NCBI RefSeq assembly: GCF_023008245.1
Contig: NZ_CP090145.1
Location: forward strand, 1,364,001 to 1,428,000
DNA: 64,000 nt
DNA from: Flavobacterium sediminilitoris
GTDB taxonomy: Bacteria > Bacteroidota > Bacteroidia > Flavobacteriales > Flavobacteriaceae
Reading direction: 5' to 3'
Shown: positions 1 through 64,000 of the stretch, piece by piece
How the letters are laid out: each line of letters begins with the position of its first letter
Numbering within the stretch: position 1 is the first letter of the stretch
Notes under the pieces: model-generated
Told to the model about the DNA's origin: nothing
The model's input: only the letters and a program-made list of their open reading frames with translations
Databases searched by the model: none
Position numbers and translations under genes: made by a program

Positions 1-12
1 TTTTTTTAACAA

Positions 13-40
13 AAAAATCAAGTATAAATACTTGATTTTT
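13..40 (-). terminator. Rho-independent terminator of the aldo/keto reductase gene
   Basis: A perfect 12-bp stem (arms 13-24 and 29-40, 4-nt loop) is followed on the minus strand by a T-rich run. It lies about 50 bp past the stop codon of the aldo/keto reductase gene. T-rich flanks on both sides could let it work in both directions. Confidence 0.75.
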
Positions 41-89
41 AGGCTTTTATGTTAAATTATTTACGTAAAAAATATCATTATTGTTAAAA

Positions 90-1124
90 TTAAGGAGCAG
101 GATTAGGAATTTGCTCCTGAATGTTTTCTATTTCAGCTAATATTTCATTTGATAATGAAGTTTCAAAAGCGTCTATATTATCTTTCAGTTGTTCTAAATT
201 AGTAGCTCCAATAATAGTAGAAGTAACACAGTCTTGTTGATTGACAAAAGCTAAAGCCATTTGTGTTAAAGTTAAACCATTAGATTCGGCTAACTCCTTA
301 TATAATTTTGTGGCTTTATGGCAGTTCTCATTTGTATATCTAACGAAATTTGGAAACATAGCCATGCGATAATTTGGTTTTATTTCATCTAGATACTTTC
401 CTGTAAGAACACCAAAACCTAGAGGAGAGTAGGCAAGTAAACCAACGTTCTCACGCATTGCAATTTCTGATAAACCAACTTCATATAATCTATTTAATAA
501 TGAATATGGATTTTGAATACTTGCAATCTTAGGTAAACCATGCTTTTCACTTTCAATCAAATAACGCATTACACCATAAGGGTTTTCGTTTGAAACACCT
601 ATTGCTTTTATCTTCCCTTCTTTTATTAATCCGTCAAAAATCTGTAGTATTTCTAAAATAGAATATTGCCAATCGGCATCTATTTTTTGTAAGCCTCTTT
701 TTTGAAACATATTCATAATGCGTTCAGGCCAATGCATTTGATACAAATCAATATAGTCAGTTTGTAAATTTTTTAAACTTAACTCAACTGCTTCTGTAAT
801 GCTTTTTTTAGAAAAATCTAATGGATTACGAATATATCCCATTCCTCTATTTGGACCTGCAATTTTTGTGGCTAAAATAATATCATTTCGTTTTCTTGAT
901 TTTTTAATCCAAGAACCGATATGTCTTTCTGTACTTCCAAATATATGTTCGTTTCCACCAATAGGGTACATTTCCGCAGTGTCTATAAAATTAACACCTC
1001 TTTCTAATGCATAATCTAATTGAGAATGTGCTTCGTTTTCAGTGTTTTGATTTCCAAAAGTCATGGTTCCCAAGCACACTTTACTTATTTTAATAGCTGT
1101 ATTAGGTAATATTGTGTATTTCAT
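90..1124 (-). CDS. Aldo/keto reductase (Tas/YajO-like)
   Basis: A 344-aa NADPH-dependent oxidoreductase of the aldo/keto reductase superfamily, probably cytosolic. The fold's signatures are visible: an N-terminal LGTMTFG strand, DTAEMYP carrying the catalytic Asp/Tyr, LATKI with the catalytic Lys, and YQMHWPE with the catalytic His. The C-terminal STIIGATNLEQLKDNI segment matches the cofactor-binding end of Tas-type family members. Length is normal for Tas-like proteins (about 345 aa). It stands alone, with terminator hairpins on both sides. The physiological substrate cannot be told from sequence; reduction of small aldehydes or ketones is the general expectation. Confidence 0.9.
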   Translation of the reverse strand: MKYTILPNTAIKISKVCLGTMTFGNQNTENEAHSQLDYALERGVNFIDTAEMYPIGGNEHIFGSTERHIGSWIKKSRKRNDIILATKIAGPNRGMGYIRNPLDFSKKSITEAVELSLKNLQTDYIDLYQMHWPERIMNMFQKRGLQKIDADWQYSILEILQIFDGLIKEGKIKAIGVSNENPYGVMRYLIESEKHGLPKIASIQNPYSLLNRLYEVGLSEIAMRENVGLLAYSPLGFGVLTGKYLDEIKPNYRMAMFPNFVRYTNENCHKATKLYKELAESNGLTLTQMALAFVNQQDCVTSTIIGATNLEQLKDNIDAFETSLSNEILAEIENIQEQIPNPAP

Positions 1125-1166
1125 TATTTTTTCTTTAAAAAGCCAAAGTTACAAAGTTTCTAAAAA

Positions 1167-1203
1167 ACAAACAGGCTCAAAATATTACTTTGAGCCTGTT
1201 TGT
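1167..1203 (-). terminator. Rho-independent terminator of the OmpA-family gene
   Basis: A perfect 15-bp stem (1167-1181 with 1189-1203) is followed on the minus strand by a T run. It starts about 20 bp past the stop codon of the OmpA-family lipoprotein gene. Confidence 0.85.
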
Positions 1204-1221
1204 TGTATTCCATATAAAAAA

Positions 1222-2187
1222 TTATAATTCATTCATTAGTTTTGAAATTTCATCTAATTTTGGAGTTAAGATAATTTCAATTCTTCTGTTTTTTGCTTTT
1301 CCTTCAGCAGTTTCATTTGAACCTATAGGAGCAAATTCTCCTCTTCCTGCTGCTGTTAAATTCTTTTTATCAATAGCTTTATTCTCAGATAAAATAGTAA
1401 CAATTGCAGTAGCTCTCTTTGTAGATAAATCCCAATTGCTTTCTACTCCGCCACCTATGCTGCCTACAATTTTATCATTATCAGTATGACCCTCAATTAA
1501 AACGGTAATGTCTGGATTTTGACCTAATACGTCTCCTAATGCTTTTACTGCTTTTTTTCCTTCAGTACCAACTGTCCAACTTCCCGATTCAAATAGTAGT
1601 TTGTTTTCCATTGAAACATATACTTTTCCATTACGTTGTTCTACTGTTAAACCTTTTCCTTCAAATGCATTTAATGCTTTAGATAAAGTTTCTTTTAGTT
1701 TTTTCATTGCAGCATCTTTATCAGCCATCATTTTTTCTAATTCAGCTAATCGGTTTGAAGACGCTTCTAAATCTGCTTTTAATTTATCTAAACGCTCTTG
1801 TTCTGCATTTAATGTTTTTTGTTTTGCTTCTAATTCGGCTAATAATTCACGATTCTTTTTCATGTTGCTTTCTAAAGCATCATTACTGTTTTTTTCTAAA
1901 GCGGAATAAGATGATTTTAGATTATCTAAGCTCTTCTTAGTTGCAGCATAGTCTGTTGCTAATTTATCTCTTTCTGCCTTTACTTTATCTAATTCCGATT
2001 GCAAACTATTTTTGTCTAATTCTAACTGGTTCTTTGCCGCTGATAAGCTCTCTTTGTCATCAGCTAATGCATTACGCTCTTTCTTTAAATCGGCATATTT
2101 ACTTTCTAAATCTTGGTAAATTTTCTTTGACACACATGAAGTAGTTAATCCTAAAACTATCATGGCAAGGGCAATTTTCTTTATCAT
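1222..2187 (-). CDS. OmpA-family peptidoglycan-binding lipoprotein with coiled coil
   Basis: The start at 2187 gives an ideal lipoprotein signal (MIKKIALAMIVLGLTTSCVSKK, cleavage before Cys); an upstream in-frame ATG at 2247 would bury the signal and is not used here. The protein is about 321 aa. After the Cys comes a long Lys/Glu/Asp/Leu-rich coiled coil of roughly 150 residues, then an OmpA C-terminal domain with VLIEGHTDND and a GRGEFAPIGSNETAEGKAKNRRIEI tail, whose residues bind meso-diaminopimelate in peptidoglycan. It probably tethers the outer membrane to the cell wall, the coiled coil spanning the periplasm. It is a single gene with its own terminator. Confidence 0.88.
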   Translation of the reverse strand: MIKKIALAMIVLGLTTSCVSKKIYQDLESKYADLKKERNALADDKESLSAAKNQLELDKNSLQSELDKVKAERDKLATDYAATKKSLDNLKSSYSALEKNSNDALESNMKKNRELLAELEAKQKTLNAEQERLDKLKADLEASSNRLAELEKMMADKDAAMKKLKETLSKALNAFEGKGLTVEQRNGKVYVSMENKLLFESGSWTVGTEGKKAVKALGDVLGQNPDITVLIEGHTDNDKIVGSIGGGVESNWDLSTKRATAIVTILSENKAIDKKNLTAAGRGEFAPIGSNETAEGKAKNRRIEIILTPKLDEISKLMNEL

Positions 2188-2306
2188 AATTTTAATTGTT
2201 TTTATATTTAAGTTAATAGGTTCATAATTAATCCTAATGAAAGACATTATTATCTTAATAAATAAAAGATATGCGAACAGTAGGAATAAATTTTAAATAG
2301 TATAGA

Positions 2307-3068
2307 TTATTTAATCTCTACTAAAACAGGACAATGATCTGAATGTTTTGCTTCGGGTAAAATTAAAGCTCTTTCTATTCTCTCTTTTAAAGGTAATGAA
2401 GCTAAACAATAATCAATTCTCCATCCTTTATTATTGTTTCTTGCATTTGCTCTATAGCTCCACCAACTATAATTATGAGGTTCTTTGTTTAGATGACGAA
2501 AGGTATCAATGAATCCACTTTTCATAAAAGCATCTAGCCAAGCTCTTTCTTCAGGTAAAAAACCTGAAACTTTAGCGTTACGAATAGGATCGTGAATATC
2601 TATTGCTTCATGACAAATATTATAATCGCCACAAATAATAAGATTTGGGATTTCTTTCTTTAAATCATTTATGTAATTTTGAAAGTCGTCCATATATTTG
2701 AACTTATGTTCTAGTCTGTCAATATTTGTTCCAGACGGTAAGTATAAACTCATTACAGAAACAGTATCAAAATCTACTCTTACATTTCTTCCTTCAAAAT
2801 CCATGTGGTCAATTCCTGTGCCTAAAACAATGTTCTTAGGTTCTGTTTTTGACAAAATGGCTACACCACTATATCCTCTTTTTTGAGCTGAGAAATAATA
2901 CTGATAAGGATATCCTGCTTTTGTAATATCATCTGTAGGAATTTGATCTTCATTAGCCTTAATTTCTTGCAAACAAATAACATCTGGATTTGCTTGTTGC
3001 AACCAATCTAAAAAGCCTTTAGTTATAGCTGCTCTAATTCCGTTTACGTTATAAGAGATTATTTTCAT
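2307..3068 (-). CDS. xth: Exodeoxyribonuclease III (AP endonuclease)
   Basis: A 253-aa member of the exonuclease III family of Mg-dependent AP endonucleases in base-excision repair. Visible motifs are the N-terminal SYNVNGIRAA, the metal-binding Glu in CLQEIKA, GDYNICHEAIDI in the centre, the substrate-stacking WRIDYCLAS, and the C-terminal HSDHCPV with the catalytic Asp-His pair. Length is typical (250-270 aa). It is a monocistronic gene whose start faces the acyltransferase gene transcribed on the other strand; the 178-bp gap between them holds both promoters. Confidence 0.95.
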   Translation of the reverse strand: MKIISYNVNGIRAAITKGFLDWLQQANPDVICLQEIKANEDQIPTDDITKAGYPYQYYFSAQKRGYSGVAILSKTEPKNIVLGTGIDHMDFEGRNVRVDFDTVSVMSLYLPSGTNIDRLEHKFKYMDDFQNYINDLKKEIPNLIICGDYNICHEAIDIHDPIRNAKVSGFLPEERAWLDAFMKSGFIDTFRHLNKEPHNYSWWSYRANARNNNKGWRIDYCLASLPLKERIERALILPEAKHSDHCPVLVEIK

Positions 3069-3201
3069 TTTCTGTTTTTAGATATTGACCAAAAGTACTA
3101 AAAACCGCTGTGATTTTGCAACTATTTTATAAGAGATTAACATTAAATAAGAATGAAACGAGAATAGTTTTTCTGTAATCGAATAGTTTTTTTGTTCAAT
3201 A

Positions 3202-3233
3202 TTGGCTAGAATTGTTATCTTTGCTTTTCGCTC
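3202..3233 (+). promoter_or_regulatory. Bacteroidota-type promoter of the acyltransferase gene
   Basis: A TTG at 3202-3204 and TATCTTTG at 3226-3233 are separated by 21 bp. This fits the Bacteroidota sigma-ABfr consensus (TTG about 20 bp before TAnnTTTG). The expected transcript start is a few bases before the ATG at 3247, giving a very short leader. Confidence 0.6.
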
Positions 3234-3246
3234 AAAAAATAAATAA

Positions 3247-5046
3247 ATGGGATTAGTAACGGCCAAAGAAGTAGCTAAGGCTATAAATGCTGATAAATAT
3301 GGTTTTCTAGGGACTTTTTCAGGATGGTTACTGATGAAGGTTCTTAAAATATCTACTCTCAACAAAATTTACGATAGAAATAAACATTTAAAAGATTTAG
3401 ATTTTTTAAATGCAATATTAGATGAGTTTCAAATTAAGTTTGAAATTCCAGAGGAAGACTTAAAACGTTTACCTAAAGACGGAGCTTATATTACTATTTC
3501 TAATCATCCTCTTGGTGGAATTGATGGTATTTTACTTTTAAAATTAATGCTTGAAAAAGAACCAAATTTTAAAATTATTGCCAACTTTTTACTTCATAGA
3601 ATTGTTCCTATGAAGCCTTATATAATGCCTGTAAATCCTTTTGAAAATCATAAGGATGCAAAATCTAGTCTTATAGGTATTAAAGAAACATTAAGGCATT
3701 TATCTGATGGAAAACCATTAGGCGTATTTCCAGCAGGAGAAGTTTCTACTTATAAAGATGGCAAAATAGTAGTTGATAAACCTTGGGAAGAAGGAGCTAT
3801 AAAGATTATTAAAAAAGCTGAAGTTCCTGTAATTCCTATATATTTTCATGCCAAAAACAGTAAACTTTTTTATTTTTTATCAAAGTTAAATGAAACATTA
3901 AGAACAGCTAAACTACCAAGTGAGCTTTTAACACAAAAAAATAGAGTGATTAAAGTTAGAATAGGGAAGCCTATTTCTGTAGCTGAGCAAAATGAATATA
4001 CTTCTATTGATACTTATGGTGAATTCTTAAGAAAGAAAACATATATGCTTTCTAATGCATTTGAAAAAGAAAGTAAATTAATAACAACGCCCTCATTAAA
4101 AATTCCTAAAAGTCCTAAGCAAATTGTAAAACCTGCAAATCATAATCAAATCTTAGAAGAAATTACATTTTTAAGAGAAGAAGATTGTCGATTATTACAA
4201 AGTAAAAATTATGAGGTTTTCTTAGTTACGGCTGATAAAATTCCAAATATTCTTCATGAAATAGGTCGTTTAAGAGAAATTACTTTTAGAGAAGTAGGGG
4301 AAGGGACTAATGAATCGATTGATTTAGATAAATACGATAAGTATTATCATCATATGTTTTTATGGGATGAAGAAGCCCAAATGATTGCTGGAGCTTATAG
4401 AATGGGTCTAGGGTCTCATATATATCCAAAATATGGTGTAGATGGTTTTTATTTACATGATTTATTCCGTTTTGAGCCAGAATTATACGATATGATGAGT
4501 AAATCTATCGAAATGGGACGTGCTTTCATTATTAGTGAATATCAACAAAAACCAATGCCTTTATTCCTGCTTTGGAAAGGAATTGTACACACTACATTGC
4601 GCTATCCAGAACATAAGTTCTTAATAGGTGGTGTTAGTATTAGTAATCAGTTTTCTGAATTTTCAAAATCATTAATGATTGAGTTCATGAAATCACATTA
4701 TTATGATCCTTATATAGCACAATACATTCATCCTAAAAAAGAGTATAAAGTAAAACTAAAAGATGCTGATAAAGATTTTGTTTTTAATGAAACTGAAGCA
4801 GATTTAAATAAGTTTGATAAAATTATTGATGAGGTAGAACCTGGAAACCTACGTTTACCTGTATTAATTAAGAAATATATTAAGCAAAACGCACGTGTTG
4901 TAGCTTTTAATGTTGACCCTTTATTTAATAATGCAGTTGATGGTTTAATGTATATAAGAATTTCTGATATTCCTGAAAGCACTGTTAAACCTGTGATGGA
5001 GGAGTTTCAGGCTGAATTAGAAAGAAAAGAAAAAGGAGGTTGTTAA
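3247..5046 (+). CDS. Bifunctional acyltransferase, OlsF/GlsF-like (amino-acid lipid synthesis)
   Basis: A 599-aa two-domain protein. Residues about 75-285 form a PlsC-type lysophosphatidic acyltransferase domain with the SNHPLGGIDG (N-H-x4-D) catalytic motif and FPAGEVS. Residues about 310-560 form a GNAT/hemolysin-type N-acyltransferase domain (LREITFREVGEG, MIAGAYRMG, LHDLFRFEP, ELGRAFI-like region, ending near residue 500). This O-acyl plus N-acyl arrangement is that of OlsF/GlsF, which makes ornithine or glycine lipids in Serratia and flavobacteria; Rhizobium and Bacteroides use two separate proteins. Assignment of the amino acid (ornithine or glycine) is not possible from sequence. It acts at the inner membrane. 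Confidence 0.8.
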   Translation: MGLVTAKEVAKAINADKYGFLGTFSGWLLMKVLKISTLNKIYDRNKHLKDLDFLNAILDEFQIKFEIPEEDLKRLPKDGAYITISNHPLGGIDGILLLKLMLEKEPNFKIIANFLLHRIVPMKPYIMPVNPFENHKDAKSSLIGIKETLRHLSDGKPLGVFPAGEVSTYKDGKIVVDKPWEEGAIKIIKKAEVPVIPIYFHAKNSKLFYFLSKLNETLRTAKLPSELLTQKNRVIKVRIGKPISVAEQNEYTSIDTYGEFLRKKTYMLSNAFEKESKLITTPSLKIPKSPKQIVKPANHNQILEEITFLREEDCRLLQSKNYEVFLVTADKIPNILHEIGRLREITFREVGEGTNESIDLDKYDKYYHHMFLWDEEAQMIAGAYRMGLGSHIYPKYGVDGFYLHDLFRFEPELYDMMSKSIEMGRAFIISEYQQKPMPLFLLWKGIVHTTLRYPEHKFLIGGVSISNQFSEFSKSLMIEFMKSHYYDPYIAQYIHPKKEYKVKLKDADKDFVFNETEADLNKFDKIIDEVEPGNLRLPVLIKKYIKQNARVVAFNVDPLFNNAVDGLMYIRISDIPESTVKPVMEEFQAELERKEKGGC

Positions 5047-5049
5047 GGG

Positions 5050-5499
5050 TTAATACCAAATAGATTCTTTTTTAATATCATCTAACGTATTGTCTTTAAC
5101 AAAATGAATCAATCTATAAGTATGATATAGTAGCAAAGTTATAGCTAAAAAGTAAGCTAATTTTTTGCTGTATAAATACTTGTTTAGATACTTTTTCTTA
5201 GTAATTAGCTCTGCAGAAAAAAGAATGATTATAAAGAAACAAAAAGTAATTACAAAAGGACCATAAGCATGGTAGTTAATAGCTTTTTCAATATTCCCTT
5301 TATAAGTATAAACCAATGATTTTGTAATTCCACAAGATGGGCAAGGAAAACCTGTAGTCATCTTTAAAGGACAAAAAGATTGCTTGTGATCTAAGGTGTC
5401 ATTAGGATTATTAAAACTAATAAATAATGGAATAATCAGAGTTAAAATAGCTCCAATTATTCCATAAATTCTATATTTTACAAATTTTGAAATTGTAAT
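5050..5499 (-). CDS. DUF2752 small membrane protein (non-ATG start likely)
   Basis: The first ATG (5361) gives 103 aa, but the frame stays open upstream to about 5502 and encodes a hydrophobic helix (IIGAILTLIIPLFISF) followed by FCPLKMTTGFPCPSCGITKSL. DUF2752 proteins usually start with such a helix followed by this kind of CPxK...TGxxCPxCG motif, so the real N-terminus is probably near 5499. No in-frame ATG, GTG or TTG exists there; ATT at 5499, overlapping the stop of the upstream gene, is the best candidate. Two more hydrophobic helices follow. The gene is translationally coupled to the DUF4234-like membrane gene. Function is unknown. Confidence 0.65.
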   Translation of the reverse strand: MTISKFVKYRIYGIIGAILTLIIPLFISFNNPNDTLDHKQSFCPLKMTTGFPCPSCGITKSLVYTYKGNIEKAINYHAYGPFVITFCFFIIILFSAELITKKKYLNKYLYSKKLAYFLAITLLLYHTYRLIHFVKDNTLDDIKKESIWY

Positions 5500-5882
5500 T
5501 AATTATTGTAAAGTCTATTAATATCTCCTTGAACAATCATTGCTGCTGCAAATGGGAAAAACAAACCTAAAATGATTAATAAAGTAGATTGATCTTTTTC
5601 AATCTCTCCTGTGATTTTGTAAACAGACGGCATACCTTCTTTTCCTAAAATATAATAGAAATAAAGATTAACAGGTAAACAACAGCCTGAAAAAACGGCT
5701 ACTGGTGTAGAAATTAATTCTTTATTTGTAACTGCATTTACTACTTCTGCGATTTTTATATTCCAATAAATTAAATATAATCCGCAAGTAATAAAGCTTA
5801 GAAAAAGTACCATTATAGGTTCTACTTTAAATTCTGGAATATTGTTAGGCTTATTCCATGTTTCAATTTTTGTTGTTTCCAT
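5499..5882 (-). CDS. DUF4234-like small membrane protein
   Basis: 127 aa with about three hydrophobic helices: PIMVLFLSFITCGLYLIYW, AVFSGCCLPVNLYFYYIL and LLIILGLFFPFAAAMIVQGDINRLYN. The first helix with the CGLYLIYW pattern and the late QGDINRLYN tail are characteristic of DUF4234 / TM2-like inner membrane proteins. It forms a two-gene unit with the downstream DUF2752 gene. DUF2752 and DUF4234-type genes are often adjacent in Bacteroidota; no biochemical function is known. Confidence 0.7.
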   Translation of the reverse strand: METTKIETWNKPNNIPEFKVEPIMVLFLSFITCGLYLIYWNIKIAEVVNAVTNKELISTPVAVFSGCCLPVNLYFYYILGKEGMPSVYKITGEIEKDQSTLLIILGLFFPFAAAMIVQGDINRLYNN

Positions 5883-5906
5883 TTGTATATTTAGTTGATT
5901 AATTTT

Positions 5907-7265
5907 CTATTCAAAAGCGGAGTCAATCGGTTCCCAAAGTTCAATTTTGTTTCCTTCTCCGTCTAGTATCCATGCAAACTTTCCATATTCATAAGTCTGC
6001 ATTTCTCCTATAATTGTTACACCTTCTTGATGTAATTTTTGTATTAAACTTTCTAAGTTAGCTACTCGAAAGTTTTGCATGAATTCTTTTGTTGATGGTT
6101 CAAAGTAGTTTGTGTCTTTTTTGAAAAGGCTCCATTGTGTACTGCAATTATTCCCTTTTTTATCTTTCCACCAAAAAGTACAACCGTAATCGTCTGTATT
6201 TAAACCTAAATAATTTTTATACCAATCTTTAAGTTCTTTTGGGTTTTCAGATTTAAAAAAGAAGCCTCCTATCCCTGTTACTCGAATTTCTTTATCTTCT
6301 TCTTTTTCAGGGGTAAAATAAATGGCTTTTATTTTGTTTACTATTGTTTGAGCTAATTTTTCATGACTTTCAAATGTCCAACCTGCAATATGAGGTGTTA
6401 GTAAAACATTATTTGCTTGTCTAAGGTATTCAAAGTCTTTATTCTTGCTTTCTTCATCAAATAAATTCTCAAAAGATAATTTTTCATATTCTAGTACATC
6501 TAAGCCAGCTCCTAAAATTTTATTAGCTTGTAAAGCTTTTACTAGGTCGGCTGTGACAATATTTTTACCTCTGGCAGTATTAATAATCCAAAATGGTTTT
6601 GAAAATGAATTAATAAAGGTTTCATTTATCATTTTATCCGTTGTAGGAGTCCAAGGTGTGTGTAAGCTTAAAACTTCTACTTTTTGTTGGAATTCTGCTA
6701 AAGAAACTTGTTTTGCATTTTCGTCTCCAACATTTTCTTTTATATCATAACACAATACTTCTACATCAAAACCTCTTAGTTTTTTGGCAAATGCTTTTCC
6801 CATGTTGCCATAGCCTATAATGCCTATGGTTTTACCATCTAATTCATGTCCGCGATTAGCTTCACGATTCCATTGTCCTGTTTTGACTTCAGTATTTGCT
6901 TGGTTTAAGTTATTAAACAAAGATAGAATCATTCCTAAGGCATGTTCTCCAACGGCATTTCTATTTCCTTCTGGAGCTGCAATTAAGTGAATTCCTTTGT
7001 TTTCTGCATATTCGCAATCAATACTTTCTAAACCAGCTCCAACTCTAGCAATAAATTGAAGGTTTAAGGCTTTGTCTAGAAATGTTTTATCAATTTTAAA
7101 ACGACTTCTTATTACAATTCCATGATAATTTTGAATCTTGGATTCGATAGCTTCTTTAGAAGAAATATAGTCTGATTCGTTTTGAAAACCAGCTAGTTCA
7201 AGTTGGCTCCATAATAACGGATGATTGCTATCTATATGAAGGATTTTAATTTGATTTGATTGCAT
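5907..7265 (-). CDS. 2-hydroxyacid dehydrogenase (SerA-like) fused to a VOC/glyoxalase domain
   Basis: 452 aa. Residues 1 to about 315 are a D-isomer-specific 2-hydroxyacid dehydrogenase: VRSRFKID, the NAD-binding GIIGYGNMGKAFA, NTARGKNIV with the substrate Arg, and LTPHIAGWTFES with the catalytic His. This part resembles the catalytic core of phosphoglycerate dehydrogenase, without an ACT domain. Residues about 325-452 are a vicinal-oxygen-chelate domain (VTGIGGFFFKSENPKELKDW, YGKFAWILDGEGNKIELWEP), like small glyoxalase/bleomycin-resistance proteins. The join is in-frame with no stop. The fusion is uncommon. It may link serine or 2-ketoacid metabolism with a metal-dependent isomerase or lyase step, but the substrate is unknown. 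Confidence 0.82.
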   Translation of the reverse strand: MQSNQIKILHIDSNHPLLWSQLELAGFQNESDYISSKEAIESKIQNYHGIVIRSRFKIDKTFLDKALNLQFIARVGAGLESIDCEYAENKGIHLIAAPEGNRNAVGEHALGMILSLFNNLNQANTEVKTGQWNREANRGHELDGKTIGIIGYGNMGKAFAKKLRGFDVEVLCYDIKENVGDENAKQVSLAEFQQKVEVLSLHTPWTPTTDKMINETFINSFSKPFWIINTARGKNIVTADLVKALQANKILGAGLDVLEYEKLSFENLFDEESKNKDFEYLRQANNVLLTPHIAGWTFESHEKLAQTIVNKIKAIYFTPEKEEDKEIRVTGIGGFFFKSENPKELKDWYKNYLGLNTDDYGCTFWWKDKKGNNCSTQWSLFKKDTNYFEPSTKEFMQNFRVANLESLIQKLHQEGVTIIGEMQTYEYGKFAWILDGEGNKIELWEPIDSAFE

Positions 7266-7360
7266 TTTTTAAAATAAAGGGCTAAAGATAGCTATAATTT
7301 GAATTCATGAAAATATTTTATTATATAAAAGTTTTCTGGGGAAGAAAATAGGAAGCGGTA

Positions 7361-8713
7361 TTAAAATCCTAAAATTACTTTAGCAATTGTAAAGAAAATA
7401 ATAATTCCCATAATATCATTACTGGTTGTAATAAAAGGCCCTGTTGCAAGTGCAGGATCAATACCATATTTGTCTAAAATAATGGGAATAAATGTGCCTA
7501 TTAATGAAGCTGTAATTATTACTGAGAGTAGTGCTAATGAAACGGTTAAGCCTGTTATAAAGTCAATGTTTAATAAAAAATGGCTTCCTATAATAAGTAT
7601 AATGGCTAATATTAATCCGTTTAATAGACTTAATGAAAGTTCTTTTAATAATCGATTTAATAAAGATCCTGATAATGCGTTGTTTGCTAAACCTTGTACG
7701 ATAATTGCTGAGGATTGTACTCCTACATTTCCTGCCATTGCAGCAATTAAAGGTGTGAAGAAAAATAATTCAGGATGAATTTTCATTGCAGGTTCATATA
7801 ATCCTAATACTCGAACAGAAATAAATCCTCCAAATAGTGCTAAAACTAGCCATGGCAAACGAGCTTTGGTTAACTCTAATATGCTGTCATCTGCTTCTAC
7901 GTCTTGCGAAATACCGGCTGCTAATTGATAATCTTTATCTGCTTCTTCTTTGATGACATCGACAATATCATCAATGGTAATTCTACCTACAAGTCTTCCT
8001 AATTCGTCTACAACTGGAATGGCTTCTAAGTCATATTTTTGCATAATTCTAGCAACTTCTACATTTTCAGTATTTACTTTTACATAGTCTACTTTTGGAA
8101 TATATACTTCGCTAATGGGTGTTTTTGTAGAGGTGGTTAATAAATCTTTTAGTGAAAGTCGTCCTTTTAATCTGTTTTCATCATCTACAACATATATTGA
8201 ATGTACTCGAGAAACGTTTTCTGCTTGGGCTCGCATCTCTTTTACACATGTAAGTACGTTCCAATTTTCATTTACTTTGACTAATTCTTTTGCCATTAAT
8301 CCACCCGCAGAATCTTCATCATAACGCAATAAGTCAACAATGTCTTTTGCATGTTCTACGTCTTCTAATTCTGATATTACTTCTTCTTTTCTAGATTGTG
8401 GTAATTCGGCAATAATATCGGCAGCATCATCGGTACTTAATTCGTCGATTTCTTCTGCAATTTCTTTGGCAGAAAGGCTTCGAAGGATTTTTTCACGAAC
8501 TTCTTCATCTAATTCGAGTAGGATTTCTGCTGTTTTTTCAGAATCTAATGCGTTAAAAATATAAATAGCCTCATGGGTTTCTAGTTCTTCCATGATTTCG
8601 GCAATATCAGCAAAGTGAACTTCTTGAAGTAATTCTAAAACGCTTTGTTCTTTATTTTCCTGAATAAGAGATTCTAATTGTTCTAAAAGTTCTTTACTGA
8701 TTTTAAACTCCAT
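7361..8713 (-). CDS. mgtE: Magnesium transporter MgtE
   Basis: 450 aa, normal MgtE length. It has the cytosolic helical MgtE-N domain (residues about 20-125, [15 protein letters not shown]), a tandem CBS pair (about 130-250, with [23 protein letters not shown] and [21 protein letters not shown]) that senses Mg, and five membrane helices (about 285-450) with the signature [21 protein letters not shown] lining the pore. The ATG lies inside the end of the rsmA gene (11-bp overlap), so the two genes are probably translationally coupled. Confidence 0.95.
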
Positions 8714-9479
8714 CGGCTGCTATTTTTTGAGTAAGATTTATGAATTGTTCGTACGAAAGTTGTTCCGGACGCAGGTCAAAGATACTATCTTCTTTTAAAT
8801 TATCAGAATTTATCATGCTTTTAAGGCTATTTCGCATGGTTTTTCTTCGTTGGTTAAAAGCTAATTTTACGACTTGAAAGAATAACTTTTCATCGCAAGG
8901 TAATTTGTAGTTTTCTTTTCGGGTTAATCGCAATACACCTGATTTTACTTTTGGTGGTGGATCGAAAACATGCTCATCAACTGTGAAAAGATATTCTGCA
9001 TCATAGAAAGCTTGGGCTAAAACGGATAAGATGCCATATACTTTACTTCCTTTTTTTTCACAAATGCGTTCGGCTACTTCTTTTTGAAACATTCCTGAAA
9101 ATTCAGGTATTTGGTTTCTCATTTCTAATGTTTTGAAAACAATTTGTGTAGAAATATTATAAGGGAAGTTACCAATAATGGCAAATTGTTCGTTATTAAA
9201 AACTTCATTTAAATTATATTTTAAAAAGTCTTTTGAGATAATATGCCCATGTAATTTTGGATAATTTTCTTCTAAATAGGTTACTGATTCTGTGTCAATC
9301 TCAATAACATTTGTTTCAATTGGTTTGTCCAAAAGATATTTAGTAAGCACACCCATTCCTGGTCCTATTTCAAGGATTTTTTCATATCCTTTGTAAGATA
9401 AAGTATTGGCTATATTTTTTGCAACACTTTCATCTTTTAAGAAATGTTGTCCTAGGTGTTTTTTTGCTTTTACTGACAT
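8703..9479 (-). CDS. rsmA: 16S rRNA (adenine1518/1519-N6)-dimethyltransferase
   Basis: 258 aa. RsmA/KsgA dimethylates two adjacent adenines in the 3'-terminal hairpin of 16S rRNA late in 30S assembly. Visible motifs: [13 protein letters not shown] at the N-terminus, SAM-binding [14 protein letters not shown], the acidic VIEID, and the catalytic [10 protein letters not shown] (the family's N-L/F-P-Y motif). The C-terminal [16 protein letters not shown] is characteristic. It is the first gene of a two-gene unit with mgtE, which overlaps its 3' end. Confidence 0.96.
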
Positions 9480-9481
9480 AT

Positions 9482-9518
9482 TTAGAAGTTAGAAGTTAGA
9501 AAAAAGAAGTTAGAAAAA
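9482..9518. repeat. Short tandem repeat upstream of rsmA
   Basis: Imperfect tandem units of the type TTAGAAGTTAGAAAAAAG lie between the DUF4286 and rsmA genes. Such short AGAAGTTAG tracts are scattered in flavobacterial intergenic DNA. No function is evident. Confidence 0.5.
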
Positions 9519-9573
9519 AGTAAATCATAACTTCAGAGAAAGACAAGAATTGTATTTTAATTTTTTTGGAGAG

Positions 9574-9900
9574 TTAGTTTTCTCTTCCATAATGTTCACT
9601 CATTATTTCTAGCTCCGTTCTAAAGGCTAGCATTTTATCTGCAAAAAGTTCAAATCCTTCTTGACGTAATCGTGGTGCGTGATTTTTATAATAATCTTCT
9701 AGTTTTGATCTGGAATCGGTGAAATATTGAACAGAGTAAGTTGTGCCGCCCATTTCTTCATCAACTAATACTTTCACCATTCTTGCACTTGTGAAAAGAC
9801 CAGTGGCTAAAACATCGTCAATGTGTTTATTTCTCATCCATTGTAACCATTGATCGTGTACGCTTTTATCAATGTTTATTGTAACGTTATATATTATCAT
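9574..9900 (-). CDS. DUF4286 family protein
   Basis: 108-aa soluble protein with the features of DUF4286: MIIYNVTINIDKSVHDQWLQWM at the N-terminus, HIDDVLATGLF, and a YSVQYFTDSRSKLEDYYKNHAPRLRQEG segment. The small ferredoxin-like fold resembles dimeric alpha/beta-barrel (antibiotic-biosynthesis monooxygenase-type) proteins. No catalytic residues are recognisable. It is on the same strand as rsmA downstream and the TPR gene upstream. Biological role unknown. Confidence 0.8.
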   Translation of the reverse strand: MIIYNVTINIDKSVHDQWLQWMRNKHIDDVLATGLFTSARMVKVLVDEEMGGTTYSVQYFTDSRSKLEDYYKNHAPRLRQEGFELFADKMLAFRTELEIMSEHYGREN

Positions 9901-9954
9901 TTTATGCTTTTATGTTTATTAAAATTGGAAACAAAGGTATTAGAATCTAATGAA

Positions 9955-11733
9955 TTATATAGTGTTATCGCCTCTTAACATTCTAAATTGTTTTCTGGCT
10001 TCGGTAAAATATATACTATCAGAATGTTCAAATACAATTTTTTCATATAAGGGTTTGGCATTTTCTATATCATTAAGTTCTTTTTGATAGATTTCGGCCG
10101 AAAAGTATAAGGCTTCGTCTATATAGATTCCGTCAGCATGATTGTCTAATATCATTTTGTAATAGGTGAGTGCTTTTTGATATTCTTTTTTTCTACTATA
10201 TATGGTGGCTATTTTAAGTAGTGTTTCGTCTTCAATACTGTCGCCTTTGTTTTTTTCTAAAATATTTAAAAATGCTTGTAGTGCTTCTGTTTCTTTGTTT
10301 TGATATAATAACAAATCGGCTTTTGAGAAAGCGGTTAAGGCTACTCTTGTGCTATCTTCATAGGAATTGTCTTGAATTAACAAATAGAGTTCAACAGCAT
10401 CATTTGCAATTAATAAACTAGAAGATTGTTTTAATATTTTTACTTGTTGTAGTGCCCAGTCGAAATCGTTTTTGTAATAATTTGCTTTTGCCATTTTCAT
10501 GCTAGCTTCATGTGCTAAAGCATCATTTTTAACATTGTCTTCTACTTGTGCATAATATAGAATAGCTTGATTGAATTTTTCATCATATACTAGTATATCG
10601 GCAAGTTCTAGTTTTACTTTTGCTTTTTCTCTAGTGCTAAATGAGAGTTCTAATGCTTTGTTTAATAAAGAAATGGCTTCTTCTGTGTTGTTTAAATTGA
10701 AGGCTTCAAAATGTGCTATTAATTTGATTAGATCTAATGAATATGGATTGTAATTGTATTGTTTTAATAAGGTGTCTAATTCTTCTTTAATTTTAGGGTA
10801 ATCTTCTTGTTTTGCTTCTTTGATTTTAATTTTCATTAAAAGGGTGTGAGCAGAAATTTTCCAACTTAAGTCGTTTGTGTTGTCTATTATAAATTGTAGA
10901 ATAGGGATGGCGTCTTCACTCTGATTGTCTTCTACAGCCATGTTTGCCAGTGCAACTATGTTGTCAAAGGTTTCAGGATTTCTTTTGTAAATAGCACGTT
11001 CTTGAATGAAAGCTTTTCCGTATTCTTTTTGTTGCACATATAGCCAGCTTAAAAACTGGTTCCAATATGCATCGGGTGTTTTTTGTGTTCTTAAAAGCAG
11101 GGTCTTTTTTAGATAGCTTAAAAATGTTTCATTTGCTTCGTCTGCGATGAATCGGGTTAAGTAGTTTTGAACAATTGGGGTGTTTTCTTGTTTTTGATAG
11201 GCATAATCTAATAGTTTATCGGCCATTAATTCAATGTTTCCTAATTGTCCTTGTAGTAGTGCTATTTGATAATCGAAGTTAAGATTTGGATCGCCTTTTG
11301 TTCCTGTTTCATAGGCTTTTAATGCCCACTCTAGAAGTGCTTTTTTTTCGAATATATTTCCTATTTGATACGCATAGTTTGGTCTTTCTTCAACGGCTTC
11401 AATGGCTAATTCGTAATTTTTTTTAGCTTTTTCATTTTCATTTTGAAGTTGAAAATTATATCCTAAATCTACATATAATAAAGGTTGGTAGTATTTAGCT
11501 TTTCTAGCTTCTATTGTTTTTTCAGCTTTGTCAAATTGTTTTAATTGTTGGTAGCAATCTGTTATTCTTTGGAAATAAGCATAATTTGAGGGTTGTTTTG
11601 CTGCTATTTGTTCTAGTAGAGTAAGGGCTTTGTCAAACTCTCCTTTTTCATAATAATCAATTGCTAATTGCTCATTTTGTGATGTTGCAATTAGTGAAAT
11701 AAATAATGTTATTAGCAGAAGGTAGTTTTTCAT
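9955..11733 (-). CDS. Exported tetratricopeptide-repeat protein
   Basis: 592 aa. The first 19 residues (MKNYLLLITLFISLIATSQN) form a signal peptide, without a lipobox Cys. The rest is almost all TPR-type helix pairs, e.g. AIDYYEKGEFDKALTLLEQIAAKQPSNYAYFQRI near the N-terminus and KEYQKALTYYKMILDNHADGIYIDEALYFSAEIYQ near the C-terminus, where the repeats resemble outer-membrane-assembly/tol-pal-like TPRs. It is probably a periplasmic scaffold protein. It lies in front of, but is separated from, the DUF4286 gene, and follows serS on the same strand. Confidence 0.85.
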   Translation of the reverse strand: MKNYLLLITLFISLIATSQNEQLAIDYYEKGEFDKALTLLEQIAAKQPSNYAYFQRITDCYQQLKQFDKAEKTIEARKAKYYQPLLYVDLGYNFQLQNENEKAKKNYELAIEAVEERPNYAYQIGNIFEKKALLEWALKAYETGTKGDPNLNFDYQIALLQGQLGNIELMADKLLDYAYQKQENTPIVQNYLTRFIADEANETFLSYLKKTLLLRTQKTPDAYWNQFLSWLYVQQKEYGKAFIQERAIYKRNPETFDNIVALANMAVEDNQSEDAIPILQFIIDNTNDLSWKISAHTLLMKIKIKEAKQEDYPKIKEELDTLLKQYNYNPYSLDLIKLIAHFEAFNLNNTEEAISLLNKALELSFSTREKAKVKLELADILVYDEKFNQAILYYAQVEDNVKNDALAHEASMKMAKANYYKNDFDWALQQVKILKQSSSLLIANDAVELYLLIQDNSYEDSTRVALTAFSKADLLLYQNKETEALQAFLNILEKNKGDSIEDETLLKIATIYSRKKEYQKALTYYKMILDNHADGIYIDEALYFSAEIYQKELNDIENAKPLYEKIVFEHSDSIYFTEARKQFRMLRGDNTI

Positions 11734-11814
11734 TTTTCTTTAGAAAACAAATAATGTACTAAAGTAACACATTTTTGTGTCAAATTAGTACATTATTTTA
11801 GTAAGATTAACGTT

Positions 11815-13086
11815 TTAGTTTATAATATCAAACCCTGTATATTTTCTTAATACTTCTGGAATAACGATTCCTTCTGGTGTTTGATAGTTTTCAATTATAC
11901 CTGCTAAAACTCTAGGCAATGCTAATGAGCTTCCGTTTAAAGTGTGTGCTAAATGATTTTTGCCTTCTTTGTCTTTAAAACGTAATTTTAATCGATTTGA
12001 TTGAAATGTTTCAAAGTTAGAGACAGATGATATTTCTAACCAGCGATCTTGTGCTGTTGAGAATACTTCGAAATCATAGGTTAATGCTGCTGCAAATCCC
12101 ATATCTCCACCACATAATCTTAAAATACGATATGGTAATTTAAGTTCGCGTAAAATTTCTTTTACATGTTCTACCATTCCGTCTAATGCTGTGTATGAAT
12201 TATCAGGATGTTCAACACGAACAATTTCTACTTTATCAAATTGGTGTAATCGATTTAATCCTCTTACATGTGAACCATAAGAGCCTGCTTCTCTACGGAA
12301 ACAGGGTGTGTAGGCTGTGCAAAGTATTGGTAATTCGTTTTCTGTTACTAAGACATCTCTAAATAGGTTAGTAACAGGGACTTCTGCTGTAGGAATTAAA
12401 TATAGATTATCTTCTGTTGCATGATACATTTGTCCTTCTTTGTCGGGCAATTGACCTGTTCCATAACCTGAAGCTTCGTTTACCAAATGAGGTACTTGAA
12501 ATTCTTGATAACCGGCATCGGTATTCTTGTCTAAAAAGTAAGTGATTAAAGCACGTTGTAATTTAGCACCTTTTCCTTTGTAAACAGGGAAACCGGCTCC
12601 TGTAATTTTTGCTCCTAAATCAAAATCAATAATGTCGTATTTTTTTACTAATTCCCAATGAGGCAATGCACCTTGGTGTAGTTTTGGTATTTCACCTTCT
12701 TCAAATATGTTTATATTTTCTTCGGGTGTTTTTCCTACTGGAACAATTTCTGCGGGAATATTTGGTAGTTTATATAACTCATCTTGTAATTGAGTAGCTA
12801 CTGTATTTAAAGTTTCTGTTAGCTCTTTTGTTTGTTCTTTAAACTGAGCTGTTTTTTCTTTTAAAATTTCAGCTTTTGCTTTTTCACCATTCTTCATTAG
12901 GGCTCCTATGTCTTTAGATACTTTGTTGGATTCCGCAAGAATGTTGTCTAGTTCTACTTGTGTAGCTCTTCTTTTTTCATCTAATTCTACAACTAGTTCT
13001 ACCAAGTCTTTAGCATCTATGTTTCTTTTTGCTAATCTCTTGATAACGTCTTCCTTGTTTTCTCTAATGTAAGTTACCTGTAACAT
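11815..13086 (-). CDS. serS: Seryl-tRNA synthetase
   Basis: 423 aa, normal length. It charges tRNA-Ser with serine. The N-terminal ~100 residues form the long antiparallel coiled coil that contacts the tRNA variable arm. The class II core follows: motif 2 with PCFRREAGSYG, TAEVPVTNLFRD for serine/ATP, and motif 3 NGSSLALPRVLAGIIENYQ. A TAGATTTG box on the minus strand at 13109-13116 lies about 25 bp before the ATG and is a probable -7 promoter element. The gene marks the end of the core genome on this side of the CRISPR region. Confidence 0.97.
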   Translation of the reverse strand: MLQVTYIRENKEDVIKRLAKRNIDAKDLVELVVELDEKRRATQVELDNILAESNKVSKDIGALMKNGEKAKAEILKEKTAQFKEQTKELTETLNTVATQLQDELYKLPNIPAEIVPVGKTPEENINIFEEGEIPKLHQGALPHWELVKKYDIIDFDLGAKITGAGFPVYKGKGAKLQRALITYFLDKNTDAGYQEFQVPHLVNEASGYGTGQLPDKEGQMYHATEDNLYLIPTAEVPVTNLFRDVLVTENELPILCTAYTPCFRREAGSYGSHVRGLNRLHQFDKVEIVRVEHPDNSYTALDGMVEHVKEILRELKLPYRILRLCGGDMGFAAALTYDFEVFSTAQDRWLEISSVSNFETFQSNRLKLRFKDKEGKNHLAHTLNGSSLALPRVLAGIIENYQTPEGIVIPEVLRKYTGFDIIN

Positions 13087-13336
13087 AATTTTTTAAATTT
13101 TAAAAAAGCAAATCTAATGAATTTGATATTACTTTTTAGGACTATGAGGATTAAAAAATGAAAAAATAAATGAAAAAGCGTTAAAACTATTTTATCTATG
13201 GTTACATTTTTCTTTCTACTCTTGTTTTTTTACTAAAAACCGCAAAAGAAAATAAGTCATGGGGTACTACAACTACGACTTTGATAAGGGGTATATACGG
13301 GGTTGATAGGGAGTATATAGGGAGTATCACCGTCTT

Positions 13337-13422
13337 TGACTCATTCTAAAATAACTATACAGGTTATTAAATTAATCCTAATATAGCTATACAACGATTC
13401 TTCGTTTGTTTAATACAATTTG
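13337..13422 (+). repeat. Direct repeat, copy 1
   Basis: About 86 bp nearly identical to 13637-13722. The shared core runs from GACTC through CTAAAATAA, ATTAATCCTAATATAGC and TTCGTTTG to TTAATACAATTTG, with a few substitutions. The two copies begin exactly 300 bp apart. Confidence 0.85.
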
Positions 13423-13480
13423 ATTTGTAGTTTTTATAGTAAAAAGTGACAAGTAATTAGTGAATGGTTGCTTTATTTAT

Positions 13481-13517
13481 ACAAAACCCTGCAAATAATT
13501 TATTTGCAGGGTTTTGT
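13481..13517. terminator. Perfect 17-bp inverted repeat, possible terminator
   Basis: Arms 13481-13497 and 13501-13517 are perfectly complementary with a 3-nt centre. The stem has a GC-containing middle (CCCTGCAAATA). There is no clean T run on either side and no gene ends nearby, so a terminator role is only possible; it may be the end of a lost gene. Confidence 0.45.
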
Positions 13518-13636
13518 GATTTTAATGTTGCTAAGATTATTTTCTTTTTACAAACTACTTTCATACTGTTTCTATACACTATCCTCCCTTTATCCTAACC
13601 TTTAAGTAACCTTTAATATGGAGTAGTAGGTTTTGT

Positions 13637-13722
13637 TGACTCGTCCTAAAATAATTATACAGTTTATTAAATTAATCCTAATATAGCTATACAGCGATTC
13701 TTCGTTTGGTTAATACAATTTG
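13637..13722 (+). repeat. Direct repeat, copy 2
   Basis: Second copy of the repeat at 13337-13422, differing at several positions. It is preceded and followed by related CTATCCTAACCTTT-containing sequence, so the duplicated unit was probably longer and has diverged. Confidence 0.85.
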
Positions 13723-13927
13723 TTGTCTTTTTAAATACTATTACTCTTCCATACTATTTGCTCCCTCTATCCTAACCTTTGATATGAAGTATCACCCTTG
13801 TAAAGACCCTCAAATTACAAAAGTAAAAACAACACGAAATTCTTGAATTTTGTGTACTACTTTAAAAAAAAGGATGCTTTATTGTGTTATTTTAATTTCG
13901 TGAAAAGTATATAAAAATTAAAAGAGT

Positions 13928-13974
13928 ACGTATTTATACGTATAAAAATCATTGGGAAATACGTATAAATACGT
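13928..13974. repeat. 16-bp perfect inverted repeat of ACGTAT-type arms
   Basis: Arms 13928-13943 (ACGTATTTATACGTAT) and 13959-13974 are perfect inverse complements, separated by 15 bp. Each arm is itself nearly palindromic, so the site contains four ACGTA half-sites. This looks like a double operator for a dimeric repressor, but no regulator gene is adjacent. Confidence 0.6.
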
Positions 13975-14035
13975 ATTGACTGGCTGTCTGTTTGTTCTTA
14001 TTTTTATTGCAGCGAAATTTGAGTTTGTGAAGTAT

Positions 14036-14135
14036 AAAAAAAGCCCCGTATTGGAAGACGAGGCAGCTTAAATGTTTTCACAACGGAATAATCCTTATTG
14101 TGAATTGCTTCAAAATTGTACTGCAATATACAATA
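14036..14135 (-). ncRNA. tracrRNA of the type II-C CRISPR system
   Basis: On the minus strand, 14120-14097 is an anti-repeat that pairs with the first 25 nt of the repeat (as read on the minus strand) with one bulged U and one G-U pair. It is followed directly by AATAAGGATTATTCCGTT, the equivalent of the nexus AATAAGG...CCGTT in Cas9 tracrRNAs, and then by a terminator stem (14043-14049 with 14058-14064) and a run of seven Ts ending at about 14036. The 5' end is not defined by sequence; a TAAATTTA box with an upstream TTTTG near 14190-14225 could place it around 14185. Divergent from cas9. Confidence 0.88.
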
Positions 14136-14235
14136 AATAAATTAATGATGTATTACGGTTTTCCGTAAGGATAATAATTTTCTTTTGATTAAATTTAGAA
14201 ATTGATATAAAAATACTGACAAAACCATTGTAGAA

Positions 14236-17200
14236 ATGAAAAAAATATTAGGACTGGATTTAGGAACAAATAGCATTGGATGGGCGTTGATTGAAGTTGA
14301 CCACGAAAATAAAATAGTTAAAATATTAGGATTAGGCTCTCGTATTTTGACAATGGATGCGGCAGAAATTGCTAAGTTTGAAAGTGGTGCTAAAATAGAA
14401 AGTTCTGCTGCTAAAAGAACTACTCAACGTTCTCCAAGAAAACTCAATGAAAGATATTTACTAAGAAGAGACAGGCTTCATTGCGTTTTAAATTTATTGA
14501 ATTCTCTTCCCGAGCATTATAAATTATCTATTGAATTTGAAAATGAAAAAGGAAAACGCAGCGGAAAGTTTAAGAAAGGTACGGAAGAGAAATTAGCTTA
14601 CTACAAAGATGATAATGGAAAGTTCCAGTTCCTTTTTAAAGATGCTTACCATCAAATGGAAAGTGAATTTAGGAAGAAATATCCAGAAATGTTTTATCTT
14701 AAAAGAAATGGCAACCAAACCAAAATCCCTTATGACTGGACATTATACTATTTAAGACATAAAGCAGTTACCGACATAAATTTTGAACTTACTAAAGAAC
14801 AATTGGCTTGGATTACTTTAAGCTTTAATCAAAAAAGAGGCTATGAAAAAGTAATTGGTCAAGATGAAAAAATACAAAAAGAAGGAGAATTAACGGATGC
14901 TTTTGTTGGGAAAGTAAAAAGTGTCAAAAAGATTGAGGATGAAGATATTTATGAAATTGTTTTGGTTGATAATAATAATGATGCAATAAAACTTTTCAAA
15001 TACAATGAAGAAACTAAAATACAAATTACTGAAATTGGGGATTTAAAGGAGGTTGAAATTGTTTCAAAGTATGATGAAGAAGGCACAATTAACACAAAGA
15101 AAACAGAATATATCATTAATGAAGTTCGTGAATTTTCAATAATCGATGTTAGAAACTCGGGACGAAAAATAAAAGAAAATTTCGTCTTTGAAATTGAACT
15201 GGAAACAGGTTGGATAAAAGAACAGCAAAGCAAATTTACTCCAAAGTGGAAAGATACCAAACGTGATTTTATCATTAAAACCAAATATGATGAAAATGGA
15301 ATCAGGATTCCAAAAGGTGCAGATAAAGGCAGAAACATTAATATTCCGAAAGAAGAAGATTGGACTTTGATGAAATTAAAAACAGAAACATCGCTTACTT
15401 CTTTTAATACAAAAAACAATACCAAAGGAGTTGCTTCATTTGTGTATTATACCCTTTTACAAAATCCAAAACAGAAAATCAAAGCCGATTTAATTACGGT
15501 TATTGAAAGAGATTATTACAGAGAAGAGTTGGATGTTATCTACAAAAATCAGGAACAATTTCATCCTGAGTTAAAAAATAGAAATTTGTATGAGCAAGCT
15601 ATTCAACTCTTATATCCTAATAATACTAATCATCAAAAAATAATTAAAGAGTTAGATTTTAATTATCTTTTAAAAGAAGATATTTTACTTTATCAAAGAG
15701 ATTTAAAATCAAAGAAATCTTTGATTGCTGATTGTGTTTACGAGAAAGAAAATTTTGAACGTACGGATGAGAAAACTGGCAAGACATATAAAAATTCACT
15801 TAAAGCAATACATAAAGCTAACCCTCTTTATCAGGAATTCAGACTTTGGCAGTTTATAAAAAGACTTAAAATCATTAAGAGAGAAGATATTGTTAACGAA
15901 CAAATTAAAATCAATCTTGATGTTAGTTCTCAATTATTGACAAGTGAACTAAAAGAAGAGTTGTATTCTTTTTTGAATGATAAGGAAAACGTAACAGAAA
16001 AAGATATTCTCGGATTTCTAAATAAAAAACACAAAGATTTAGATATTAAAGTTGAAAACTATAAATGGAATTTCACATCTGAAAAAGAACCTTGCAACTC
16101 AACTAGATATAATTTTATTTTAAGAACAAAACGAATTAAAGGGTTCGATTACAGAACATTTTTAACATCAGAAAATGAATATAGTCTTTGGCATTTCTTT
16201 TACTCTGTAAAGAAAAAGGATGAATTCAATAAAGGTTTATTCAACATCATTGGCAGGTTATTAGAAAAATCAGGGTTGTCAAAAGAATTTCATGCAGAGT
16301 TGGTAAAGAATTTTAGTTCTTTCGGTGGTTATACTAACGATTACGGAACCTATTCCGAGAAGGCAATAAAAAAAATGCTACCTTTTTTAAGACTAGGAAA
16401 ATATTGGAATGGAAAAGATATTGAGACTATTTTATCAAAAATAAATCAAGAGGTAAAACAAAAAGTTTTAGATAAAGAAGAAATCAATGGAGAACTGAAA
16501 GATTTTCAGGGTCTTTGGGTTTCGAGTGCTTGTTATTTGGTTTATGGTCGATATTCGGAAGTAGGAGAAGTTCAGTTTTGGCAGTCGCCTTATGATATTG
16601 AGAATTATTTGAAAAATGAATTCAGACAACATTCATTAAATAATCCTACTGTAGAAAAGATTTTGGTTGAAACGCTACACGTTGTAAAAGATATATGGAA
16701 ATATTATGGAGAAGAAATTGGAACTGATGAAGAAGGACGAATTGTTTACAATAAATTATTTGACAGAATTCATATTGAATTAGGTCGGGAAATGAAGAAA
16801 AACAATAAACAAAAAGAAAGAGATGATAAGCAAAATAAAGAGAACAGAAAAGCGAATGAACGAATTGTTGAACTTCTTCGAGAATTAAAAACAAATAATT
16901 CTTCACTTCAGGAAAAATCACCTTTTCAACAAGAGAAGTTGAGAATCTTGGAAGAAAGCCTCTTATCGTCAATTGAGTATGACAAGGATAATACAGAGTA
17001 TGAATTGTCTAATGGAAAAATTACCAAGAAGGAAATAAAAGACATAACCACAAAAGAGTTTTCTAAAATTAGCAGAAGTGATTTTGACCGATACAAGCTC
17101 TGGCTTGATCAACGTTACCAATCGCCTTACACAGGAAAATTTATTAAATTATCTGATTTGTTTGATCGAAAAAAGTATGAAATTGAGCATATATTTCCAC

Positions 17201-19245
17201 AAGAGCGTATCACACTAAATGCACTTTACAATAAAGTAATTTGTGAAACGGAAATTAACAAAGAGAAAAAAGCTTCCACTGGATACGGGTTTATTGCTAA
17301 TGCAAAATCAAAAAAAGTGTATTGTTCAGCACACGATGCACATACTGAGGTAATTAGTATTCACGAATATGAAGAATTGGTTAAAAATAATTTTTCTGGA
17401 AAGAAAAGAGAAATTTTATTGAGTAAAGAAATTCCCGAAGAGTTTACCAATAGTCAATTAACCAACAGTCAATACATCTCTAAAATGGCCATGAAACTGT
17501 TGAGCAACATTGTACGTGAAAAAGATGAAGACACTTTCCGCTCGAAAAATGTTTTAGCAACAAACGGAACAATTACTTCAACATTAAAAAGACATTGGCA
17601 ATTAAATGAGGCTTGGAATGAAATAATTTCTCCCCGTTTTAAACGATTAAACCAATTAACCAATTCTAATTTATTTGGAGACTATAGAGAAATAAACGGA
17701 CACAAAGTATTTATCAACACTGTTCCAGAAGAAGCAAACAAAAATTTTGACCCAAAAAGAATAGACCATCGCCATCACGCTTTGGATGCGTTGATAATTG
17801 CATTAACATCGGAAAATCACGTTCAATATCTAAACAATATTTCATCGCAAGAGAAAAATGATGAAGAAAAATTAAAAACAAGAAAAGGGATTAAATTTCA
17901 ATTAACAAATTCCAGAAAAGGATTTAATGATGAAAAAGAATGGTATTTCCTTCCACCTGCTCAAATAAAAACAAAAGATGGTATTGATGAATTTCAGTAT
18001 CAATTTGGCGAAACTAAAAGTAAACTATTTAAAGAAATTGCTCAAAATGCACTAGAAAACACTATTGCAAGTTTCAAACAAAAGAACCGTATCATTCGTC
18101 AGAGATGGAATAAATATTTAAAACCAGTAGATGGTAAAATGAAAATTGAAATACAAGAAGGATTAAAAGAAGTTGTTAATTATAATGTTAGAAAACGACT
18201 TCATGAAGATACTTTCTATGGAAAAGTAAAATTGCAGAATAAGGTTATATCAATTAGTCTGGAAAAAGCATTAAATGAAAAATTTGATTTGGTTGATGTT
18301 GAATTATCAAAGAAAATTGAAAATTTAAAACAGCGTAATGGTAAGTCTTTCAAAGAAATTATTGAAGAATTAGAAAGTAAATATCCGACCGTAAATGCCT
18401 ACGAAAAATTTGTAGCTACACGTTTCGGGAATGCATTGGAATCATTTGCATCAATACCATCTGATAAAATAATAAAAGCTATTCAATCCATTACAGATAC
18501 AGGCATTCAACGAATTTTACAGAATCATCTTGAAAATTACAAAGAAATTATAGATGGCAAAACAAAATTTGATACTGAAAATGCTTTTTCTTCTGATGGA
18601 GTGAAAGAATTGAACAGAAACATTATTAAATTAAACAACGGAAAATTTCATCATCCTATATATAAGGTAAGAACAAGTGATGCGATGGGAACTAAATTTT
18701 CAGTTTCGGAAGAAGGGCAAAAAAACACCAAGTATGTTGTTACTGCTGCTGGAAGTAATGCATTCTGCGGATTCTATCAAAAAGGAACAGATAGAAAATT
18801 CTACATTCCAACTTTGCGAGAATCTGTTGAAAGTTTAAAACAAGGTTTTGAGCCTTGTCCAGCAATACATCCAGAAGATTCTGAATTTAAATTAAATTTT
18901 GTTTTAAATCCAAGTGATTTAGTATATGTTCCTACAGAAGAAGAAAATGAAAATACAAGTTTGGTTGATTTTTCAAAAATGAAAAAAGAACAAATGAATA
19001 GGGTTTATAAGTTTACTGATGGGAGTGGTACCACCATGAATTTTGTGCCTATTAATGTTGCAAGTTTATTATTTAATATGTCAAATAAAGAACAAGAAAA
19101 AGCAGAAATTAAGCTATCAATCCAAAATGAATTAGGATTGGGTAGTCCACAATCTAAAAATCAAAATTCGCTTGATGGCACTCAGATTAAATCTGTTTGT
19201 TGGAAGTTGAAAGTGGATAGATTAGGTAATATTTCAAAAGCTTAA
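14236..19245 (+). CDS. cas9: CRISPR-associated endonuclease Cas9, subtype II-C
   Basis: 1669 aa, an RNA-guided DNA endonuclease. RuvC-I is at the N-terminus (LGLDLGTNSIGWAL, catalytic Asp8), followed by an Arg-rich bridge helix (KRTTQRSPRKLNERY). RuvC-II is IHIELGREM (Glu848), the HNH nuclease is YEIEHIFPQ (His985) with Asn999, and RuvC-III is DHRHHALDAL (His1181, Asp1184). All catalytic residues are present, so the enzyme looks intact. It is longer than most II-C proteins; residues about 210-370 look like an added beta-rich insertion in the recognition lobe. cas1 follows after 4 bp. The lack of csn2 or cas4 supports II-C. Confidence 0.97.
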   Translation: MKKILGLDLGTNSIGWALIEVDHENKIVKILGLGSRILTMDAAEIAKFESGAKIESSAAKRTTQRSPRKLNERYLLRRDRLHCVLNLLNSLPEHYKLSIEFENEKGKRSGKFKKGTEEKLAYYKDDNGKFQFLFKDAYHQMESEFRKKYPEMFYLKRNGNQTKIPYDWTLYYLRHKAVTDINFELTKEQLAWITLSFNQKRGYEKVIGQDEKIQKEGELTDAFVGKVKSVKKIEDEDIYEIVLVDNNNDAIKLFKYNEETKIQITEIGDLKEVEIVSKYDEEGTINTKKTEYIINEVREFSIIDVRNSGRKIKENFVFEIELETGWIKEQQSKFTPKWKDTKRDFIIKTKYDENGIRIPKGADKGRNINIPKEEDWTLMKLKTETSLTSFNTKNNTKGVASFVYYTLLQNPKQKIKADLITVIERDYYREELDVIYKNQEQFHPELKNRNLYEQAIQLLYPNNTNHQKIIKELDFNYLLKEDILLYQRDLKSKKSLIADCVYEKENFERTDEKTGKTYKNSLKAIHKANPLYQEFRLWQFIKRLKIIKREDIVNEQIKINLDVSSQLLTSELKEELYSFLNDKENVTEKDILGFLNKKHKDLDIKVENYKWNFTSEKEPCNSTRYNFILRTKRIKGFDYRTFLTSENEYSLWHFFYSVKKKDEFNKGLFNIIGRLLEKSGLSKEFHAELVKNFSSFGGYTNDYGTYSEKAIKKMLPFLRLGKYWNGKDIETILSKINQEVKQKVLDKEEINGELKDFQGLWVSSACYLVYGRYSEVGEVQFWQSPYDIENYLKNEFRQHSLNNPTVEKILVETLHVVKDIWKYYGEEIGTDEEGRIVYNKLFDRIHIELGREMKKNNKQKERDDKQNKENRKANERIVELLRELKTNNSSLQEKSPFQQEKLRILEESLLSSIEYDKDNTEYELSNGKITKKEIKDITTKEFSKISRSDFDRYKLWLDQRYQSPYTGKFIKLSDLFDRKKYEIEHIFPQERITLNALYNKVICETEINKEKKASTGYGFIANAKSKKVYCSAHDAHTEVISIHEYEELVKNNFSGKKREILLSKEIPEEFTNSQLTNSQYISKMAMKLLSNIVREKDEDTFRSKNVLATNGTITSTLKRHWQLNEAWNEIISPRFKRLNQLTNSNLFGDYREINGHKVFINTVPEEANKNFDPKRIDHRHHALDALIIALTSENHVQYLNNISSQEKNDEEKLKTRKGIKFQLTNSRKGFNDEKEWYFLPPAQIKTKDGIDEFQYQFGETKSKLFKEIAQNALENTIASFKQKNRIIRQRWNKYLKPVDGKMKIEIQEGLKEVVNYNVRKRLHEDTFYGKVKLQNKVISISLEKALNEKFDLVDVELSKKIENLKQRNGKSFKEIIEELESKYPTVNAYEKFVATRFGNALESFASIPSDKIIKAIQSITDTGIQRILQNHLENYKEIIDGKTKFDTENAFSSDGVKELNRNIIKLNNGKFHHPIYKVRTSDAMGTKFSVSEEGQKNTKYVVTAAGSNAFCGFYQKGTDRKFYIPTLRESVESLKQGFEPCPAIHPEDSEFKLNFVLNPSDLVYVPTEEENENTSLVDFSKMKKEQMNRVYKFTDGSGTTMNFVPINVASLLFNMSNKEQEKAEIKLSIQNELGLGSPQSKNQNSLDGTQIKSVCWKLKVDRLGNISKA

Positions 19246-19249
19246 TGCA

Positions 19250-20149
19250 ATGATAAAACGTACCCTTTTCTTTGGTAATCCTGTTTATTTGAGTACCAAA
19301 AATAAACAACTGGTGGTGTCTTATCCTGACAAGGAACAAGACACCAAGACTGTGGCTATAGAAGATATAGGTGTTGTTGTTTTAGAAAGCCAACAAATTA
19401 CTATTACCAATGGAGTACTAGAAAAACTGACGCAAAACAATGTGGCTTTAGTTAGTTGTGATGCCCAACACATGCCTACAGGTTTATTATTGCCTTTGCA
19501 AGGGCATAGCGAGCAAACCGAACGCTACAAACATCAGATCAACACCTCTGTGCCTTTGCAGAAGAATTTGTGGCAACAAACCATTAGTGCGAAGATTCTC
19601 AATCAGGCGAGTTTGTTAAAAGAAAGAGGGATACCGATGCGAAAGATGGAATTGTGGGCAAAGGAAGTGACCTCGGGAGATACACTTAATCATGAATCGA
19701 GAGCAGCTGTTTATTATTGGGAGAAACTTATTCCTATTCCTCATTTTACGAGAGGACAAAAAGGAATAGCACCCAATAATTTATTGAATTATGGCTATGC
19801 TATTCTAAGGGCTATTACAGCTCGTGCTCTAGTGAGTTCGGGCATGTTGCTTAGTTTGGGTATTTTTCATAGAAACAAATACAATGCGTATTGTTTAGCG
19901 GATGATATTATGGAACCCTATCGCCCATATGTGGATTTAATAGTTTGTCATATTATGGATACTGAGGATAATTATGATGAACTGACTACTGCAATTAAGA
20001 AAGAACTATTAAGTATTGCCAGTATGGATGTTGTTATTGATGGTAAAAGAAGTCCTTTGTTGGTGGCTATGAGTCGGACAACCAACTCTTTGTATGAATG
20101 TTTTGAAGGGAAAGCTAGAAAAATATTATATCCAGTTTATGGTTTATGA
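19250..20149 (+). CDS. cas1: CRISPR integrase Cas1, type II
   Basis: 299 aa, normal for type II Cas1. With Cas2 it integrates new spacers at the end of the array. Catalytic metal ligands are visible: Glu149 (NHESRAAVYYW), His207 (LGIFHRNKYN) and Asp218/Asp219 (LADDIMEPYRP). The N-terminal half is the beta-sheet dimerisation domain (MIKRTLFFGNPVYL). It starts 4 bp after the cas9 stop and is surely cotranscribed. Confidence 0.96.
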   Translation: MIKRTLFFGNPVYLSTKNKQLVVSYPDKEQDTKTVAIEDIGVVVLESQQITITNGVLEKLTQNNVALVSCDAQHMPTGLLLPLQGHSEQTERYKHQINTSVPLQKNLWQQTISAKILNQASLLKERGIPMRKMELWAKEVTSGDTLNHESRAAVYYWEKLIPIPHFTRGQKGIAPNNLLNYGYAILRAITARALVSSGMLLSLGIFHRNKYNAYCLADDIMEPYRPYVDLIVCHIMDTEDNYDELTTAIKKELLSIASMDVVIDGKRSPLLVAMSRTTNSLYECFEGKARKILYPVYGL

Positions 20150-20275
20150 GTGTAGCTCCCCAATAAATGTGACTTCTAATGCGAAGCGTATTGAGAAGTT
20201 TGTTACACAGCGTTATACAAAAAAATGTGAAGTGAAGAGAGAGCGAAAAAAAGAAGTGGAATTTAAATAGCAACT

Positions 20276-20623
20276 ATGTATGACGACCATTATACACGTT
20301 TAAATCAATATAGAAGTTTGTGGATATTAGTATTTTTTGATTTACCAACCGAAACCCGAAAGGAACGTAAGATAGCATCTGGTTTTAGAAAGAAATTGCT
20401 AGATGACGGTTTTACTATGTTTCAGTTTTCTATTTATATGCGTTTTTGTGCCAGCAGAGAAAATGCAGAGGTACATACCAAACGAATTAAAAACAGTTTA
20501 CCCGAACACGGCAAAATAGGCGTGATGCAAATAACCGACAAACAATTTGGGATGATGGAATTATTTTATGGTAAAAAACCTGTGGAAACCGACAAACCTT
20601 CTCAGCAATTAGAACTTTTTTAG
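20276..20623 (+). CDS. cas2: CRISPR-associated protein Cas2
   Basis: 115 aa. Cas2 is the structural centre of the Cas1-Cas2 integrase. The LWILVFFDLPTETRKERK segment carries the conserved first strand and Asp; the ferredoxin-like fold continues with FTMFQFSIYMRFC. The C-terminal tail (KPSQQLELF) is typical of type II-C Cas2. It is separated from cas1 by an unusual 126-bp gap with no reading frame. The array begins 117 bp downstream. Confidence 0.93.
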   Translation: MYDDHYTRLNQYRSLWILVFFDLPTETRKERKIASGFRKKLLDDGFTMFQFSIYMRFCASRENAEVHTKRIKNSLPEHGKIGVMQITDKQFGMMELFYGKKPVETDKPSQQLELF

Positions 20624-20706
20624 TGGGCTAGCATTTGAAAAATGTACTATACTACTTGAAACCAAAGATTTAAAGTGTTATTTTTTATTTTCTAACCAAT
20701 ATTATA

Positions 20707-20744
20707 ACTCACAACATATCAGCTTTTTAGGGCTTGATATGTTG
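20707..20744. repeat. Degenerate terminal repeat and inverted repeat at the cas2-side array end
   Basis: ACTCACAAC at 20707-20715 matches the last bases of the CRISPR repeat (plus-strand view) and is followed by 25 bp before the first full repeat, as expected for a decayed terminal repeat with a shortened spacer. In addition CAACATATCA (20712-20721) and TGATATGTTG (20735-20744) are a perfect 10-bp inverted repeat reaching into the first repeat. It may be a hairpin ending the minus-strand crRNA precursor or a boundary signal. Confidence 0.55.
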
Positions 20745-22104
20745 AGAATCATTAGTAAAAATACAATTTTGAAAGCAATTCACAACGCAATTTCTCTAAG
20801 TCTTTCTGCTTCTTTTGTTGAGAATCATTAGTAAAAATACAATTTTGAAAGCAATTCACAACATTTTACGCCCCTGCATTTGAATTGAATCGTTGAGAAT
20901 CATTAGTAAAAATACAATTTTGAAAGCAATTCACAACTTATCAGCAAGTATTTTTTCTGAAGCTTGAGTTGAGAATCATTAGTAAAAATACAATTTTGAA
21001 AGCAATTCACAACATAGTATTCGTTTCCCATTCTGATTTTAAAGTTGAGAATCATTAGTAAAAATACAATTTTGAAAGCAATTCACAACGGAAGAGTTTT
21101 AATTGAATACATTAGTTTTGTTGAGAATCATTAGTAAAAATACAATTTTGAAAGCAATTCACAACATATTGATTGCTTCATTTACTGTTTTTGCAGTTGA
21201 GAATCATTAGTAAAAATACAATTTTGAAAGCAATTCACAACTGGAGAATTAGTCATAATTAAAATTAATTAGTTGAGAATCATTAGTAAAAATACAATTT
21301 TGAAAGCAATTCACAACATCGGAAGATTGATGCAGAACGAAAAAGTGTTGAGAATCATTAGTAAAAATACAATTTTGAAAGCAATTCACAACTAGCAATT
21401 TTTAATCCTTGCAATCGGTTTTGTTGAGAATCATTAGTAAAAATACAATTTTGAAAGCAATTCACAACAAATCAGACATTAAATAATCTATTTGTTTGTT
21501 GAGAATCATTAGTAAAAATACAATTTTGAAAGCAATTCACAACGAAGTAATTACTTGAGAAAATTTTATTTCAGTTGAGAATCATTAGTAAAAATACAAT
21601 TTTGAAAGCAATTCACAACGATATCACATTCAATGCCATTTTTAACATGTTGAGAATCATTAGTAAAAATACAATTTTGAAAGCAATTCACAACATTATT
21701 TTAAAAATTATAAATTGTATTAATGTTGAGAATCATTAGTAAAAATACAATTTTGAAAGCAATTCACAACAATTGGTCTGAAAGTGCTTTCAATTCCTTT
21801 GTTGAGAATCATTAGTAAAAATACAATTTTGAAAGCAATTCACAACAATTGGAGCAACAGCTTTTAACAATTCTTTGTTGAGAATCATTAGTAAAAATAC
21901 AATTTTGAAAGCAATTCACAACTTAAACGAAACAACAATGAACGAACTTAACGTTGAGAATCATTAGTAAAAATACAATTTTGAAAGCAATTCACAACTA
22001 GATTCTAAAATAAACTCATTTAATTTCAGTTGAGAATCATTAGTAAAAATACAATTTTGAAAGCAATTCACAACGGGGGGCTCCGCATTTTCATCATCAC
22101 AAGC

Positions 22105-22203
22105 GTTGAGAATCATTAGTAAAAATACAATTATTCGTTTGATTTTTATTGTTTTTTAAAGGTACTCATGATGTGCTTCGCAGTTTTGAAAGCAATTCAC
22201 AAC
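22105..22203 (-). repeat. CRISPR repeat 19 with ~53-nt insertion
   Basis: The repeat is intact for its first 28 bases (22105-22132), interrupted by about 53 bp (beginning ATTCGTTTGATTTT and ending TGCTTCGCAG), and resumes with the last 18-20 bases to 22203. Read as crRNA, the 18-20 bases forming the core of the tracrRNA duplex stay intact and the insert lies beyond them. Confidence 0.9.
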
Positions 22204-22385
22204 TGTATGGCTTAAATTGTGAAGCAATTATAAGTTGAGAATCATTAGTAAAAATACAATTTTGAAAGCAATTCACAACAAAGCATACTAAATTATAAAT
22301 TATGGCAAAGTTGAGAATCATTAGTAAAAATACAATTTTGAAAGCAATTCACAACTTGGTAAAACAACAAATATTGAAGGACAAG

Positions 22386-22485
22386 GTTGAGAATCATTAG
22401 TAAAAATACAATTATTCGTTTGCTTTTTATTGTTTTTTTAAAGGTACTCATGATGTGCTTCGCAGTTTTGAAAGCAATTCACAAC
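22386..22485 (-). repeat. CRISPR repeat 22 with ~54-nt insertion
   Basis: The same insertion as in repeat 19 is at the same position, with an A-to-C change (TTTGCTTTTTATTG) and one extra T in the T run. The repeat's two ends are intact. Confidence 0.9.
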
Positions 22486-22515
22486 TGTGTCGTTCCAAGT
22501 TATTTCCGTGAATGT

Positions 22516-22602
22516 GTTGAGAATCATTTAGTAAAAATACAATTATTCGTTTGATTTTTATTGTTTTTTAAAGGTACTCATGATGTGCTTCGCAGTTTTG
22601 AA
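22516..22602 (-). repeat. CRISPR repeat 23, inserted and truncated terminal copy
   Basis: The terminal copy has one extra T near its start (GAATCATTTAG), the same insertion, and loses the last ~14 bases, so the segment that would start the tracrRNA duplex is gone. The following sequence is unrelated to the repeat. Confidence 0.88.
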
Positions 22603-22691
22603 TTAAAAATCATCGAATACTTTACAGAATAATATTAAATGAGGTAATTAAAAATCATCGAATATTTATAAAGGATATTAGACAATGAGGT
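22601..22691. repeat. 45-46-bp tandem direct repeat next to the array
   Basis: Two units, 22601-22645 and 22646-22691, both begin AATTAAAAATCATCGAATA and end AATGAGGT, with a diverged middle. They abut the truncated terminal CRISPR repeat. Their length is close to the CRISPR repeat but the sequence is different. They may belong to the leader region. Confidence 0.7.
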
Positions 22692-22990
22692 AAAGCAAAT
22701 TCGCATGAAAGAGAGGTGATTTGTTATTGTTTTGTGGTATGATAAATTGAAACAATGTTGTTTTAACATTGATTATAGTTTTTTAATGATTATGGTTAAA
22801 GTAGGAAATAATTGATTTTTTAATGATTGATCTTTTTATTTTTGTTAGAGAGGATGGTTAATGATTTGTCTTCTTGTAGGTTGTTTTTTTTATTGTTAAA
22901 GGGCGGAACGAATTAAACTTAAAAATATTTTCCTTGAGTTTTCGTCCTCATAATGGCAGGTGATCTGCAAGGGGAAATTTTAGGTATATT
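22692..22990. other. AT-rich non-coding gap after the CRISPR array
   Basis: No reading frame is supported. A 7-bp stem (22753-22759 with 22765-22771) is followed by a short T run. If the array is transcribed on the minus strand as one precursor, its leader promoter should lie here; I see no clear TAnnTTTG box on that strand. Confidence 0.5.
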
Positions 22991-23791
22991 ATGGAAATTT
23001 TAAAAAAATGTTCAAAGAGGGTTTTGCTTGTTTTGTTTACTATTTTGTTGTTTTATTCTTGTTCAGAAACGGAATCGCTAGAGGATGTGATGGTTTCTGA
23101 GGAGAATAATTTTGATGCTGCTTTTTCAGAGAGGGCTGCTCTTTTTACGGTTTGTGATATTACTGGCTCTACAGTTGTGTCTCCTAATAATGCTGTTGTT
23201 GTGCCTGGTTCGTCTACTACGTATACTTATACGAATGATACTGGTATATCGGGGGTTGTTTCTTGGAGTGTTTTAACGGCTAATCCTTCTGGAAGTATTA
23301 CAATAACAGGAAGTGGTTCTTCTGTTACAGTGACTTATTCTGCAAATTTTATTGATGGTTTGTTGTCTGCTTATGGTACTGGAGGAAATGCGAGTGATTG
23401 TGAGACAAGATTGAATGTAACTAGGTCTACGGTGGTGCCAACTTGTTGTTCTCCTACGATGAGTATGACTTATCTTTGTAGGGGTAGTAGTAGCACGTTA
23501 AGCGGTGGTTTTGTGATGTTTAAGATGCCTGCAAATTGTGATTGGAGTTCTGTTTCTAAAATTGAGATTACGAATTTGTCTGGAGCTAAATTTCTTGATC
23601 CTCCTTTGGAAAATTTAAATAGTGGTACGATAAATGGGCCAATTGTTCCGAATAGTGGGAGTGATACTTTTTTTCTTGAGTATCATAGGGTAGGGCCTTG
23701 TTTGTCTCAGATTGTTTGTACTGCTAAGATTTATTTTAATAATGGTTGTCCTACGCTTTCTTTGAATGCTCAAGCATTGGGAAATATGTAG
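22991..23791 (+). CDS. Secreted Cys-rich Ig/PKD-like lipoprotein
   Basis: 266 aa. The N-terminus is a lipoprotein signal (KRVLLVLFTILLFYSCSE) with Cys as the lipidation site. Residues about 55-150 have the pattern of a bacterial Ig/PKD-like beta-sandwich (SPNNAVVVPGSSTTYTYTNDTG, SGSITITGSGSSVTVTYSAN). The second half has several Cys (TCCSP, LCRG, NCDW, GPCLSQIVCTAK, NGCPT), suggesting disulfides outside the cytoplasm. Codons are unusually rich in G and T compared with neighbouring core genes, which fits acquired DNA. It has its own terminator. Possible surface or adhesin role; not recognised further. Confidence 0.75.
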   Translation: MEILKKCSKRVLLVLFTILLFYSCSETESLEDVMVSEENNFDAAFSERAALFTVCDITGSTVVSPNNAVVVPGSSTTYTYTNDTGISGVVSWSVLTANPSGSITITGSGSSVTVTYSANFIDGLLSAYGTGGNASDCETRLNVTRSTVVPTCCSPTMSMTYLCRGSSSTLSGGFVMFKMPANCDWSSVSKIEITNLSGAKFLDPPLENLNSGTINGPIVPNSGSDTFFLEYHRVGPCLSQIVCTAKIYFNNGCPTLSLNAQALGNM

Positions 23792-23813
23792 CTTTTGTGT
23801 TTTTTAATTATAC

Positions 23814-23846
23814 AAGACTTGGAGTTTTTCAAGTCTTTTTGTTTTT
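23814..23846 (+). terminator. Rho-independent terminator
   Basis: An 8-bp stem (AAGACTTG at 23814-23821 with CAAGTCTT at 23830-23837) is followed by a T-rich tail. It lies about 20 bp past the stop codon of the Cys-rich lipoprotein gene. Confidence 0.8.
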
Positions 23847-24142
23847 AGGTTAGTGATTTTTTTAAAAAATCAATACTTGTCCGAACCTTTTTTACTTTTT
23901 TATACTCTATACTATTAAATGGTAATTGTTTTGTTTAACAAGAACAGTTGTTTTTTGCTTTTTTAAAGCTTGTAAATAAGGGTGAAAATAGGGTGTATTA
24001 AAGAAAATGCAAATAAATATTAAAAATACATACAAATAAGTATTGTTTATTTGTTTTTTATCCTTTATATTTGGAATATCAAACACTTACTACAAACATT
24101 TTATAAAGAAAACAGTATTTTTTAATTAATTTTTATTTGCGA
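23847..24142. other. AT-rich leader region of the JAMM-like lipoprotein operon
   Basis: No reading frame is supported here. Its only identified element is the promoter at 24043-24073. The long leader before the promoter holds A/T runs and nothing recognised. Confidence 0.5.
24043..24073 (+). promoter_or_regulatory. Bacteroidota-type promoter of the lipoprotein cluster
   Basis: TTG at 24043-24045, a 20-bp spacer and TATATTTG at 24066-24073 match the TTG/TAnnTTTG consensus. Transcription would start near 24080, about 60 bp before the ATG at 24143, and could read into the downstream DUF6705-like genes. Confidence 0.55.
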
Positions 24143-25696
24143 ATGAAACATGAAATTAAGCGTTTAAACTTATTTGTTATAGCTGTATTAGCTCTTTTTT
24201 GGAGTTGTCAGTTTGAGGAAGAAGGTGTGATGCAAGAGCAATTGCATGAAGAATCTTTTACTATTGAAAGGATTAATGGGGATGTTTTTAGGGCTAGGGC
24301 TCCAAAGGCTTTTGGAAAGGTGTTGTTTTTACAAAAGAGTATGGTTGATGCTACTGAGAATAAAAGCGTAGCTATTGATGGTGTTTTTAGTGTGGAAACG
24401 GATGAGGTTTTACAAATTACTAAAGGGAATAGGGTTTCTTATACTTTACCTGTTTATAGATTTGACGAGAGTGATTTGGTTGAAAATTTAGTATTAACAT
24501 GGCAAGGAGAGGCGGGTTATAGTGCTAAGATAATTTCGTATATTCTTACTGATGAAGAGAGAAGTGCTATTGAGGGTGGTTTTTTTGTTGATGTGAGTAA
24601 GAAGATGTTGATTTGGTCTTTGGATGATGGAAATGGTGTTTTTTCTTCTGTTTTGAATAAGAGTTCTTCTGGAGATTGTTTTAAGACGACTATAGCGTAT
24701 GATATGTGTTGTCATAATGTGCATAATACTTTAGATGTTCAAAATGGTGCACGGTGTACATGTCCTTCTCCTCCTACTGGTTATACGTATGTAATAGAAA
24801 GTGTGTCTTGCGATGATGATGGTGGTGGTGGATGGGAAGATCCTGTTAGTATTGACCCTATACATAGTGTGCCAGGTGATGGGCAGGGTTCTATTGGAGG
24901 TGGTACGCCTGGAGAGAGTGGTGGTGGCACTGCTCCTGATGATCCTACTAATACGGATAATGATCCTGTAGATCATTTTGAAGATGATTTAACTTTGCCA
25001 GTTTTGGTTGTTAGGGATCCTCCAACTCCTTGTGAAATTTTAAAAAATCAAACCATTGATAATTTAGCGTTTAACTCTAAATTAGATAGTTTAAAACAAC
25101 TAGTGTTAACCACTAATCCAGACTATGATACTACTGAGACAATGGTTAATGTTAAAAGGCTTGATAATGAGTATATATATAGTGTAACTAATAATAGTTC
25201 TGCTAATAATGCTTATATTAGTGTTAAAGGTAATATGACAAATAGAGATGTAGCGAGTATTCATAATCATCCTGTAAATTCAATACCTGTTTTTTCATAT
25301 GTAGATATTGTAAGTTATTATGATACATATACTTTTGTTTTAGATTCTAGAAAAAATGAATATACAGACTATGTTGTTTGTTTTAATAATACTACATACG
25401 CTTTGCGAATGGAAAACCCAACAGCTCTAGCAAATTTGTTTATGGGGTTAGATTTAGCGACTGTGGAAGGAAGGGAAAAGGCAAATAATATTGTTTTAAA
25501 AGTTTTTGAAGATTATAATTTGGAGATAAATGAAGATTATACACAATCTATGGCAGAAGAATTATTTATGAATGTATTATATGATGAAAAAATGGGAGGA
25601 GGAAATGCTGTCAATTTATACCGAAAAGATGACGATGGCTGGGGGAAACTCATAAAGAACGGAAATAATATACAAAAAATACCTTGTTCATTTTAA
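24143..25696 (+). CDS. Lipoprotein with C-terminal JAMM-like domain (putative effector)
   Basis: The ATG at 24143 is preferred to an in-frame TTG at 24137 and gives 517 aa. The N-terminus is a lipoprotein signal (LNLFVIAVLALFWSCQFEEE). Residues about 40-165 are a beta-rich domain; residues about 225-290 are a Gly/Asp/Pro-rich linker; residues about 300-517 form a compact C-terminal domain. This contains His374-x-His376-Pro, Ser385 and Asp388 (HNHPVNSIPVFSYVD), close to the JAMM metalloprotease pattern but with 8 instead of 7 residues between the second His and Ser. Many flavobacterial proteins with this layout end in toxin-like domains. The first DUF6705-like gene follows after 18 bp. Confidence 0.7.
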   Translation: MKHEIKRLNLFVIAVLALFWSCQFEEEGVMQEQLHEESFTIERINGDVFRARAPKAFGKVLFLQKSMVDATENKSVAIDGVFSVETDEVLQITKGNRVSYTLPVYRFDESDLVENLVLTWQGEAGYSAKIISYILTDEERSAIEGGFFVDVSKKMLIWSLDDGNGVFSSVLNKSSSGDCFKTTIAYDMCCHNVHNTLDVQNGARCTCPSPPTGYTYVIESVSCDDDGGGGWEDPVSIDPIHSVPGDGQGSIGGGTPGESGGGTAPDDPTNTDNDPVDHFEDDLTLPVLVVRDPPTPCEILKNQTIDNLAFNSKLDSLKQLVLTTNPDYDTTETMVNVKRLDNEYIYSVTNNSSANNAYISVKGNMTNRDVASIHNHPVNSIPVFSYVDIVSYYDTYTFVLDSRKNEYTDYVVCFNNTTYALRMENPTALANLFMGLDLATVEGREKANNIVLKVFEDYNLEINEDYTQSMAEELFMNVLYDEKMGGGNAVNLYRKDDDGWGKLIKNGNNIQKIPCSF

Positions 25697-25714
25697 ACAA
25701 AAAACATTAAAAAT

Positions 25715-26317
25715 ATGAAAACAACATTTATAAAAATTAAAATATTCTTAATAACAACATGTCTAATCAGCACAATATGGAGCTGTAAGGCACAAACAAA
25801 TATTGTTAACATAATAGAGAGATGTGATAGTCATCCTTTGAATCGTGATAATGGTAGTCTTTATTTAAAAGATATTAATAATTTATATGCTCCTTACTTA
25901 GGTACATGGAAATGGACAGAAGGTAATAGGGAATTTACTTTGACTTTATTAAAACAGACAAAATATCATTATAATCAAGGAATTGATAATTATTATGAGG
26001 ATAGGATTGTAGGTTATTATACATACAAAGAAAATGGAGTTGAATTGATAAATACCTCAAACGATAATTTAATAGATAGCTATAATATAAAAGTTGATTA
26101 TAGGTTTAATTGTCGTTCAAAATTGTCTGGACTTATCAAAGATATTGCTAAAAACAAACGATATCTTTCATGGTTTGAAATTATTTCACCTACTCAAATT
26201 CGTTTTAAAGGCAAGGAGGAAGAAGATGGTAGAATACAGAAAGAAGGTATGCCTCCACCTCCTGTTGTTTATGTAGGTAATAGTTTTCCTTTGGATATGG
26301 TGTTGACTAAGCAATGA
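25715..26317 (+). CDS. DUF6705-like lipoprotein, type A, copy 1
   Basis: 200 aa with a lipoprotein signal (IFLITTCLISTIWSCKAQ). The mature part resembles DUF6705: LKDINNLYAPYLGTWKWTEGNREFTLTLLKQ at about residues 50-80 and a closing VGNSFPLDMVLTKQ, where the ending matches the type B paralogs' TNLVLIRQ. It follows the JAMM-like lipoprotein by 18 bp, so the two are cotranscribed, which would suit an immunity partner. The family's function is not known. A near-identical type A gene lies at 29866. Confidence 0.65.
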   Translation: MKTTFIKIKIFLITTCLISTIWSCKAQTNIVNIIERCDSHPLNRDNGSLYLKDINNLYAPYLGTWKWTEGNREFTLTLLKQTKYHYNQGIDNYYEDRIVGYYTYKENGVELINTSNDNLIDSYNIKVDYRFNCRSKLSGLIKDIAKNKRYLSWFEIISPTQIRFKGKEEEDGRIQKEGMPPPPVVYVGNSFPLDMVLTKQ

Positions 26318-26345
26318 TTTTGAAATTAGTAGTAGTAATTTATTT

Positions 26346-26921
26346 ATGAAAACGATATTAAAACTAACATGTTTCTTATTATTTACAATACAGGTAAGCT
26401 GTCAAGTAACTCAGATTAAACCTCTTAATTATACCGATATTGAATCAAATGGAGATTATCTAAAAGACTTGGATGGTATATTGCCTTTTTGGGTAGGTAC
26501 TTGGAAAGGAACTGTTAACAACAGAGAGTATACTTTTCAATTCACAAAGTTTACTCAACACTTAACTACTTTTTCAAGTGGAAGGTATTTTTATTTAGAT
26601 GAATTAAAAGCTAAATTTAAAGTAGTGGATTTATCTACTAATCAAGTATTGTATGACGATTTGAATGTTACTGAATTTAGTGATTACAAGATTCGTTATT
26701 TATCTAACTTATATGAAGAATATACTTTTCATTTTAGAGATACTGAAAGTAACTGTAATAATCAAGCTAGATTTACTCTAATAAAAAGCGTGGATAATCC
26801 TAATCAAATAGCATATAAGGATTTCAAGTATGATGAGAATATTTATGAATGTCCTTATGAAACCCAAGCAGATATTCCTATGTTTTTACCAAAGACGAAT
26901 TTGGTGTTAATTAGGCAATAA
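26346..26921 (+). CDS. DUF6705-like lipoprotein, type B, copy 1 (cassette X)
   Basis: 191 aa. Signal ILKLTCFLLFTIQVSCQ is lipidated at Cys. Conserved core DLDGILPFWVGTWKGTVNN and FTKFTQHLTTFSS; the central-to-C-terminal cassette reads RYLSNLYEEYTFHF, called X here. Shares this cassette with the copy at 28461. N-terminal variant IESNGDY is shared with the copy at 30494. It follows the type A gene by 28 bp. Confidence 0.65.
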   Translation: MKTILKLTCFLLFTIQVSCQVTQIKPLNYTDIESNGDYLKDLDGILPFWVGTWKGTVNNREYTFQFTKFTQHLTTFSSGRYFYLDELKAKFKVVDLSTNQVLYDDLNVTEFSDYKIRYLSNLYEEYTFHFRDTESNCNNQARFTLIKSVDNPNQIAYKDFKYDENIYECPYETQADIPMFLPKTNLVLIRQ

Positions 26922-27051
26922 TTAGGGGTTAAGGCATAGGGTGTGATTGTTTTAAAGCGGTTTTTGTTTTTTTTGTGTAGAGAAATGAAACAAAAGAATA
27001 CTATAACAGATGTATAATAATGTTTACATACAATGGATAGAAATGATTTCT

Positions 27052-27627
27052 ATGAAAACGATATTAAAACTAACATGTTTTTTATTTTTTACAATACAGG
27101 TAAGCTGTCAAGTAACTCAGATAGTTCCTTTGAGCACTATTGATGAACCGAATGGAGCTTATGAAAAAGATTTGGATGGTATATTGCCTTTTTGGGTAGG
27201 TACTTGGAAAGGAACTGTTAACAACAGAGAGTATACTTTTCAATTCACAAAGTTTACTCAACACTTAACGACTTTTTCAAATGGAGATTATTATTATTCG
27301 GATATGTTAAAAGCTAAATTTAAAGTAGTGGATTTGTCTACTAATCAAGTATTGTATGACGATTTGAATGTTACTGAATTTGAAGATTACAAGATTCGTT
27401 ATTTAGCTCATTTTTTAACAGATTATTTTTTTGCGTTTTATGATACTGAAAATAATTGTTATAATAGGGCTGAATTTACACTAATAAAAGGAGACAATGC
27501 CCTTAATCAAATAGCATATAAGGATTTTAAATATAATCAAAATATTTATTTAGAATGTCCTTATGAAACCCAAGCAGATATTCCTATGTTTTTACCAAAG
27601 ACGAATTTGGTGTTAATTAGGCAATAA
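27052..27627 (+). CDS. DUF6705-like lipoprotein, type B, copy 2 (cassette Y)
   Basis: 191 aa. The ATG at 27052 directly starts the lipoprotein signal (MKTILKLTCFLFFTIQVSC); an ATG 42 bp upstream would add 14 residues and spoil it. The variable cassette RYLAHFLTDYFFAF (Y) is shared with the copy at 29162. N-terminal variant IDEPNGAY. Confidence 0.65.
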   Translation: MKTILKLTCFLFFTIQVSCQVTQIVPLSTIDEPNGAYEKDLDGILPFWVGTWKGTVNNREYTFQFTKFTQHLTTFSNGDYYYSDMLKAKFKVVDLSTNQVLYDDLNVTEFEDYKIRYLAHFLTDYFFAFYDTENNCYNRAEFTLIKGDNALNQIAYKDFKYNQNIYLECPYETQADIPMFLPKTNLVLIRQ

Positions 27628-27756
27628 TTAGGGGTTAAGGCATAGGGTGTGATTGTTTTAAAGCGGTTTTTGTTTTTTTGTGTAGAGAAATGAAACAAAA
27701 GAATACTATAACAGATGTATAATAATGTTTACATACAATGGATAGAAATGATTTCT

Positions 27757-28332
27757 ATGAAAACGATATTAAAACTAACATGTTTCTTGTTTTTTACAAT
27801 AGAGGTAAGTTGTCAAGTAACTCAAATAGTTCCTTTAAAAACAATAGATGAACCAAATGGGGCTTATAAAAAAGACTTGGATGGTATATTGCCTTTTTGG
27901 GTAGGTACTTGGAAAGGAACTGTTGACAACAGAGAATATACTTTTCAATTCACAAAGTTTACTCAACACTTAACTACTTTTTCAAATGGAGATTATTATT
28001 ATTCGGATATGATAAAAGCTAAATTTAAAGTAGTGGATTTGTCTACTAATCAAGTATTGTATGACGATTTGAATGTTACTGAATTTGAAGATTATAAAAT
28101 TTGGCTTTTAGGTAATATGGGTGAGGAGTATTTTTATGCCTTTTATGATACTGAGGTTAATTGCTATAACAGTGTAAAGTTTGCTTTAATAAAAAGCGTG
28201 GATAATTCTAATCAAATAGCATATAAGGATTTCAAGTATGATGAGAGCATTTATTTAGAATGTCCTTATGAAACCCAAGCAGATATTCCTATGTTTTTAC
28301 CAAAGACGAATTTGGTGTTAATTAGGCAATAA
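27757..28332 (+). CDS. DUF6705-like lipoprotein, type B, copy 3 (cassette Z)
   Basis: 191 aa. Signal and core as in the other copies; start at 27757 for the same reason as in copy 2. The variable cassette WLLGNMGEEYFYAF (Z) is shared with the copy at 30494. N-terminal variant IDEPNGAY, as in copies 2 and 4. Confidence 0.65.
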   Translation: MKTILKLTCFLFFTIEVSCQVTQIVPLKTIDEPNGAYKKDLDGILPFWVGTWKGTVDNREYTFQFTKFTQHLTTFSNGDYYYSDMIKAKFKVVDLSTNQVLYDDLNVTEFEDYKIWLLGNMGEEYFYAFYDTEVNCYNSVKFALIKSVDNSNQIAYKDFKYDESIYLECPYETQADIPMFLPKTNLVLIRQ

Positions 28333-28460
28333 TTAGGGGTTAAGGCATAGGGTGTGATTGTTTTAAAGCGGTTTTTGTTTTTTGTGTAGAGAAATGAAAC
28401 AAAAGAATACTATAACAGATGTATAATAATATTTACATACAACAGATAGAAATGATTTTT

Positions 28461-29033
28461 ATGAAAACGATATTAAAACTAACATGTTTTTTATTATTTA
28501 CAATAGAGGTAAGCTGTCAAGTAACTCAAATAGTTCCTTTAAAAACAATAGATGAACCAAATGGGGCTTATAAAAAAGACTTGGATGGTATATTGCCTTT
28601 TTGGGTAGGTACTTGGAAAGGAACTGTTAACAACAGAGAATATACTTTTCAATTCACAAAGTTTACTCAACACTTAACTACTTTTTCAAATGGAGATTAT
28701 TATTATTCGGATATGATAAAAGCTAAATTTAAAGTAGTGGATTTGTCTACTAATCAAGTATTGTATGACGATTTGAATGTTACTGAATTTAGTGATTACA
28801 AGATTCGTTATTTATCTAACTTATATGAAGAATATACTTTTCATTTTAGAGATACTGAAAGTAACTGTAATAATCAAGCTAGATTTACTCTAATAAAAAG
28901 CGTGGATAATCCTAATCAAATAGCATATAAGGATTTCAAGTATGATGAGAATATTTATGAATGTCCTTATGAAACCCAAGCAGATATTCCTATGTTTTTA
29001 CCAAAGACGAATTTGGTGTTAATTAGGCAATAA
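28461..29033 (+). CDS. DUF6705-like lipoprotein, type B, copy 4 (cassette X)
   Basis: 190 aa. The variable cassette is again X, as in the copy at 26346, including the shorter ENIYECPYE end that lacks one residue of the other types. The N-terminal half (IDEPNGAY, DMIKAK) is of the copy 3 type, so this gene is a chimera of two others. Confidence 0.65.
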   Translation: MKTILKLTCFLLFTIEVSCQVTQIVPLKTIDEPNGAYKKDLDGILPFWVGTWKGTVNNREYTFQFTKFTQHLTTFSNGDYYYSDMIKAKFKVVDLSTNQVLYDDLNVTEFSDYKIRYLSNLYEEYTFHFRDTESNCNNQARFTLIKSVDNPNQIAYKDFKYDENIYECPYETQADIPMFLPKTNLVLIRQ

Positions 29034-29161
29034 TTAGGGGTTAAGGCATAGGGTGTGATTGTTTTAAAGCGGTTTTTGTTTTTTGTGTAGAGAAATGAAA
29101 CAAAAGAATACTATAACAGATGTATAATAATATTTACATACAGCAGATAGAAATGATTTCT

Positions 29162-29737
29162 ATGAAAACGATATTAAAACTAACATGTTTTTTATTTTTT
29201 ACAATACAGGTAAGCTGTCAAGTAACTCAGATAGTTCCTTTAAAAACGTATGATTATAACAATGGGGCTTATCTAAAAGACTTGGATGGTATATTGCCTT
29301 TTTGGGTAGGCACTTGGAAAGGAACTGTTGACAACAGAGAATATACTTTTCAATTCACAAAGTTTACTCAACACTTAACTACTTTTTCAAATGGAGATTA
29401 TTATTATTCGGATATGATAAAAGCTAAATTTAAAGTAGTGGATTTGTCTACTAATCAAGTATTGTATGACGATTTGAATGTTACTGAATTTGAAGATTAC
29501 AAGATTCGTTATTTAGCTCATCTTTTAACAGATTATTTTTTTGCATTTTATGATACTGAAAGTAATTGTAATAATCGAGTTAGATTTACATTAGTAAAAG
29601 GAGATAATGCCCTTAATCAAATAGAATATAAGGATTTTAGATATAATCAAAATATTTATTTAGAATGTCCTTATGAAACCCAAGCAGATATTCCTATGTT
29701 TTTACCAAAGACGAATTTGGTGTTAATTAGGCAATAA
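29162..29737 (+). CDS. DUF6705-like lipoprotein, type B, copy 5 (cassette Y)
   Basis: 191 aa. The variable cassette is Y, as in the copy at 27052, with a few substitutions (RYLAHLLTDYFFAF). The N-terminal variant YDYNNGAY is unique in the array. Confidence 0.65.
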   Translation: MKTILKLTCFLFFTIQVSCQVTQIVPLKTYDYNNGAYLKDLDGILPFWVGTWKGTVDNREYTFQFTKFTQHLTTFSNGDYYYSDMIKAKFKVVDLSTNQVLYDDLNVTEFEDYKIRYLAHLLTDYFFAFYDTESNCNNRVRFTLVKGDNALNQIEYKDFRYNQNIYLECPYETQADIPMFLPKTNLVLIRQ

Positions 29738-29865
29738 TTAGGGGTTAAGGCATAGGGTGTGATTGTTTTAAAGTGTTTTTTGTTTTTTATGTAGAGAAAT
29801 GAAACAAAAGAATACTATAACAGATGTATAATAATATTTACATACAATGGATAGAAATGATTTCT

Positions 29866-30465
29866 ATGAAAACGATATTTATAAAAATTAAAATATTCTT
29901 AATAACAACATGTCTAATCAGCACAATATGGAGCTGCAAAGCACAAACAAATGTTATTAATATAACGGAATGGTGTAATAATCAGACTAGCGAAACAAAT
30001 GGTAGTCTTTATTTAAAAGATATTAATAATTTATATGCTCCTTACTTAGGTACATGGAAATGGACAGAAGGTAATAGGGAATTTACTTTAACCTTATTAA
30101 AACAAACAAAATATCATTATAATCAAGGAATTGATAATTATTATGAGGATAGAATTGTAGGTTATTATACATACAAAGAAAATGGAGTTGAATTGATAAA
30201 TACTTCAAACGATGATTTAGCGGATGACTATAGTTTGAATGTGAAATTTACTTTTGATTGTTATTCAGATTTGACCGGTATCATAGATGATGTTTTTAAA
30301 AACAAACGATATCTTTCATGGTTTGAAATTATTTCACCTACTCAAATTCGTTTTAAAGGCAAGGAGGAAGAAGATGGTAGAATACAGAAAGAAGGTATGC
30401 CTCCACCTCCTGTTGTTTATGTAGGTAATAGTTTTCCTTTGGATATGGTGTTGACTAAGCAATGA
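29866..30465 (+). CDS. DUF6705-like lipoprotein, type A, copy 2
   Basis: 199 aa, closely similar to the gene at 25715, differing mainly at residues about 26-40 and 110-140. Its upstream leader and first codons (ATGAAAACGATA) are of type B, joined to a type A body at about codon 5, so the duplication junction lies at the start of the gene. Confidence 0.65.
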   Translation: MKTIFIKIKIFLITTCLISTIWSCKAQTNVINITEWCNNQTSETNGSLYLKDINNLYAPYLGTWKWTEGNREFTLTLLKQTKYHYNQGIDNYYEDRIVGYYTYKENGVELINTSNDDLADDYSLNVKFTFDCYSDLTGIIDDVFKNKRYLSWFEIISPTQIRFKGKEEEDGRIQKEGMPPPPVVYVGNSFPLDMVLTKQ

Positions 30466-30493
30466 TTTTGAAATTAGTAGTAGTAATTTATTT

Positions 30494-31072
30494 ATGAAAA
30501 CGATATTAAAACTAACATGTTTCTTATTATTTACAATACAGGTAAGTTGTCAAGTAACTCAGATTAAACCTCTTAATTATACCGATATTGAATCAAATGG
30601 TGATTATCGAAAAGACTTGGATGGTATATTGCCTTTTTGGGTAGGTACTTGGAAAGGAACTGTTAACAACAGAGAGTATACTTTTCAATTCACAAAGTTT
30701 ACTCAACACTTAACTACTTTTTCAAGTGGAAGGTATTTTTATTTAGATGAATTAAAAGCTAAATTTAAAGTAGTGGATTTATCTACTAATCAAGTATTGT
30801 ATGACGATTTGAATGTTACTGAATTTGAGGATTATAAAATTTGGCTTTTAGGTAATATGGGTGAGGAGTATTTTTATGCCTTTTATGATACTGAGGTTAA
30901 TTGCTATAACAGTGTGAAGTTTGCTTTAATAAAAAGCGTGGATAATCCTAATCAAATAGCATATAAGGATTTCAAATATGATGAGAGCATTTATTTAGAA
31001 TGTCCTTATGAAACCCAAGCAGATATTCCTATGTTTTTACCAAAGACGAATTTGGTGTTAATTAGGCAATGA
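30494..31072 (+). CDS. DUF6705-like lipoprotein, type B, copy 6 (cassette Z)
   Basis: 192 aa. N-terminal part (IESNGDY, FSSGRYFYLDEL) is that of the copy at 26346, but the variable cassette is Z, as in the copy at 27757. It is thus a recombinant and ends the paralog array. Confidence 0.65.
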   Translation: MKTILKLTCFLLFTIQVSCQVTQIKPLNYTDIESNGDYRKDLDGILPFWVGTWKGTVNNREYTFQFTKFTQHLTTFSSGRYFYLDELKAKFKVVDLSTNQVLYDDLNVTEFEDYKIWLLGNMGEEYFYAFYDTEVNCYNSVKFALIKSVDNPNQIAYKDFKYDESIYLECPYETQADIPMFLPKTNLVLIRQ

Positions 31073-31077
31073 AATGA

Positions 31078-31248
31078 AAAACTAATTTTTATATTAATTT
31101 TAAGCTTATTGTATGTAAGTTTGCCCCAAGGCTTGGTTTTTCTAGATTGGGGAGTAATGAGGAGGAACTATCAATTTTCGGTCCGCGAAGATCTGACAAT
31201 TGGTATTATGTAAAAGCAAATAATAATGAAATAAAAGATATAAAATGA
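31078..31248 (+). pseudogene. C-terminal remnant of a larger protein, probably a toxin tip
   Basis: A frame open from 31078 to a TGA at 31246-31248 has no start codon of its own and encodes a well-formed C-terminus: FAPRLGFSRLGSNEEELSIF, then GPRRSDNWYYVKANNNEIKD and IK. The stop overlaps the next gene's ATG (ATGA). A headless C-terminal tip directly coupled to a small gene is what remains when a polymorphic toxin cassette is displaced. The parent family is not recognised. Confidence 0.5.
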
Positions 31249-31694
31249 TAGATAATGATTCTATTTTAAAAACGCTATCGTTTCTTTTTAAAGAAAAGAA
31301 TAAATTTTTAATACAAAAAGAAGAAATTAACTTATTCTATTCAATTAAAAAAAGGACAAGATTAATAGAGGGAGCAAAATCGAGACTACAATCCTCTCTT
31401 AAAACAAACTTAATGGAGAATTATAAAATGGCTGCATTAAACCTTAAAGGATTAGAAGATTGTCAAACCGATAAAGTTATAAGTTTTGTTTTATTTAGTA
31501 AATCTCAAATAATGTATATTTATACTTGTTATAATATGGAGAAAATAATTTTTTCAGCCCTTAAAGATTGTTTTCCTATGTCAACTGTTATTACTTCGGA
31601 ATATAAATCATGGGTAAAAAGAATTTCTGAAGGGATGATTGAAATTCCTCCTGTAATGGTGAAGTTTTCTAATTCTCAGAAGAGTTTTGAATAA
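31245..31694 (+). CDS. Small protein of unknown function, possible immunity protein
   Basis: 149 aa, soluble, no signal peptide, Lys-rich N-terminus, and a segment KVISFVLFSKSQIMYIYTCY that may form the core strands. I do not recognise the family. Its ATG overlaps the stop of an upstream toxin-tip-like remnant by the ATGA arrangement, which is the only evidence for an immunity role. Confidence 0.5.
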   Translation: MIDNDSILKTLSFLFKEKNKFLIQKEEINLFYSIKKRTRLIEGAKSRLQSSLKTNLMENYKMAALNLKGLEDCQTDKVISFVLFSKSQIMYIYTCYNMEKIIFSALKDCFPMSTVITSEYKSWVKRISEGMIEIPPVMVKFSNSQKSFE

Positions 31695-31753
31695 AAACGT
31701 ACACACTCTGCGAGGTTTTTTTGAATATCTTTTTGAAAGATAAAGACTTTAAA

Positions 31754-31779
31754 TATTTTTTACTATATAGTAAAAAATA
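31754..31779. promoter_or_regulatory. 26-bp perfect palindrome upstream of recA
   Basis: TATTTTTTACTA and TAGTAAAAAATA are perfect inverse complements around a TA centre. It lies about 80 bp before recA. It could be a regulator site for recA or the terminator of the preceding gene (the A/T-only stem and missing GC make a terminator weaker). Confidence 0.4.
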
Positions 31780-31858
31780 CTTCATTGGTTTTTAAGTTGT
31801 TAATAAATATTAATTGTAAAAAAAGAAAAAAGAGGTATTTTTACGAAAAATAAAGAAT

Positions 31859-32863
31859 ATGAGTTCAGATAAAGAAGCAAAGTTAAAGGCCTTACAATTA
31901 ACTCTAGATAAATTAGATAAAACTTACGGAAAAGGGACAGTAATGAAAATGGGAGATTCTGCTGTTGAAGAAGTAGAAACGATCTCTTCTGGTTCATTAG
32001 GATTAGATTTAGCGTTAGGAGTTAATGGTTACCCAAAGGGAAGAATTGTAGAAATATATGGTCCTGAATCATCAGGAAAGACAACTTTAACATTGCATGC
32101 TATTGCAGAAGCACAAAAAGCAGGTGGAATTGCTGCTTTTATAGATGCAGAACATGCTTTTGATCGTTTTTATGCTCAGAAATTGGGGATAGATATTGAT
32201 AATTTAATTATTTCTCAACCTGATAATGGGGAACAAGCTTTAGAAATAGCCGAAAGTTTAATTCGTTCAGGTGCTGTAGATATTGTAGTTATTGACTCTG
32301 TTGCTGCATTAACTCCTAAGAGTGAGATTGAAGGAGATATGGGAGATTCAAAAATGGGATTACATGCTCGTTTAATGTCACAGGCTTTAAGAAAATTAAC
32401 AGGAACTATTCATAAAACAAATTGTACCGTATTTTTCATTAATCAATTACGTGATAAAATAGGAGTAATGTTTGGAAACCCTGAAACAACTACTGGAGGT
32501 AATGCATTAAAGTTCTATGCTTCTATAAGAGTTGATATAAGAAAATCATCACAAATAAAAGATGGTGATAATGTGATAGGGAATAGAACAAAGGTTAAAA
32601 TTGTTAAAAATAAGGTTGCACCACCATTTAGAACAGCCGAATTTGATATAATGTATGGAGAAGGTGTTTCTAAAGTAGGAGAAGTATTAGATTTAGCCGT
32701 AGAGTTTGAAATTGTTAAAAAAAGTGGTTCATGGTTTAGCTATGGAGAAACAAAATTAGGACAAGGAAGGGATGCTGTAAAAGGATTGATAAAAGATAAT
32801 CCTGAATTAATGGATGAACTTGAACAGAAAATAAAAGAAACTATAAAAGCTAATAATGCTTAA
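31859..32863 (+). CDS. recA: Recombinase RecA
   Basis: 334 aa, typical length. It forms filaments on single-stranded DNA for homologous recombination and SOS induction. Walker [10 protein letters not shown] at about residue 66-74, [15 protein letters not shown] (the usual E-H-A-L-D has Phe here), Walker [13 protein letters not shown], and loops with [30 protein letters not shown]. It is a single gene with a strong terminator. Core genome resumes here. Confidence 0.98.
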
Positions 32864-32902
32864 AATAAAAAAATCACGAAAATTTCGTGATTTTTTTATT
32901 TT
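32862..32902 (+). terminator. Rho-independent terminator of recA
   Basis: Two 20-nt arms (32862-32881 and 32883-32902) are perfect inverse complements with an AT-rich base and a TCACGAAA/TTTCGTGA top, followed by T-rich DNA directly after the recA stop. Confidence 0.9.
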
Positions 32903-32952
32903 AAGACGCAACCTTTTTTATTATTTGCCATCTTAATAGAAAACGTTGTTTT

Positions 32953-33363
32953 ATGAAGAGAATATTTTTTTTATTGAGTTTATTTTTAATTTTAAACTCA
33001 TGTAGTGTTGATGAAGGCGAAAGATATCATTTAGATTTTTTGCCTATAGAGGAAGTAGATATGCCTGATAGTTTTCAAAGAGGCGAAATTTATAATATTA
33101 AGGTGAAGTATAAAAGGCCAACAACTTGTTATGCCTATAATGGAATTTATTTCGATAGAGAACTAAATACCCGTACTTTCGCTATTCAGGCAGTTGTTTA
33201 TGAAAAAAATGATTGTCAAAATATAGTGGATCCAATACTTTTAGAAGCTGCGTTTAATTTTGAAGTACTTAACAGTGGCTCTTATATTTTTAAATTTTGG
33301 CAAGGAAAAGATGATGGTGGTGAAGATGTTTTTTATGAAGTGGAAATACCCGTTACAGACTAA
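32953..33363 (+). CDS. Small lipoprotein of unknown function
   Basis: 136 aa. Lipoprotein signal IFFLLSLFLILNSCSVDEGERY. The mature part is beta-rich with two later Cys (TTCYAYN, KNDCQNI) that may pair. Ends with EVEIPVTD. It is directly upstream of the ECF sigma gene and may be part of the same operon (gap 18 bp). The family is not recognised with certainty. Confidence 0.7.
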   Translation: MKRIFFLLSLFLILNSCSVDEGERYHLDFLPIEEVDMPDSFQRGEIYNIKVKYKRPTTCYAYNGIYFDRELNTRTFAIQAVVYEKNDCQNIVDPILLEAAFNFEVLNSGSYIFKFWQGKDDGGEDVFYEVEIPVTD

Positions 33364-33381
33364 AAAAAACAGAAATACATT

Positions 33382-33924
33382 TTGATAATTGACAACCTCA
33401 TAAATGATTGTAAGCAAGGAGATACTAAGGCATTTGAGCAAATATATAGACTTTTAAGTCCTAAGATATTTGCTGTTTGCCTTAAGTATTCTAGGAGCTA
33501 TGAGGAAGCACAAGATAATTTACAAGAAGGTTTTTTATTATTATTTGAAAAAATAAATCAATTTAAGTTTCAAGGGTCATTTGAAGGTTGGGCGAAAAGG
33601 GTTGTTATTAATTATATTCTTCAACAATATCGGAATCAAGGTGTTTTTGAAATTATAACGGAAAATGTAATAGAAGATGAAGTTGTTGAGGTTGAAGAAG
33701 AAAATATATCATTAGAGTTTTTAACTAAGATAATTCAAGAGTTACCAGATAGATATAGACTAGTTTTCAATTTATATGTTATGGATGGCTATTCTCATAA
33801 AGAAATAGCTGAAATGTTAGAGATAAACATTGGAACTTCGAAATCTAATTTAGCAAGAGCTAAAGGAATATTAAAAAGCAAGATTGAAGCGAGTGAATTA
33901 ACTTCAATTCCAAAGATAAAATGA
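33382..33924 (+). CDS. ECF-type RNA polymerase sigma factor
   Basis: 180 aa starting at a TTG; no in-frame ATG is near, and the N-terminal IIDNLINDCKQGDTKAFEQIYRL is the standard start of flavobacterial sigma-70 factors. Region 2 (CLKYSRSYEEAQDNLQEGFLLLFEKI and FEGWAKRVVINYILQQYR) and region 4 (ELPDRYRLVFNLYVMDGYSHKEIAEMLEINIGTSKSNLARAK) are complete. Its stop overlaps the ATG of the downstream anti-sigma-like gene (ATGA). Confidence 0.92.
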   Translation: MIIDNLINDCKQGDTKAFEQIYRLLSPKIFAVCLKYSRSYEEAQDNLQEGFLLLFEKINQFKFQGSFEGWAKRVVINYILQQYRNQGVFEIITENVIEDEVVEVEEENISLEFLTKIIQELPDRYRLVFNLYVMDGYSHKEIAEMLEINIGTSKSNLARAKGILKSKIEASELTSIPKIK

Positions 33925-35678
33925 AAGAGAATAAAAATATAGAGCGTTTATTTCAAGAAAAATTCAAAGATTTTGAGGAGATTCCTCCAAATGCTGCTTG
34001 GGAAAATATTGCTTCAAAATTAGAGAAGAAAAAGGATAGAAAAAGAGGTATTCCATTTTGGTTTAAAGCATCAGGAATTGCAGCTTCTCTCTTCTTAACT
34101 TTTTTCCTTATTCTAAATAATAATAAAAATAAAGAAGTAGACATAATAGAGAATAGTATTGTTATTCAAGAAAAAAATGATATTCAAGAAAAGGATAACT
34201 TAGATGATATTTCAAATGAGAAACCTGTTGTAGATTCGAAACCTGATGGTAATGTTGTAGAAAGTTCATTTGAAAAAGGAAGCAATATAGTAGAATCAAC
34301 ATTAGAGAATACGAGTAATTCGACTAATGAGTCATTGAATAATAAAGAACGTATTTTAAAAAGTAAATCAGATGGAGTTGTCGTGAATAATGATAATATA
34401 TCTAATTTAAAGAAGAATATAGAGAACAAAGCATCAAATTATAAAGAACAAAATAAATCGTATTCTGATAAAATAAATTCGGAATTAGTAAACAACGATA
34501 AACGAAATGAAAGTTCTTTTGAAAGTTATATGGTTGATGAAATAGTAAAGAATGATGAAAATATTGTTTTAGCAAATAGTAATAAGAAGAATGAATCATC
34601 AAATTTAAAAAGCACAACTAATTCTTTAGATGAATTAAATCAAAATGTATTTATAAATGAAGAAGAATTAGCGGAAAAGACAAAATTAGTTGATAATACT
34701 AGGAATGAATCTTTAAAAGAAGAAAATAAGCTTGATGAGAAACGCACTTTGACTTTTAATGAGACAAGTACTAATACTCCGTACACAAGTAATAAAACGG
34801 ATGAGAAGAAAGGAAAAAACATATTATCAATACCGATGGATAAAGATAGTACTATTGTGATTGCAGAAGTTAAAACTGATGTAAATGCATTAGAACAATT
34901 GCTAAAAGAAAAGGAAGAGGGAAGGAATGCTGTTGAAAAAGAAGAAGAGAAAAGAGGTAAATGGGTAGTTAGCAGTAATGCTGCTCCCGTTTATTTCAAT
35001 TCGGTATCTGAAGGGTCTCCTATTGATGAACAATTTATTGACAATGCGAAGAGTTATTCAACTTCGCTAAGTTATGGTTTAGGAATACAATATGCTTTGT
35101 CTGAAAAGGTAAGTTTAAGAACAGGAATAAATTCTATTGCTCTTAGTTATAATACAAACAATGTTTATTATTCAAATACTTTAGATCAGGCACGATCAAC
35201 ATCATTAAATGTTGAAACAAACAGTAATGCGCAATTTTTAGTGTTAAAGAATAATAGTACCGTTCAAATTCAAGCATCATTATTTGCATCAGAAGTTAGT
35301 GGTCTTAGCGATGTTAAAGAGGCAAGTTTAAACCAAGAAATGGGATATATTGAAGTGCCTTTAGAAGTAAGTTATAAACTTATTGATAAGAAATTTGGAA
35401 TTGAACTTATTGGAGGAATGAGTACTTTGTTTCTAAGTAAAAATACAGTTTCATTAGTTTCAAATCAATCTGAAATGAATATAGGAAAAGCTAGTAATTT
35501 AAACAATATACATTTTAGTAGTAATGTCGGTTTGGGTTTTAAATATAGTTTTTGGAAATCGTTTAATGCGAACCTCCAACCTATGTTTAAATACCAAATC
35601 AATACCTTTAATACCAATTCGGGGAATTTTAAACCATATTTTGTTGGTTTGTATTCTGGAATTAGTTTTAGTTTTTAA
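33921..35678 (+). CDS. Anti-sigma-like membrane protein fused to an outer-membrane-type beta-barrel
   Basis: 585 aa. Residues 1-45 are cytosolic with a short conserved helix (LFQEKFKDFEEIPPNAAWENI), followed by one membrane helix (ASGIAASLFLTFFLIL), a ~280-residue Asn/Ser/Lys/Glu-rich low-complexity stretch, and from about residue 355 a beta-rich domain resembling an outer-membrane barrel (YGLGIQYALSEKVSLRTGIN, LEVSYKLIDKKFGIELIGG, ending GLYSGISFSF). Coupled to the ECF sigma gene, so likely its regulator or stress sensor. How one chain could place both parts in two membranes is unclear; the barrel-like domain may be periplasmic. Confidence 0.7.
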   Translation: MKENKNIERLFQEKFKDFEEIPPNAAWENIASKLEKKKDRKRGIPFWFKASGIAASLFLTFFLILNNNKNKEVDIIENSIVIQEKNDIQEKDNLDDISNEKPVVDSKPDGNVVESSFEKGSNIVESTLENTSNSTNESLNNKERILKSKSDGVVVNNDNISNLKKNIENKASNYKEQNKSYSDKINSELVNNDKRNESSFESYMVDEIVKNDENIVLANSNKKNESSNLKSTTNSLDELNQNVFINEEELAEKTKLVDNTRNESLKEENKLDEKRTLTFNETSTNTPYTSNKTDEKKGKNILSIPMDKDSTIVIAEVKTDVNALEQLLKEKEEGRNAVEKEEEKRGKWVVSSNAAPVYFNSVSEGSPIDEQFIDNAKSYSTSLSYGLGIQYALSEKVSLRTGINSIALSYNTNNVYYSNTLDQARSTSLNVETNSNAQFLVLKNNSTVQIQASLFASEVSGLSDVKEASLNQEMGYIEVPLEVSYKLIDKKFGIELIGGMSTLFLSKNTVSLVSNQSEMNIGKASNLNNIHFSSNVGLGFKYSFWKSFNANLQPMFKYQINTFNTNSGNFKPYFVGLYSGISFSF

Positions 35679-35742
35679 GCTTTTGGTTAGGCTTGAATTT
35701 TAGTTAGATGTTTCAAACTTTTACAATGAGTATGAAACCGAG

Positions 35743-35768
35743 AAAGTCCCTTTTTTTGGGACTTTTTT
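35743..35768 (+). terminator. Rho-independent terminator after the barrel protein gene
   Basis: AAAGTCCC (35743-35750) and GGGACTTT flank a T-rich loop, followed by more Ts. It separates the plus-strand ECF unit from the convergent biotin operon. Confidence 0.75.
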
Positions 35769-35821
35769 GTTGAATTATGATATAAAATCTCGTTTTTTGA
35801 TCACTTAGAGGTAAATTTTTT

Positions 35822-36979
35822 CTATTTTGAAATTAAAATACTTACAGCATTTCCACCAAAACCAACAGCATTTACTAAAATTTTTCTTATTGGTGCTTTC
35901 CTTTTTTCCTGATTATAAAATGGAATTTCTATAAATTTTTGATTTTGTAACATTAAGATGGCGAGTTCTAAACTTAAAATTCCTGAAGCTCCAAATGTGT
36001 GACCTATTTTCCATTTGTTTGTAGTTAAAAATGGAAGAGTATTGCCAAATATTTTTTTTATCGCGTTTAATTCTGATGTGTCTCCTTTTATTGTTCCTGG
36101 AGCATGCATTATTATGGCATCTATTTCTTCTAAAGAATTGTTTTTTAATGCCATTTTCATTGATTTTTGAAAACAGTCTGCTTCTGTAGAAATAGAAATA
36201 TTGTGTTCTAAAACTTCTGTGGCATAGCCAATTCCTTCTACAAATGCTAATGCATTTTCTTTTTGCCCTGCTTCTAAAGTAATTACACTTGCTCCTTCAC
36301 CTATTACCATGGTGTTCTCGGTTTTGTTTAAATCGAAAGCTCTACATGGATAATCGCCTTTTTGCCTAGAATAGATGCTTAAGGCTTGCATTTGTGCAAT
36401 TGTAAAGGGGGTTAGAGGTGCTTCTGAACCACCTATTAGAAACTTATCGGTCATTCCTGATTGTATCCATACCACTCCATTTAATAGTGAATGTAATGAT
36501 GTGGAACAGGTAATGGAATGTGAAATTTCAGGTCCGGTACTTTGTAAGTCATTTGCTACCCAACTGGATATATTTCCTAATGTTGTTGTAGGTGATGCTA
36601 AAGTGCTTACCTTATTTGTTTTAATAAATTCTGCGTGATAATGTTCAAAAAGCTCTGTTGCTCCTCTTGAAGAGCCTATGTTTATCCCAAAAACATCTTC
36701 TTTTGTCCATTTTGCTTGTTTTATTGCTAAACGAGAAACCCAAATAGCATATAGAACTGATTTGTCTAAATTTCTATATTTTGTGTCGGATTCTTGAAGT
36801 TCTTTTATTTCGTTTTCTAATTTTTCAGAAATACTTGCTGCCCAAACTTCTTGGTTTCCAATATTTTTCTTAGAAATAAAGGTTTTGTTCTTGTCTAAAT
36901 AATGATTCCAGATTTCTTCAGTTGTGTTTCCTAATGCGGAAAGAGAAGCTAATGCGGTTATGGAAATTTTTTGATTCAA
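35822..36979 (-). CDS. Beta-ketoacyl-ACP synthase (KAS I/II family) in the biotin operon
   Basis: 385 aa. A thiolase-fold enzyme that condenses malonyl-ACP with an acyl primer. The full Cys-His-His triad is present: Cys158 (HSITCSTSLH), His292 (MHAPGTIKGDTSELNA, the family's H-G-T-G-T motif) and His327 (KIGHTFGASGI). It is a little shorter than FabF (about 410 aa). It is the last gene of the minus-strand unit bioF-bioD-bioA-KAS, 123 bp after bioA, and may act in making or trimming the pimeloyl precursor rather than in bulk fatty-acid synthesis. bioC and bioH are not in the window. Confidence 0.85.
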   Translation of the reverse strand: MNQKISITALASLSALGNTTEEIWNHYLDKNKTFISKKNIGNQEVWAASISEKLENEIKELQESDTKYRNLDKSVLYAIWVSRLAIKQAKWTKEDVFGINIGSSRGATELFEHYHAEFIKTNKVSTLASPTTTLGNISSWVANDLQSTGPEISHSITCSTSLHSLLNGVVWIQSGMTDKFLIGGSEAPLTPFTIAQMQALSIYSRQKGDYPCRAFDLNKTENTMVIGEGASVITLEAGQKENALAFVEGIGYATEVLEHNISISTEADCFQKSMKMALKNNSLEEIDAIIMHAPGTIKGDTSELNAIKKIFGNTLPFLTTNKWKIGHTFGASGILSLELAILMLQNQKFIEIPFYNQEKRKAPIRKILVNAVGFGGNAVSILISK

Positions 36980-37102
36980 AAGGTTTATGGTTTTTCTTTA
37001 GTCCTGACGGAAACGACATCCTTTAAAATATTATTTTTAAAGATATAGTAAACAGCAGGAAAATGGTTTGCAAATATACCTAGAGATTTACTCCTAACAA
37101 AA

Positions 37103-38374
37103 TTATACTATGTTTAATGCTTTTTCTATGGTATTGTAAATTTTATCGAGTTGTTCTTTGGTTATAATGTAAGGTGGTAATATGTATATAATATTACCTA
37201 CAGGTCTTAAAATAATACCATTTTCAATAAAAAAACGATATAATTTGTTTCGTAATTCTCCATAGTAATCTTGTTGTTCTTCAATATGGATTTCCAATGC
37301 GAAAATTACACCTAGAGATCTTGTTGTTTTCACCTTTGGGTGCGTTTTAATGTGTTTTTCAAACAGTAAATGTTGCTGGTGAATTTGATGTATGTTGTTT
37401 TGTATTTCTGGTGTTTCTAGTAATTCAATTGAGGCTAAAGCGGCTGCACAACCAGTAGGGTTTGCTGTAAAAGTATGACCATGGAACAATGCTTTTGAAG
37501 TGTCATTATCATAAAAGGCATTATAAATTTCATTTGTAAAACTTGTTATTGCCATAGGAATTGTTCCTCCAGTAAGTGCTTTTGAAAGGCACATCATGTC
37601 GGGTTGCTGCTTTAGGTAGTCGCAAGCGAAATTTTTTCCTGTTTTTCCAAAACCAGTCATAACTTCATCTGCAATAGTAAAAACGTTGTTTTTTTTGGCA
37701 ATGCTTAGTATTGTATCTAAAACAGAACTAGAATACATTACCATTCCTGCTGCACCTTGTACTAAGGGTTCAAAAATAAAAGCAGCATATTCATTTGATT
37801 GTGCTAATTTTTCAAATAATTGAATGGTTTTTTCTTCATTTCCTTCTGTTGGAACAGGAATTCGAGTTACTTCTAATAAAGAACCTTGAAAAGCTTCTGT
37901 AAAAAACGAAATACCACTTGCTGCCATTGCGCCAAAAGTATCGCCATGAAAAGCATTTTCAAAAGCAATTATTTTAGTTTTCTTCTCTTTTTTATTATAA
38001 AAGTATTGTAAAGCTACTTTTAAAGCTACTTCTACTGCTGTAGATCCATTATCTGAATAAAAAAACTTTTTTTGGTTTGAAGGTAAAATTTGAGATAGCT
38101 TTTCAGCCAATTCTATTACTGGTTTATGAGTGAATCCACCAAAAAGGACATGTTCTAACTCGGTTAGTTGCTTGTAAATAGCTTTAGCTATAAAAGGATT
38201 ACTATGTCCAAAAGGATTAACCCACCAAGATGCAATAGCGTCTATATATTCTTTTTCGTTTTCATCCCAAAGTAATGCTTCTTTTCCTTTAATTATAACA
38301 GGATGAGGAAATGCTGTTTTATGTTGTGTATAAGGATGCCAATTGTATAATGTGTCTTTTTCAGATAAAGTCAT
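37103..38374 (-). CDS. bioA: Adenosylmethionine-8-amino-7-oxononanoate transaminase
   Basis: 423 aa, typical length. It is the PLP enzyme making 7,8-diaminopelargonic acid with SAM as amino donor. Motifs: WHPYTQ near the start (substrate binding Trp/Tyr), ASWWVNPFGHSN, YSDNGSTAVEVALKVA, HGDTFGAMAASG, TIADEVMTGFGKTGK and the PLP Lys in MCLSKALTGGTIPMA. It lies between bioD and the ketosynthase on the same strand. Confidence 0.96.
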   Translation of the reverse strand: MTLSEKDTLYNWHPYTQHKTAFPHPVIIKGKEALLWDENEKEYIDAIASWWVNPFGHSNPFIAKAIYKQLTELEHVLFGGFTHKPVIELAEKLSQILPSNQKKFFYSDNGSTAVEVALKVALQYFYNKKEKKTKIIAFENAFHGDTFGAMAASGISFFTEAFQGSLLEVTRIPVPTEGNEEKTIQLFEKLAQSNEYAAFIFEPLVQGAAGMVMYSSSVLDTILSIAKKNNVFTIADEVMTGFGKTGKNFACDYLKQQPDMMCLSKALTGGTIPMAITSFTNEIYNAFYDNDTSKALFHGHTFTANPTGCAAALASIELLETPEIQNNIHQIHQQHLLFEKHIKTHPKVKTTRSLGVIFALEIHIEEQQDYYGELRNKLYRFFIENGIILRPVGNIIYILPPYIITKEQLDKIYNTIEKALNIV

Positions 38375-38468
38375 TTTGTAATAGAATAAGGGAAAGAGTA
38401 TAATATAATTAATCTCTTAAGTGTTTAAAAATCAAAGGTAAAAGCTTAGGGTAATATCTAATGAGCAA

Positions 38469-39089
38469 TTAATTAATTTGTGAGAGATTTTCATGAAATA
38501 AATCGGCATAATAACGAATTACATTTTTATCAAAATAAGGTTCGTTCTCTATTCGTCCTATCATATTTAAACCTGATTTTGAAAGAATAATTTCTTCTGT
38601 TGCTTTATTTTCTTCTCCATTAAAAATTATACCTGCAATATCAATCTTTCTGTTTTGTAAGGCTTCTATAGTTAATAATGTGTGATTTATACTACCTAAA
38701 TAATGACGAGAAACAATTATTACTTTATAGTCGGGTTGAATTAAGTCTACAATAGTGTTTTCATTATTTAAAGGTACAAAAAGACCTCCAGCAGCTTCTA
38801 TGATTAAATGGTTTTTTGTTTTAGGTTCTTTTATCTCTTTAAGATTAATAGTAACATTATCTAGTTGAGCAGCGTAATGCGGACTTGCAGGATAACTTAA
38901 TGCATAACTGTTTTTATGAAAGACAGTTTTAATATTAGTAGTATATTTTTGAACCTTATGAGTGTCTGAATTATCTAAATCACCTGCCTGAATAGGTTTC
39001 CAGTAATCGGCTTTTAATGCTTCTACAAGTATTGCCGAAGCTATTGTTTTTCCTACATCGGTTCCTATGCCTGTTATAAATAATTTCAT
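38469..39089 (-). CDS. bioD: Dethiobiotin synthetase
   Basis: 206 aa, normal for BioD. The P-loop is FITGIGTDVGKTIASAIL; YWKPIQAGD with the substrate Lys follows, and EAAGGLFVPLN is the second conserved motif. It carboxylates 7,8-diaminopelargonic acid to dethiobiotin using ATP. Third-from-last gene in the biotin unit. Confidence 0.95.
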   Translation of the reverse strand: MKLFITGIGTDVGKTIASAILVEALKADYWKPIQAGDLDNSDTHKVQKYTTNIKTVFHKNSYALSYPASPHYAAQLDNVTINLKEIKEPKTKNHLIIEAAGGLFVPLNNENTIVDLIQPDYKVIIVSRHYLGSINHTLLTIEALQNRKIDIAGIIFNGEENKATEEIILSKSGLNMIGRIENEPYFDKNVIRYYADLFHENLSQIN

Positions 39090-39146
39090 TTTAATATGTT
39101 TTATTTCCTTGCAAAGGTCGTAAACAATAGAGACAATTAAAATGTT

Positions 39147-40286
39147 TTATGTATTTATTAAGTGTTTTTCTAATGATAATAAAGCTTCTTTTATTTCTTC
39201 TTTGGAATTATAACTATGTAAACAAAAACGAAGTCGTTCTTGTCCTTCAGAAACTGTTGGAGAAAGTATTGGTTTTACATCGAATCCTTTATTGTTTAAA
39301 TAAATAGAAGCATTTTTAACCCTTTCATTTCCTGAAATAATAATGGACTTTATACTTGAATTGTAATTTGTGGAATTAAAAATTGAAGAAATATTTTGAT
39401 TAAAAAAAAGAGAGTTTTCTTGTAGTTTTTTAATTTTTTCTTGACTTCTTTCTAATTCTTGATATGCTATTAAAATAGTGGCTATAGAGTGTGGAGGAAG
39501 TGCAGTTGTGTAAATAAAACTTCTAGAAAAATTTATTAGATATTCTTTTAGTTTCTTACTTCCTAATATAGCTGCTCCATGACAACCAAGTCCTTTTCCG
39601 AATGTCATAATTCGTGCAAAAACTTTATCTTGTAGTGTTAATTCTTGCACTAATCCTTGTCCTTTATTTCCAAAAACGCCTAATGAATGTGCCTCATCAA
39701 TGATAAGTAGTGCATTGTGTTTTTCTGATAGATTGGCTAATTTTAGTATATCTGGTGAATCTCCATCCATTGAAAAGACAGATTCAGTAACAATATAAAT
39801 TTCTGAAAGTTTGTTTTCAAAGCGTTGAAGCAGTTTTTCTAAATCGTTTAGATCATTGTGTTTGAATTTGTAAGATTTAGCTAAACTCATTTGAATACCA
39901 TCACGAATAGAAGCATGACTAAATTCGTCATATAAAACAATATCATTTCTTTGTGGAACTGAGCTAAATAGGCCAATATTTGCATCGTAACCCGAATTAA
40001 ATATTAATGCGCTTTCAGATTGATGAAATTGTGCTATGAAACTTTCTGTTTCTTCATATAAAAAATGATTACCAGAAAGTAAACGTGAACCTGTAGCTCC
40101 GTTTTGAGTTGCTTTTTTTTGAATTAGTAATTCATGCGCTTTGTGAAAGATATTTTCATTCTTTGAGAATCCTAAATAATCATTTGAAGCAAAATCAACT
40201 ACAATAGATTGTTTTTTAAGTGTTCGTAAAGCATTATTATTAATGCGATTGTCGATTTTATTTTGTAATAACTTAGGTAGTTTCAT
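39147..40286 (-). CDS. bioF: 8-amino-7-oxononanoate synthase
   Basis: 379 aa. It condenses pimeloyl-ACP/CoA with L-alanine, PLP-dependent. Visible: DFASNDYLGFSKN, GATGSRLLSGNHFLYEETE, FNSGYDANIG, DEFSHASIRDG, IIDEAHSLGVFGNKGQG, and the PLP Lys in TFGKGLGCHGAA. First gene of bioF-bioD-bioA-KAS. On the minus strand a TATTTTTG box (40291-40298) lies only a few bases before the ATG. Confidence 0.93.
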   Translation of the reverse strand: MKLPKLLQNKIDNRINNNALRTLKKQSIVVDFASNDYLGFSKNENIFHKAHELLIQKKATQNGATGSRLLSGNHFLYEETESFIAQFHQSESALIFNSGYDANIGLFSSVPQRNDIVLYDEFSHASIRDGIQMSLAKSYKFKHNDLNDLEKLLQRFENKLSEIYIVTESVFSMDGDSPDILKLANLSEKHNALLIIDEAHSLGVFGNKGQGLVQELTLQDKVFARIMTFGKGLGCHGAAILGSKKLKEYLINFSRSFIYTTALPPHSIATILIAYQELERSQEKIKKLQENSLFFNQNISSIFNSTNYNSSIKSIIISGNERVKNASIYLNNKGFDVKPILSPTVSEGQERLRFCLHSYNSKEEIKEALLSLEKHLINT

Positions 40287-40497
40287 TTTTCAAAAATAAG
40301 GAACTTTTAATTAATTTTTCTTTAATGTTTTCTGTCTTTAGTATGATTTTTTTAATTAAAAAAGGTGGTTTTACCTGTTTTTATTTTAGAAATTCCCTCA
40401 TTAATAAACAGGGAACTGACTCTTTTTTAAATAACTATTGTTTTGCAACTTTACATTAATGAGATAAAGGAATGTAAATTAATTAAAAATTTAGAAG

Positions 40498-40995
40498 ATG
40501 AGAATAGCATATTTATTCTTTTTACTTTTTTTAATAAACTGTGAAAAGTTAACAAGGGATGAAGATATTAAAAAAGAGATTACTCAGCTAGATACTGTAT
40601 CTAAAGGCAAAAGTGTTGATGAACTTAATATTAAAAAAACAATGGAATTAGATGAAAGATTAATAGGTACTTGGCGTTATACTGAGGTTATTAATAGTGG
40701 TTTAGGAGCGCTTTATACTTCTATGACAACTGATTTTTTTCTTCAATTTAAAGAAAATGGAGTTGTTATTAATTGGCAAGGTGATTCATACGTTGGGAGT
40801 AAAGATGCAAATTTTAATAGTACTGCCGGTAATAATTCGCAATCTGGAAAATGGAAAACAGATAGAGATAAAGGTTTGTTGTATTTTATTGACTCTGTAA
40901 CAAATGAATCTGTGCATACAAAATATTATGTAGAGAATAATAGAATGATGTTGTCAAATGACAATAAGAAGCAAGTTTATGAAAGAATAGAATAG
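40498..40995 (+). CDS. Lipocalin-like lipoprotein of unknown function
   Basis: 165 aa. Lipoprotein signal with Cys in IAYLFFLLFLINCEKL. The mature domain starts LIGTWRYTEV, then FFLQFKENGVVINW and SGKWKTDRDKG; such "GTW...F...G...W...YF" patterns are typical of small lipocalin-like barrels. It is a single gene on the plus strand between the biotin operon and the 1601-aa secreted protein gene. No binding partner can be inferred. Confidence 0.7.
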   Translation: MRIAYLFFLLFLINCEKLTRDEDIKKEITQLDTVSKGKSVDELNIKKTMELDERLIGTWRYTEVINSGLGALYTSMTTDFFLQFKENGVVINWQGDSYVGSKDANFNSTAGNNSQSGKWKTDRDKGLLYFIDSVTNESVHTKYYVENNRMMLSNDNKKQVYERIE

Positions 40996-41001
40996 ATTAA
41001 A

Positions 41002-41028
41002 AAAAGTCCTACTATTTGTAGGACTTTT
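41002..41028. terminator. Bidirectional terminator between convergent genes
   Basis: The stem AAAAGTCCTA/TAGGACTTTT sits between the lipocalin-like gene (plus) and the end of the T9SS protein gene (minus). On the minus strand it is followed by a run of seven Ts, on the plus strand by four. Confidence 0.8.
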
Positions 41029-41054
41029 GATTTAGATAAAACAGCTATATTTTT

Positions 41055-44000
41055 TTAAAATAAAAATTTCTTATATGCTATTTGGTTATTGCTTAATGTA
41101 ATTTTCATTAATAATGCCGAATCTGATTTTATAATTGAATTTATGTTGAATTTATATGCATCGATATTATTCTTATCTAATACTTTTCTTCCTAAAACAT
41201 CATAAATAACAATATTTTTAATTTTCTCTTTTTTAGATTCTATTTCAATTTGATCTATTCCACTTACAATAATATCATTTGGGTCTACTTCAAAATCAAT
41301 ATTAGAAAGTAAAGATGTATTAAACCTTAAGATAAAACGATCATTGATTTCATTTGCTTCAGAATAAAAAGAGTAAGGTTGATTAGAAATATTATTAATA
41401 GTGTTTAAGAAAGTATCTTCGACAAATATTTGTTGTCCTGTAAAAAATCCATCAACTGCATGAATTGAAATAGTATAATTTCCAGGAGTTGGTGTGTTTA
41501 TACCTAACGGAATAGTGTCTTCATCAGAGAAAGGTAGTCCAAATGCTTGGATAGTCATTTTATCACTTCCTATAAAAGTATATATCTTTTGTGCGTTTGG
41601 CTCTACTTTTGTGAAAGCATCATATAATCTATCTTTTGAATTTGTAGCTTCTTCTAAATAGCCAATTAGTGTTCTATCTGAATCCGCATTTTCATTTGAT
41701 AAATTTAACCAAATTCTGTTCTTTTCAACTGAAGAAGGACTTGTTTTATAAAATTGATCGTTTGTGTATGTCTTATTTCTCAATGAATTATTAAAAATAA
41801 TATTATCTGATGCTGTAGCACCATCATTCATTAAAACCATAAAGCCTTGTCCTCCAGCAATAAACCCATTAAATCCATTTGGACCACTTACTGTTCCTGT
41901 TCCATTATGTACAATAAAATCTGACAAAGAATAATTTGTTGTATAGTTCCCATAAAAAGGATTAGGATTAGATGTACTTGGAAGAGTTCCATGTGTCCAG
42001 ATTCTAACAGACCCTTCAATAATTGAGCTATTTAAATTTAGAAAATCAATTACATTAATAGATGAAGGATATGGGTTTCCAATTAAATTCCAGTTATCAT
42101 CAAATCTTGTTATTGTTATAGAGTTTGCTCCTGAATAATCAACACCCGTATAATTTCCTCTAGAAATAGTTGTTGAAATAGCTCCATTGTTTGGAGAACC
42201 ATTAATGAATTCGGCTGTAAAATCTTGTGCAGTACTTGTGAAATTACTTGGTCCTCGTACAATATAACCATTTCCAGGAAGCATAACGTCATTAGGAGCA
42301 TTAACCCAATATCCTTGACCTCCATTTCCATTTGTAAAAACAGAATCCCATTTGTATATGTTTCCTGAAGATGTTAAAGGAGAAATATCTCCTACATTAA
42401 ATCCTTCAATAGGAGAAGACCAAAATACATAGTCTTGTTGACGAATATTAGTTGTTCTTTCGTAATTAATATTTCCAATATTAGTATTTATATCATTTAT
42501 TTGGATTAATGATCCGTTGTTTTTCACATTTAAAATCCCATTATTAACGATATCATTTTCAACAACAATATGATTCGAATGATTAATGTTTAATTCGAAT
42601 CCTGAATTTATTAATAAACTACAACATTCAAAATTTCCGTTTATAGATGTGCTGTAATTTCCGTCTATTACTACTGGTATGGTTAGTGAAGGAGTTCCAT
42701 TACTCCATGCTGTCCCATTCCATGTTGTAGGGGTAGAGCAATTTGAAACTAACTGTATATCATCTATAGCAATATCTGATTCGAAACCATTACCTGTTAT
42801 TCCTCTAATTCGTAATTTGATTGTTTTTCCTACGTATGGTGCTAAATTTACTGTAGCTATATTCCATTGATTTCCTTGATTACCAGAGATAGTGGTTATG
42901 ATATTTTCTTGCCATTTTCCATCAGAAAATAAATCGATATGTAAGCTGCCTGTATTTACTCCAAACATATGATAAGCAAAATTGAAATCATAATTCTTGT
43001 CTATTACGATGCATTGGCTTTCTAGTATTCCTGTTTTATTAGAACAGGACGATGCTTCTAAATAAATATAATTTCCTGTAGCTGTACCAGGATTAAAATC
43101 AGTGTTTGGACCTGTATTGGCACTAGGAGTTCCTCCTTCATCAACTCTCCAGTCGATATCATCATCATTTCCGTTTGTTAAATTTGACCAAAAGCCAGTT
43201 AAACCACATGTTGTTGAACCACAATCTGTAGTAGTTGCACATAGTGTTTCACCTTCAAAATCTTCATTAAAATTTGAAGCTATAGTTCCGGCATAAATGT
43301 TAATATACGCTGTTTTAGTCTCTGTATTAGAGCCATTTGCATTTGTTGCTGTTAATTCAACAGTATAAGTACCTGCGTTAGTAAATCTAATTTCAGGATT
43401 TTGAGATGTAGATGATGTTCCGTTTATATATGTAAAAGTAGTAGGAGTTATTGTCCAAGACCATGAAGTAGGTGTATAATCAGATTTATCTATTAATATG
43501 AAGTCATTTCCTATACAATCTTCTGTTGTTTCTGATTCAAAACAAGCAGTTGGAGCAATGTTTCCAGGATCCTTTAAATCACTTGTCCAAAGACCTTGTC
43601 CATAAGTAGCAGCATAAAGTTTACTTTTACACTCTGTGTTATTTGAATATATTTCTAACTCAGTAATTTCTAAATTTGCTAATCCGGTTGAAAAGGATTC
43701 CCAATCGGACAAATTATCATCTTTATAATATACTCCTACATCCATTCCTACATACATCGCATTAACAGGGCTTGAGTGATCTATTACAATAGTATTTAAT
43801 GAAATATTAGGGAGTGTTCCTGAAATATCTGTCCAATTTAATCCTGCATCGGTGGATTCATAAATGTTATTTCCTAATGCTATAAAAACATGATTAGGAT
43901 CATTTGGATCTATTTCAATATCTTTAGGTACTAATGAAGCAGGTAAATTTGTGTTTAAATTAGTCCAAGTAGGTGAAGCTGCTAAAGCGTCATTTGTATA

Positions 44001-45860
44001 GTAGAATTTATTTGTTCCGTTTCTAGAAACATACATTATATTACTATTTGATGGGGCAATTGCTAAATCAACAATTTTGGAAGTTGCTCCAAAATTAGAG
44101 ATTTGATTCCAAGTAGATCCTGTACGCACAGCAGTATTTATCCATATATTTTCATAACCTGCGAACATTGTATTTGAATTATTAGGATCTAGTTTATATG
44201 GCGTTACCCAAGCTCCTGTTTCAGAGATACTACTTGTAATATTTCCAAAAGAAGTTCCTCCGTTTGTTGATCTGCGAATTTCTCCATAGTATAAGGCTCC
44301 ATACATATAGTTTTCATTAGTTGGATCAATAATACATTCCATACCGTCACCACCTATTTCCGTGGAGAATATAGGACCTCTGTTTATTGCTGTTCCATTA
44401 TCTTGATAACCATTTATAACTAGATTATCAATTGTTTGTGATGCGCCAATTTTATAAACTTGTGCAATAGCTAAACCACTACTAATATCATTCCAATCGG
44501 TTCCATTATTTGAAGAATAATATACACCTCCATCATTTCCATTATATAAAAAATTAGTATGTGGAGAAAATTCTAAAGCGTGCTGGTCTGCATGAACTCC
44601 GTCTATAGTTCCACTTTGTCCAACCCAATATGAAACACAATTCATTGTTACTCCTCCATCTGTCGATTTCCAAAGATTTACTCCACCTGTGTATATGATA
44701 TTAGCATCAGTTGGATCTGCAGCAATGACTAAGTCATAATATGCTTGACTTGCTGTGCCAGAACCATCTGTATTATACCCTAAAATATTAGGTGCGTTTG
44801 TTCTTGTTGAAAAACTTATTCCACTATCTGTTGAGCGATATATACCTATTAATCCATTAGCTCCACCAGCTAATAAGTAAACCCAGTCTGGTTCGTTATT
44901 AGAAACGGCTAAAGCAATTCTTTGAACACCTATAGGAGTGCCACTAGTAACCTGAGTAAAAGTTGCTCCTCCATCTGTAGAAACATCTACACTTGTTCCT
45001 GAAGCATATATCGTATTTGGATCTCCAGGCTTAAAAGCAATATCTTTCATAGAAGAACTAGTAGAGGCAAAAGTCCAATTTGCGCCTGCATCTATACTTT
45101 TGTATATTCTATTACCGTTTGTTGAGGCTATTAAGATGTTAGAATTGGTTGGATTCATTAAAATTTCATAAACAGTTCTATTTCCCATTCCAGTATTACT
45201 ACTAAGCCATGTTATTCCTCCATCTATACTTTTATATACACCATAACCAGGCGCATCACCACTATCTCTATCGCCTGTTCCAATGTAAATAATATTTGGA
45301 TCTATTGGATCTATAACAATACTTGAAACACCTAAACGAACTAATCCGCTTGAATATTCTTTCCATGTTGCTCCACCATCTATTGATTTCCAAAAACCAC
45401 CTGATGGTGCTCCTACAAAAATAGTGTTTGGATCTGTTGGGTGAAATGTAATACAGTTTATCCTCCCATTTCCATTGATTTGTCCTGTTCCGTTATTTGG
45501 AGAAGAAATAGGACCTATAATTTTCCAATTTCCTGAACCAGCAAAATACCCTCTACTTATGAATTTAGTATGTGAATTTTTATATCTTTTAATTTCTTCT
45601 AATAGATTTCCTTCTTTTGGAAAATTACCATTTTCATCGACTCTATTTTCCCAATAGTATTCCCATCTTTTAAATTGTTTAATTCCTTTTCCTTTAGGAA
45701 GCTTTTTAGAATTTGACACATTTTTTTTGTAGTATATATTAAAATCTTTTTGAATTTCATTAAAATTAGCATTTCTATCATGCATCATTATTTGCCAATT
45801 TTCTTGTGAAAACGACGAATAACATAAAAATAATATAAAAATGAGTAAGGTTTTTTTCAT
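41055..45860 (-). CDS. T9SS-secreted giant protein with VPS10/BNR repeats, PKD and MAM-like domains
   Basis: 1601 aa. An N-terminal signal peptide (MKKTLLIFILFLCYSSFSQE) is followed at about 110-745 by a beta-propeller region with at least nine Asp-box (BNR) repeats such as SIDGGATW, SIDGGITW, SIDAGANW and STDAGLNW. A PKD domain (about 770-860, SWTITPTTFTY), a Cys-containing MAM-like domain (about 885-1000) and an adhesion-type region follow. The last ~80 residues are a type IX secretion sorting domain (IVIYDVLGRKV, ITLSNNQIAYKKF). It probably reaches the cell surface or medium. The substrate is unknown. It is a single gene. Confidence 0.85.
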   Translation of the reverse strand: MKKTLLIFILFLCYSSFSQENWQIMMHDRNANFNEIQKDFNIYYKKNVSNSKKLPKGKGIKQFKRWEYYWENRVDENGNFPKEGNLLEEIKRYKNSHTKFISRGYFAGSGNWKIIGPISSPNNGTGQINGNGRINCITFHPTDPNTIFVGAPSGGFWKSIDGGATWKEYSSGLVRLGVSSIVIDPIDPNIIYIGTGDRDSGDAPGYGVYKSIDGGITWLSSNTGMGNRTVYEILMNPTNSNILIASTNGNRIYKSIDAGANWTFASTSSSMKDIAFKPGDPNTIYASGTSVDVSTDGGATFTQVTSGTPIGVQRIALAVSNNEPDWVYLLAGGANGLIGIYRSTDSGISFSTRTNAPNILGYNTDGSGTASQAYYDLVIAADPTDANIIYTGGVNLWKSTDGGVTMNCVSYWVGQSGTIDGVHADQHALEFSPHTNFLYNGNDGGVYYSSNNGTDWNDISSGLAIAQVYKIGASQTIDNLVINGYQDNGTAINRGPIFSTEIGGDGMECIIDPTNENYMYGALYYGEIRRSTNGGTSFGNITSSISETGAWVTPYKLDPNNSNTMFAGYENIWINTAVRTGSTWNQISNFGATSKIVDLAIAPSNSNIMYVSRNGTNKFYYTNDALAASPTWTNLNTNLPASLVPKDIEIDPNDPNHVFIALGNNIYESTDAGLNWTDISGTLPNISLNTIVIDHSSPVNAMYVGMDVGVYYKDDNLSDWESFSTGLANLEITELEIYSNNTECKSKLYAATYGQGLWTSDLKDPGNIAPTACFESETTEDCIGNDFILIDKSDYTPTSWSWTITPTTFTYINGTSSTSQNPEIRFTNAGTYTVELTATNANGSNTETKTAYINIYAGTIASNFNEDFEGETLCATTTDCGSTTCGLTGFWSNLTNGNDDDIDWRVDEGGTPSANTGPNTDFNPGTATGNYIYLEASSCSNKTGILESQCIVIDKNYDFNFAYHMFGVNTGSLHIDLFSDGKWQENIITTISGNQGNQWNIATVNLAPYVGKTIKLRIRGITGNGFESDIAIDDIQLVSNCSTPTTWNGTAWSNGTPSLTIPVVIDGNYSTSINGNFECCSLLINSGFELNINHSNHIVVENDIVNNGILNVKNNGSLIQINDINTNIGNINYERTTNIRQQDYVFWSSPIEGFNVGDISPLTSSGNIYKWDSVFTNGNGGQGYWVNAPNDVMLPGNGYIVRGPSNFTSTAQDFTAEFINGSPNNGAISTTISRGNYTGVDYSGANSITITRFDDNWNLIGNPYPSSINVIDFLNLNSSIIEGSVRIWTHGTLPSTSNPNPFYGNYTTNYSLSDFIVHNGTGTVSGPNGFNGFIAGGQGFMVLMNDGATASDNIIFNNSLRNKTYTNDQFYKTSPSSVEKNRIWLNLSNENADSDRTLIGYLEEATNSKDRLYDAFTKVEPNAQKIYTFIGSDKMTIQAFGLPFSDEDTIPLGINTPTPGNYTISIHAVDGFFTGQQIFVEDTFLNTINNISNQPYSFYSEANEINDRFILRFNTSLLSNIDFEVDPNDIIVSGIDQIEIESKKEKIKNIVIYDVLGRKVLDKNNIDAYKFNINSIIKSDSALLMKITLSNNQIAYKKFLF

Positions 45861-45907
45861 GGTTTTTTGGGGTATTTAAAAATATAATTGTAAAGTAAAT
45901 GCAAAAA

Positions 45908-45929
45908 AAGCCTTGCGTTAGCAAGGCTT
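45908..45929 (-). terminator. Rho-independent terminator of atpD-atpC
   Basis: AAGCCTTGC/GCAAGGCTT stem with a GTTA loop and, on the minus strand, a run of seven Ts. It lies 24 bp past the atpC stop. Confidence 0.88.
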
Positions 45930-45952
45930 GTAATTAATTGTTTTTAAGCGAT

Positions 45953-46234
45953 TTAATCAGCTAAAACAATAACTTTATTTTCTTTCATTTCGATAGTCCC
46001 AGAATTAATAGGTAACCAAAATGTTTGCTCATTTATTTTATTGAATTTAGAAACAAACTCTTTTTGAATTTTAATATTTTGAGCATTAATTTTTATATTT
46101 CCTTTTGCTAATAATGACACAATAGGAGCGTGATTATTTAACATTTGAAATTCACCATTAATACCAGGAACGGCTACTGAAGTAACTTCTCCTTTAAATA
46201 ATGTGGCTTCTGGTGATACTATTTCTAAAATCAT
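45953..46234 (-). CDS. atpC: ATP synthase F1 subunit epsilon
   Basis: 93 aa. It contains only the N-terminal beta-sandwich of epsilon (LEIVSPEATLFKGEVTSVAVPGINGEFQMLNNHAPIVSLL), lacking the C-terminal helical arm present in E. coli epsilon, as is normal in Bacteroidota. It regulates and couples the rotary complex. It lies 76 bp after atpD. Confidence 0.93.
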   Translation of the reverse strand: MILEIVSPEATLFKGEVTSVAVPGINGEFQMLNNHAPIVSLLAKGNIKINAQNIKIQKEFVSKFNKINEQTFWLPINSGTIEMKENKVIVLAD

Positions 46235-46310
46235 AATTTTTTATAATTACGAATCTCAAACTACAAGTTATGAATTATTAATTTTCGTAACTTGTAGTTC
46301 ATTAATTCAG

Positions 46311-47825
<1,515 letters not shown>

Positions 47826-47882
47826 TTATGTATTTATTTAATAGCTATTTAGTATTGAAAAACCGATATATTTTTCAGAATG

Positions 47883-47914
47883 CAAAGATAGTTTTTTTGT
47901 AGACAATTTTGCAA
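47883..47914 (-). promoter_or_regulatory. Bacteroidota-type promoter of atpD-atpC
   Basis: On the minus strand TTG (47914-47912), a 21-bp spacer and TATCTTTG (47890-47883) match the TTG/TAnnTTTG consensus. The start codon lies about 60 bp downstream. Confidence 0.6.
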
Positions 47915-47940
47915 TTAATTTTTTGAGTTTTTTTGAAATA

Positions 47941-47970
47941 AAAAAGCGAAATTTAAAAATCTCGCTTTTT
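47941..47970 (-). terminator. Rho-independent terminator of glmS
   Basis: On the minus strand AAAAAGCGAGATTTTT pairs with a near-complementary arm (one mismatch region) and is followed by a T run, just past the glmS stop. Confidence 0.7.
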
Positions 47971-47975
47971 TATTG

Positions 47976-49823
47976 TTATTCTACAGTAACGGACTTCGCT
48001 AAATTCCTAGGTTGATCAACATTACAATTTCGCATTACTGCTATATGATATGATAATAATTGTAATGGAATTGTTGTTAATAAAGGTGTTAGAGCTTCAC
48101 TTGTATCTGGAATTTCAATAACATGATCTGCTAATTCCTTAACCTGTGTGTCTCCTTTTGTAACTACAGCGATTATTTTTCCACTCCTAGACTTAATTTC
48201 TTGAATATTACTAACTACTTTATCATAATGACCTTTGTTTGGTGCAATTACAACCACAGGCATTGATTCATCAATTAAAGCAATCGGTCCGTGTTTCATT
48301 TCCGCAGCAGGATATCCTTCTGCATGAATATAAGAAATTTCTTTAAGTTTTAAGGCTCCTTCTAAGGCAACTGGAAAATTATAGCCTCTTCCTAAGTATA
48401 AACAATTTGGAGCATCTTTATAGATAGCTGCAATTTGCTTTGCTACATCATTAGTATTTAATGCTTCTGTTACTTTTTCTGGAATTAATTCCAGTTCTAA
48501 TAAATATCTTTGATAATCAGAATTTGACATTTTTCCATTTGCTTTTGCTAAGCGCAAAGCTAACATGGTTAAAATTGTAATTTGTGTTGTAAATGCTTTT
48601 GTTGACGCAACTCCAATTTCTGGGCCAGCATGAGTATAAGCTCCTGCATGGGTTTCTCTTGAAATAGATGAACCAACAACATTACAAACACCAAAAACAA
48701 ATGCTCCTTTTTCTTTTGCTAGTTTTATAGCCGCTAATGTATCTGCTGTTTCTCCTGATTGAGAAATTGCAATTACTACATCATTCTCATTTATAATAGG
48801 ATTTCTATATCTAAATTCTGACGCATATTCAACCTCTACAGGGATTCTGGAAAATTCCTCAATAATATATTCAGCAACTAATCCAGCATGCCAAGAAGTA
48901 CCACATGCAATTATTATAATTCGATCTGCGTTAAGGAATTTTTCTATATTATCCTCAACACCAGACATTTGAATAATTCCTTTGTTTGCTAATAATCGAC
49001 CTCTATATGTGTCTTTAATAACACTTGGCTGTTCGTAAATTTCTTTTAGCATAAAGTGTTCATATCCTCCTTTCTCAATTTGCTCCAAATTCATTTGAAG
49101 TTCTTGGACATAAGGCTCAACTAAAGAATCATCTTTAATTTTACGAACTTTCATTGGTTTATGCAAACGAACAATTGCCATTTCTTCATCTTCTAAATAA
49201 ATAGCATTTGACGTGTATTCTATAAAAGGTGTAGCATCTGATGCAATAAAAAACTCATTTTCACCTATACCTATTGCTAATGGACTTCCAAGACGAGCAG
49301 CAATAATTTCATTTGGTTTCTCTTTATCAAAAACAGCTATTGCATAAGCTCCAACAACCTGATTTAAAGCAACTTGAACAGCCTTTCCTAGTCCTAATCC
49401 TTCTTTCTTCTTAACATCTTCAATTAAATTGACTAGAACTTCAGTGTCCGTGTCCGATTTAAAAGTATAACCTCTTTTGATTAATTCTTTTTTTATCGGT
49501 TCATAATTTTCAATAATACCATTATGAATAATAACAATGTTTCCAGAGTTTGAACAATGTGGGTGAGAATTTATATCATTTGGAACTCCATGAGTCGCCC
49601 AACGAGTATGTCCCATTCCTATATTTCCATGTAGTGTACCTTCCTTTTCGGCTTTCAATTCTAAGTCTGAAACCTTTCCTTTTGTTTTAGATAATTTTAA
49701 ATCTTTTCCGTCAAACAAAACGATTCCGGCACTATCATAACCTCTGTATTCTAGTCTGTGTAATCCTTTAATTATTAAAGGATAAGCATCTCTATGACCA
49801 ATATAACCTACGATACCACACAT
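47976..49823 (-). CDS. glmS: Glutamine-fructose-6-phosphate aminotransferase (isomerizing)
   Basis: 615 aa, normal length. Makes glucosamine-6-P from fructose-6-P and glutamine for peptidoglycan and LPS. The N-terminal glutaminase has catalytic Cys2 (MCGIVGYIGH), with GHTRWATHG. The isomerase half holds two SIS domains (GTSWHAGLVAEY, VVIAISQSGETADT and PNCLYLGRGYNFPVALEGALKLKE), ending LAKSVTVE. It follows the DUF4270 lipoprotein gene by 6 bp. Confidence 0.97.
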   Translation of the reverse strand: MCGIVGYIGHRDAYPLIIKGLHRLEYRGYDSAGIVLFDGKDLKLSKTKGKVSDLELKAEKEGTLHGNIGMGHTRWATHGVPNDINSHPHCSNSGNIVIIHNGIIENYEPIKKELIKRGYTFKSDTDTEVLVNLIEDVKKKEGLGLGKAVQVALNQVVGAYAIAVFDKEKPNEIIAARLGSPLAIGIGENEFFIASDATPFIEYTSNAIYLEDEEMAIVRLHKPMKVRKIKDDSLVEPYVQELQMNLEQIEKGGYEHFMLKEIYEQPSVIKDTYRGRLLANKGIIQMSGVEDNIEKFLNADRIIIIACGTSWHAGLVAEYIIEEFSRIPVEVEYASEFRYRNPIINENDVVIAISQSGETADTLAAIKLAKEKGAFVFGVCNVVGSSISRETHAGAYTHAGPEIGVASTKAFTTQITILTMLALRLAKANGKMSNSDYQRYLLELELIPEKVTEALNTNDVAKQIAAIYKDAPNCLYLGRGYNFPVALEGALKLKEISYIHAEGYPAAEMKHGPIALIDESMPVVVIAPNKGHYDKVVSNIQEIKSRSGKIIAVVTKGDTQVKELADHVIEIPDTSEALTPLLTTIPLQLLSYHIAVMRNCNVDQPRNLAKSVTVE

Positions 49824-49829
49824 AAAAAA

Positions 49830-51473
49830 TTAATTAGGTTTTGTGTAATAAATTTCAAATTTCATTTTCTTACTAGGATCAGTACTTGGGTGATTCCCGT
49901 ATAAGATAGTTCCTAGTGGACTCATTATAGATCCTATTGGTAAATTAGTATTGCCAAATAGTGTAGAGTCTTTAATGTCATACCTGTTTCCGTTATTAAT
50001 ATTTTGAGTAACAGATAATCCAAGCCTTACATTTTTATTTGTATTTGGATTTGTTCCTTTGATTAAATTATTAATATGACTGCTTAATCGAATCTTATAT
50101 TTTGTATCAACATTTTCAACAACTTCTAATATTCCTCCATATGAGAATTTGTTGTTAGCAGGATCTGTCGCTGTTGAACTATCAAAAATATAATCTAAGA
50201 TAGGTGTGTTGTTAGTCGCATCATATAAAAAAATCCTTGTTGGATTTTTTTGCCCTTCATTTTTTACATAAAAAGTTAAATAAGCCTCATTTATTAGAAT
50301 ACTTTGAGATCTTAATTCTTCTAGTTCTTCAGGGATTAAATCATCATCTCCTGCGTCATCATCCCCGAATAAATCTATAAAAACAACAGAGCCATCACCT
50401 CCTTTTGGGTATAAGAACTCGTCTGTATTAGGAGCATTAGTATTCGTTAGTTCATCATTGTATTCCGATGAAAATGTGTTTTCAAAGAAATTAATTGTAT
50501 TTCCTTTTAAATTTAATTTAAATGTTTTTTTCTTAAACTCATCTGTTGCTGCTTCCTTTGTGTGATATTGCATTGTAATATATGCTTTAGAAAAATCTAG
50601 TAATGCTAATGCATTAGAATTACCACTTGAATTTGCATCAACTTGAAAATACAATCCTTTAAAGTATTCTTTGAACAAGTTATTGTTAATCAGTTTGCTA
50701 TCAGGAGCATTTAAAACTTTAGTCTCAAAGAAACTTTTATTTAGATTAATCCACATTCCTGGAGATAACCTTTCTTTTACTACTCTTTTTGAATCATCAG
50801 TTGTCACAGCTCCATTAGAGTCTAAATAAGCTCCACTACCATTTGTTTTGTAGATAATTATTTCCTCTTTATTGAATTTAAACTGAGTGTTTTCTGAAAG
50901 GTTTGAGCCGTCATTAAGTTGTGCACTTGCTAAATTGTTTTCAATTAAAGATGTCTTTTCGTCTGAATAATATTTTTGTGAAATAGAAGGATCTGCGGCA
51001 TTATAATTTCTTAGAAAGTAACCATTTTCAAATATCTTTAAATCTAAGGTAGCGTTATCTGAATCTCCATAAACTGATTTTAATTTAAAAGTATTAGGTT
51101 CAATTCCAGAACCTGTTGCTGTTTGTTCACTAAAATAAGGAACATATAAATAGATAGAATCTGTTGATTGTATTTCTCGTATATTTCCAAAATAAGGAGC
51201 AATACTGCTTAATTCTAATTGGCTTACAAATGTTGATTTCGTTGTTCCAAAATAAGGGTCAACATATATTCCTAGAGAATTTATTGGTAAGTTGTTTGAT
51301 TGAACAGCACCTGTTCTTTTAGTGTAAGCTGACAATGTAACATCATCTTTTATTAAAAAATCAAAATGGTCATCTCCAATAACTTCGGAACCTATTGTGT
51401 TAAAATCTTTATCGCAAGAAACAATAGTGGCTATGCTTAACAATATAGCTATATTTGAAACAATTTTTTTCAT
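49830..51473 (-). CDS. DUF4270 lipoprotein
   Basis: The ATG at 51473 gives a lipoprotein signal (KKIVSNIAILLSIATIVSCDKDF); an ATG 57 bp upstream would prefix it. The mature protein is about 547 aa with the DUF4270 layout: EVIGDDHFDFLIKDDVTLSAYT, then long beta-rich repeats, ending MSPLGTILYGNHPS and KKMKFEIYYTKPN. DUF4270 lipoproteins are flavobacterial outer-membrane proteins of unknown function, often next to glmS, as here. It starts 17 bp past the stop of the glycosyltransferase gene. Confidence 0.88.
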   Translation of the reverse strand: MKKIVSNIAILLSIATIVSCDKDFNTIGSEVIGDDHFDFLIKDDVTLSAYTKRTGAVQSNNLPINSLGIYVDPYFGTTKSTFVSQLELSSIAPYFGNIREIQSTDSIYLYVPYFSEQTATGSGIEPNTFKLKSVYGDSDNATLDLKIFENGYFLRNYNAADPSISQKYYSDEKTSLIENNLASAQLNDGSNLSENTQFKFNKEEIIIYKTNGSGAYLDSNGAVTTDDSKRVVKERLSPGMWINLNKSFFETKVLNAPDSKLINNNLFKEYFKGLYFQVDANSSGNSNALALLDFSKAYITMQYHTKEAATDEFKKKTFKLNLKGNTINFFENTFSSEYNDELTNTNAPNTDEFLYPKGGDGSVVFIDLFGDDDAGDDDLIPEELEELRSQSILINEAYLTFYVKNEGQKNPTRIFLYDATNNTPILDYIFDSSTATDPANNKFSYGGILEVVENVDTKYKIRLSSHINNLIKGTNPNTNKNVRLGLSVTQNINNGNRYDIKDSTLFGNTNLPIGSIMSPLGTILYGNHPSTDPSKKMKFEIYYTKPN

Positions 51474-51489
51474 GTAATTATACCGTAAT

Positions 51490-52296
51490 TTATAAAATAT
51501 GTTTTTTAATGAAACTAGTGTAAATTTCATTAAGCTTTTCTTTCGGTGTGAAAGGTAAAAAAGGTTTTTCGGAAGTTTCTATATATTTTGTTAAAGTTGG
51601 GCTTAGTCCTTCAGAACCAATAACAATACCGTCAGAATGATCAATTGTTAACTTCATTAAGTTCTCATAATTTGGCATTTTAACTGTTGAAATAACATCA
51701 TCCGATATATTATCAAAACTCATTTTATTCATTAATTCTGAATTCAATTCTCCTTCAAATCCTAAATTATAAACTGAAGTAATAATTTTTGTATCAGTAA
51801 ATATTCCTTCATTTTTATAATAATGTTTTAGATATACTGGTAATAATGATGCCATCCATCCTTGAACATGTATTACATCAGGAACCCAATTTAATTTTTT
51901 TACAGTTTCTACAACTCCTTTTGCAAAAAAGATAGCCCTTTCATCATTGTCTGGAAATAAATTCCCATCTTCATCAGTAAAAGTAGCTTTCCTTTTGAAA
52001 TACTCATCATTGTCAATGAAATAAACTTGAATTCTTTCTTTAGGAATAGAAGCAACCTTAATAATTAGAGGCATATCCATATCATTAACTACTAAATTCA
52101 TTCCCGATAAACGAATAACTTCATGTAGCTGATGTCTTCTTTCATTAATATTTCCATATCGAGGCATAAAAATTCTTATTTGACCTCCAATATCATTAAT
52201 CATTTTTGGAAATTCATATGACTGTAGCGAGACTTCATTCTCTGCTAAATAAGGCACCACTTCAGATGATACGTACAATATCCTCTTTTCTTCCAT
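51490..52296 (-). CDS. Glycogen/starch synthase catalytic-domain protein (GT5 N-terminal half only)
   Basis: 268 aa. It matches the N-terminal Rossmann half of GT5 starch synthases: RILYVSSEVVPYLAENEVS, IRIFMPRYG, IDNDEYFKR, DDERAIFFAKGVVE and PDVIHVQGWMASLLPVY. The second half, with the GT-B nucleotide-sugar site, is absent. This truncated form occurs regularly in flavobacteria beside panC, so it is a real small gene and not a broken one. Transcribed divergently from panC. Catalysis alone seems unlikely. Confidence 0.85.
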   Translation of the reverse strand: MEEKRILYVSSEVVPYLAENEVSLQSYEFPKMINDIGGQIRIFMPRYGNINERRHQLHEVIRLSGMNLVVNDMDMPLIIKVASIPKERIQVYFIDNDEYFKRKATFTDEDGNLFPDNDERAIFFAKGVVETVKKLNWVPDVIHVQGWMASLLPVYLKHYYKNEGIFTDTKIITSVYNLGFEGELNSELMNKMSFDNISDDVISTVKMPNYENLMKLTIDHSDGIVIGSEGLSPTLTKYIETSEKPFLPFTPKEKLNEIYTSFIKKHIL

Positions 52297-52372
52297 AACT
52301 ATTTTTGTTTAACAATTGTTTTTAAAAAACACGCAAAATTACAAAAATTTATGGATTTATCTAGTAAAATAG

Positions 52373-52380
52373 TAAGTTTG
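52373..52380 (+). promoter_or_regulatory. TAnnTTTG promoter box of panC
   Basis: TAAGTTTG about 24 bp before the panC ATG. No convincing -33 TTG is seen upstream, so only the -7 box is called. Confidence 0.4.
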
Positions 52381-52403
52381 CACACTAATTAACATAAAAC
52401 AAG

Positions 52404-53249
52404 ATGCTCATTTTTACTGAAAACAAAGTTTTATCCTCTCATTTATTGCCTTTGATTAATCAAAATAAGACCATTGGGTTTATTCCTACTATGGGTGCTT
52501 TGCATAAAGGACATTTATCTTTAATAGAAAAATCTTTAATAGAAAATGATATTACAGTGATGAGTATTTTTGTAAACCCTACTCAGTTTAATAACAAAGA
52601 AGATTTAGAGAAGTATCCACGTACATTAGAGGCTGATGTCGCTAAAATAAAAAAAATTAGTTCTGAAGTAATTATCTACAATCCTACAGTTAAAGATATT
52701 TATGAAAACAATGTCGAGTCTCAGGATTTTAGCTATGATGGTCTTGAATTTCAAATGGAAGGAAAACATCGAGTAGGTCACTTTAATGGAGTAGGTACAA
52801 TTGTAAAGCGACTTTTTGAAATTATAAAACCAACTAATGCTTATTTTGGAGAAAAAGATTTTCAACAATTACAAATAGTAAAGAAAATGGTTTCTAAGCA
52901 CAACTTACCTGTAACAATTATTGGTTGTCCAATTTACAGAGAGAAAAGTGGTTTGGCAATGAGTTCTCGAAATGAAAGACTGTCAGATGAATCGAGAGAA
53001 AAAGCCTCAGTTATTTATGAAATATTGAAAGAAACGAAAAAATTGTTTCAAAAAAAATCAGCTAATGAAGTAGTTAAAATAGTTGAAGAAAAGTTTAAAA
53101 AAATGCCTGATTTTAAGCTAGAATATTTTGAAATTGCTGAAGAATCAACTCTTTTAACTTGCAAGAGGAAAAATAAAACTAAGAAATATCGTGGTTTTAT
53201 AGCTGTTTTTATTGATAACATAAGACTTATTGATAATATTTCAATGTAA
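52404..53249 (+). CDS. panC: Pantothenate synthetase
   Basis: 281 aa. ATP-dependent joining of pantoate and beta-alanine. Motifs: GFIPTMGALHKGHLSLI (HxGH), FVNPTQFNNKEDLEKYPR, YFGEKDFQQLQI and GLAMSSRNERLS. It precedes panD, which makes the beta-alanine. Confidence 0.97.
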   Translation: MLIFTENKVLSSHLLPLINQNKTIGFIPTMGALHKGHLSLIEKSLIENDITVMSIFVNPTQFNNKEDLEKYPRTLEADVAKIKKISSEVIIYNPTVKDIYENNVESQDFSYDGLEFQMEGKHRVGHFNGVGTIVKRLFEIIKPTNAYFGEKDFQQLQIVKKMVSKHNLPVTIIGCPIYREKSGLAMSSRNERLSDESREKASVIYEILKETKKLFQKKSANEVVKIVEEKFKKMPDFKLEYFEIAEESTLLTCKRKNKTKKYRGFIAVFIDNIRLIDNISM

Positions 53250-53322
53250 CTCCTGCTTTATGATATAGAAATAGGAATTTCATATTTCCTTAAAAAAAAA
53301 TATTTAATTTACACGAAATAAT

Positions 53323-53330
53323 TAACTTTG
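53323..53330 (+). promoter_or_regulatory. TAnnTTTG promoter box close to the panD start
   Basis: TAACTTTG lies only 4 bp before the panD ATG (53335). With the usual 5-7 bp between box and transcript start, the mRNA would be leaderless or nearly so. Confidence 0.45.
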
Positions 53331-53334
53331 CAGC

Positions 53335-53685
53335 ATGCATATTCAAGTAGTAAAATCAAAAATTCATAGAGTAACCGTAACAGGTGCCGATTTGAATTAT
53401 ATAGGCAGCATAACCATTGACGAAGCGTTAATGGAAGCGTCAAACATTATTGAGGGTGAAAAAGTTCAAATTGTAAACATAAACAATGGTGAACGACTAG
53501 AAACTTACGCTATAAAAGGCCCTAGAAATACCGGAGAAATAACCTTAAATGGTCCGGCAGCAAGAAAGGTACATCGTGGAGATATTGTTATCATCATTTC
53601 TTATGCATCAATGGACTTTGAAGAAGCTAAAAATTTCAAGCCTTCGTTAGTGTTTCCTAATGAAAAAGATAATTCATTAACTTAA
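53335..53685 (+). CDS. panD: Aspartate 1-decarboxylase proenzyme
   Basis: 116 aa. Pyruvoyl-dependent enzyme producing beta-alanine for pantothenate. The self-cleavage site Gly24-Ser25 is present ([10 protein letters not shown]), and the N-terminal [14 protein letters not shown] is characteristic. Ends just before the flippase-like gene. Confidence 0.96.
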
Positions 53686-53687
53686 TT

Positions 53688-54647
53688 TTGAGTTCTTCCC
53701 TAAAGAAAATTTTGCAAATATTTATTCCTCTATTAATAGGAATTGGATTAATATATTATCAATATTCTTCTTTTAGTGAAGAACAGATTAAAAGGATAAA
53801 AGTATACTTTAAAAGTGCCGATTATTTTTATGTGCTTTTATCAGTTATTATATCTTTATTTGGATATTGGTCAAGATCTTATAGATGGAAATATTCTTTG
53901 CAACATTTAGGATATGAACCAAAATTTCATAATTCTTTCTTTGCAGTTTCTATTTCATATTTGATAAATCTTACAATTCCTCGATCTGGAGAGGTAACAA
54001 GAGCTATTATTTTAAAAAAATATGAAGGTATCCCTTTTGATAAAGGATTTGGAACAATTGTAGCAGAAAGAGTTATTGATTTCTTGATTTTTTTATTATT
54101 TGTAATTACTGCATTTCTATTACAATTTGATAAAATTAATCACTTCATTTTTTCTAATATTTCACCTAATAGAATAATCTTTATTACAATAATAGGCTTT
54201 ATTTCTTTTTTTGCGTTCTTACTTATTTGGAAATGGGCAAAATGGCCAATAATATTGAAAATAAAATCTAAATTCATTGGTCTTATTGAAGGCATGACTA
54301 GTGTCTTAAAAATGAAAAATAAATGGAAATACTTGTTCCACTCTTTTTTTATCTGGTTTTGCTATTTACTAATGTTTTACGTTTGTATATTTTCTATTCC
54401 AGAAACAGCTTCAATCTCATTTGATGTGGTGATAATGGGTTTTATTTTTGGAAGTTTAGCTGTTGGCTTTACTAATGGTGGTATTGGTGCTTTCCCTATT
54501 TCCATTGCCAAAGTATTACTATTATACGGAATTGCGGAAGATGCAGGAACAGCATTAGGATGGATTATTTGGACATCACAAACATTACTAACAATCATTT
54601 TAGGTTTATTTTCTTATTTGTTTTTGAATATTTTCAATAAAAATTAA
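53688..54647 (+). CDS. LPG synthase TM-region / UPF0104 family membrane protein
   Basis: 319 aa with a TTG start (TTGAGTTCTTCC), 2 bp past panD. About eight membrane helices. Signature of the family: the NSFFAVSISYLINLTIPRSGEVTRAIILKKYEGIPFDKGFGTIVAERVIDF stretch. It resembles the flippase part of lysylphosphatidylglycerol synthases and the UPF0104 proteins, without the synthase domain. It probably moves a lipid or glycolipid; the substrate is unknown. Confidence 0.85.
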   Translation: MSSSLKKILQIFIPLLIGIGLIYYQYSSFSEEQIKRIKVYFKSADYFYVLLSVIISLFGYWSRSYRWKYSLQHLGYEPKFHNSFFAVSISYLINLTIPRSGEVTRAIILKKYEGIPFDKGFGTIVAERVIDFLIFLLFVITAFLLQFDKINHFIFSNISPNRIIFITIIGFISFFAFLLIWKWAKWPIILKIKSKFIGLIEGMTSVLKMKNKWKYLFHSFFIWFCYLLMFYVCIFSIPETASISFDVVIMGFIFGSLAVGFTNGGIGAFPISIAKVLLLYGIAEDAGTALGWIIWTSQTLLTIILGLFSYLFLNIFNKN

Positions 54648-54687
54648 TTAGTATATTGCTATATTATTTAAACACTATAACATCATC

Positions 54688-55896
54688 ATGAAAATTAAAT
54701 TATTTTTACTATTTATTTTAATAACTTCATTTGCTTTTTCTCAAAAAACAGTTGAAACGATTCAATCAAAAAAGTTAGGAGAAGAAAGAAGTTTTACAGT
54801 TTCTCTTCCAGTTAATTATGAGTTTGATACGGATAAAAAATATCCGATTTTAGTTTTATTAGATGGAGAATATCTTCTATCTCCTTTTGAAGGAATAGTA
54901 AAATATGGAAATTATTGGGATGATTTACCTGAAATGATAATTGTAGCAGTAAATCAAAATTATGGAGAAACTCGTTTTAATGATAGTGAATTTGACAGTA
55001 ATGGTTTACCTTCTGGAAAAGGAGCAAGTTTTTTTGAGTTTATCGGATTTGAATTATTACCTTATCTTGAAAGTAAATTTAGAACACAACCTTTTAGAAT
55101 TATTGCAGGGCATGATACTACTGCTGGATTCTTAAATTTTTACCTATACAAAGACAATCCTATTTTTAATGGTTATATATCATTAGCACCTGAAATGGCA
55201 CCTGAAATGGAAAAAAGAATTTCAGAAAGATTAGCAATTATAAAGAAACCTCTTTTTTATTATCAAGCTACAGGAGAAGGCGATATTAAAGAAATTAATG
55301 ATGGAGCTAAAGCTTTAGATAATAATATTAATGCACTTCAAAATAAGACTTTCAAATACCGTTTTGATGAATTTAAAGGAGCATCTCACTATTCATTAGT
55401 TGCACAAGCTATTCCTCAGGCATTGTATTTTATTTTTGATGGTTATCAACCTATTTCAATGGTTGAATTTCAAGAAAAAATTGTAACATTAGATAAAGGA
55501 TATACACAATACTTAATTGATAAATATACTAATTTAGAACAAAATCTTGGACTAAAAATTCAACCTCGTTTAACTGATTTTAAAGCAATTGAAGCTGCAA
55601 TCTTAAAAAACAAAGCATATTTAGAATTACAAGATTTAGGAAAATATGCTGATAAACAATACCCAAAAACTACTTTAGGAACTTTTCATCAAGCATTATA
55701 TTATGAAAAAGTTGGAGAATATAAAAAAGCTATAAAAGAATATAGGAAGGCATATACATTGACAGATATAAGAGAATTAACAAAATCGTATATGCTTGAT
55801 AGAGCAGAAAGCTTAAAAGATAAAAAAGACGAATCTACAGTAGAAGAACTTGCTGAGCCAACTTCAGAAGAAGGGGAAAAAAAAGATGGGGAATAA
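54688..55896 (+). CDS. Secreted alpha/beta-hydrolase-fold protein (esterase D-like) with TPR tail
   Basis: 402 aa. Signal peptide KIKLFLLFILITSFAFSQ. Residues 20-275 resemble the esterase D family (KYPILVLLDGEYLLSPFEGIV, SFFEFIGFELLPYLESKF). The usual nucleophile elbow G-x-S-x-G is replaced by GHDTT, with Asp143 where Ser is expected. A short TPR-like tail follows (GTFHQALYYEKVGEYKKAIKEYRKAY). Ends with an acidic, low-complexity tail. Next gene radA starts 2 bp after. Enzyme activity is doubtful or different; function unknown. Confidence 0.75.
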   Translation: MKIKLFLLFILITSFAFSQKTVETIQSKKLGEERSFTVSLPVNYEFDTDKKYPILVLLDGEYLLSPFEGIVKYGNYWDDLPEMIIVAVNQNYGETRFNDSEFDSNGLPSGKGASFFEFIGFELLPYLESKFRTQPFRIIAGHDTTAGFLNFYLYKDNPIFNGYISLAPEMAPEMEKRISERLAIIKKPLFYYQATGEGDIKEINDGAKALDNNINALQNKTFKYRFDEFKGASHYSLVAQAIPQALYFIFDGYQPISMVEFQEKIVTLDKGYTQYLIDKYTNLEQNLGLKIQPRLTDFKAIEAAILKNKAYLELQDLGKYADKQYPKTTLGTFHQALYYEKVGEYKKAIKEYRKAYTLTDIRELTKSYMLDRAESLKDKKDESTVEELAEPTSEEGEKKDGE

Positions 55897-55898
55897 TT

Positions 55899-57260
55899 AT
55901 GAGTAAAATTAAAACTTCCTTTTTTTGTCAAAATTGTGGCACTTCTTTTTCAAAATGGCAAGGACAATGCCATGCTTGTAAAGAATGGAATACTATTGTA
56001 GAAGAAGTAATTCAAAAGGAAGAAAAAACAGCTTGGAAAACAGCCTCTAACTCTGTTGTTAAAGCTGCTAAACCATTGCTTATAAAAGAAATTGATAGCT
56101 CCCAAGAAATTAGATTAAATACTACAGATAGTGAATTAAATCGTGTATTAGGAGGAGGCTTAGTTCCTGGATCATTAACTCTTTTAGGAGGTGAACCAGG
56201 AATAGGAAAAAGCACACTTTTACTTCAAATTTCTTTAAAATTACCTTACAAAACACTTTACGTTTCAGGTGAAGAAAGTCAGAAGCAAATTAAAATGCGC
56301 GCTGAACGAATAATGCCAAATAGTGATAATTGCTATATTCTTACTGAAACTAAAACACAGAATATTTTTAAACAAATTCAGGAGATGCAACCTGAAATTG
56401 TTATTATAGATTCTATACAAACTTTGCATACAGATTATATTGAATCTTCAGCGGGTAGTATTTCTCAAATTAGAGAATGTACTACAGAGCTGATTAAATT
56501 TGCTAAAGAAACCAATGTTCCTGTTATTTTAATTGGACATATTACCAAAGACGGAACCATTGCAGGACCAAAAATTTTAGAGCACATGGTAGATACTGTA
56601 CTACAATTTGAAGGCGATCGCAATCACGTATATCGAATTCTCCGTTCTTTAAAAAACAGATTCGGATCAACAGCAGAACTAGGGATTTATGAAATGTTAG
56701 GAAATGGATTAAGAGAAGTAGATAATCCATCTGAAATTTTGATTTCACATAAAGACGAAGAGCTTTCAGGAACAGCTATTGCTTGTACTCTTGAAGGCAT
56801 GCGCCCTTTGATGATAGAGATTCAATCCCTTGTTAGTTCCGCAGTCTATGGAACACCGCAGCGAAGTACCACAGGGTATAATGCTAAACGACTTAATATG
56901 ATTTTGGCTGTTCTGGAAAAAAGAGCAGGGTTTAGATTAGGAACAAAAGATGTTTTTCTAAATGTTACAGGTGGAATTTCTGTAGAAGACACAGCGATTG
57001 ATTTAGCTGTTGTTGCTGCAATTCTGTCTTCTAATGAAGACATTCCTATTGCAGAAGGATTTTGCTTTGCTGGTGAAGTTGGACTTTCTGGAGAAATAAG
57101 ACCAGTAAATCGTATTGACCAACGCATTCAAGAAGCAGAGAAACTAGGTTTCACAACTATCTTAGTTTCTAGACACAACAAACTATCTTTAAAAAACACA
57201 AAAATTAAGGTCGTTTTAGTTTCAAAAATTGAAGACGTAGTTAGTGAATTATTTGGATAA
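55899..57260 (+). CDS. radA: DNA repair protein RadA
   Basis: 453 aa, typical. It processes recombination intermediates. It has an N-terminal C4 zinc finger (CQNCGTSFSKWQGQCHACKEW), Walker A GGEPGIGKSTLLLQ, the RadA-specific LKNRFGSTAELGIYEM (KNRFG) and a C-terminal Lon-like domain (SSAVYGTPQRSTTGYNAKRL, GFCFAGEVGLSGEIRPV). Confidence 0.97.
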   Translation: MSKIKTSFFCQNCGTSFSKWQGQCHACKEWNTIVEEVIQKEEKTAWKTASNSVVKAAKPLLIKEIDSSQEIRLNTTDSELNRVLGGGLVPGSLTLLGGEPGIGKSTLLLQISLKLPYKTLYVSGEESQKQIKMRAERIMPNSDNCYILTETKTQNIFKQIQEMQPEIVIIDSIQTLHTDYIESSAGSISQIRECTTELIKFAKETNVPVILIGHITKDGTIAGPKILEHMVDTVLQFEGDRNHVYRILRSLKNRFGSTAELGIYEMLGNGLREVDNPSEILISHKDEELSGTAIACTLEGMRPLMIEIQSLVSSAVYGTPQRSTTGYNAKRLNMILAVLEKRAGFRLGTKDVFLNVTGGISVEDTAIDLAVVAAILSSNEDIPIAEGFCFAGEVGLSGEIRPVNRIDQRIQEAEKLGFTTILVSRHNKLSLKNTKIKVVLVSKIEDVVSELFG

Positions 57261-57310
57261 CTTGTTTATAAAAGTAAGAATAGCATTTTTTAGATTTTAA
57301 AATAAAAATG

Positions 57311-57318
57311 TATCTTTG
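57311..57318 (+). promoter_or_regulatory. TAnnTTTG promoter box of the trhO operon
   Basis: TATCTTTG lies about 58 bp before the trhO ATG. A matching -33 TTG is not seen at the right distance. Confidence 0.4.
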
Positions 57319-57375
57319 GCGTCAAATCCTTCCATTTAGGATTAAATTATTTTCTCACTTAAATACGTTTATAGC

Positions 57376-58734
57376 ATGCAACTGTATAACACATTAAGCG
57401 CAGAAGAAAGAGTTGAGCTTATCGATCAAGCAGGACAACAAAGGCTAACTTTGTCTTTCTATGCGTATGCCAAAATTGAAGATCCAAAAAAATTTCGTGA
57501 TGATTTATTTATTGCTTGGAATGCACTTGATGCTCTAGGTAGAATTTATGTTGCACATGAAGGAATAAACGCTCAAATGAGCGTTCCGGCAGAAAACTTT
57601 GAAACTTTTAGAGATACACTAGAGGTTTATTCTTTTATGAAAGGAATAAGACTCAATGTAGCAATAGAGCAAGATGATCATTCTTTTTTAAAACTTACAA
57701 TTAAAGTACGCCATAAAATAGTTGCTGATGGATTGAATGATGATACATTTGATGTTACGAACAAAGGCATTCATCTTAAAGCAAAAGAATTTAACACTCT
57801 TTTAGAAGACCCAAACACTATTGTAGTTGATTTTAGGAATCATTATGAAAGTGAGATTGGACATTTTAAAGGAGCAATTACACCAGATGTAGATACATTT
57901 AGAGAGAGTTTGCCAATAATTAACGAGCAGTTAAATCAATATAAGGAAGAGAAAAATCTTCTAATGTATTGTACTGGAGGTATTCGTTGTGAAAAAGCAA
58001 GTGCTTATTTTAAACACCAAGGCTTTAAAAATGTGTATCAATTAGAAGGTGGAATTATTGAATATGCACGACAAGTAAAAACAGAAGGATTAGAAAGTAA
58101 ATTTATAGGTAAAAATTTTGTTTTTGATCATCGATTAGGAGAAAGAATAACAGACGATATTATTGCTCAATGCCATCAATGTGGTGCTCCATGTGATAAT
58201 CATACAAATTGTGAAAATGATGGTTGTCATTTGCTTTTTATACAGTGTGATAGTTGTAAAGAGAGTATGCAAAATTGTTGTTCTGCTGAATGTTTAGAAA
58301 CTATTCATCTGCCATTGGTGGAACAGGTTAAGTTAAGAAGTGGAATTCAAAACGGGAATATGGTTTTCAAAAAAGGGAAATCTAAAGTTTTGAAATTCAA
58401 AAAAAGTGGTGATTTAGAAGATAAGCCATTAGCTAAAGTTTCAAAAACAAATAGTATTCGTCAAAAAATAGCAATAAAAAAAGTTTTGGTAGGGAAAGCA
58501 GAACATTATTATGTGAAAGCGGAAATTGGACTTTTTATTGTAGAAAATCAAGAAATAAAAATAGGAGACAAGATTTTAATTTCAGGTCCAACAACAGGGA
58601 ATCAAGAATTGATTTTAGATAAAATGTTGGTAAACGGAAAAGAGACTGATGTGGCTAAAAAAGGAGATAAAATAACCTTTAAAGTTCCTTTTAGAATTAG
58701 ACTTTCAGATAAATTATTTAAAATTATTAAGTAA
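57376..58734 (+). CDS. trhO: tRNA uridine(34) hydroxylase TrhO-like (rhodanese) with extra U32 C-terminal domain
   Basis: 452 aa, about 100 aa longer than E. coli TrhO. N-terminal acylphosphatase-like domain (YAKIEDPKKFRDDLFIAWNALDALGRIYVAHEGINAQMS), then a rhodanese domain (about 130-240) with the active Cys199 in YCTGGIRCEKA, then a Cys-rich segment (about 270-315, CHQCGAPCDNH...CDSCKE), then a C-terminal domain (about 365-452) nearly the same as that of the next gene's product (VPFRIRLSDK). TrhO proteins use oxygen to make 5-hydroxyuridine at U34 of tRNA. Operon with trhP-like and ferredoxin genes. Confidence 0.85.
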   Translation: MQLYNTLSAEERVELIDQAGQQRLTLSFYAYAKIEDPKKFRDDLFIAWNALDALGRIYVAHEGINAQMSVPAENFETFRDTLEVYSFMKGIRLNVAIEQDDHSFLKLTIKVRHKIVADGLNDDTFDVTNKGIHLKAKEFNTLLEDPNTIVVDFRNHYESEIGHFKGAITPDVDTFRESLPIINEQLNQYKEEKNLLMYCTGGIRCEKASAYFKHQGFKNVYQLEGGIIEYARQVKTEGLESKFIGKNFVFDHRLGERITDDIIAQCHQCGAPCDNHTNCENDGCHLLFIQCDSCKESMQNCCSAECLETIHLPLVEQVKLRSGIQNGNMVFKKGKSKVLKFKKSGDLEDKPLAKVSKTNSIRQKIAIKKVLVGKAEHYYVKAEIGLFIVENQEIKIGDKILISGPTTGNQELILDKMLVNGKETDVAKKGDKITFKVPFRIRLSDKLFKIIK

Positions 58735-59975
58735 TGACTACTTCTGGAAAAATTGAATTGATGGCTCCTGCTGGAAATTTTGAATCGATGCAGGCAGCTC
58801 TAGATAATGGTTGTGATTCAATCTATTTTGGAGTGGAGCAATTGAATATGCGGGCTCGTGCAACAGTGAATTTTGTTTTAGAAGATTTACCAGAAATTGC
58901 TCGAAGATGTAATGAAAAAAACGTTAGAACCTATTTAACGTTAAATACAATTATTTACGACCATGATTTGTCAGTTGTAAAAACGCTTTTGTCTAAGGTT
59001 AAAGAGGCGGGCATTACAGCAGTTATCGCTTCAGATCAGGCGGTAATAATGACGGCAAAAACAATGGGAATTGAAGTGCATATTTCCACGCAGTTGAATG
59101 TAACAAATATTGAAACAGTTAAGTTTTATGCTATGTTTGCTGATACAATTGTATTGTCTAGAGAATTAAGTTTACGTCAAGTAAAAAATATCACAGCCAA
59201 TATAGAAAAGGAAGAAATAAAAGGGCCAAGTGGAAATTTGGTAGAAATTGAAATTTTCGGACATGGTGCTTTGTGTATGGCAGTTTCTGGGAAATGCTAC
59301 CTGAGCTTGCATTCGCATAATTCTTCTGCAAATAGAGGAGCGTGTAAGCAAAATTGCAGAAAAAAATACACAGTTATAGATCAGGAATCTGGTTTTGAAA
59401 TTGAAGTAGATAATGAGTATTTAATGTCGCCTAAAGATCTATGTACTTTGGATTTCTTAGATCAAGTAATAGATTCGGGAATAAAAGTGTTAAAAATTGA
59501 AGGTAGAGGTAGAGCTGCTGATTATGTGGCGACAGTTATAAAAACCTATAGAGAAGCTATTGATGCGTATTATGAAGGTGTCTTTACAAAAGAAAAAGTT
59601 GATGTATGGATGCAAACTTTAGCAACTGTTTATAATCGTGGTTTTTGGAGTGGTTATTACTTAGGTCAGAAGCTAGGAGAATGGTCAGATAATCCTGGAT
59701 CTAGTGCTACACAAAAGAAAGTGTATGTGGGGAAAGGAATGCATTATTTTCCGAAATCTAATATTGCAGAATTTAAAATTGAAGCTTACGATATTAAAAA
59801 AGGAGATAAAATTTTAATTACAGGATCAAGTACAGGTGCACAAGAGCTGGTTTTAGAAGAAATGTACGTGAATGATGTAGATGCTGAAAAAGCAATAAAA
59901 GGAGATAGTTGTACTTTAAAAGTACCTTTTAGAATTCGTTTGTCGGATAAAATGTATAAAATTGTAGCAAGTTAA
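58734..59975 (+). CDS. trhP: Peptidase U32 family protein, TrhP-like
   Basis: 413 aa. U32 signature: LMAPAGNFESMQAALDNGCDSIYFG, and IEIFGHGALCMAVSGKCYLS with four Cys (181, 188, 204, 208) likely to bind an Fe-S cluster, then KDLCTLDFLDQVIDSGIKVLKIEGRGR. C-terminal domain about 330-413 as in TrhO. E. coli TrhP is the prephenate-dependent partner for tRNA U34 hydroxylation. The ATG overlaps the trhO stop (TAATGA) and the stop overlaps the next ATG (TTAATGG), so the three genes are tightly coupled. Confidence 0.85.
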   Translation: MTTSGKIELMAPAGNFESMQAALDNGCDSIYFGVEQLNMRARATVNFVLEDLPEIARRCNEKNVRTYLTLNTIIYDHDLSVVKTLLSKVKEAGITAVIASDQAVIMTAKTMGIEVHISTQLNVTNIETVKFYAMFADTIVLSRELSLRQVKNITANIEKEEIKGPSGNLVEIEIFGHGALCMAVSGKCYLSLHSHNSSANRGACKQNCRKKYTVIDQESGFEIEVDNEYLMSPKDLCTLDFLDQVIDSGIKVLKIEGRGRAADYVATVIKTYREAIDAYYEGVFTKEKVDVWMQTLATVYNRGFWSGYYLGQKLGEWSDNPGSSATQKKVYVGKGMHYFPKSNIAEFKIEAYDIKKGDKILITGSSTGAQELVLEEMYVNDVDAEKAIKGDSCTLKVPFRIRLSDKMYKIVAS

Positions 59976-60205
59976 TGGTTGTTGTAACGTTACAAAGAGA
60001 TAAATGTATTGGGTGTAATTATTGTGTAGAAATGGCTCCTAATTTATTTCAGATGTCAAAAAAAGACGGTAAAACAGTGTTGTTGAACTCAAATGACGCA
60101 AAAGGATTTTTCACATTGAAATCGCCAGATCATACAATTTTTGAAGATGGAGAGTTGGCCGTTAAGGCATGTCCGGTTAAAATTATTTCAATTAAAGAAG
60201 TCTGA
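59975..60205 (+). CDS. Single-cluster ferredoxin
   Basis: 76 aa. Binds one [4Fe-4S] cluster, with CIGCNYC at residues 11-17 and the fourth Cys in KACPVK at about 68. The gene starts at the last base of trhP, so it is part of the trhO-trhP operon. It may provide electrons for the U34 hydroxylation, an inference from gene order only. Terminator follows. Confidence 0.9.
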   Translation: MVVVTLQRDKCIGCNYCVEMAPNLFQMSKKDGKTVLLNSNDAKGFFTLKSPDHTIFEDGELAVKACPVKIISIKEV

Positions 60206-60229
60206 AAAATAATTAAAAATGTACTATAT

Positions 60230-60270
60230 AAAACCTATTTACGTTACCATGTAAATAGGTTTTCTTTTTT
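60230..60270 (+). terminator. Rho-independent terminator of the trhO-trhP-ferredoxin operon
   Basis: A 13-bp stem (60230-60242 with 60251-60263, AAAACCTATTTAC-type arms) with an 8-nt loop is followed by a T-rich tail. Confidence 0.9.
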
Positions 60271-60284
60271 GTGTAATTTTTAGC

Positions 60285-60316
60285 TTGAAACCATTAACAA
60301 AATTATACTATCTTTA
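60285..60316 (+). promoter_or_regulatory. Bacteroidota-type promoter of the ricT-gldH unit
   Basis: TTG at 60285-60287, a 21-bp spacer and TATCTTTA at 60309-60316, one base off the TAnnTTTG consensus. Confidence 0.45.
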
Positions 60317-60378
60317 CAACCAAATACGTTTTAGACAAGTAGTGCTGTTTACAAGCGCAATCAATATATATTCAAATT

Positions 60379-61584
60379 ATGGCATGTAATAACTGTTCGA
60401 CAGGAACAACCGATGGTGTTCCTAAGGGATGTAACAATAAAGGGTCGTGTGGCACCGGAAGCTGCAATAAATTAACTGTTTTTGATTGGTTATCAAATAT
60501 GACATTACCACAAGGTCAAGAACCGTTTGACTGTGTAGAAGTAAGATTTAAAAATGGTAGAAAGGAGTTTTTTAGAAATACAGAAAAGTTAACTCTTTCA
60601 ATGGGAGATGTTATTGCAACAGAATCTTCACCAGGACATGATGTTGGAATCGTGTCTTTATCAGGAGAATTAGTAAAAATTCAAATGAAAAAGAAAAATG
60701 TTCCAATTGAGAGTGAATTACCAAAAATATACAGAAAGGCGTCTCAAAAAGACATAGATATATGGAGCGAAGCGAGAAAGAAAGAAGAGATTGTTAGAAT
60801 GAAAGCCCGAGAGCTGGCAATTGCGCTAAACTTGGAAATGAAAATATCAGATGTTGAATTTCAGGGAGATGGCTCAAAAGCAACCTTTTATTATACAGCA
60901 AATGATAGAGTCGATTTTCGCCAATTAATCAAAGATTTCGCTCGTGAGTTTAGTATTCGAATTGAAATGAAGCAAGTCGGGTTTCGTCAAGAAGCTTCTC
61001 GATTAGGAGGTATTGGATCTTGTGGAAGAGAGCTTTGTTGTTCAACATGGTTAACTGATTTTAGAAGTGTTAATACTTCAGCGGCAAGATATCAACAATT
61101 GTCGTTGAATCCTCAAAAATTAGCAGGACAATGTGGAAAGTTAAAATGCTGTTTGAATTATGAATTAGATACATATTTAGATGCATTAAAAGAATTTCCT
61201 GATTTAGATACTAAACTTTTTACAGAAAAAGGGAATGCAAATTGCCAAAAAGTAGACATTTTTAAAGAATTAATGTGGTTTTCTTATGAAAATCAACCAG
61301 CTCATTGGCATGTTTTATCCGTTGCTAATGTAAAGGAGATTATAGCTATAAATAAAGATAGTAAAAAAGTTGAGGCTATTGAAGATTTTGTGATTGAAAC
61401 CGCTAAAGAAATTGAAAATAATTTTCAAAATGTAGTAGGACAAGATAGTTTGACTCGTTTTGATAATAAAACAAGAAAAAAACCTAATAAAAACAGTAAT
61501 AATAAGACTAATAATAAGACTAATAATAAGAATAAAAAGCGTCGTAAACCAACAAATTTTAAAAATGATTCTAAAAAGGAATAA
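60379..61584 (+). CDS. ricT: RicT-like PSP1-domain protein
   Basis: 401 aa. N-terminal Cys-rich segment (MACNNCSTGTTDGVPKGCNN), then a PSP1 domain with VDFRQLIKDFAREFSIRIEMKQVGFRQEASRLGG and the Cys motif GSCGRELCCSTW and CGKLKCCLNYE. RicT is a subunit of the Fe-S-containing RicTFY complex, which affects mRNA processing in Bacillus; in flavobacteria it lies next to gldH. The C-terminal tail is Asn/Lys-rich, encoded by AATAAGACTAAT tandem repeats (about 61495-61530). Confidence 0.9.
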   Translation: MACNNCSTGTTDGVPKGCNNKGSCGTGSCNKLTVFDWLSNMTLPQGQEPFDCVEVRFKNGRKEFFRNTEKLTLSMGDVIATESSPGHDVGIVSLSGELVKIQMKKKNVPIESELPKIYRKASQKDIDIWSEARKKEEIVRMKARELAIALNLEMKISDVEFQGDGSKATFYYTANDRVDFRQLIKDFAREFSIRIEMKQVGFRQEASRLGGIGSCGRELCCSTWLTDFRSVNTSAARYQQLSLNPQKLAGQCGKLKCCLNYELDTYLDALKEFPDLDTKLFTEKGNANCQKVDIFKELMWFSYENQPAHWHVLSVANVKEIIAINKDSKKVEAIEDFVIETAKEIENNFQNVVGQDSLTRFDNKTRKKPNKNSNNKTNNKTNNKNKKRRKPTNFKNDSKKE

Positions 61585-62056
61585 CGCAGTATTATTTTTT
61601 ATAATTTTTGTATTCTTTTTTTCTTGTGATAAAAAAAGAGTATTTGATGAATACAAAGGAGTTAATGGAAATTGGGAAGCAACAGATACTATTCAGTTTG
61701 TTTTTGACCAAAAAGATACAATAAATCCATATAATTTATTTCTAAATATTCGAAATACAAATGAGTATCCATTTAATAACTTGTTTCTTATAGTGTCGCT
61801 TAAGCAGCCTGATAGTTTAGTAAAAATTGATACTTTGGAATTTGCAATGACAAAGCCTGATGGATCATTATTAGGAGAAGGGTTTTCGGACATTAAAGAA
61901 AGTAAATTGTGGTATCAAGAAAATTTTAAATTTAAGCAAGCAGGGAAGTATACTGTAAAAATTCAACATGCACTAAGAGAAACAGGTAGTGTTTCAGGAA
62001 TTGAAGAATTAAAAGGAGTTACAGATATAGGTTTCAGAATTGAAAAAACAAAATAA
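61565..62056 (+). CDS. gldH: Gliding motility lipoprotein GldH
   Basis: 163 aa from ATG at 61565, whose product begins with a lipoprotein signal (ILKRNNAVLFFIIFVFFFSCDKKR). An ATG at 61460 is in frame but would add 35 residues encoded by ricT sequence. GldH is required for gliding in F. johnsoniae and is linked to T9SS function. YKGVNGNWEATDTIQFVFD and TDIGFRIEKTK match the family. Overlaps ricT by 20 bp. Confidence 0.9.
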   Translation: MILKRNNAVLFFIIFVFFFSCDKKRVFDEYKGVNGNWEATDTIQFVFDQKDTINPYNLFLNIRNTNEYPFNNLFLIVSLKQPDSLVKIDTLEFAMTKPDGSLLGEGFSDIKESKLWYQENFKFKQAGKYTVKIQHALRETGSVSGIEELKGVTDIGFRIEKTK

Positions 62057-62058
62057 TT

Positions 62059-64000
62059 ATGGCTACGAAAAAAAAAGAAACTAATAATTACTCTAAATAT
62101 ATTAAGATTTTTTGGAAGACTTTTTTGTTTGGTCTTACAAGTGTAATTCTATTATTTTTATTTGCTTCATGGGGATTTTTTGGAGCGATGCCAACTTTTG
62201 AAAATTTAGAAAATCCTGATTCTAATGTAGCTACAGAAATCATATCTTCTGATGGAGTGGTTTTAGGAAAATTCTATACTCAAAATAGGATTCCTGTGAA
62301 ATATGAAGATTTACCTAAAGATCTTATAAATGCTTTAATTGCTACAGAAGATGAGCGTTTTTATGAGCATTCTGGAATTGATCCAAGAGGAACAATAAGG
62401 GCAATTGCAAAATTAGGAACCGATGGAGGAGCAAGTACTATTAGTCAGCAGTTAGCAAAGAATTTATTTCATGGGAGCGATGGGGCTCGAAATATATTTG
62501 TTAGGGTTATTCAAAAAGTGAAAGAATGGATCATTGCAGTTCGTTTGGAAAGACAATACACAAAAAAGGAAATTATTGCAATGTATTTAAATCAGGTAGA
62601 TTTTGTAAATGGAGCTATAGGTATTCGCTCAGCTTCAAAAATCTATTTTAATAAAGAACCTAAAGATTTAAAAGTTGAAGAAGCAGCAGTTTTTGTCGGA
62701 ATGTTAACAAATCCTTCTTTATATAATCCAAATCGTGAAACTAGAAAGAAATTAGTTTTAGATAGAAGAAACACTGTTTTAGGACAAATGGTTAGAAGTG
62801 GTTTTTTAACAGAAGCAAAAAAAATAGAATTGCAAAAAACACCACTTGTTCTTGATTTTAAGCCTGAAAGCCATAATGAAGGAATTGCAACATATTTTAG
62901 AGAATATCTAAAGGGGTATATGAAAGACTGGGTTAAAGAGCATAAAAAAGATGATGGTTCTGAGTATGATATATATAGAGACGGTTTAAAAATATACACA
63001 ACGATTGATTCGCGTATGCAAAAGTATGCGGAAGAATCAGTAGAAGAACATTTGACAAATTTACAAGCTAAGTTTTTTGAACTGGCAAAAGGAAAGAAAA
63101 ATGCGCCTTTTGTTAATCTATCTGATGTAGAAACTGAAAAAATAATTAAGAGATCAATGAAAAACTCTGAGAGATGGAGAATTTTAAAAGAAGACGGAAA
63201 GTCGGATGCTGAAATTTTAAAATCTTTTGAAGTTAAAGCAAAAATGAAAATATTCTCTTGGAAAGGTGAAAAAGACACCATAATGACACCAAGAGATTCT
63301 ATTATTTATTACAAACATATGCTTCAAACTGGGATGATGGCAATGGAGCCGCAAACAGGTCATATAAAGGCATGGGTTGGTGGAAATAATTATAAATATT
63401 TTCAGTATGATCATGTTGGACAAGGAGCAAGACAAGTAGGTTCAACATTTAAACCGTTTGTTTATTCAACTGCTATTGAGCAATTAGGGATGTCTCCATG
63501 TGATTCTATTATTGATGGTCCATTCACAATGCCAAAAGGAAGATGGGGAATATCATCTAGTTGGACACCAAGAAACTCAAGTCATAAATATTATGGGATG
63601 AAAGACTTGAAGTTTTGTTTGGCTAATTCTATAAATACAGTTTCGGCTAAGTTGATGGATAGAGTAGGTCCTAAAGCAGTTGTTAATATGGCACATGACT
63701 TAGGTGTTACTACAGATATTCCAGAACAACCAGCAATTGCATTAGGTGCTGTAGAAATTACAGTGAGTGAAATGGTTGGAGCGTTTAGTACTTTTGTTAA
63801 TCAAGGAGTTTATATAAAACCAACATTTATTACAAGAATTGAAGATAAAAACGGTGTGATTTTAGAGCAAATTATTCCAGAGTCTAAAGATGTAATGAAT
63901 AAAGATGTAGCTTATGCTATAGTAAAGTTAATGGAAGGGGTAGTGCAATCAGGGACAAGTGCGCGTCTTAGAAACGGAAGTGTAAGAGGATTGACAAATT
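62059..64000 (+). CDS. Penicillin-binding protein 1A (partial, runs off the window)
   Basis: Starts with ATG at 62059, 2 bp after gldH, and is open to the window edge (647 codons). One N-terminal helix (TFLFGLTSVILLFLFASW), then the glycosyltransferase domain with Glu97 in ATEDERFYEHSGIDPRG and GGASTISQQLAKNLF, then the transpeptidase with Ser462 and Lys465 in GSTFKPF and SxN in LANSINT. The KTG motif lies beyond the edge. It polymerises and crosslinks peptidoglycan in the periplasm. Confidence 0.95.
   Translation, partial: MATKKKETNNYSKYIKIFWKTFLFGLTSVILLFLFASWGFFGAMPTFENLENPDSNVATEIISSDGVVLGKFYTQNRIPVKYEDLPKDLINALIATEDERFYEHSGIDPRGTIRAIAKLGTDGGASTISQQLAKNLFHGSDGARNIFVRVIQKVKEWIIAVRLERQYTKKEIIAMYLNQVDFVNGAIGIRSASKIYFNKEPKDLKVEEAAVFVGMLTNPSLYNPNRETRKKLVLDRRNTVLGQMVRSGFLTEAKKIELQKTPLVLDFKPESHNEGIATYFREYLKGYMKDWVKEHKKDDGSEYDIYRDGLKIYTTIDSRMQKYAEESVEEHLTNLQAKFFELAKGKKNAPFVNLSDVETEKIIKRSMKNSERWRILKEDGKSDAEILKSFEVKAKMKIFSWKGEKDTIMTPRDSIIYYKHMLQTGMMAMEPQTGHIKAWVGGNNYKYFQYDHVGQGARQVGSTFKPFVYSTAIEQLGMSPCDSIIDGPFTMPKGRWGISSSWTPRNSSHKYYGMKDLKFCLANSINTVSAKLMDRVGPKAVVNMAHDLGVTTDIPEQPAIALGAVEITVSEMVGAFSTFVNQGVYIKPTFITRIEDKNGVILEQIIPESKDVMNKDVAYAIVKLMEGVVQSGTSARLRNGSVRGLTN

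Follow-up and report, generated by a model that had tools for sequence, protein, structure and literature searches.

Inserts within the leader-distal repeats of a Flavobacterium type II-C CRISPR array and their possible spread by repeat-to-repeat recombination

How a single short insert came to occupy three repeats of one CRISPR array, two of them separated by unaltered repeats, is the question raised by a locus of Flavobacterium sediminilitoris (NZ_CP090145.1, positions 1,364,001 to 1,428,000; this whole stretch of 64,000 nt is referred to here as the window). Twenty of the 23 repeats of the array are an identical 46-mer, and the exceptions are repeats 19, 22 and 23.

A composite terminal repeat in a type II-C array

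The window holds a Flavobacterium type II-C CRISPR-Cas system in which cas9 (14236..19245, 1669 aa; TIGR01865 cas_Csn1, 6e-88; Pfam RuvC_III, HNH_4 and bridge helix), cas1 (19250..20149, 299 aa; TIGR03639 type II Cas1, 2.6e-89) and cas2 (20276..20623, 115 aa; TIGR01573, 1.1e-19) lie on the + strand and are followed by the array, from position 20741. Cas9 is accompanied by a type II Cas1 and by Cas2, and the cas9-to-array interval is free of any other cas gene among ORFs of at least 100 aa, as expected of type II-C. The succession of cas9, cas1, cas2 and array is that of the type II-C systems of F. columnare and F. psychrophilum, and the 46-bp repeats resemble those of F. psychrophilum CN46 as presented in excerpts of two accounts (PMC8092290, PMC10309648). 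The nearest relatives of Cas1 are those of F. jejuense (97% identity) and Flavobacterium sp. J27 (95%). Upstream of cas9, a candidate tracrRNA region on the - strand (14040..14150, limits set by eye) combines an anti-repeat complementary to the crRNA-strand repeat with a terminator-like hairpin. Further upstream, a near-identical pair of sequences of about 75 nt each was noticed by eye (13345-13425 and 13645-13725), and downstream of the array eight ORFs of 191-213 aa, all in the same direction (25715-31072), possibly form a tandem gene family.

Repeats 1-18 are exact 46-mers separated by spacers of 29-30 nt (20741..22104), as are repeats 20 and 21 with their intervening spacer (22234..22355). 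Repeat 19 (22105..22203, 99 nt) contains a 53-nt insert, here termed A (about 22133-22185), and repeat 22 (22386..22485, 100 nt) carries a 54-nt version of it; both contain A only, resume the exact repeat at TTTTGAA and are bordered by normal 30-nt spacers. Insert A is flanked by TT on both sides and joins the repeat after base 28 in repeats 19 and 22; in repeat 23, where an additional T is present, the join follows base 29. With this one-base correction, the analysis bears out the sequence-only reading, which had described the same 53/54-nt insert after base 28 of these repeats and 20 exact copies elsewhere. Repeats 19 and 23 are identical over a 75-nt stretch around A, and repeat 22 departs from them by a single substitution and an additional T (98% identity over the whole repeat). 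A 23-nt core of A has three matches in the window, all exact with up to three mismatches allowed, against a mean of 0.00 in 100 shuffles. No full copy of A was found outside the array in the 3.91-Mb single-contig genome when 40 of the 104 and 40 of the 106 initial candidates were scored, the best match among them being a 21-nt T-rich piece (E 3.9e-4). Given the shared join, the near-identical sequences and the lack of a further full copy among these candidates, the three A inserts most likely go back to a single origin and were propagated inside the array, as had been proposed, instead of arising in three events.

Repeat 23 is longer than first described. Its end had been placed at 22602, which is too short, since a second insert, B, lies beyond that point. 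Its left part (22516..22544, 29 nt with the extra T) is followed by A and a TTTTGAA link (22545..22602), by two tandem copies of B of 45 nt each (22603..22692; B1 22603-22647, B2 22648-22692) and by a degenerate right repeat end (22693..22707), so that the whole forms a composite of 192 nt. Both A and B leave 13-18 nt intact at the leader-distal end of the repeat.

The orientation of the array can be read from its flanks. The cas2-side flank is conserved across species and contains a dyad, CAACATATC...GATATGTTG (20712..20744), that spans the leader-repeat junction. In an alignment of 20 loci (18 distinct rows), 93.8% of its cells are paired and three pairs have changed on both sides, a pattern that slid controls fail to reproduce; the 20 were drawn from 25 loci, with L041, L044, L046 and L052 omitted as near-copies and the locus of genome G117 omitted because it needs a gap. 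The right arm of the dyad covers the first four bases of repeat 1, and the dyad may be a recognition feature for Cas1-Cas2. The spacing between cas1 and the array falls within 461-465 nt in 16 of the 22 measured loci and within 531-852 nt in the other six (591 nt here). At the opposite end, the last repeats appear worn by eye in several loci. Excerpts of two accounts propose a promoter inside the repeats of Flavobacterium II-C arrays and transcription toward the leader (PMC8092290, PMC10309648), one of them describing this as the variable end (PMC8092290). Together, the conserved cas2-side flank, its dyad, the worn far-end repeats and the published direction of transcription indicate that the inserts lie at the old end of the array and that the crRNA strand is the - strand, with the insert-bearing repeat 23 as the leader-distal terminal repeat. 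The suggestion that an insert-bearing repeat marks the integration site consequently finds no support, because the leader lies at the other end of the array, beside cas2.

Related inserts in other arrays and between genes

A comparison with related genomes, which the sequence-only reading had proposed as a check, showed that other species, too, have inserts of this kind at the corresponding end of their arrays, which that reading had missed. In a sister genome (G626), whose Cas1 is 97% identical, 25 clean repeats are followed by one terminal repeat of 280 nt made up of a left half, A, four copies of B and an intact right end. Flavobacterium sp. J27 (L039) carries B in its last four repeats, 12-15, spaced by 30-nt spacers, with a worn right end in repeat 15, and F. 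jejuense (L038) retains a B remnant past a 1.8-kb interruption, identified from a match of 33-39 nt, part of which is the repeat end itself. B-type terminal repeats adjoin the arrays of L048, L050 and G627, the array of the last being itself an assembly gap, whereas in L045 a B-type repeat lies 4.6 kb downstream of the array and in G412 (L105) several B-type repeats lie beyond it, amid other repeated sequence. In another genus (G117), an A-type insert occupies the same join in the repeat after the last clean one; the sequence behind it is not clearly B, and in its left half this repeat does not match the clean repeat of that array.

Among 27 loci chosen by Cas1 alone, six stop short of the far end (L053, L054, L056, L057, L059 and L060). 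A B-type insert or remnant is present in five of the 21 loci with a visible far end (L038, L039, L045, L048 and L050), and no insert was found in the other 16, which include L043, where one clean repeat is seen, L049, in whose array part of the sequence is N, L064, and L040, counted as insert-free although its last repeat ends in TTTTGAACTATT, perhaps a trace of B. A genus-wide search for a long-repeat pattern, outside which the longer repeat of G626 falls, matched 4 of 398 genomes; three of these have long repeats (the genome studied here, G412 and G627), and the fourth, G664, was rejected because its match spans a spacer containing ATACAATT.

Three observations concern the surroundings of these loci. 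About 6.5 kb from the array of G626, an intergenic right half of A is joined to B (L095, G626:C1:779612-779732). Between the B-bearing repeats of L105 (480-1650), recurring modules with a promoter-like TTG-N18-TATATTTG and terminator-like hairpins were noticed by eye and are possible small RNA genes. Lastly, in L043 (10891-12384) cas1-cas2 and a leader are followed by one clean repeat and then by about 990 nt of other sequence, which makes it either a one-repeat array or an assembly join.

Across eight loci, 11 of 28 pairs of B sequences are more similar than all 400 single-base shuffles. Seven pairs fail to exceed chance (39 to 219 of 400 shuffles), so that homology of the inserts in L050, G412 and L045 is indicated by some of their pairs only. 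Conservation of B above that of synonymous sites was also considered, but dropped once shuffled versions of B turned out to align at a comparable percent identity.

By sequence similarity, insert A has a relative in a short intergenic sequence of other Flavobacteriaceae. Matches of A type that reach the right end of the insert (E 1e-4 or better) occur in at least 17 of the 396 other genomes of a family sample, the array copy of G117 included; many of the 85 of 397 and 245 of 398 genomes matched in total hit the T-rich part of the query only and were not counted as copies. A profile of the family, built from 14 typed copies of which most recur among its matches, has 42 matches in 57 hit-selected loci, one of them in the G117 array, and 37 of the 42 lie outside ORFs of at least 100 aa. 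These 37 show no clear orientation bias, the upstream neighbours being in the same direction in 15 cases, opposite in 15 and absent in 7, and the downstream neighbours in 18, 13 and 6, respectively, and a role of A as a gene-linked promoter was rejected. Read in inverted orientation, B resembles the same family: against a hand-made A-family consensus, its similarity was equalled by 0 of 500 shuffles in five of six cases and by 3 of 500 in the sixth. Against the A of the window itself the corresponding counts were 0, 1, 1, 9, 30 and 86 of 500, with one of six units beating all shuffles. One dispersed A-type copy, in L011, shows no second arm by eye when read past its end. A search for known RNA families in six loci gave 26 matches at an E of 0.1 or lower, every one of them to CRISPR-DR50. 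In L097 (G346), a unit of about 88 nt with the T-rich core of A is present six times in tandem beside an ORF start resembling cysteine synthase, again by eye.

Spread of the inserts through the array

The composite structure of repeat 23, the similar inserts at the same end of related arrays and the exact joins at TTTTGAA suggest a model in which an insert-bearing terminal repeat was inherited and inner repeats received copies of parts of it, most likely through recombination between repeats, a reading to which we assign a probability of roughly 0.55. In this model, the oldest, leader-distal repeat of the Flavobacterium type II-C lineage would often carry inherited mid-repeat insertions, and the terminal repeat 23, with A and two copies of B, would have acted as the donor. 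The left part of the composite, comprising A alone, would then have been copied into repeats 22 and 19 as repeats with the same outer halves and the same short TTTTGAA link recombined or underwent template switching.

Several lines of evidence favor recombination with the terminal repeat as donor. In the five arrays that can be compared (the window, G626, L039, L048 and L050), each long repeat has the left half of the species' own clean repeat, as shown by the diagnostic sequences CATTAG, CATAAG, CATGAG, AAAGATAC and TATAAGCTAAAA, the extra T of repeat 23 being the one exception. Since the inserts themselves differ between species, this match suggests that long and clean repeats have exchanged sequence. 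Furthermore, L048 keeps 39 nt of the clean repeat before B, consistent with a different crossover point, and exact duplicated spacer blocks in L050 and L052 show repeat-mediated recombination in related arrays. The L050 array shows a segmental duplication in which a four-spacer block (extracted-spacer indices 4-7) recurs exactly as 9-12. Only L050 and L052 were used in this argument, because the single recurrent spacers of L038, L045, L048 and L061 could reflect repeated acquisition, which is also possible for the recurrent 18-21-nt pieces of L040.

A tentative alternative, to which we give appreciably less credit, is ordinary spacer acquisition. The leader repeat of the young array would have carried the insert, the II-C Cas1-Cas2 would have duplicated the whole repeat of 92-99 nt for every spacer gained, reading its boundaries from the end sequences, and clean 46-mers would have returned through exact loss of the insert. 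The order of repeats 19-23 (insert, clean, clean, insert, insert) fits acquisition and recombination alike, and the four adjacent B-bearing repeats of J27, its oldest, with 30-nt spacers between them, suit acquisition at least as well as recombination. The normal 30-nt spacers flanking repeats 19 and 22 agree with acquisition too, and L043, if not an assembly join, shows that a leader and a single repeat can make up an array. In type II-A systems, according to parts of one study, an element close to the leader-distal end of the repeat determines where the second integration takes place, and when a few bases are inserted upstream of this element the site moves and a longer repeat is copied (PMC6895254); the 13-18 nt spared by A and B lie at that same end. 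The insertions described in those parts of the work of Kim et al. measure only 1-3 nt, however, and integration at the normal position was also seen in vivo (PMC6895254), while the clean repeats 20 and 21 demand additional losses, each restoring an exact 46-mer.

That a small mobile element inserted three times at one preferred site in separate repeats is very improbable. The dispersal of A-like sequences in other genomes and the TT on both sides of the insert are compatible with such an element, but the inserts share their join and orientation, repeats 19 and 23 are identical around A, no full copy was found elsewhere in the genome among the candidates scored, and related inserts are common to other species at the array end.

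Function of the long repeats and their bearing on array history

The clean repeats of the window and of J27 contain a promoter-like TTG-N19-TATTTTTA on the crRNA strand that is absent from the clean repeat of L050, so that the pair may not drive transcription of these arrays. In repeats 19, 22 and 23 the insert separates its two halves and no such pair remains at a spacing of 15-25 nt; the A-bearing units may hence be expressed mainly by read-through. The long repeats of J27, G626 and G627 possess a substitute pair. Pairing with the tracrRNA had been expected to persist in repeats 19 and 22, and the predicted duplex energies uphold this, at -32.6 kcal/mol for an A-bearing repeat vs -33.1 for a clean one; pairing is weaker for the J27 B repeat, at -28.0 kcal/mol, and weakest for repeat 23, at -24.3 kcal/mol. 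Folding tests were not significant for repeat 23 as DNA (z -0.16) or repeat 19 as RNA (z -1.22), and with the promoter-like pair split by the insert, the proposal of a regulatory or processing signal gains no positive support. The A-bearing units, in which the tracrRNA-pairing half of the repeat is intact, are probably tolerated passengers.

It is very improbable that the long terminal repeat is a functional cap, with B contributing one half of a new promoter from which transcription would run from the far end toward the leader. The substitute pair, TTG-N17..19-TATTTTT(A/T) on the crRNA strand, occurs in the long repeats of J27 (12 and 15 tested), G626 and G627, and an idealized count finds it in 6 of 8 B units, where shuffles give an expectation of 2.10. 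This count is weak, nonetheless, because all B units, the worn ones included, were given an intact repeat end for it, and because they are related to one another; the pair is also absent from repeats 19, 22 and 23 of the window and from the terminal repeat of L050; moreover, most relatives have no B. Repeats are hard to assemble, but an assembly artefact can be given next to no credence, given that the genome is a single contig and that the same composite is seen in G626, and multiple insert-bearing repeats in J27, both of them independent genomes.

Unlike the 36-bp repeats of F. columnare and those of the F. psychrophilum type II-C arrays, the far-end repeats described here are lengthened to 92-280 nt by inserts. 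Their leader-distal position, and the worn right end of the copy in this genome, recall the degenerate terminal repeat of CRISPR arrays, but the change is a long insertion common to several species and is not confined to the last repeat, with copies at 19 and 22 here and at 12-14 in J27. The presence of foreign DNA inside an array has a parallel in the IS256 element that splits the F. psychrophilum CN46 array, as mentioned in part of one account (PMC10309648), from which the present case differs in that a non-coding insert of 45-54 nt lies within the repeats, in several copies. Like REP and MITE sequences, A belongs to a short dispersed intergenic family that B resembles in inverted form; unlike REP, the insert-bearing repeats gave no significant hairpin in the two folding tests, and A is not of high copy number in this genome, with no full copy found outside the array among the candidates scored. 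A literature search of one library, covering titles and abstract openings, retrieved nothing comparable on inserts in CRISPR repeats.

No spacers common to different species were found among 20 arrays (E up to 0.01), the longest cross-species match being 14 nt, and two 22-nt spacer cores beside the inserts have no exact match to viral contigs. The recurring insert makes the terminal repeat a possible cross-species marker of array history where no shared spacers are found. Furthermore, repeat length is usually taken to be set by a molecular ruler during acquisition, and the double-length repeats of this array and of J27 sit between normal spacers. These arrays offer a direct means of asking whether the integrase can copy long repeats or the repeats recombine, and if repeats of 92-99 nt are indeed copied as whole units, the arrays would constitute a natural record of integrase tolerance.
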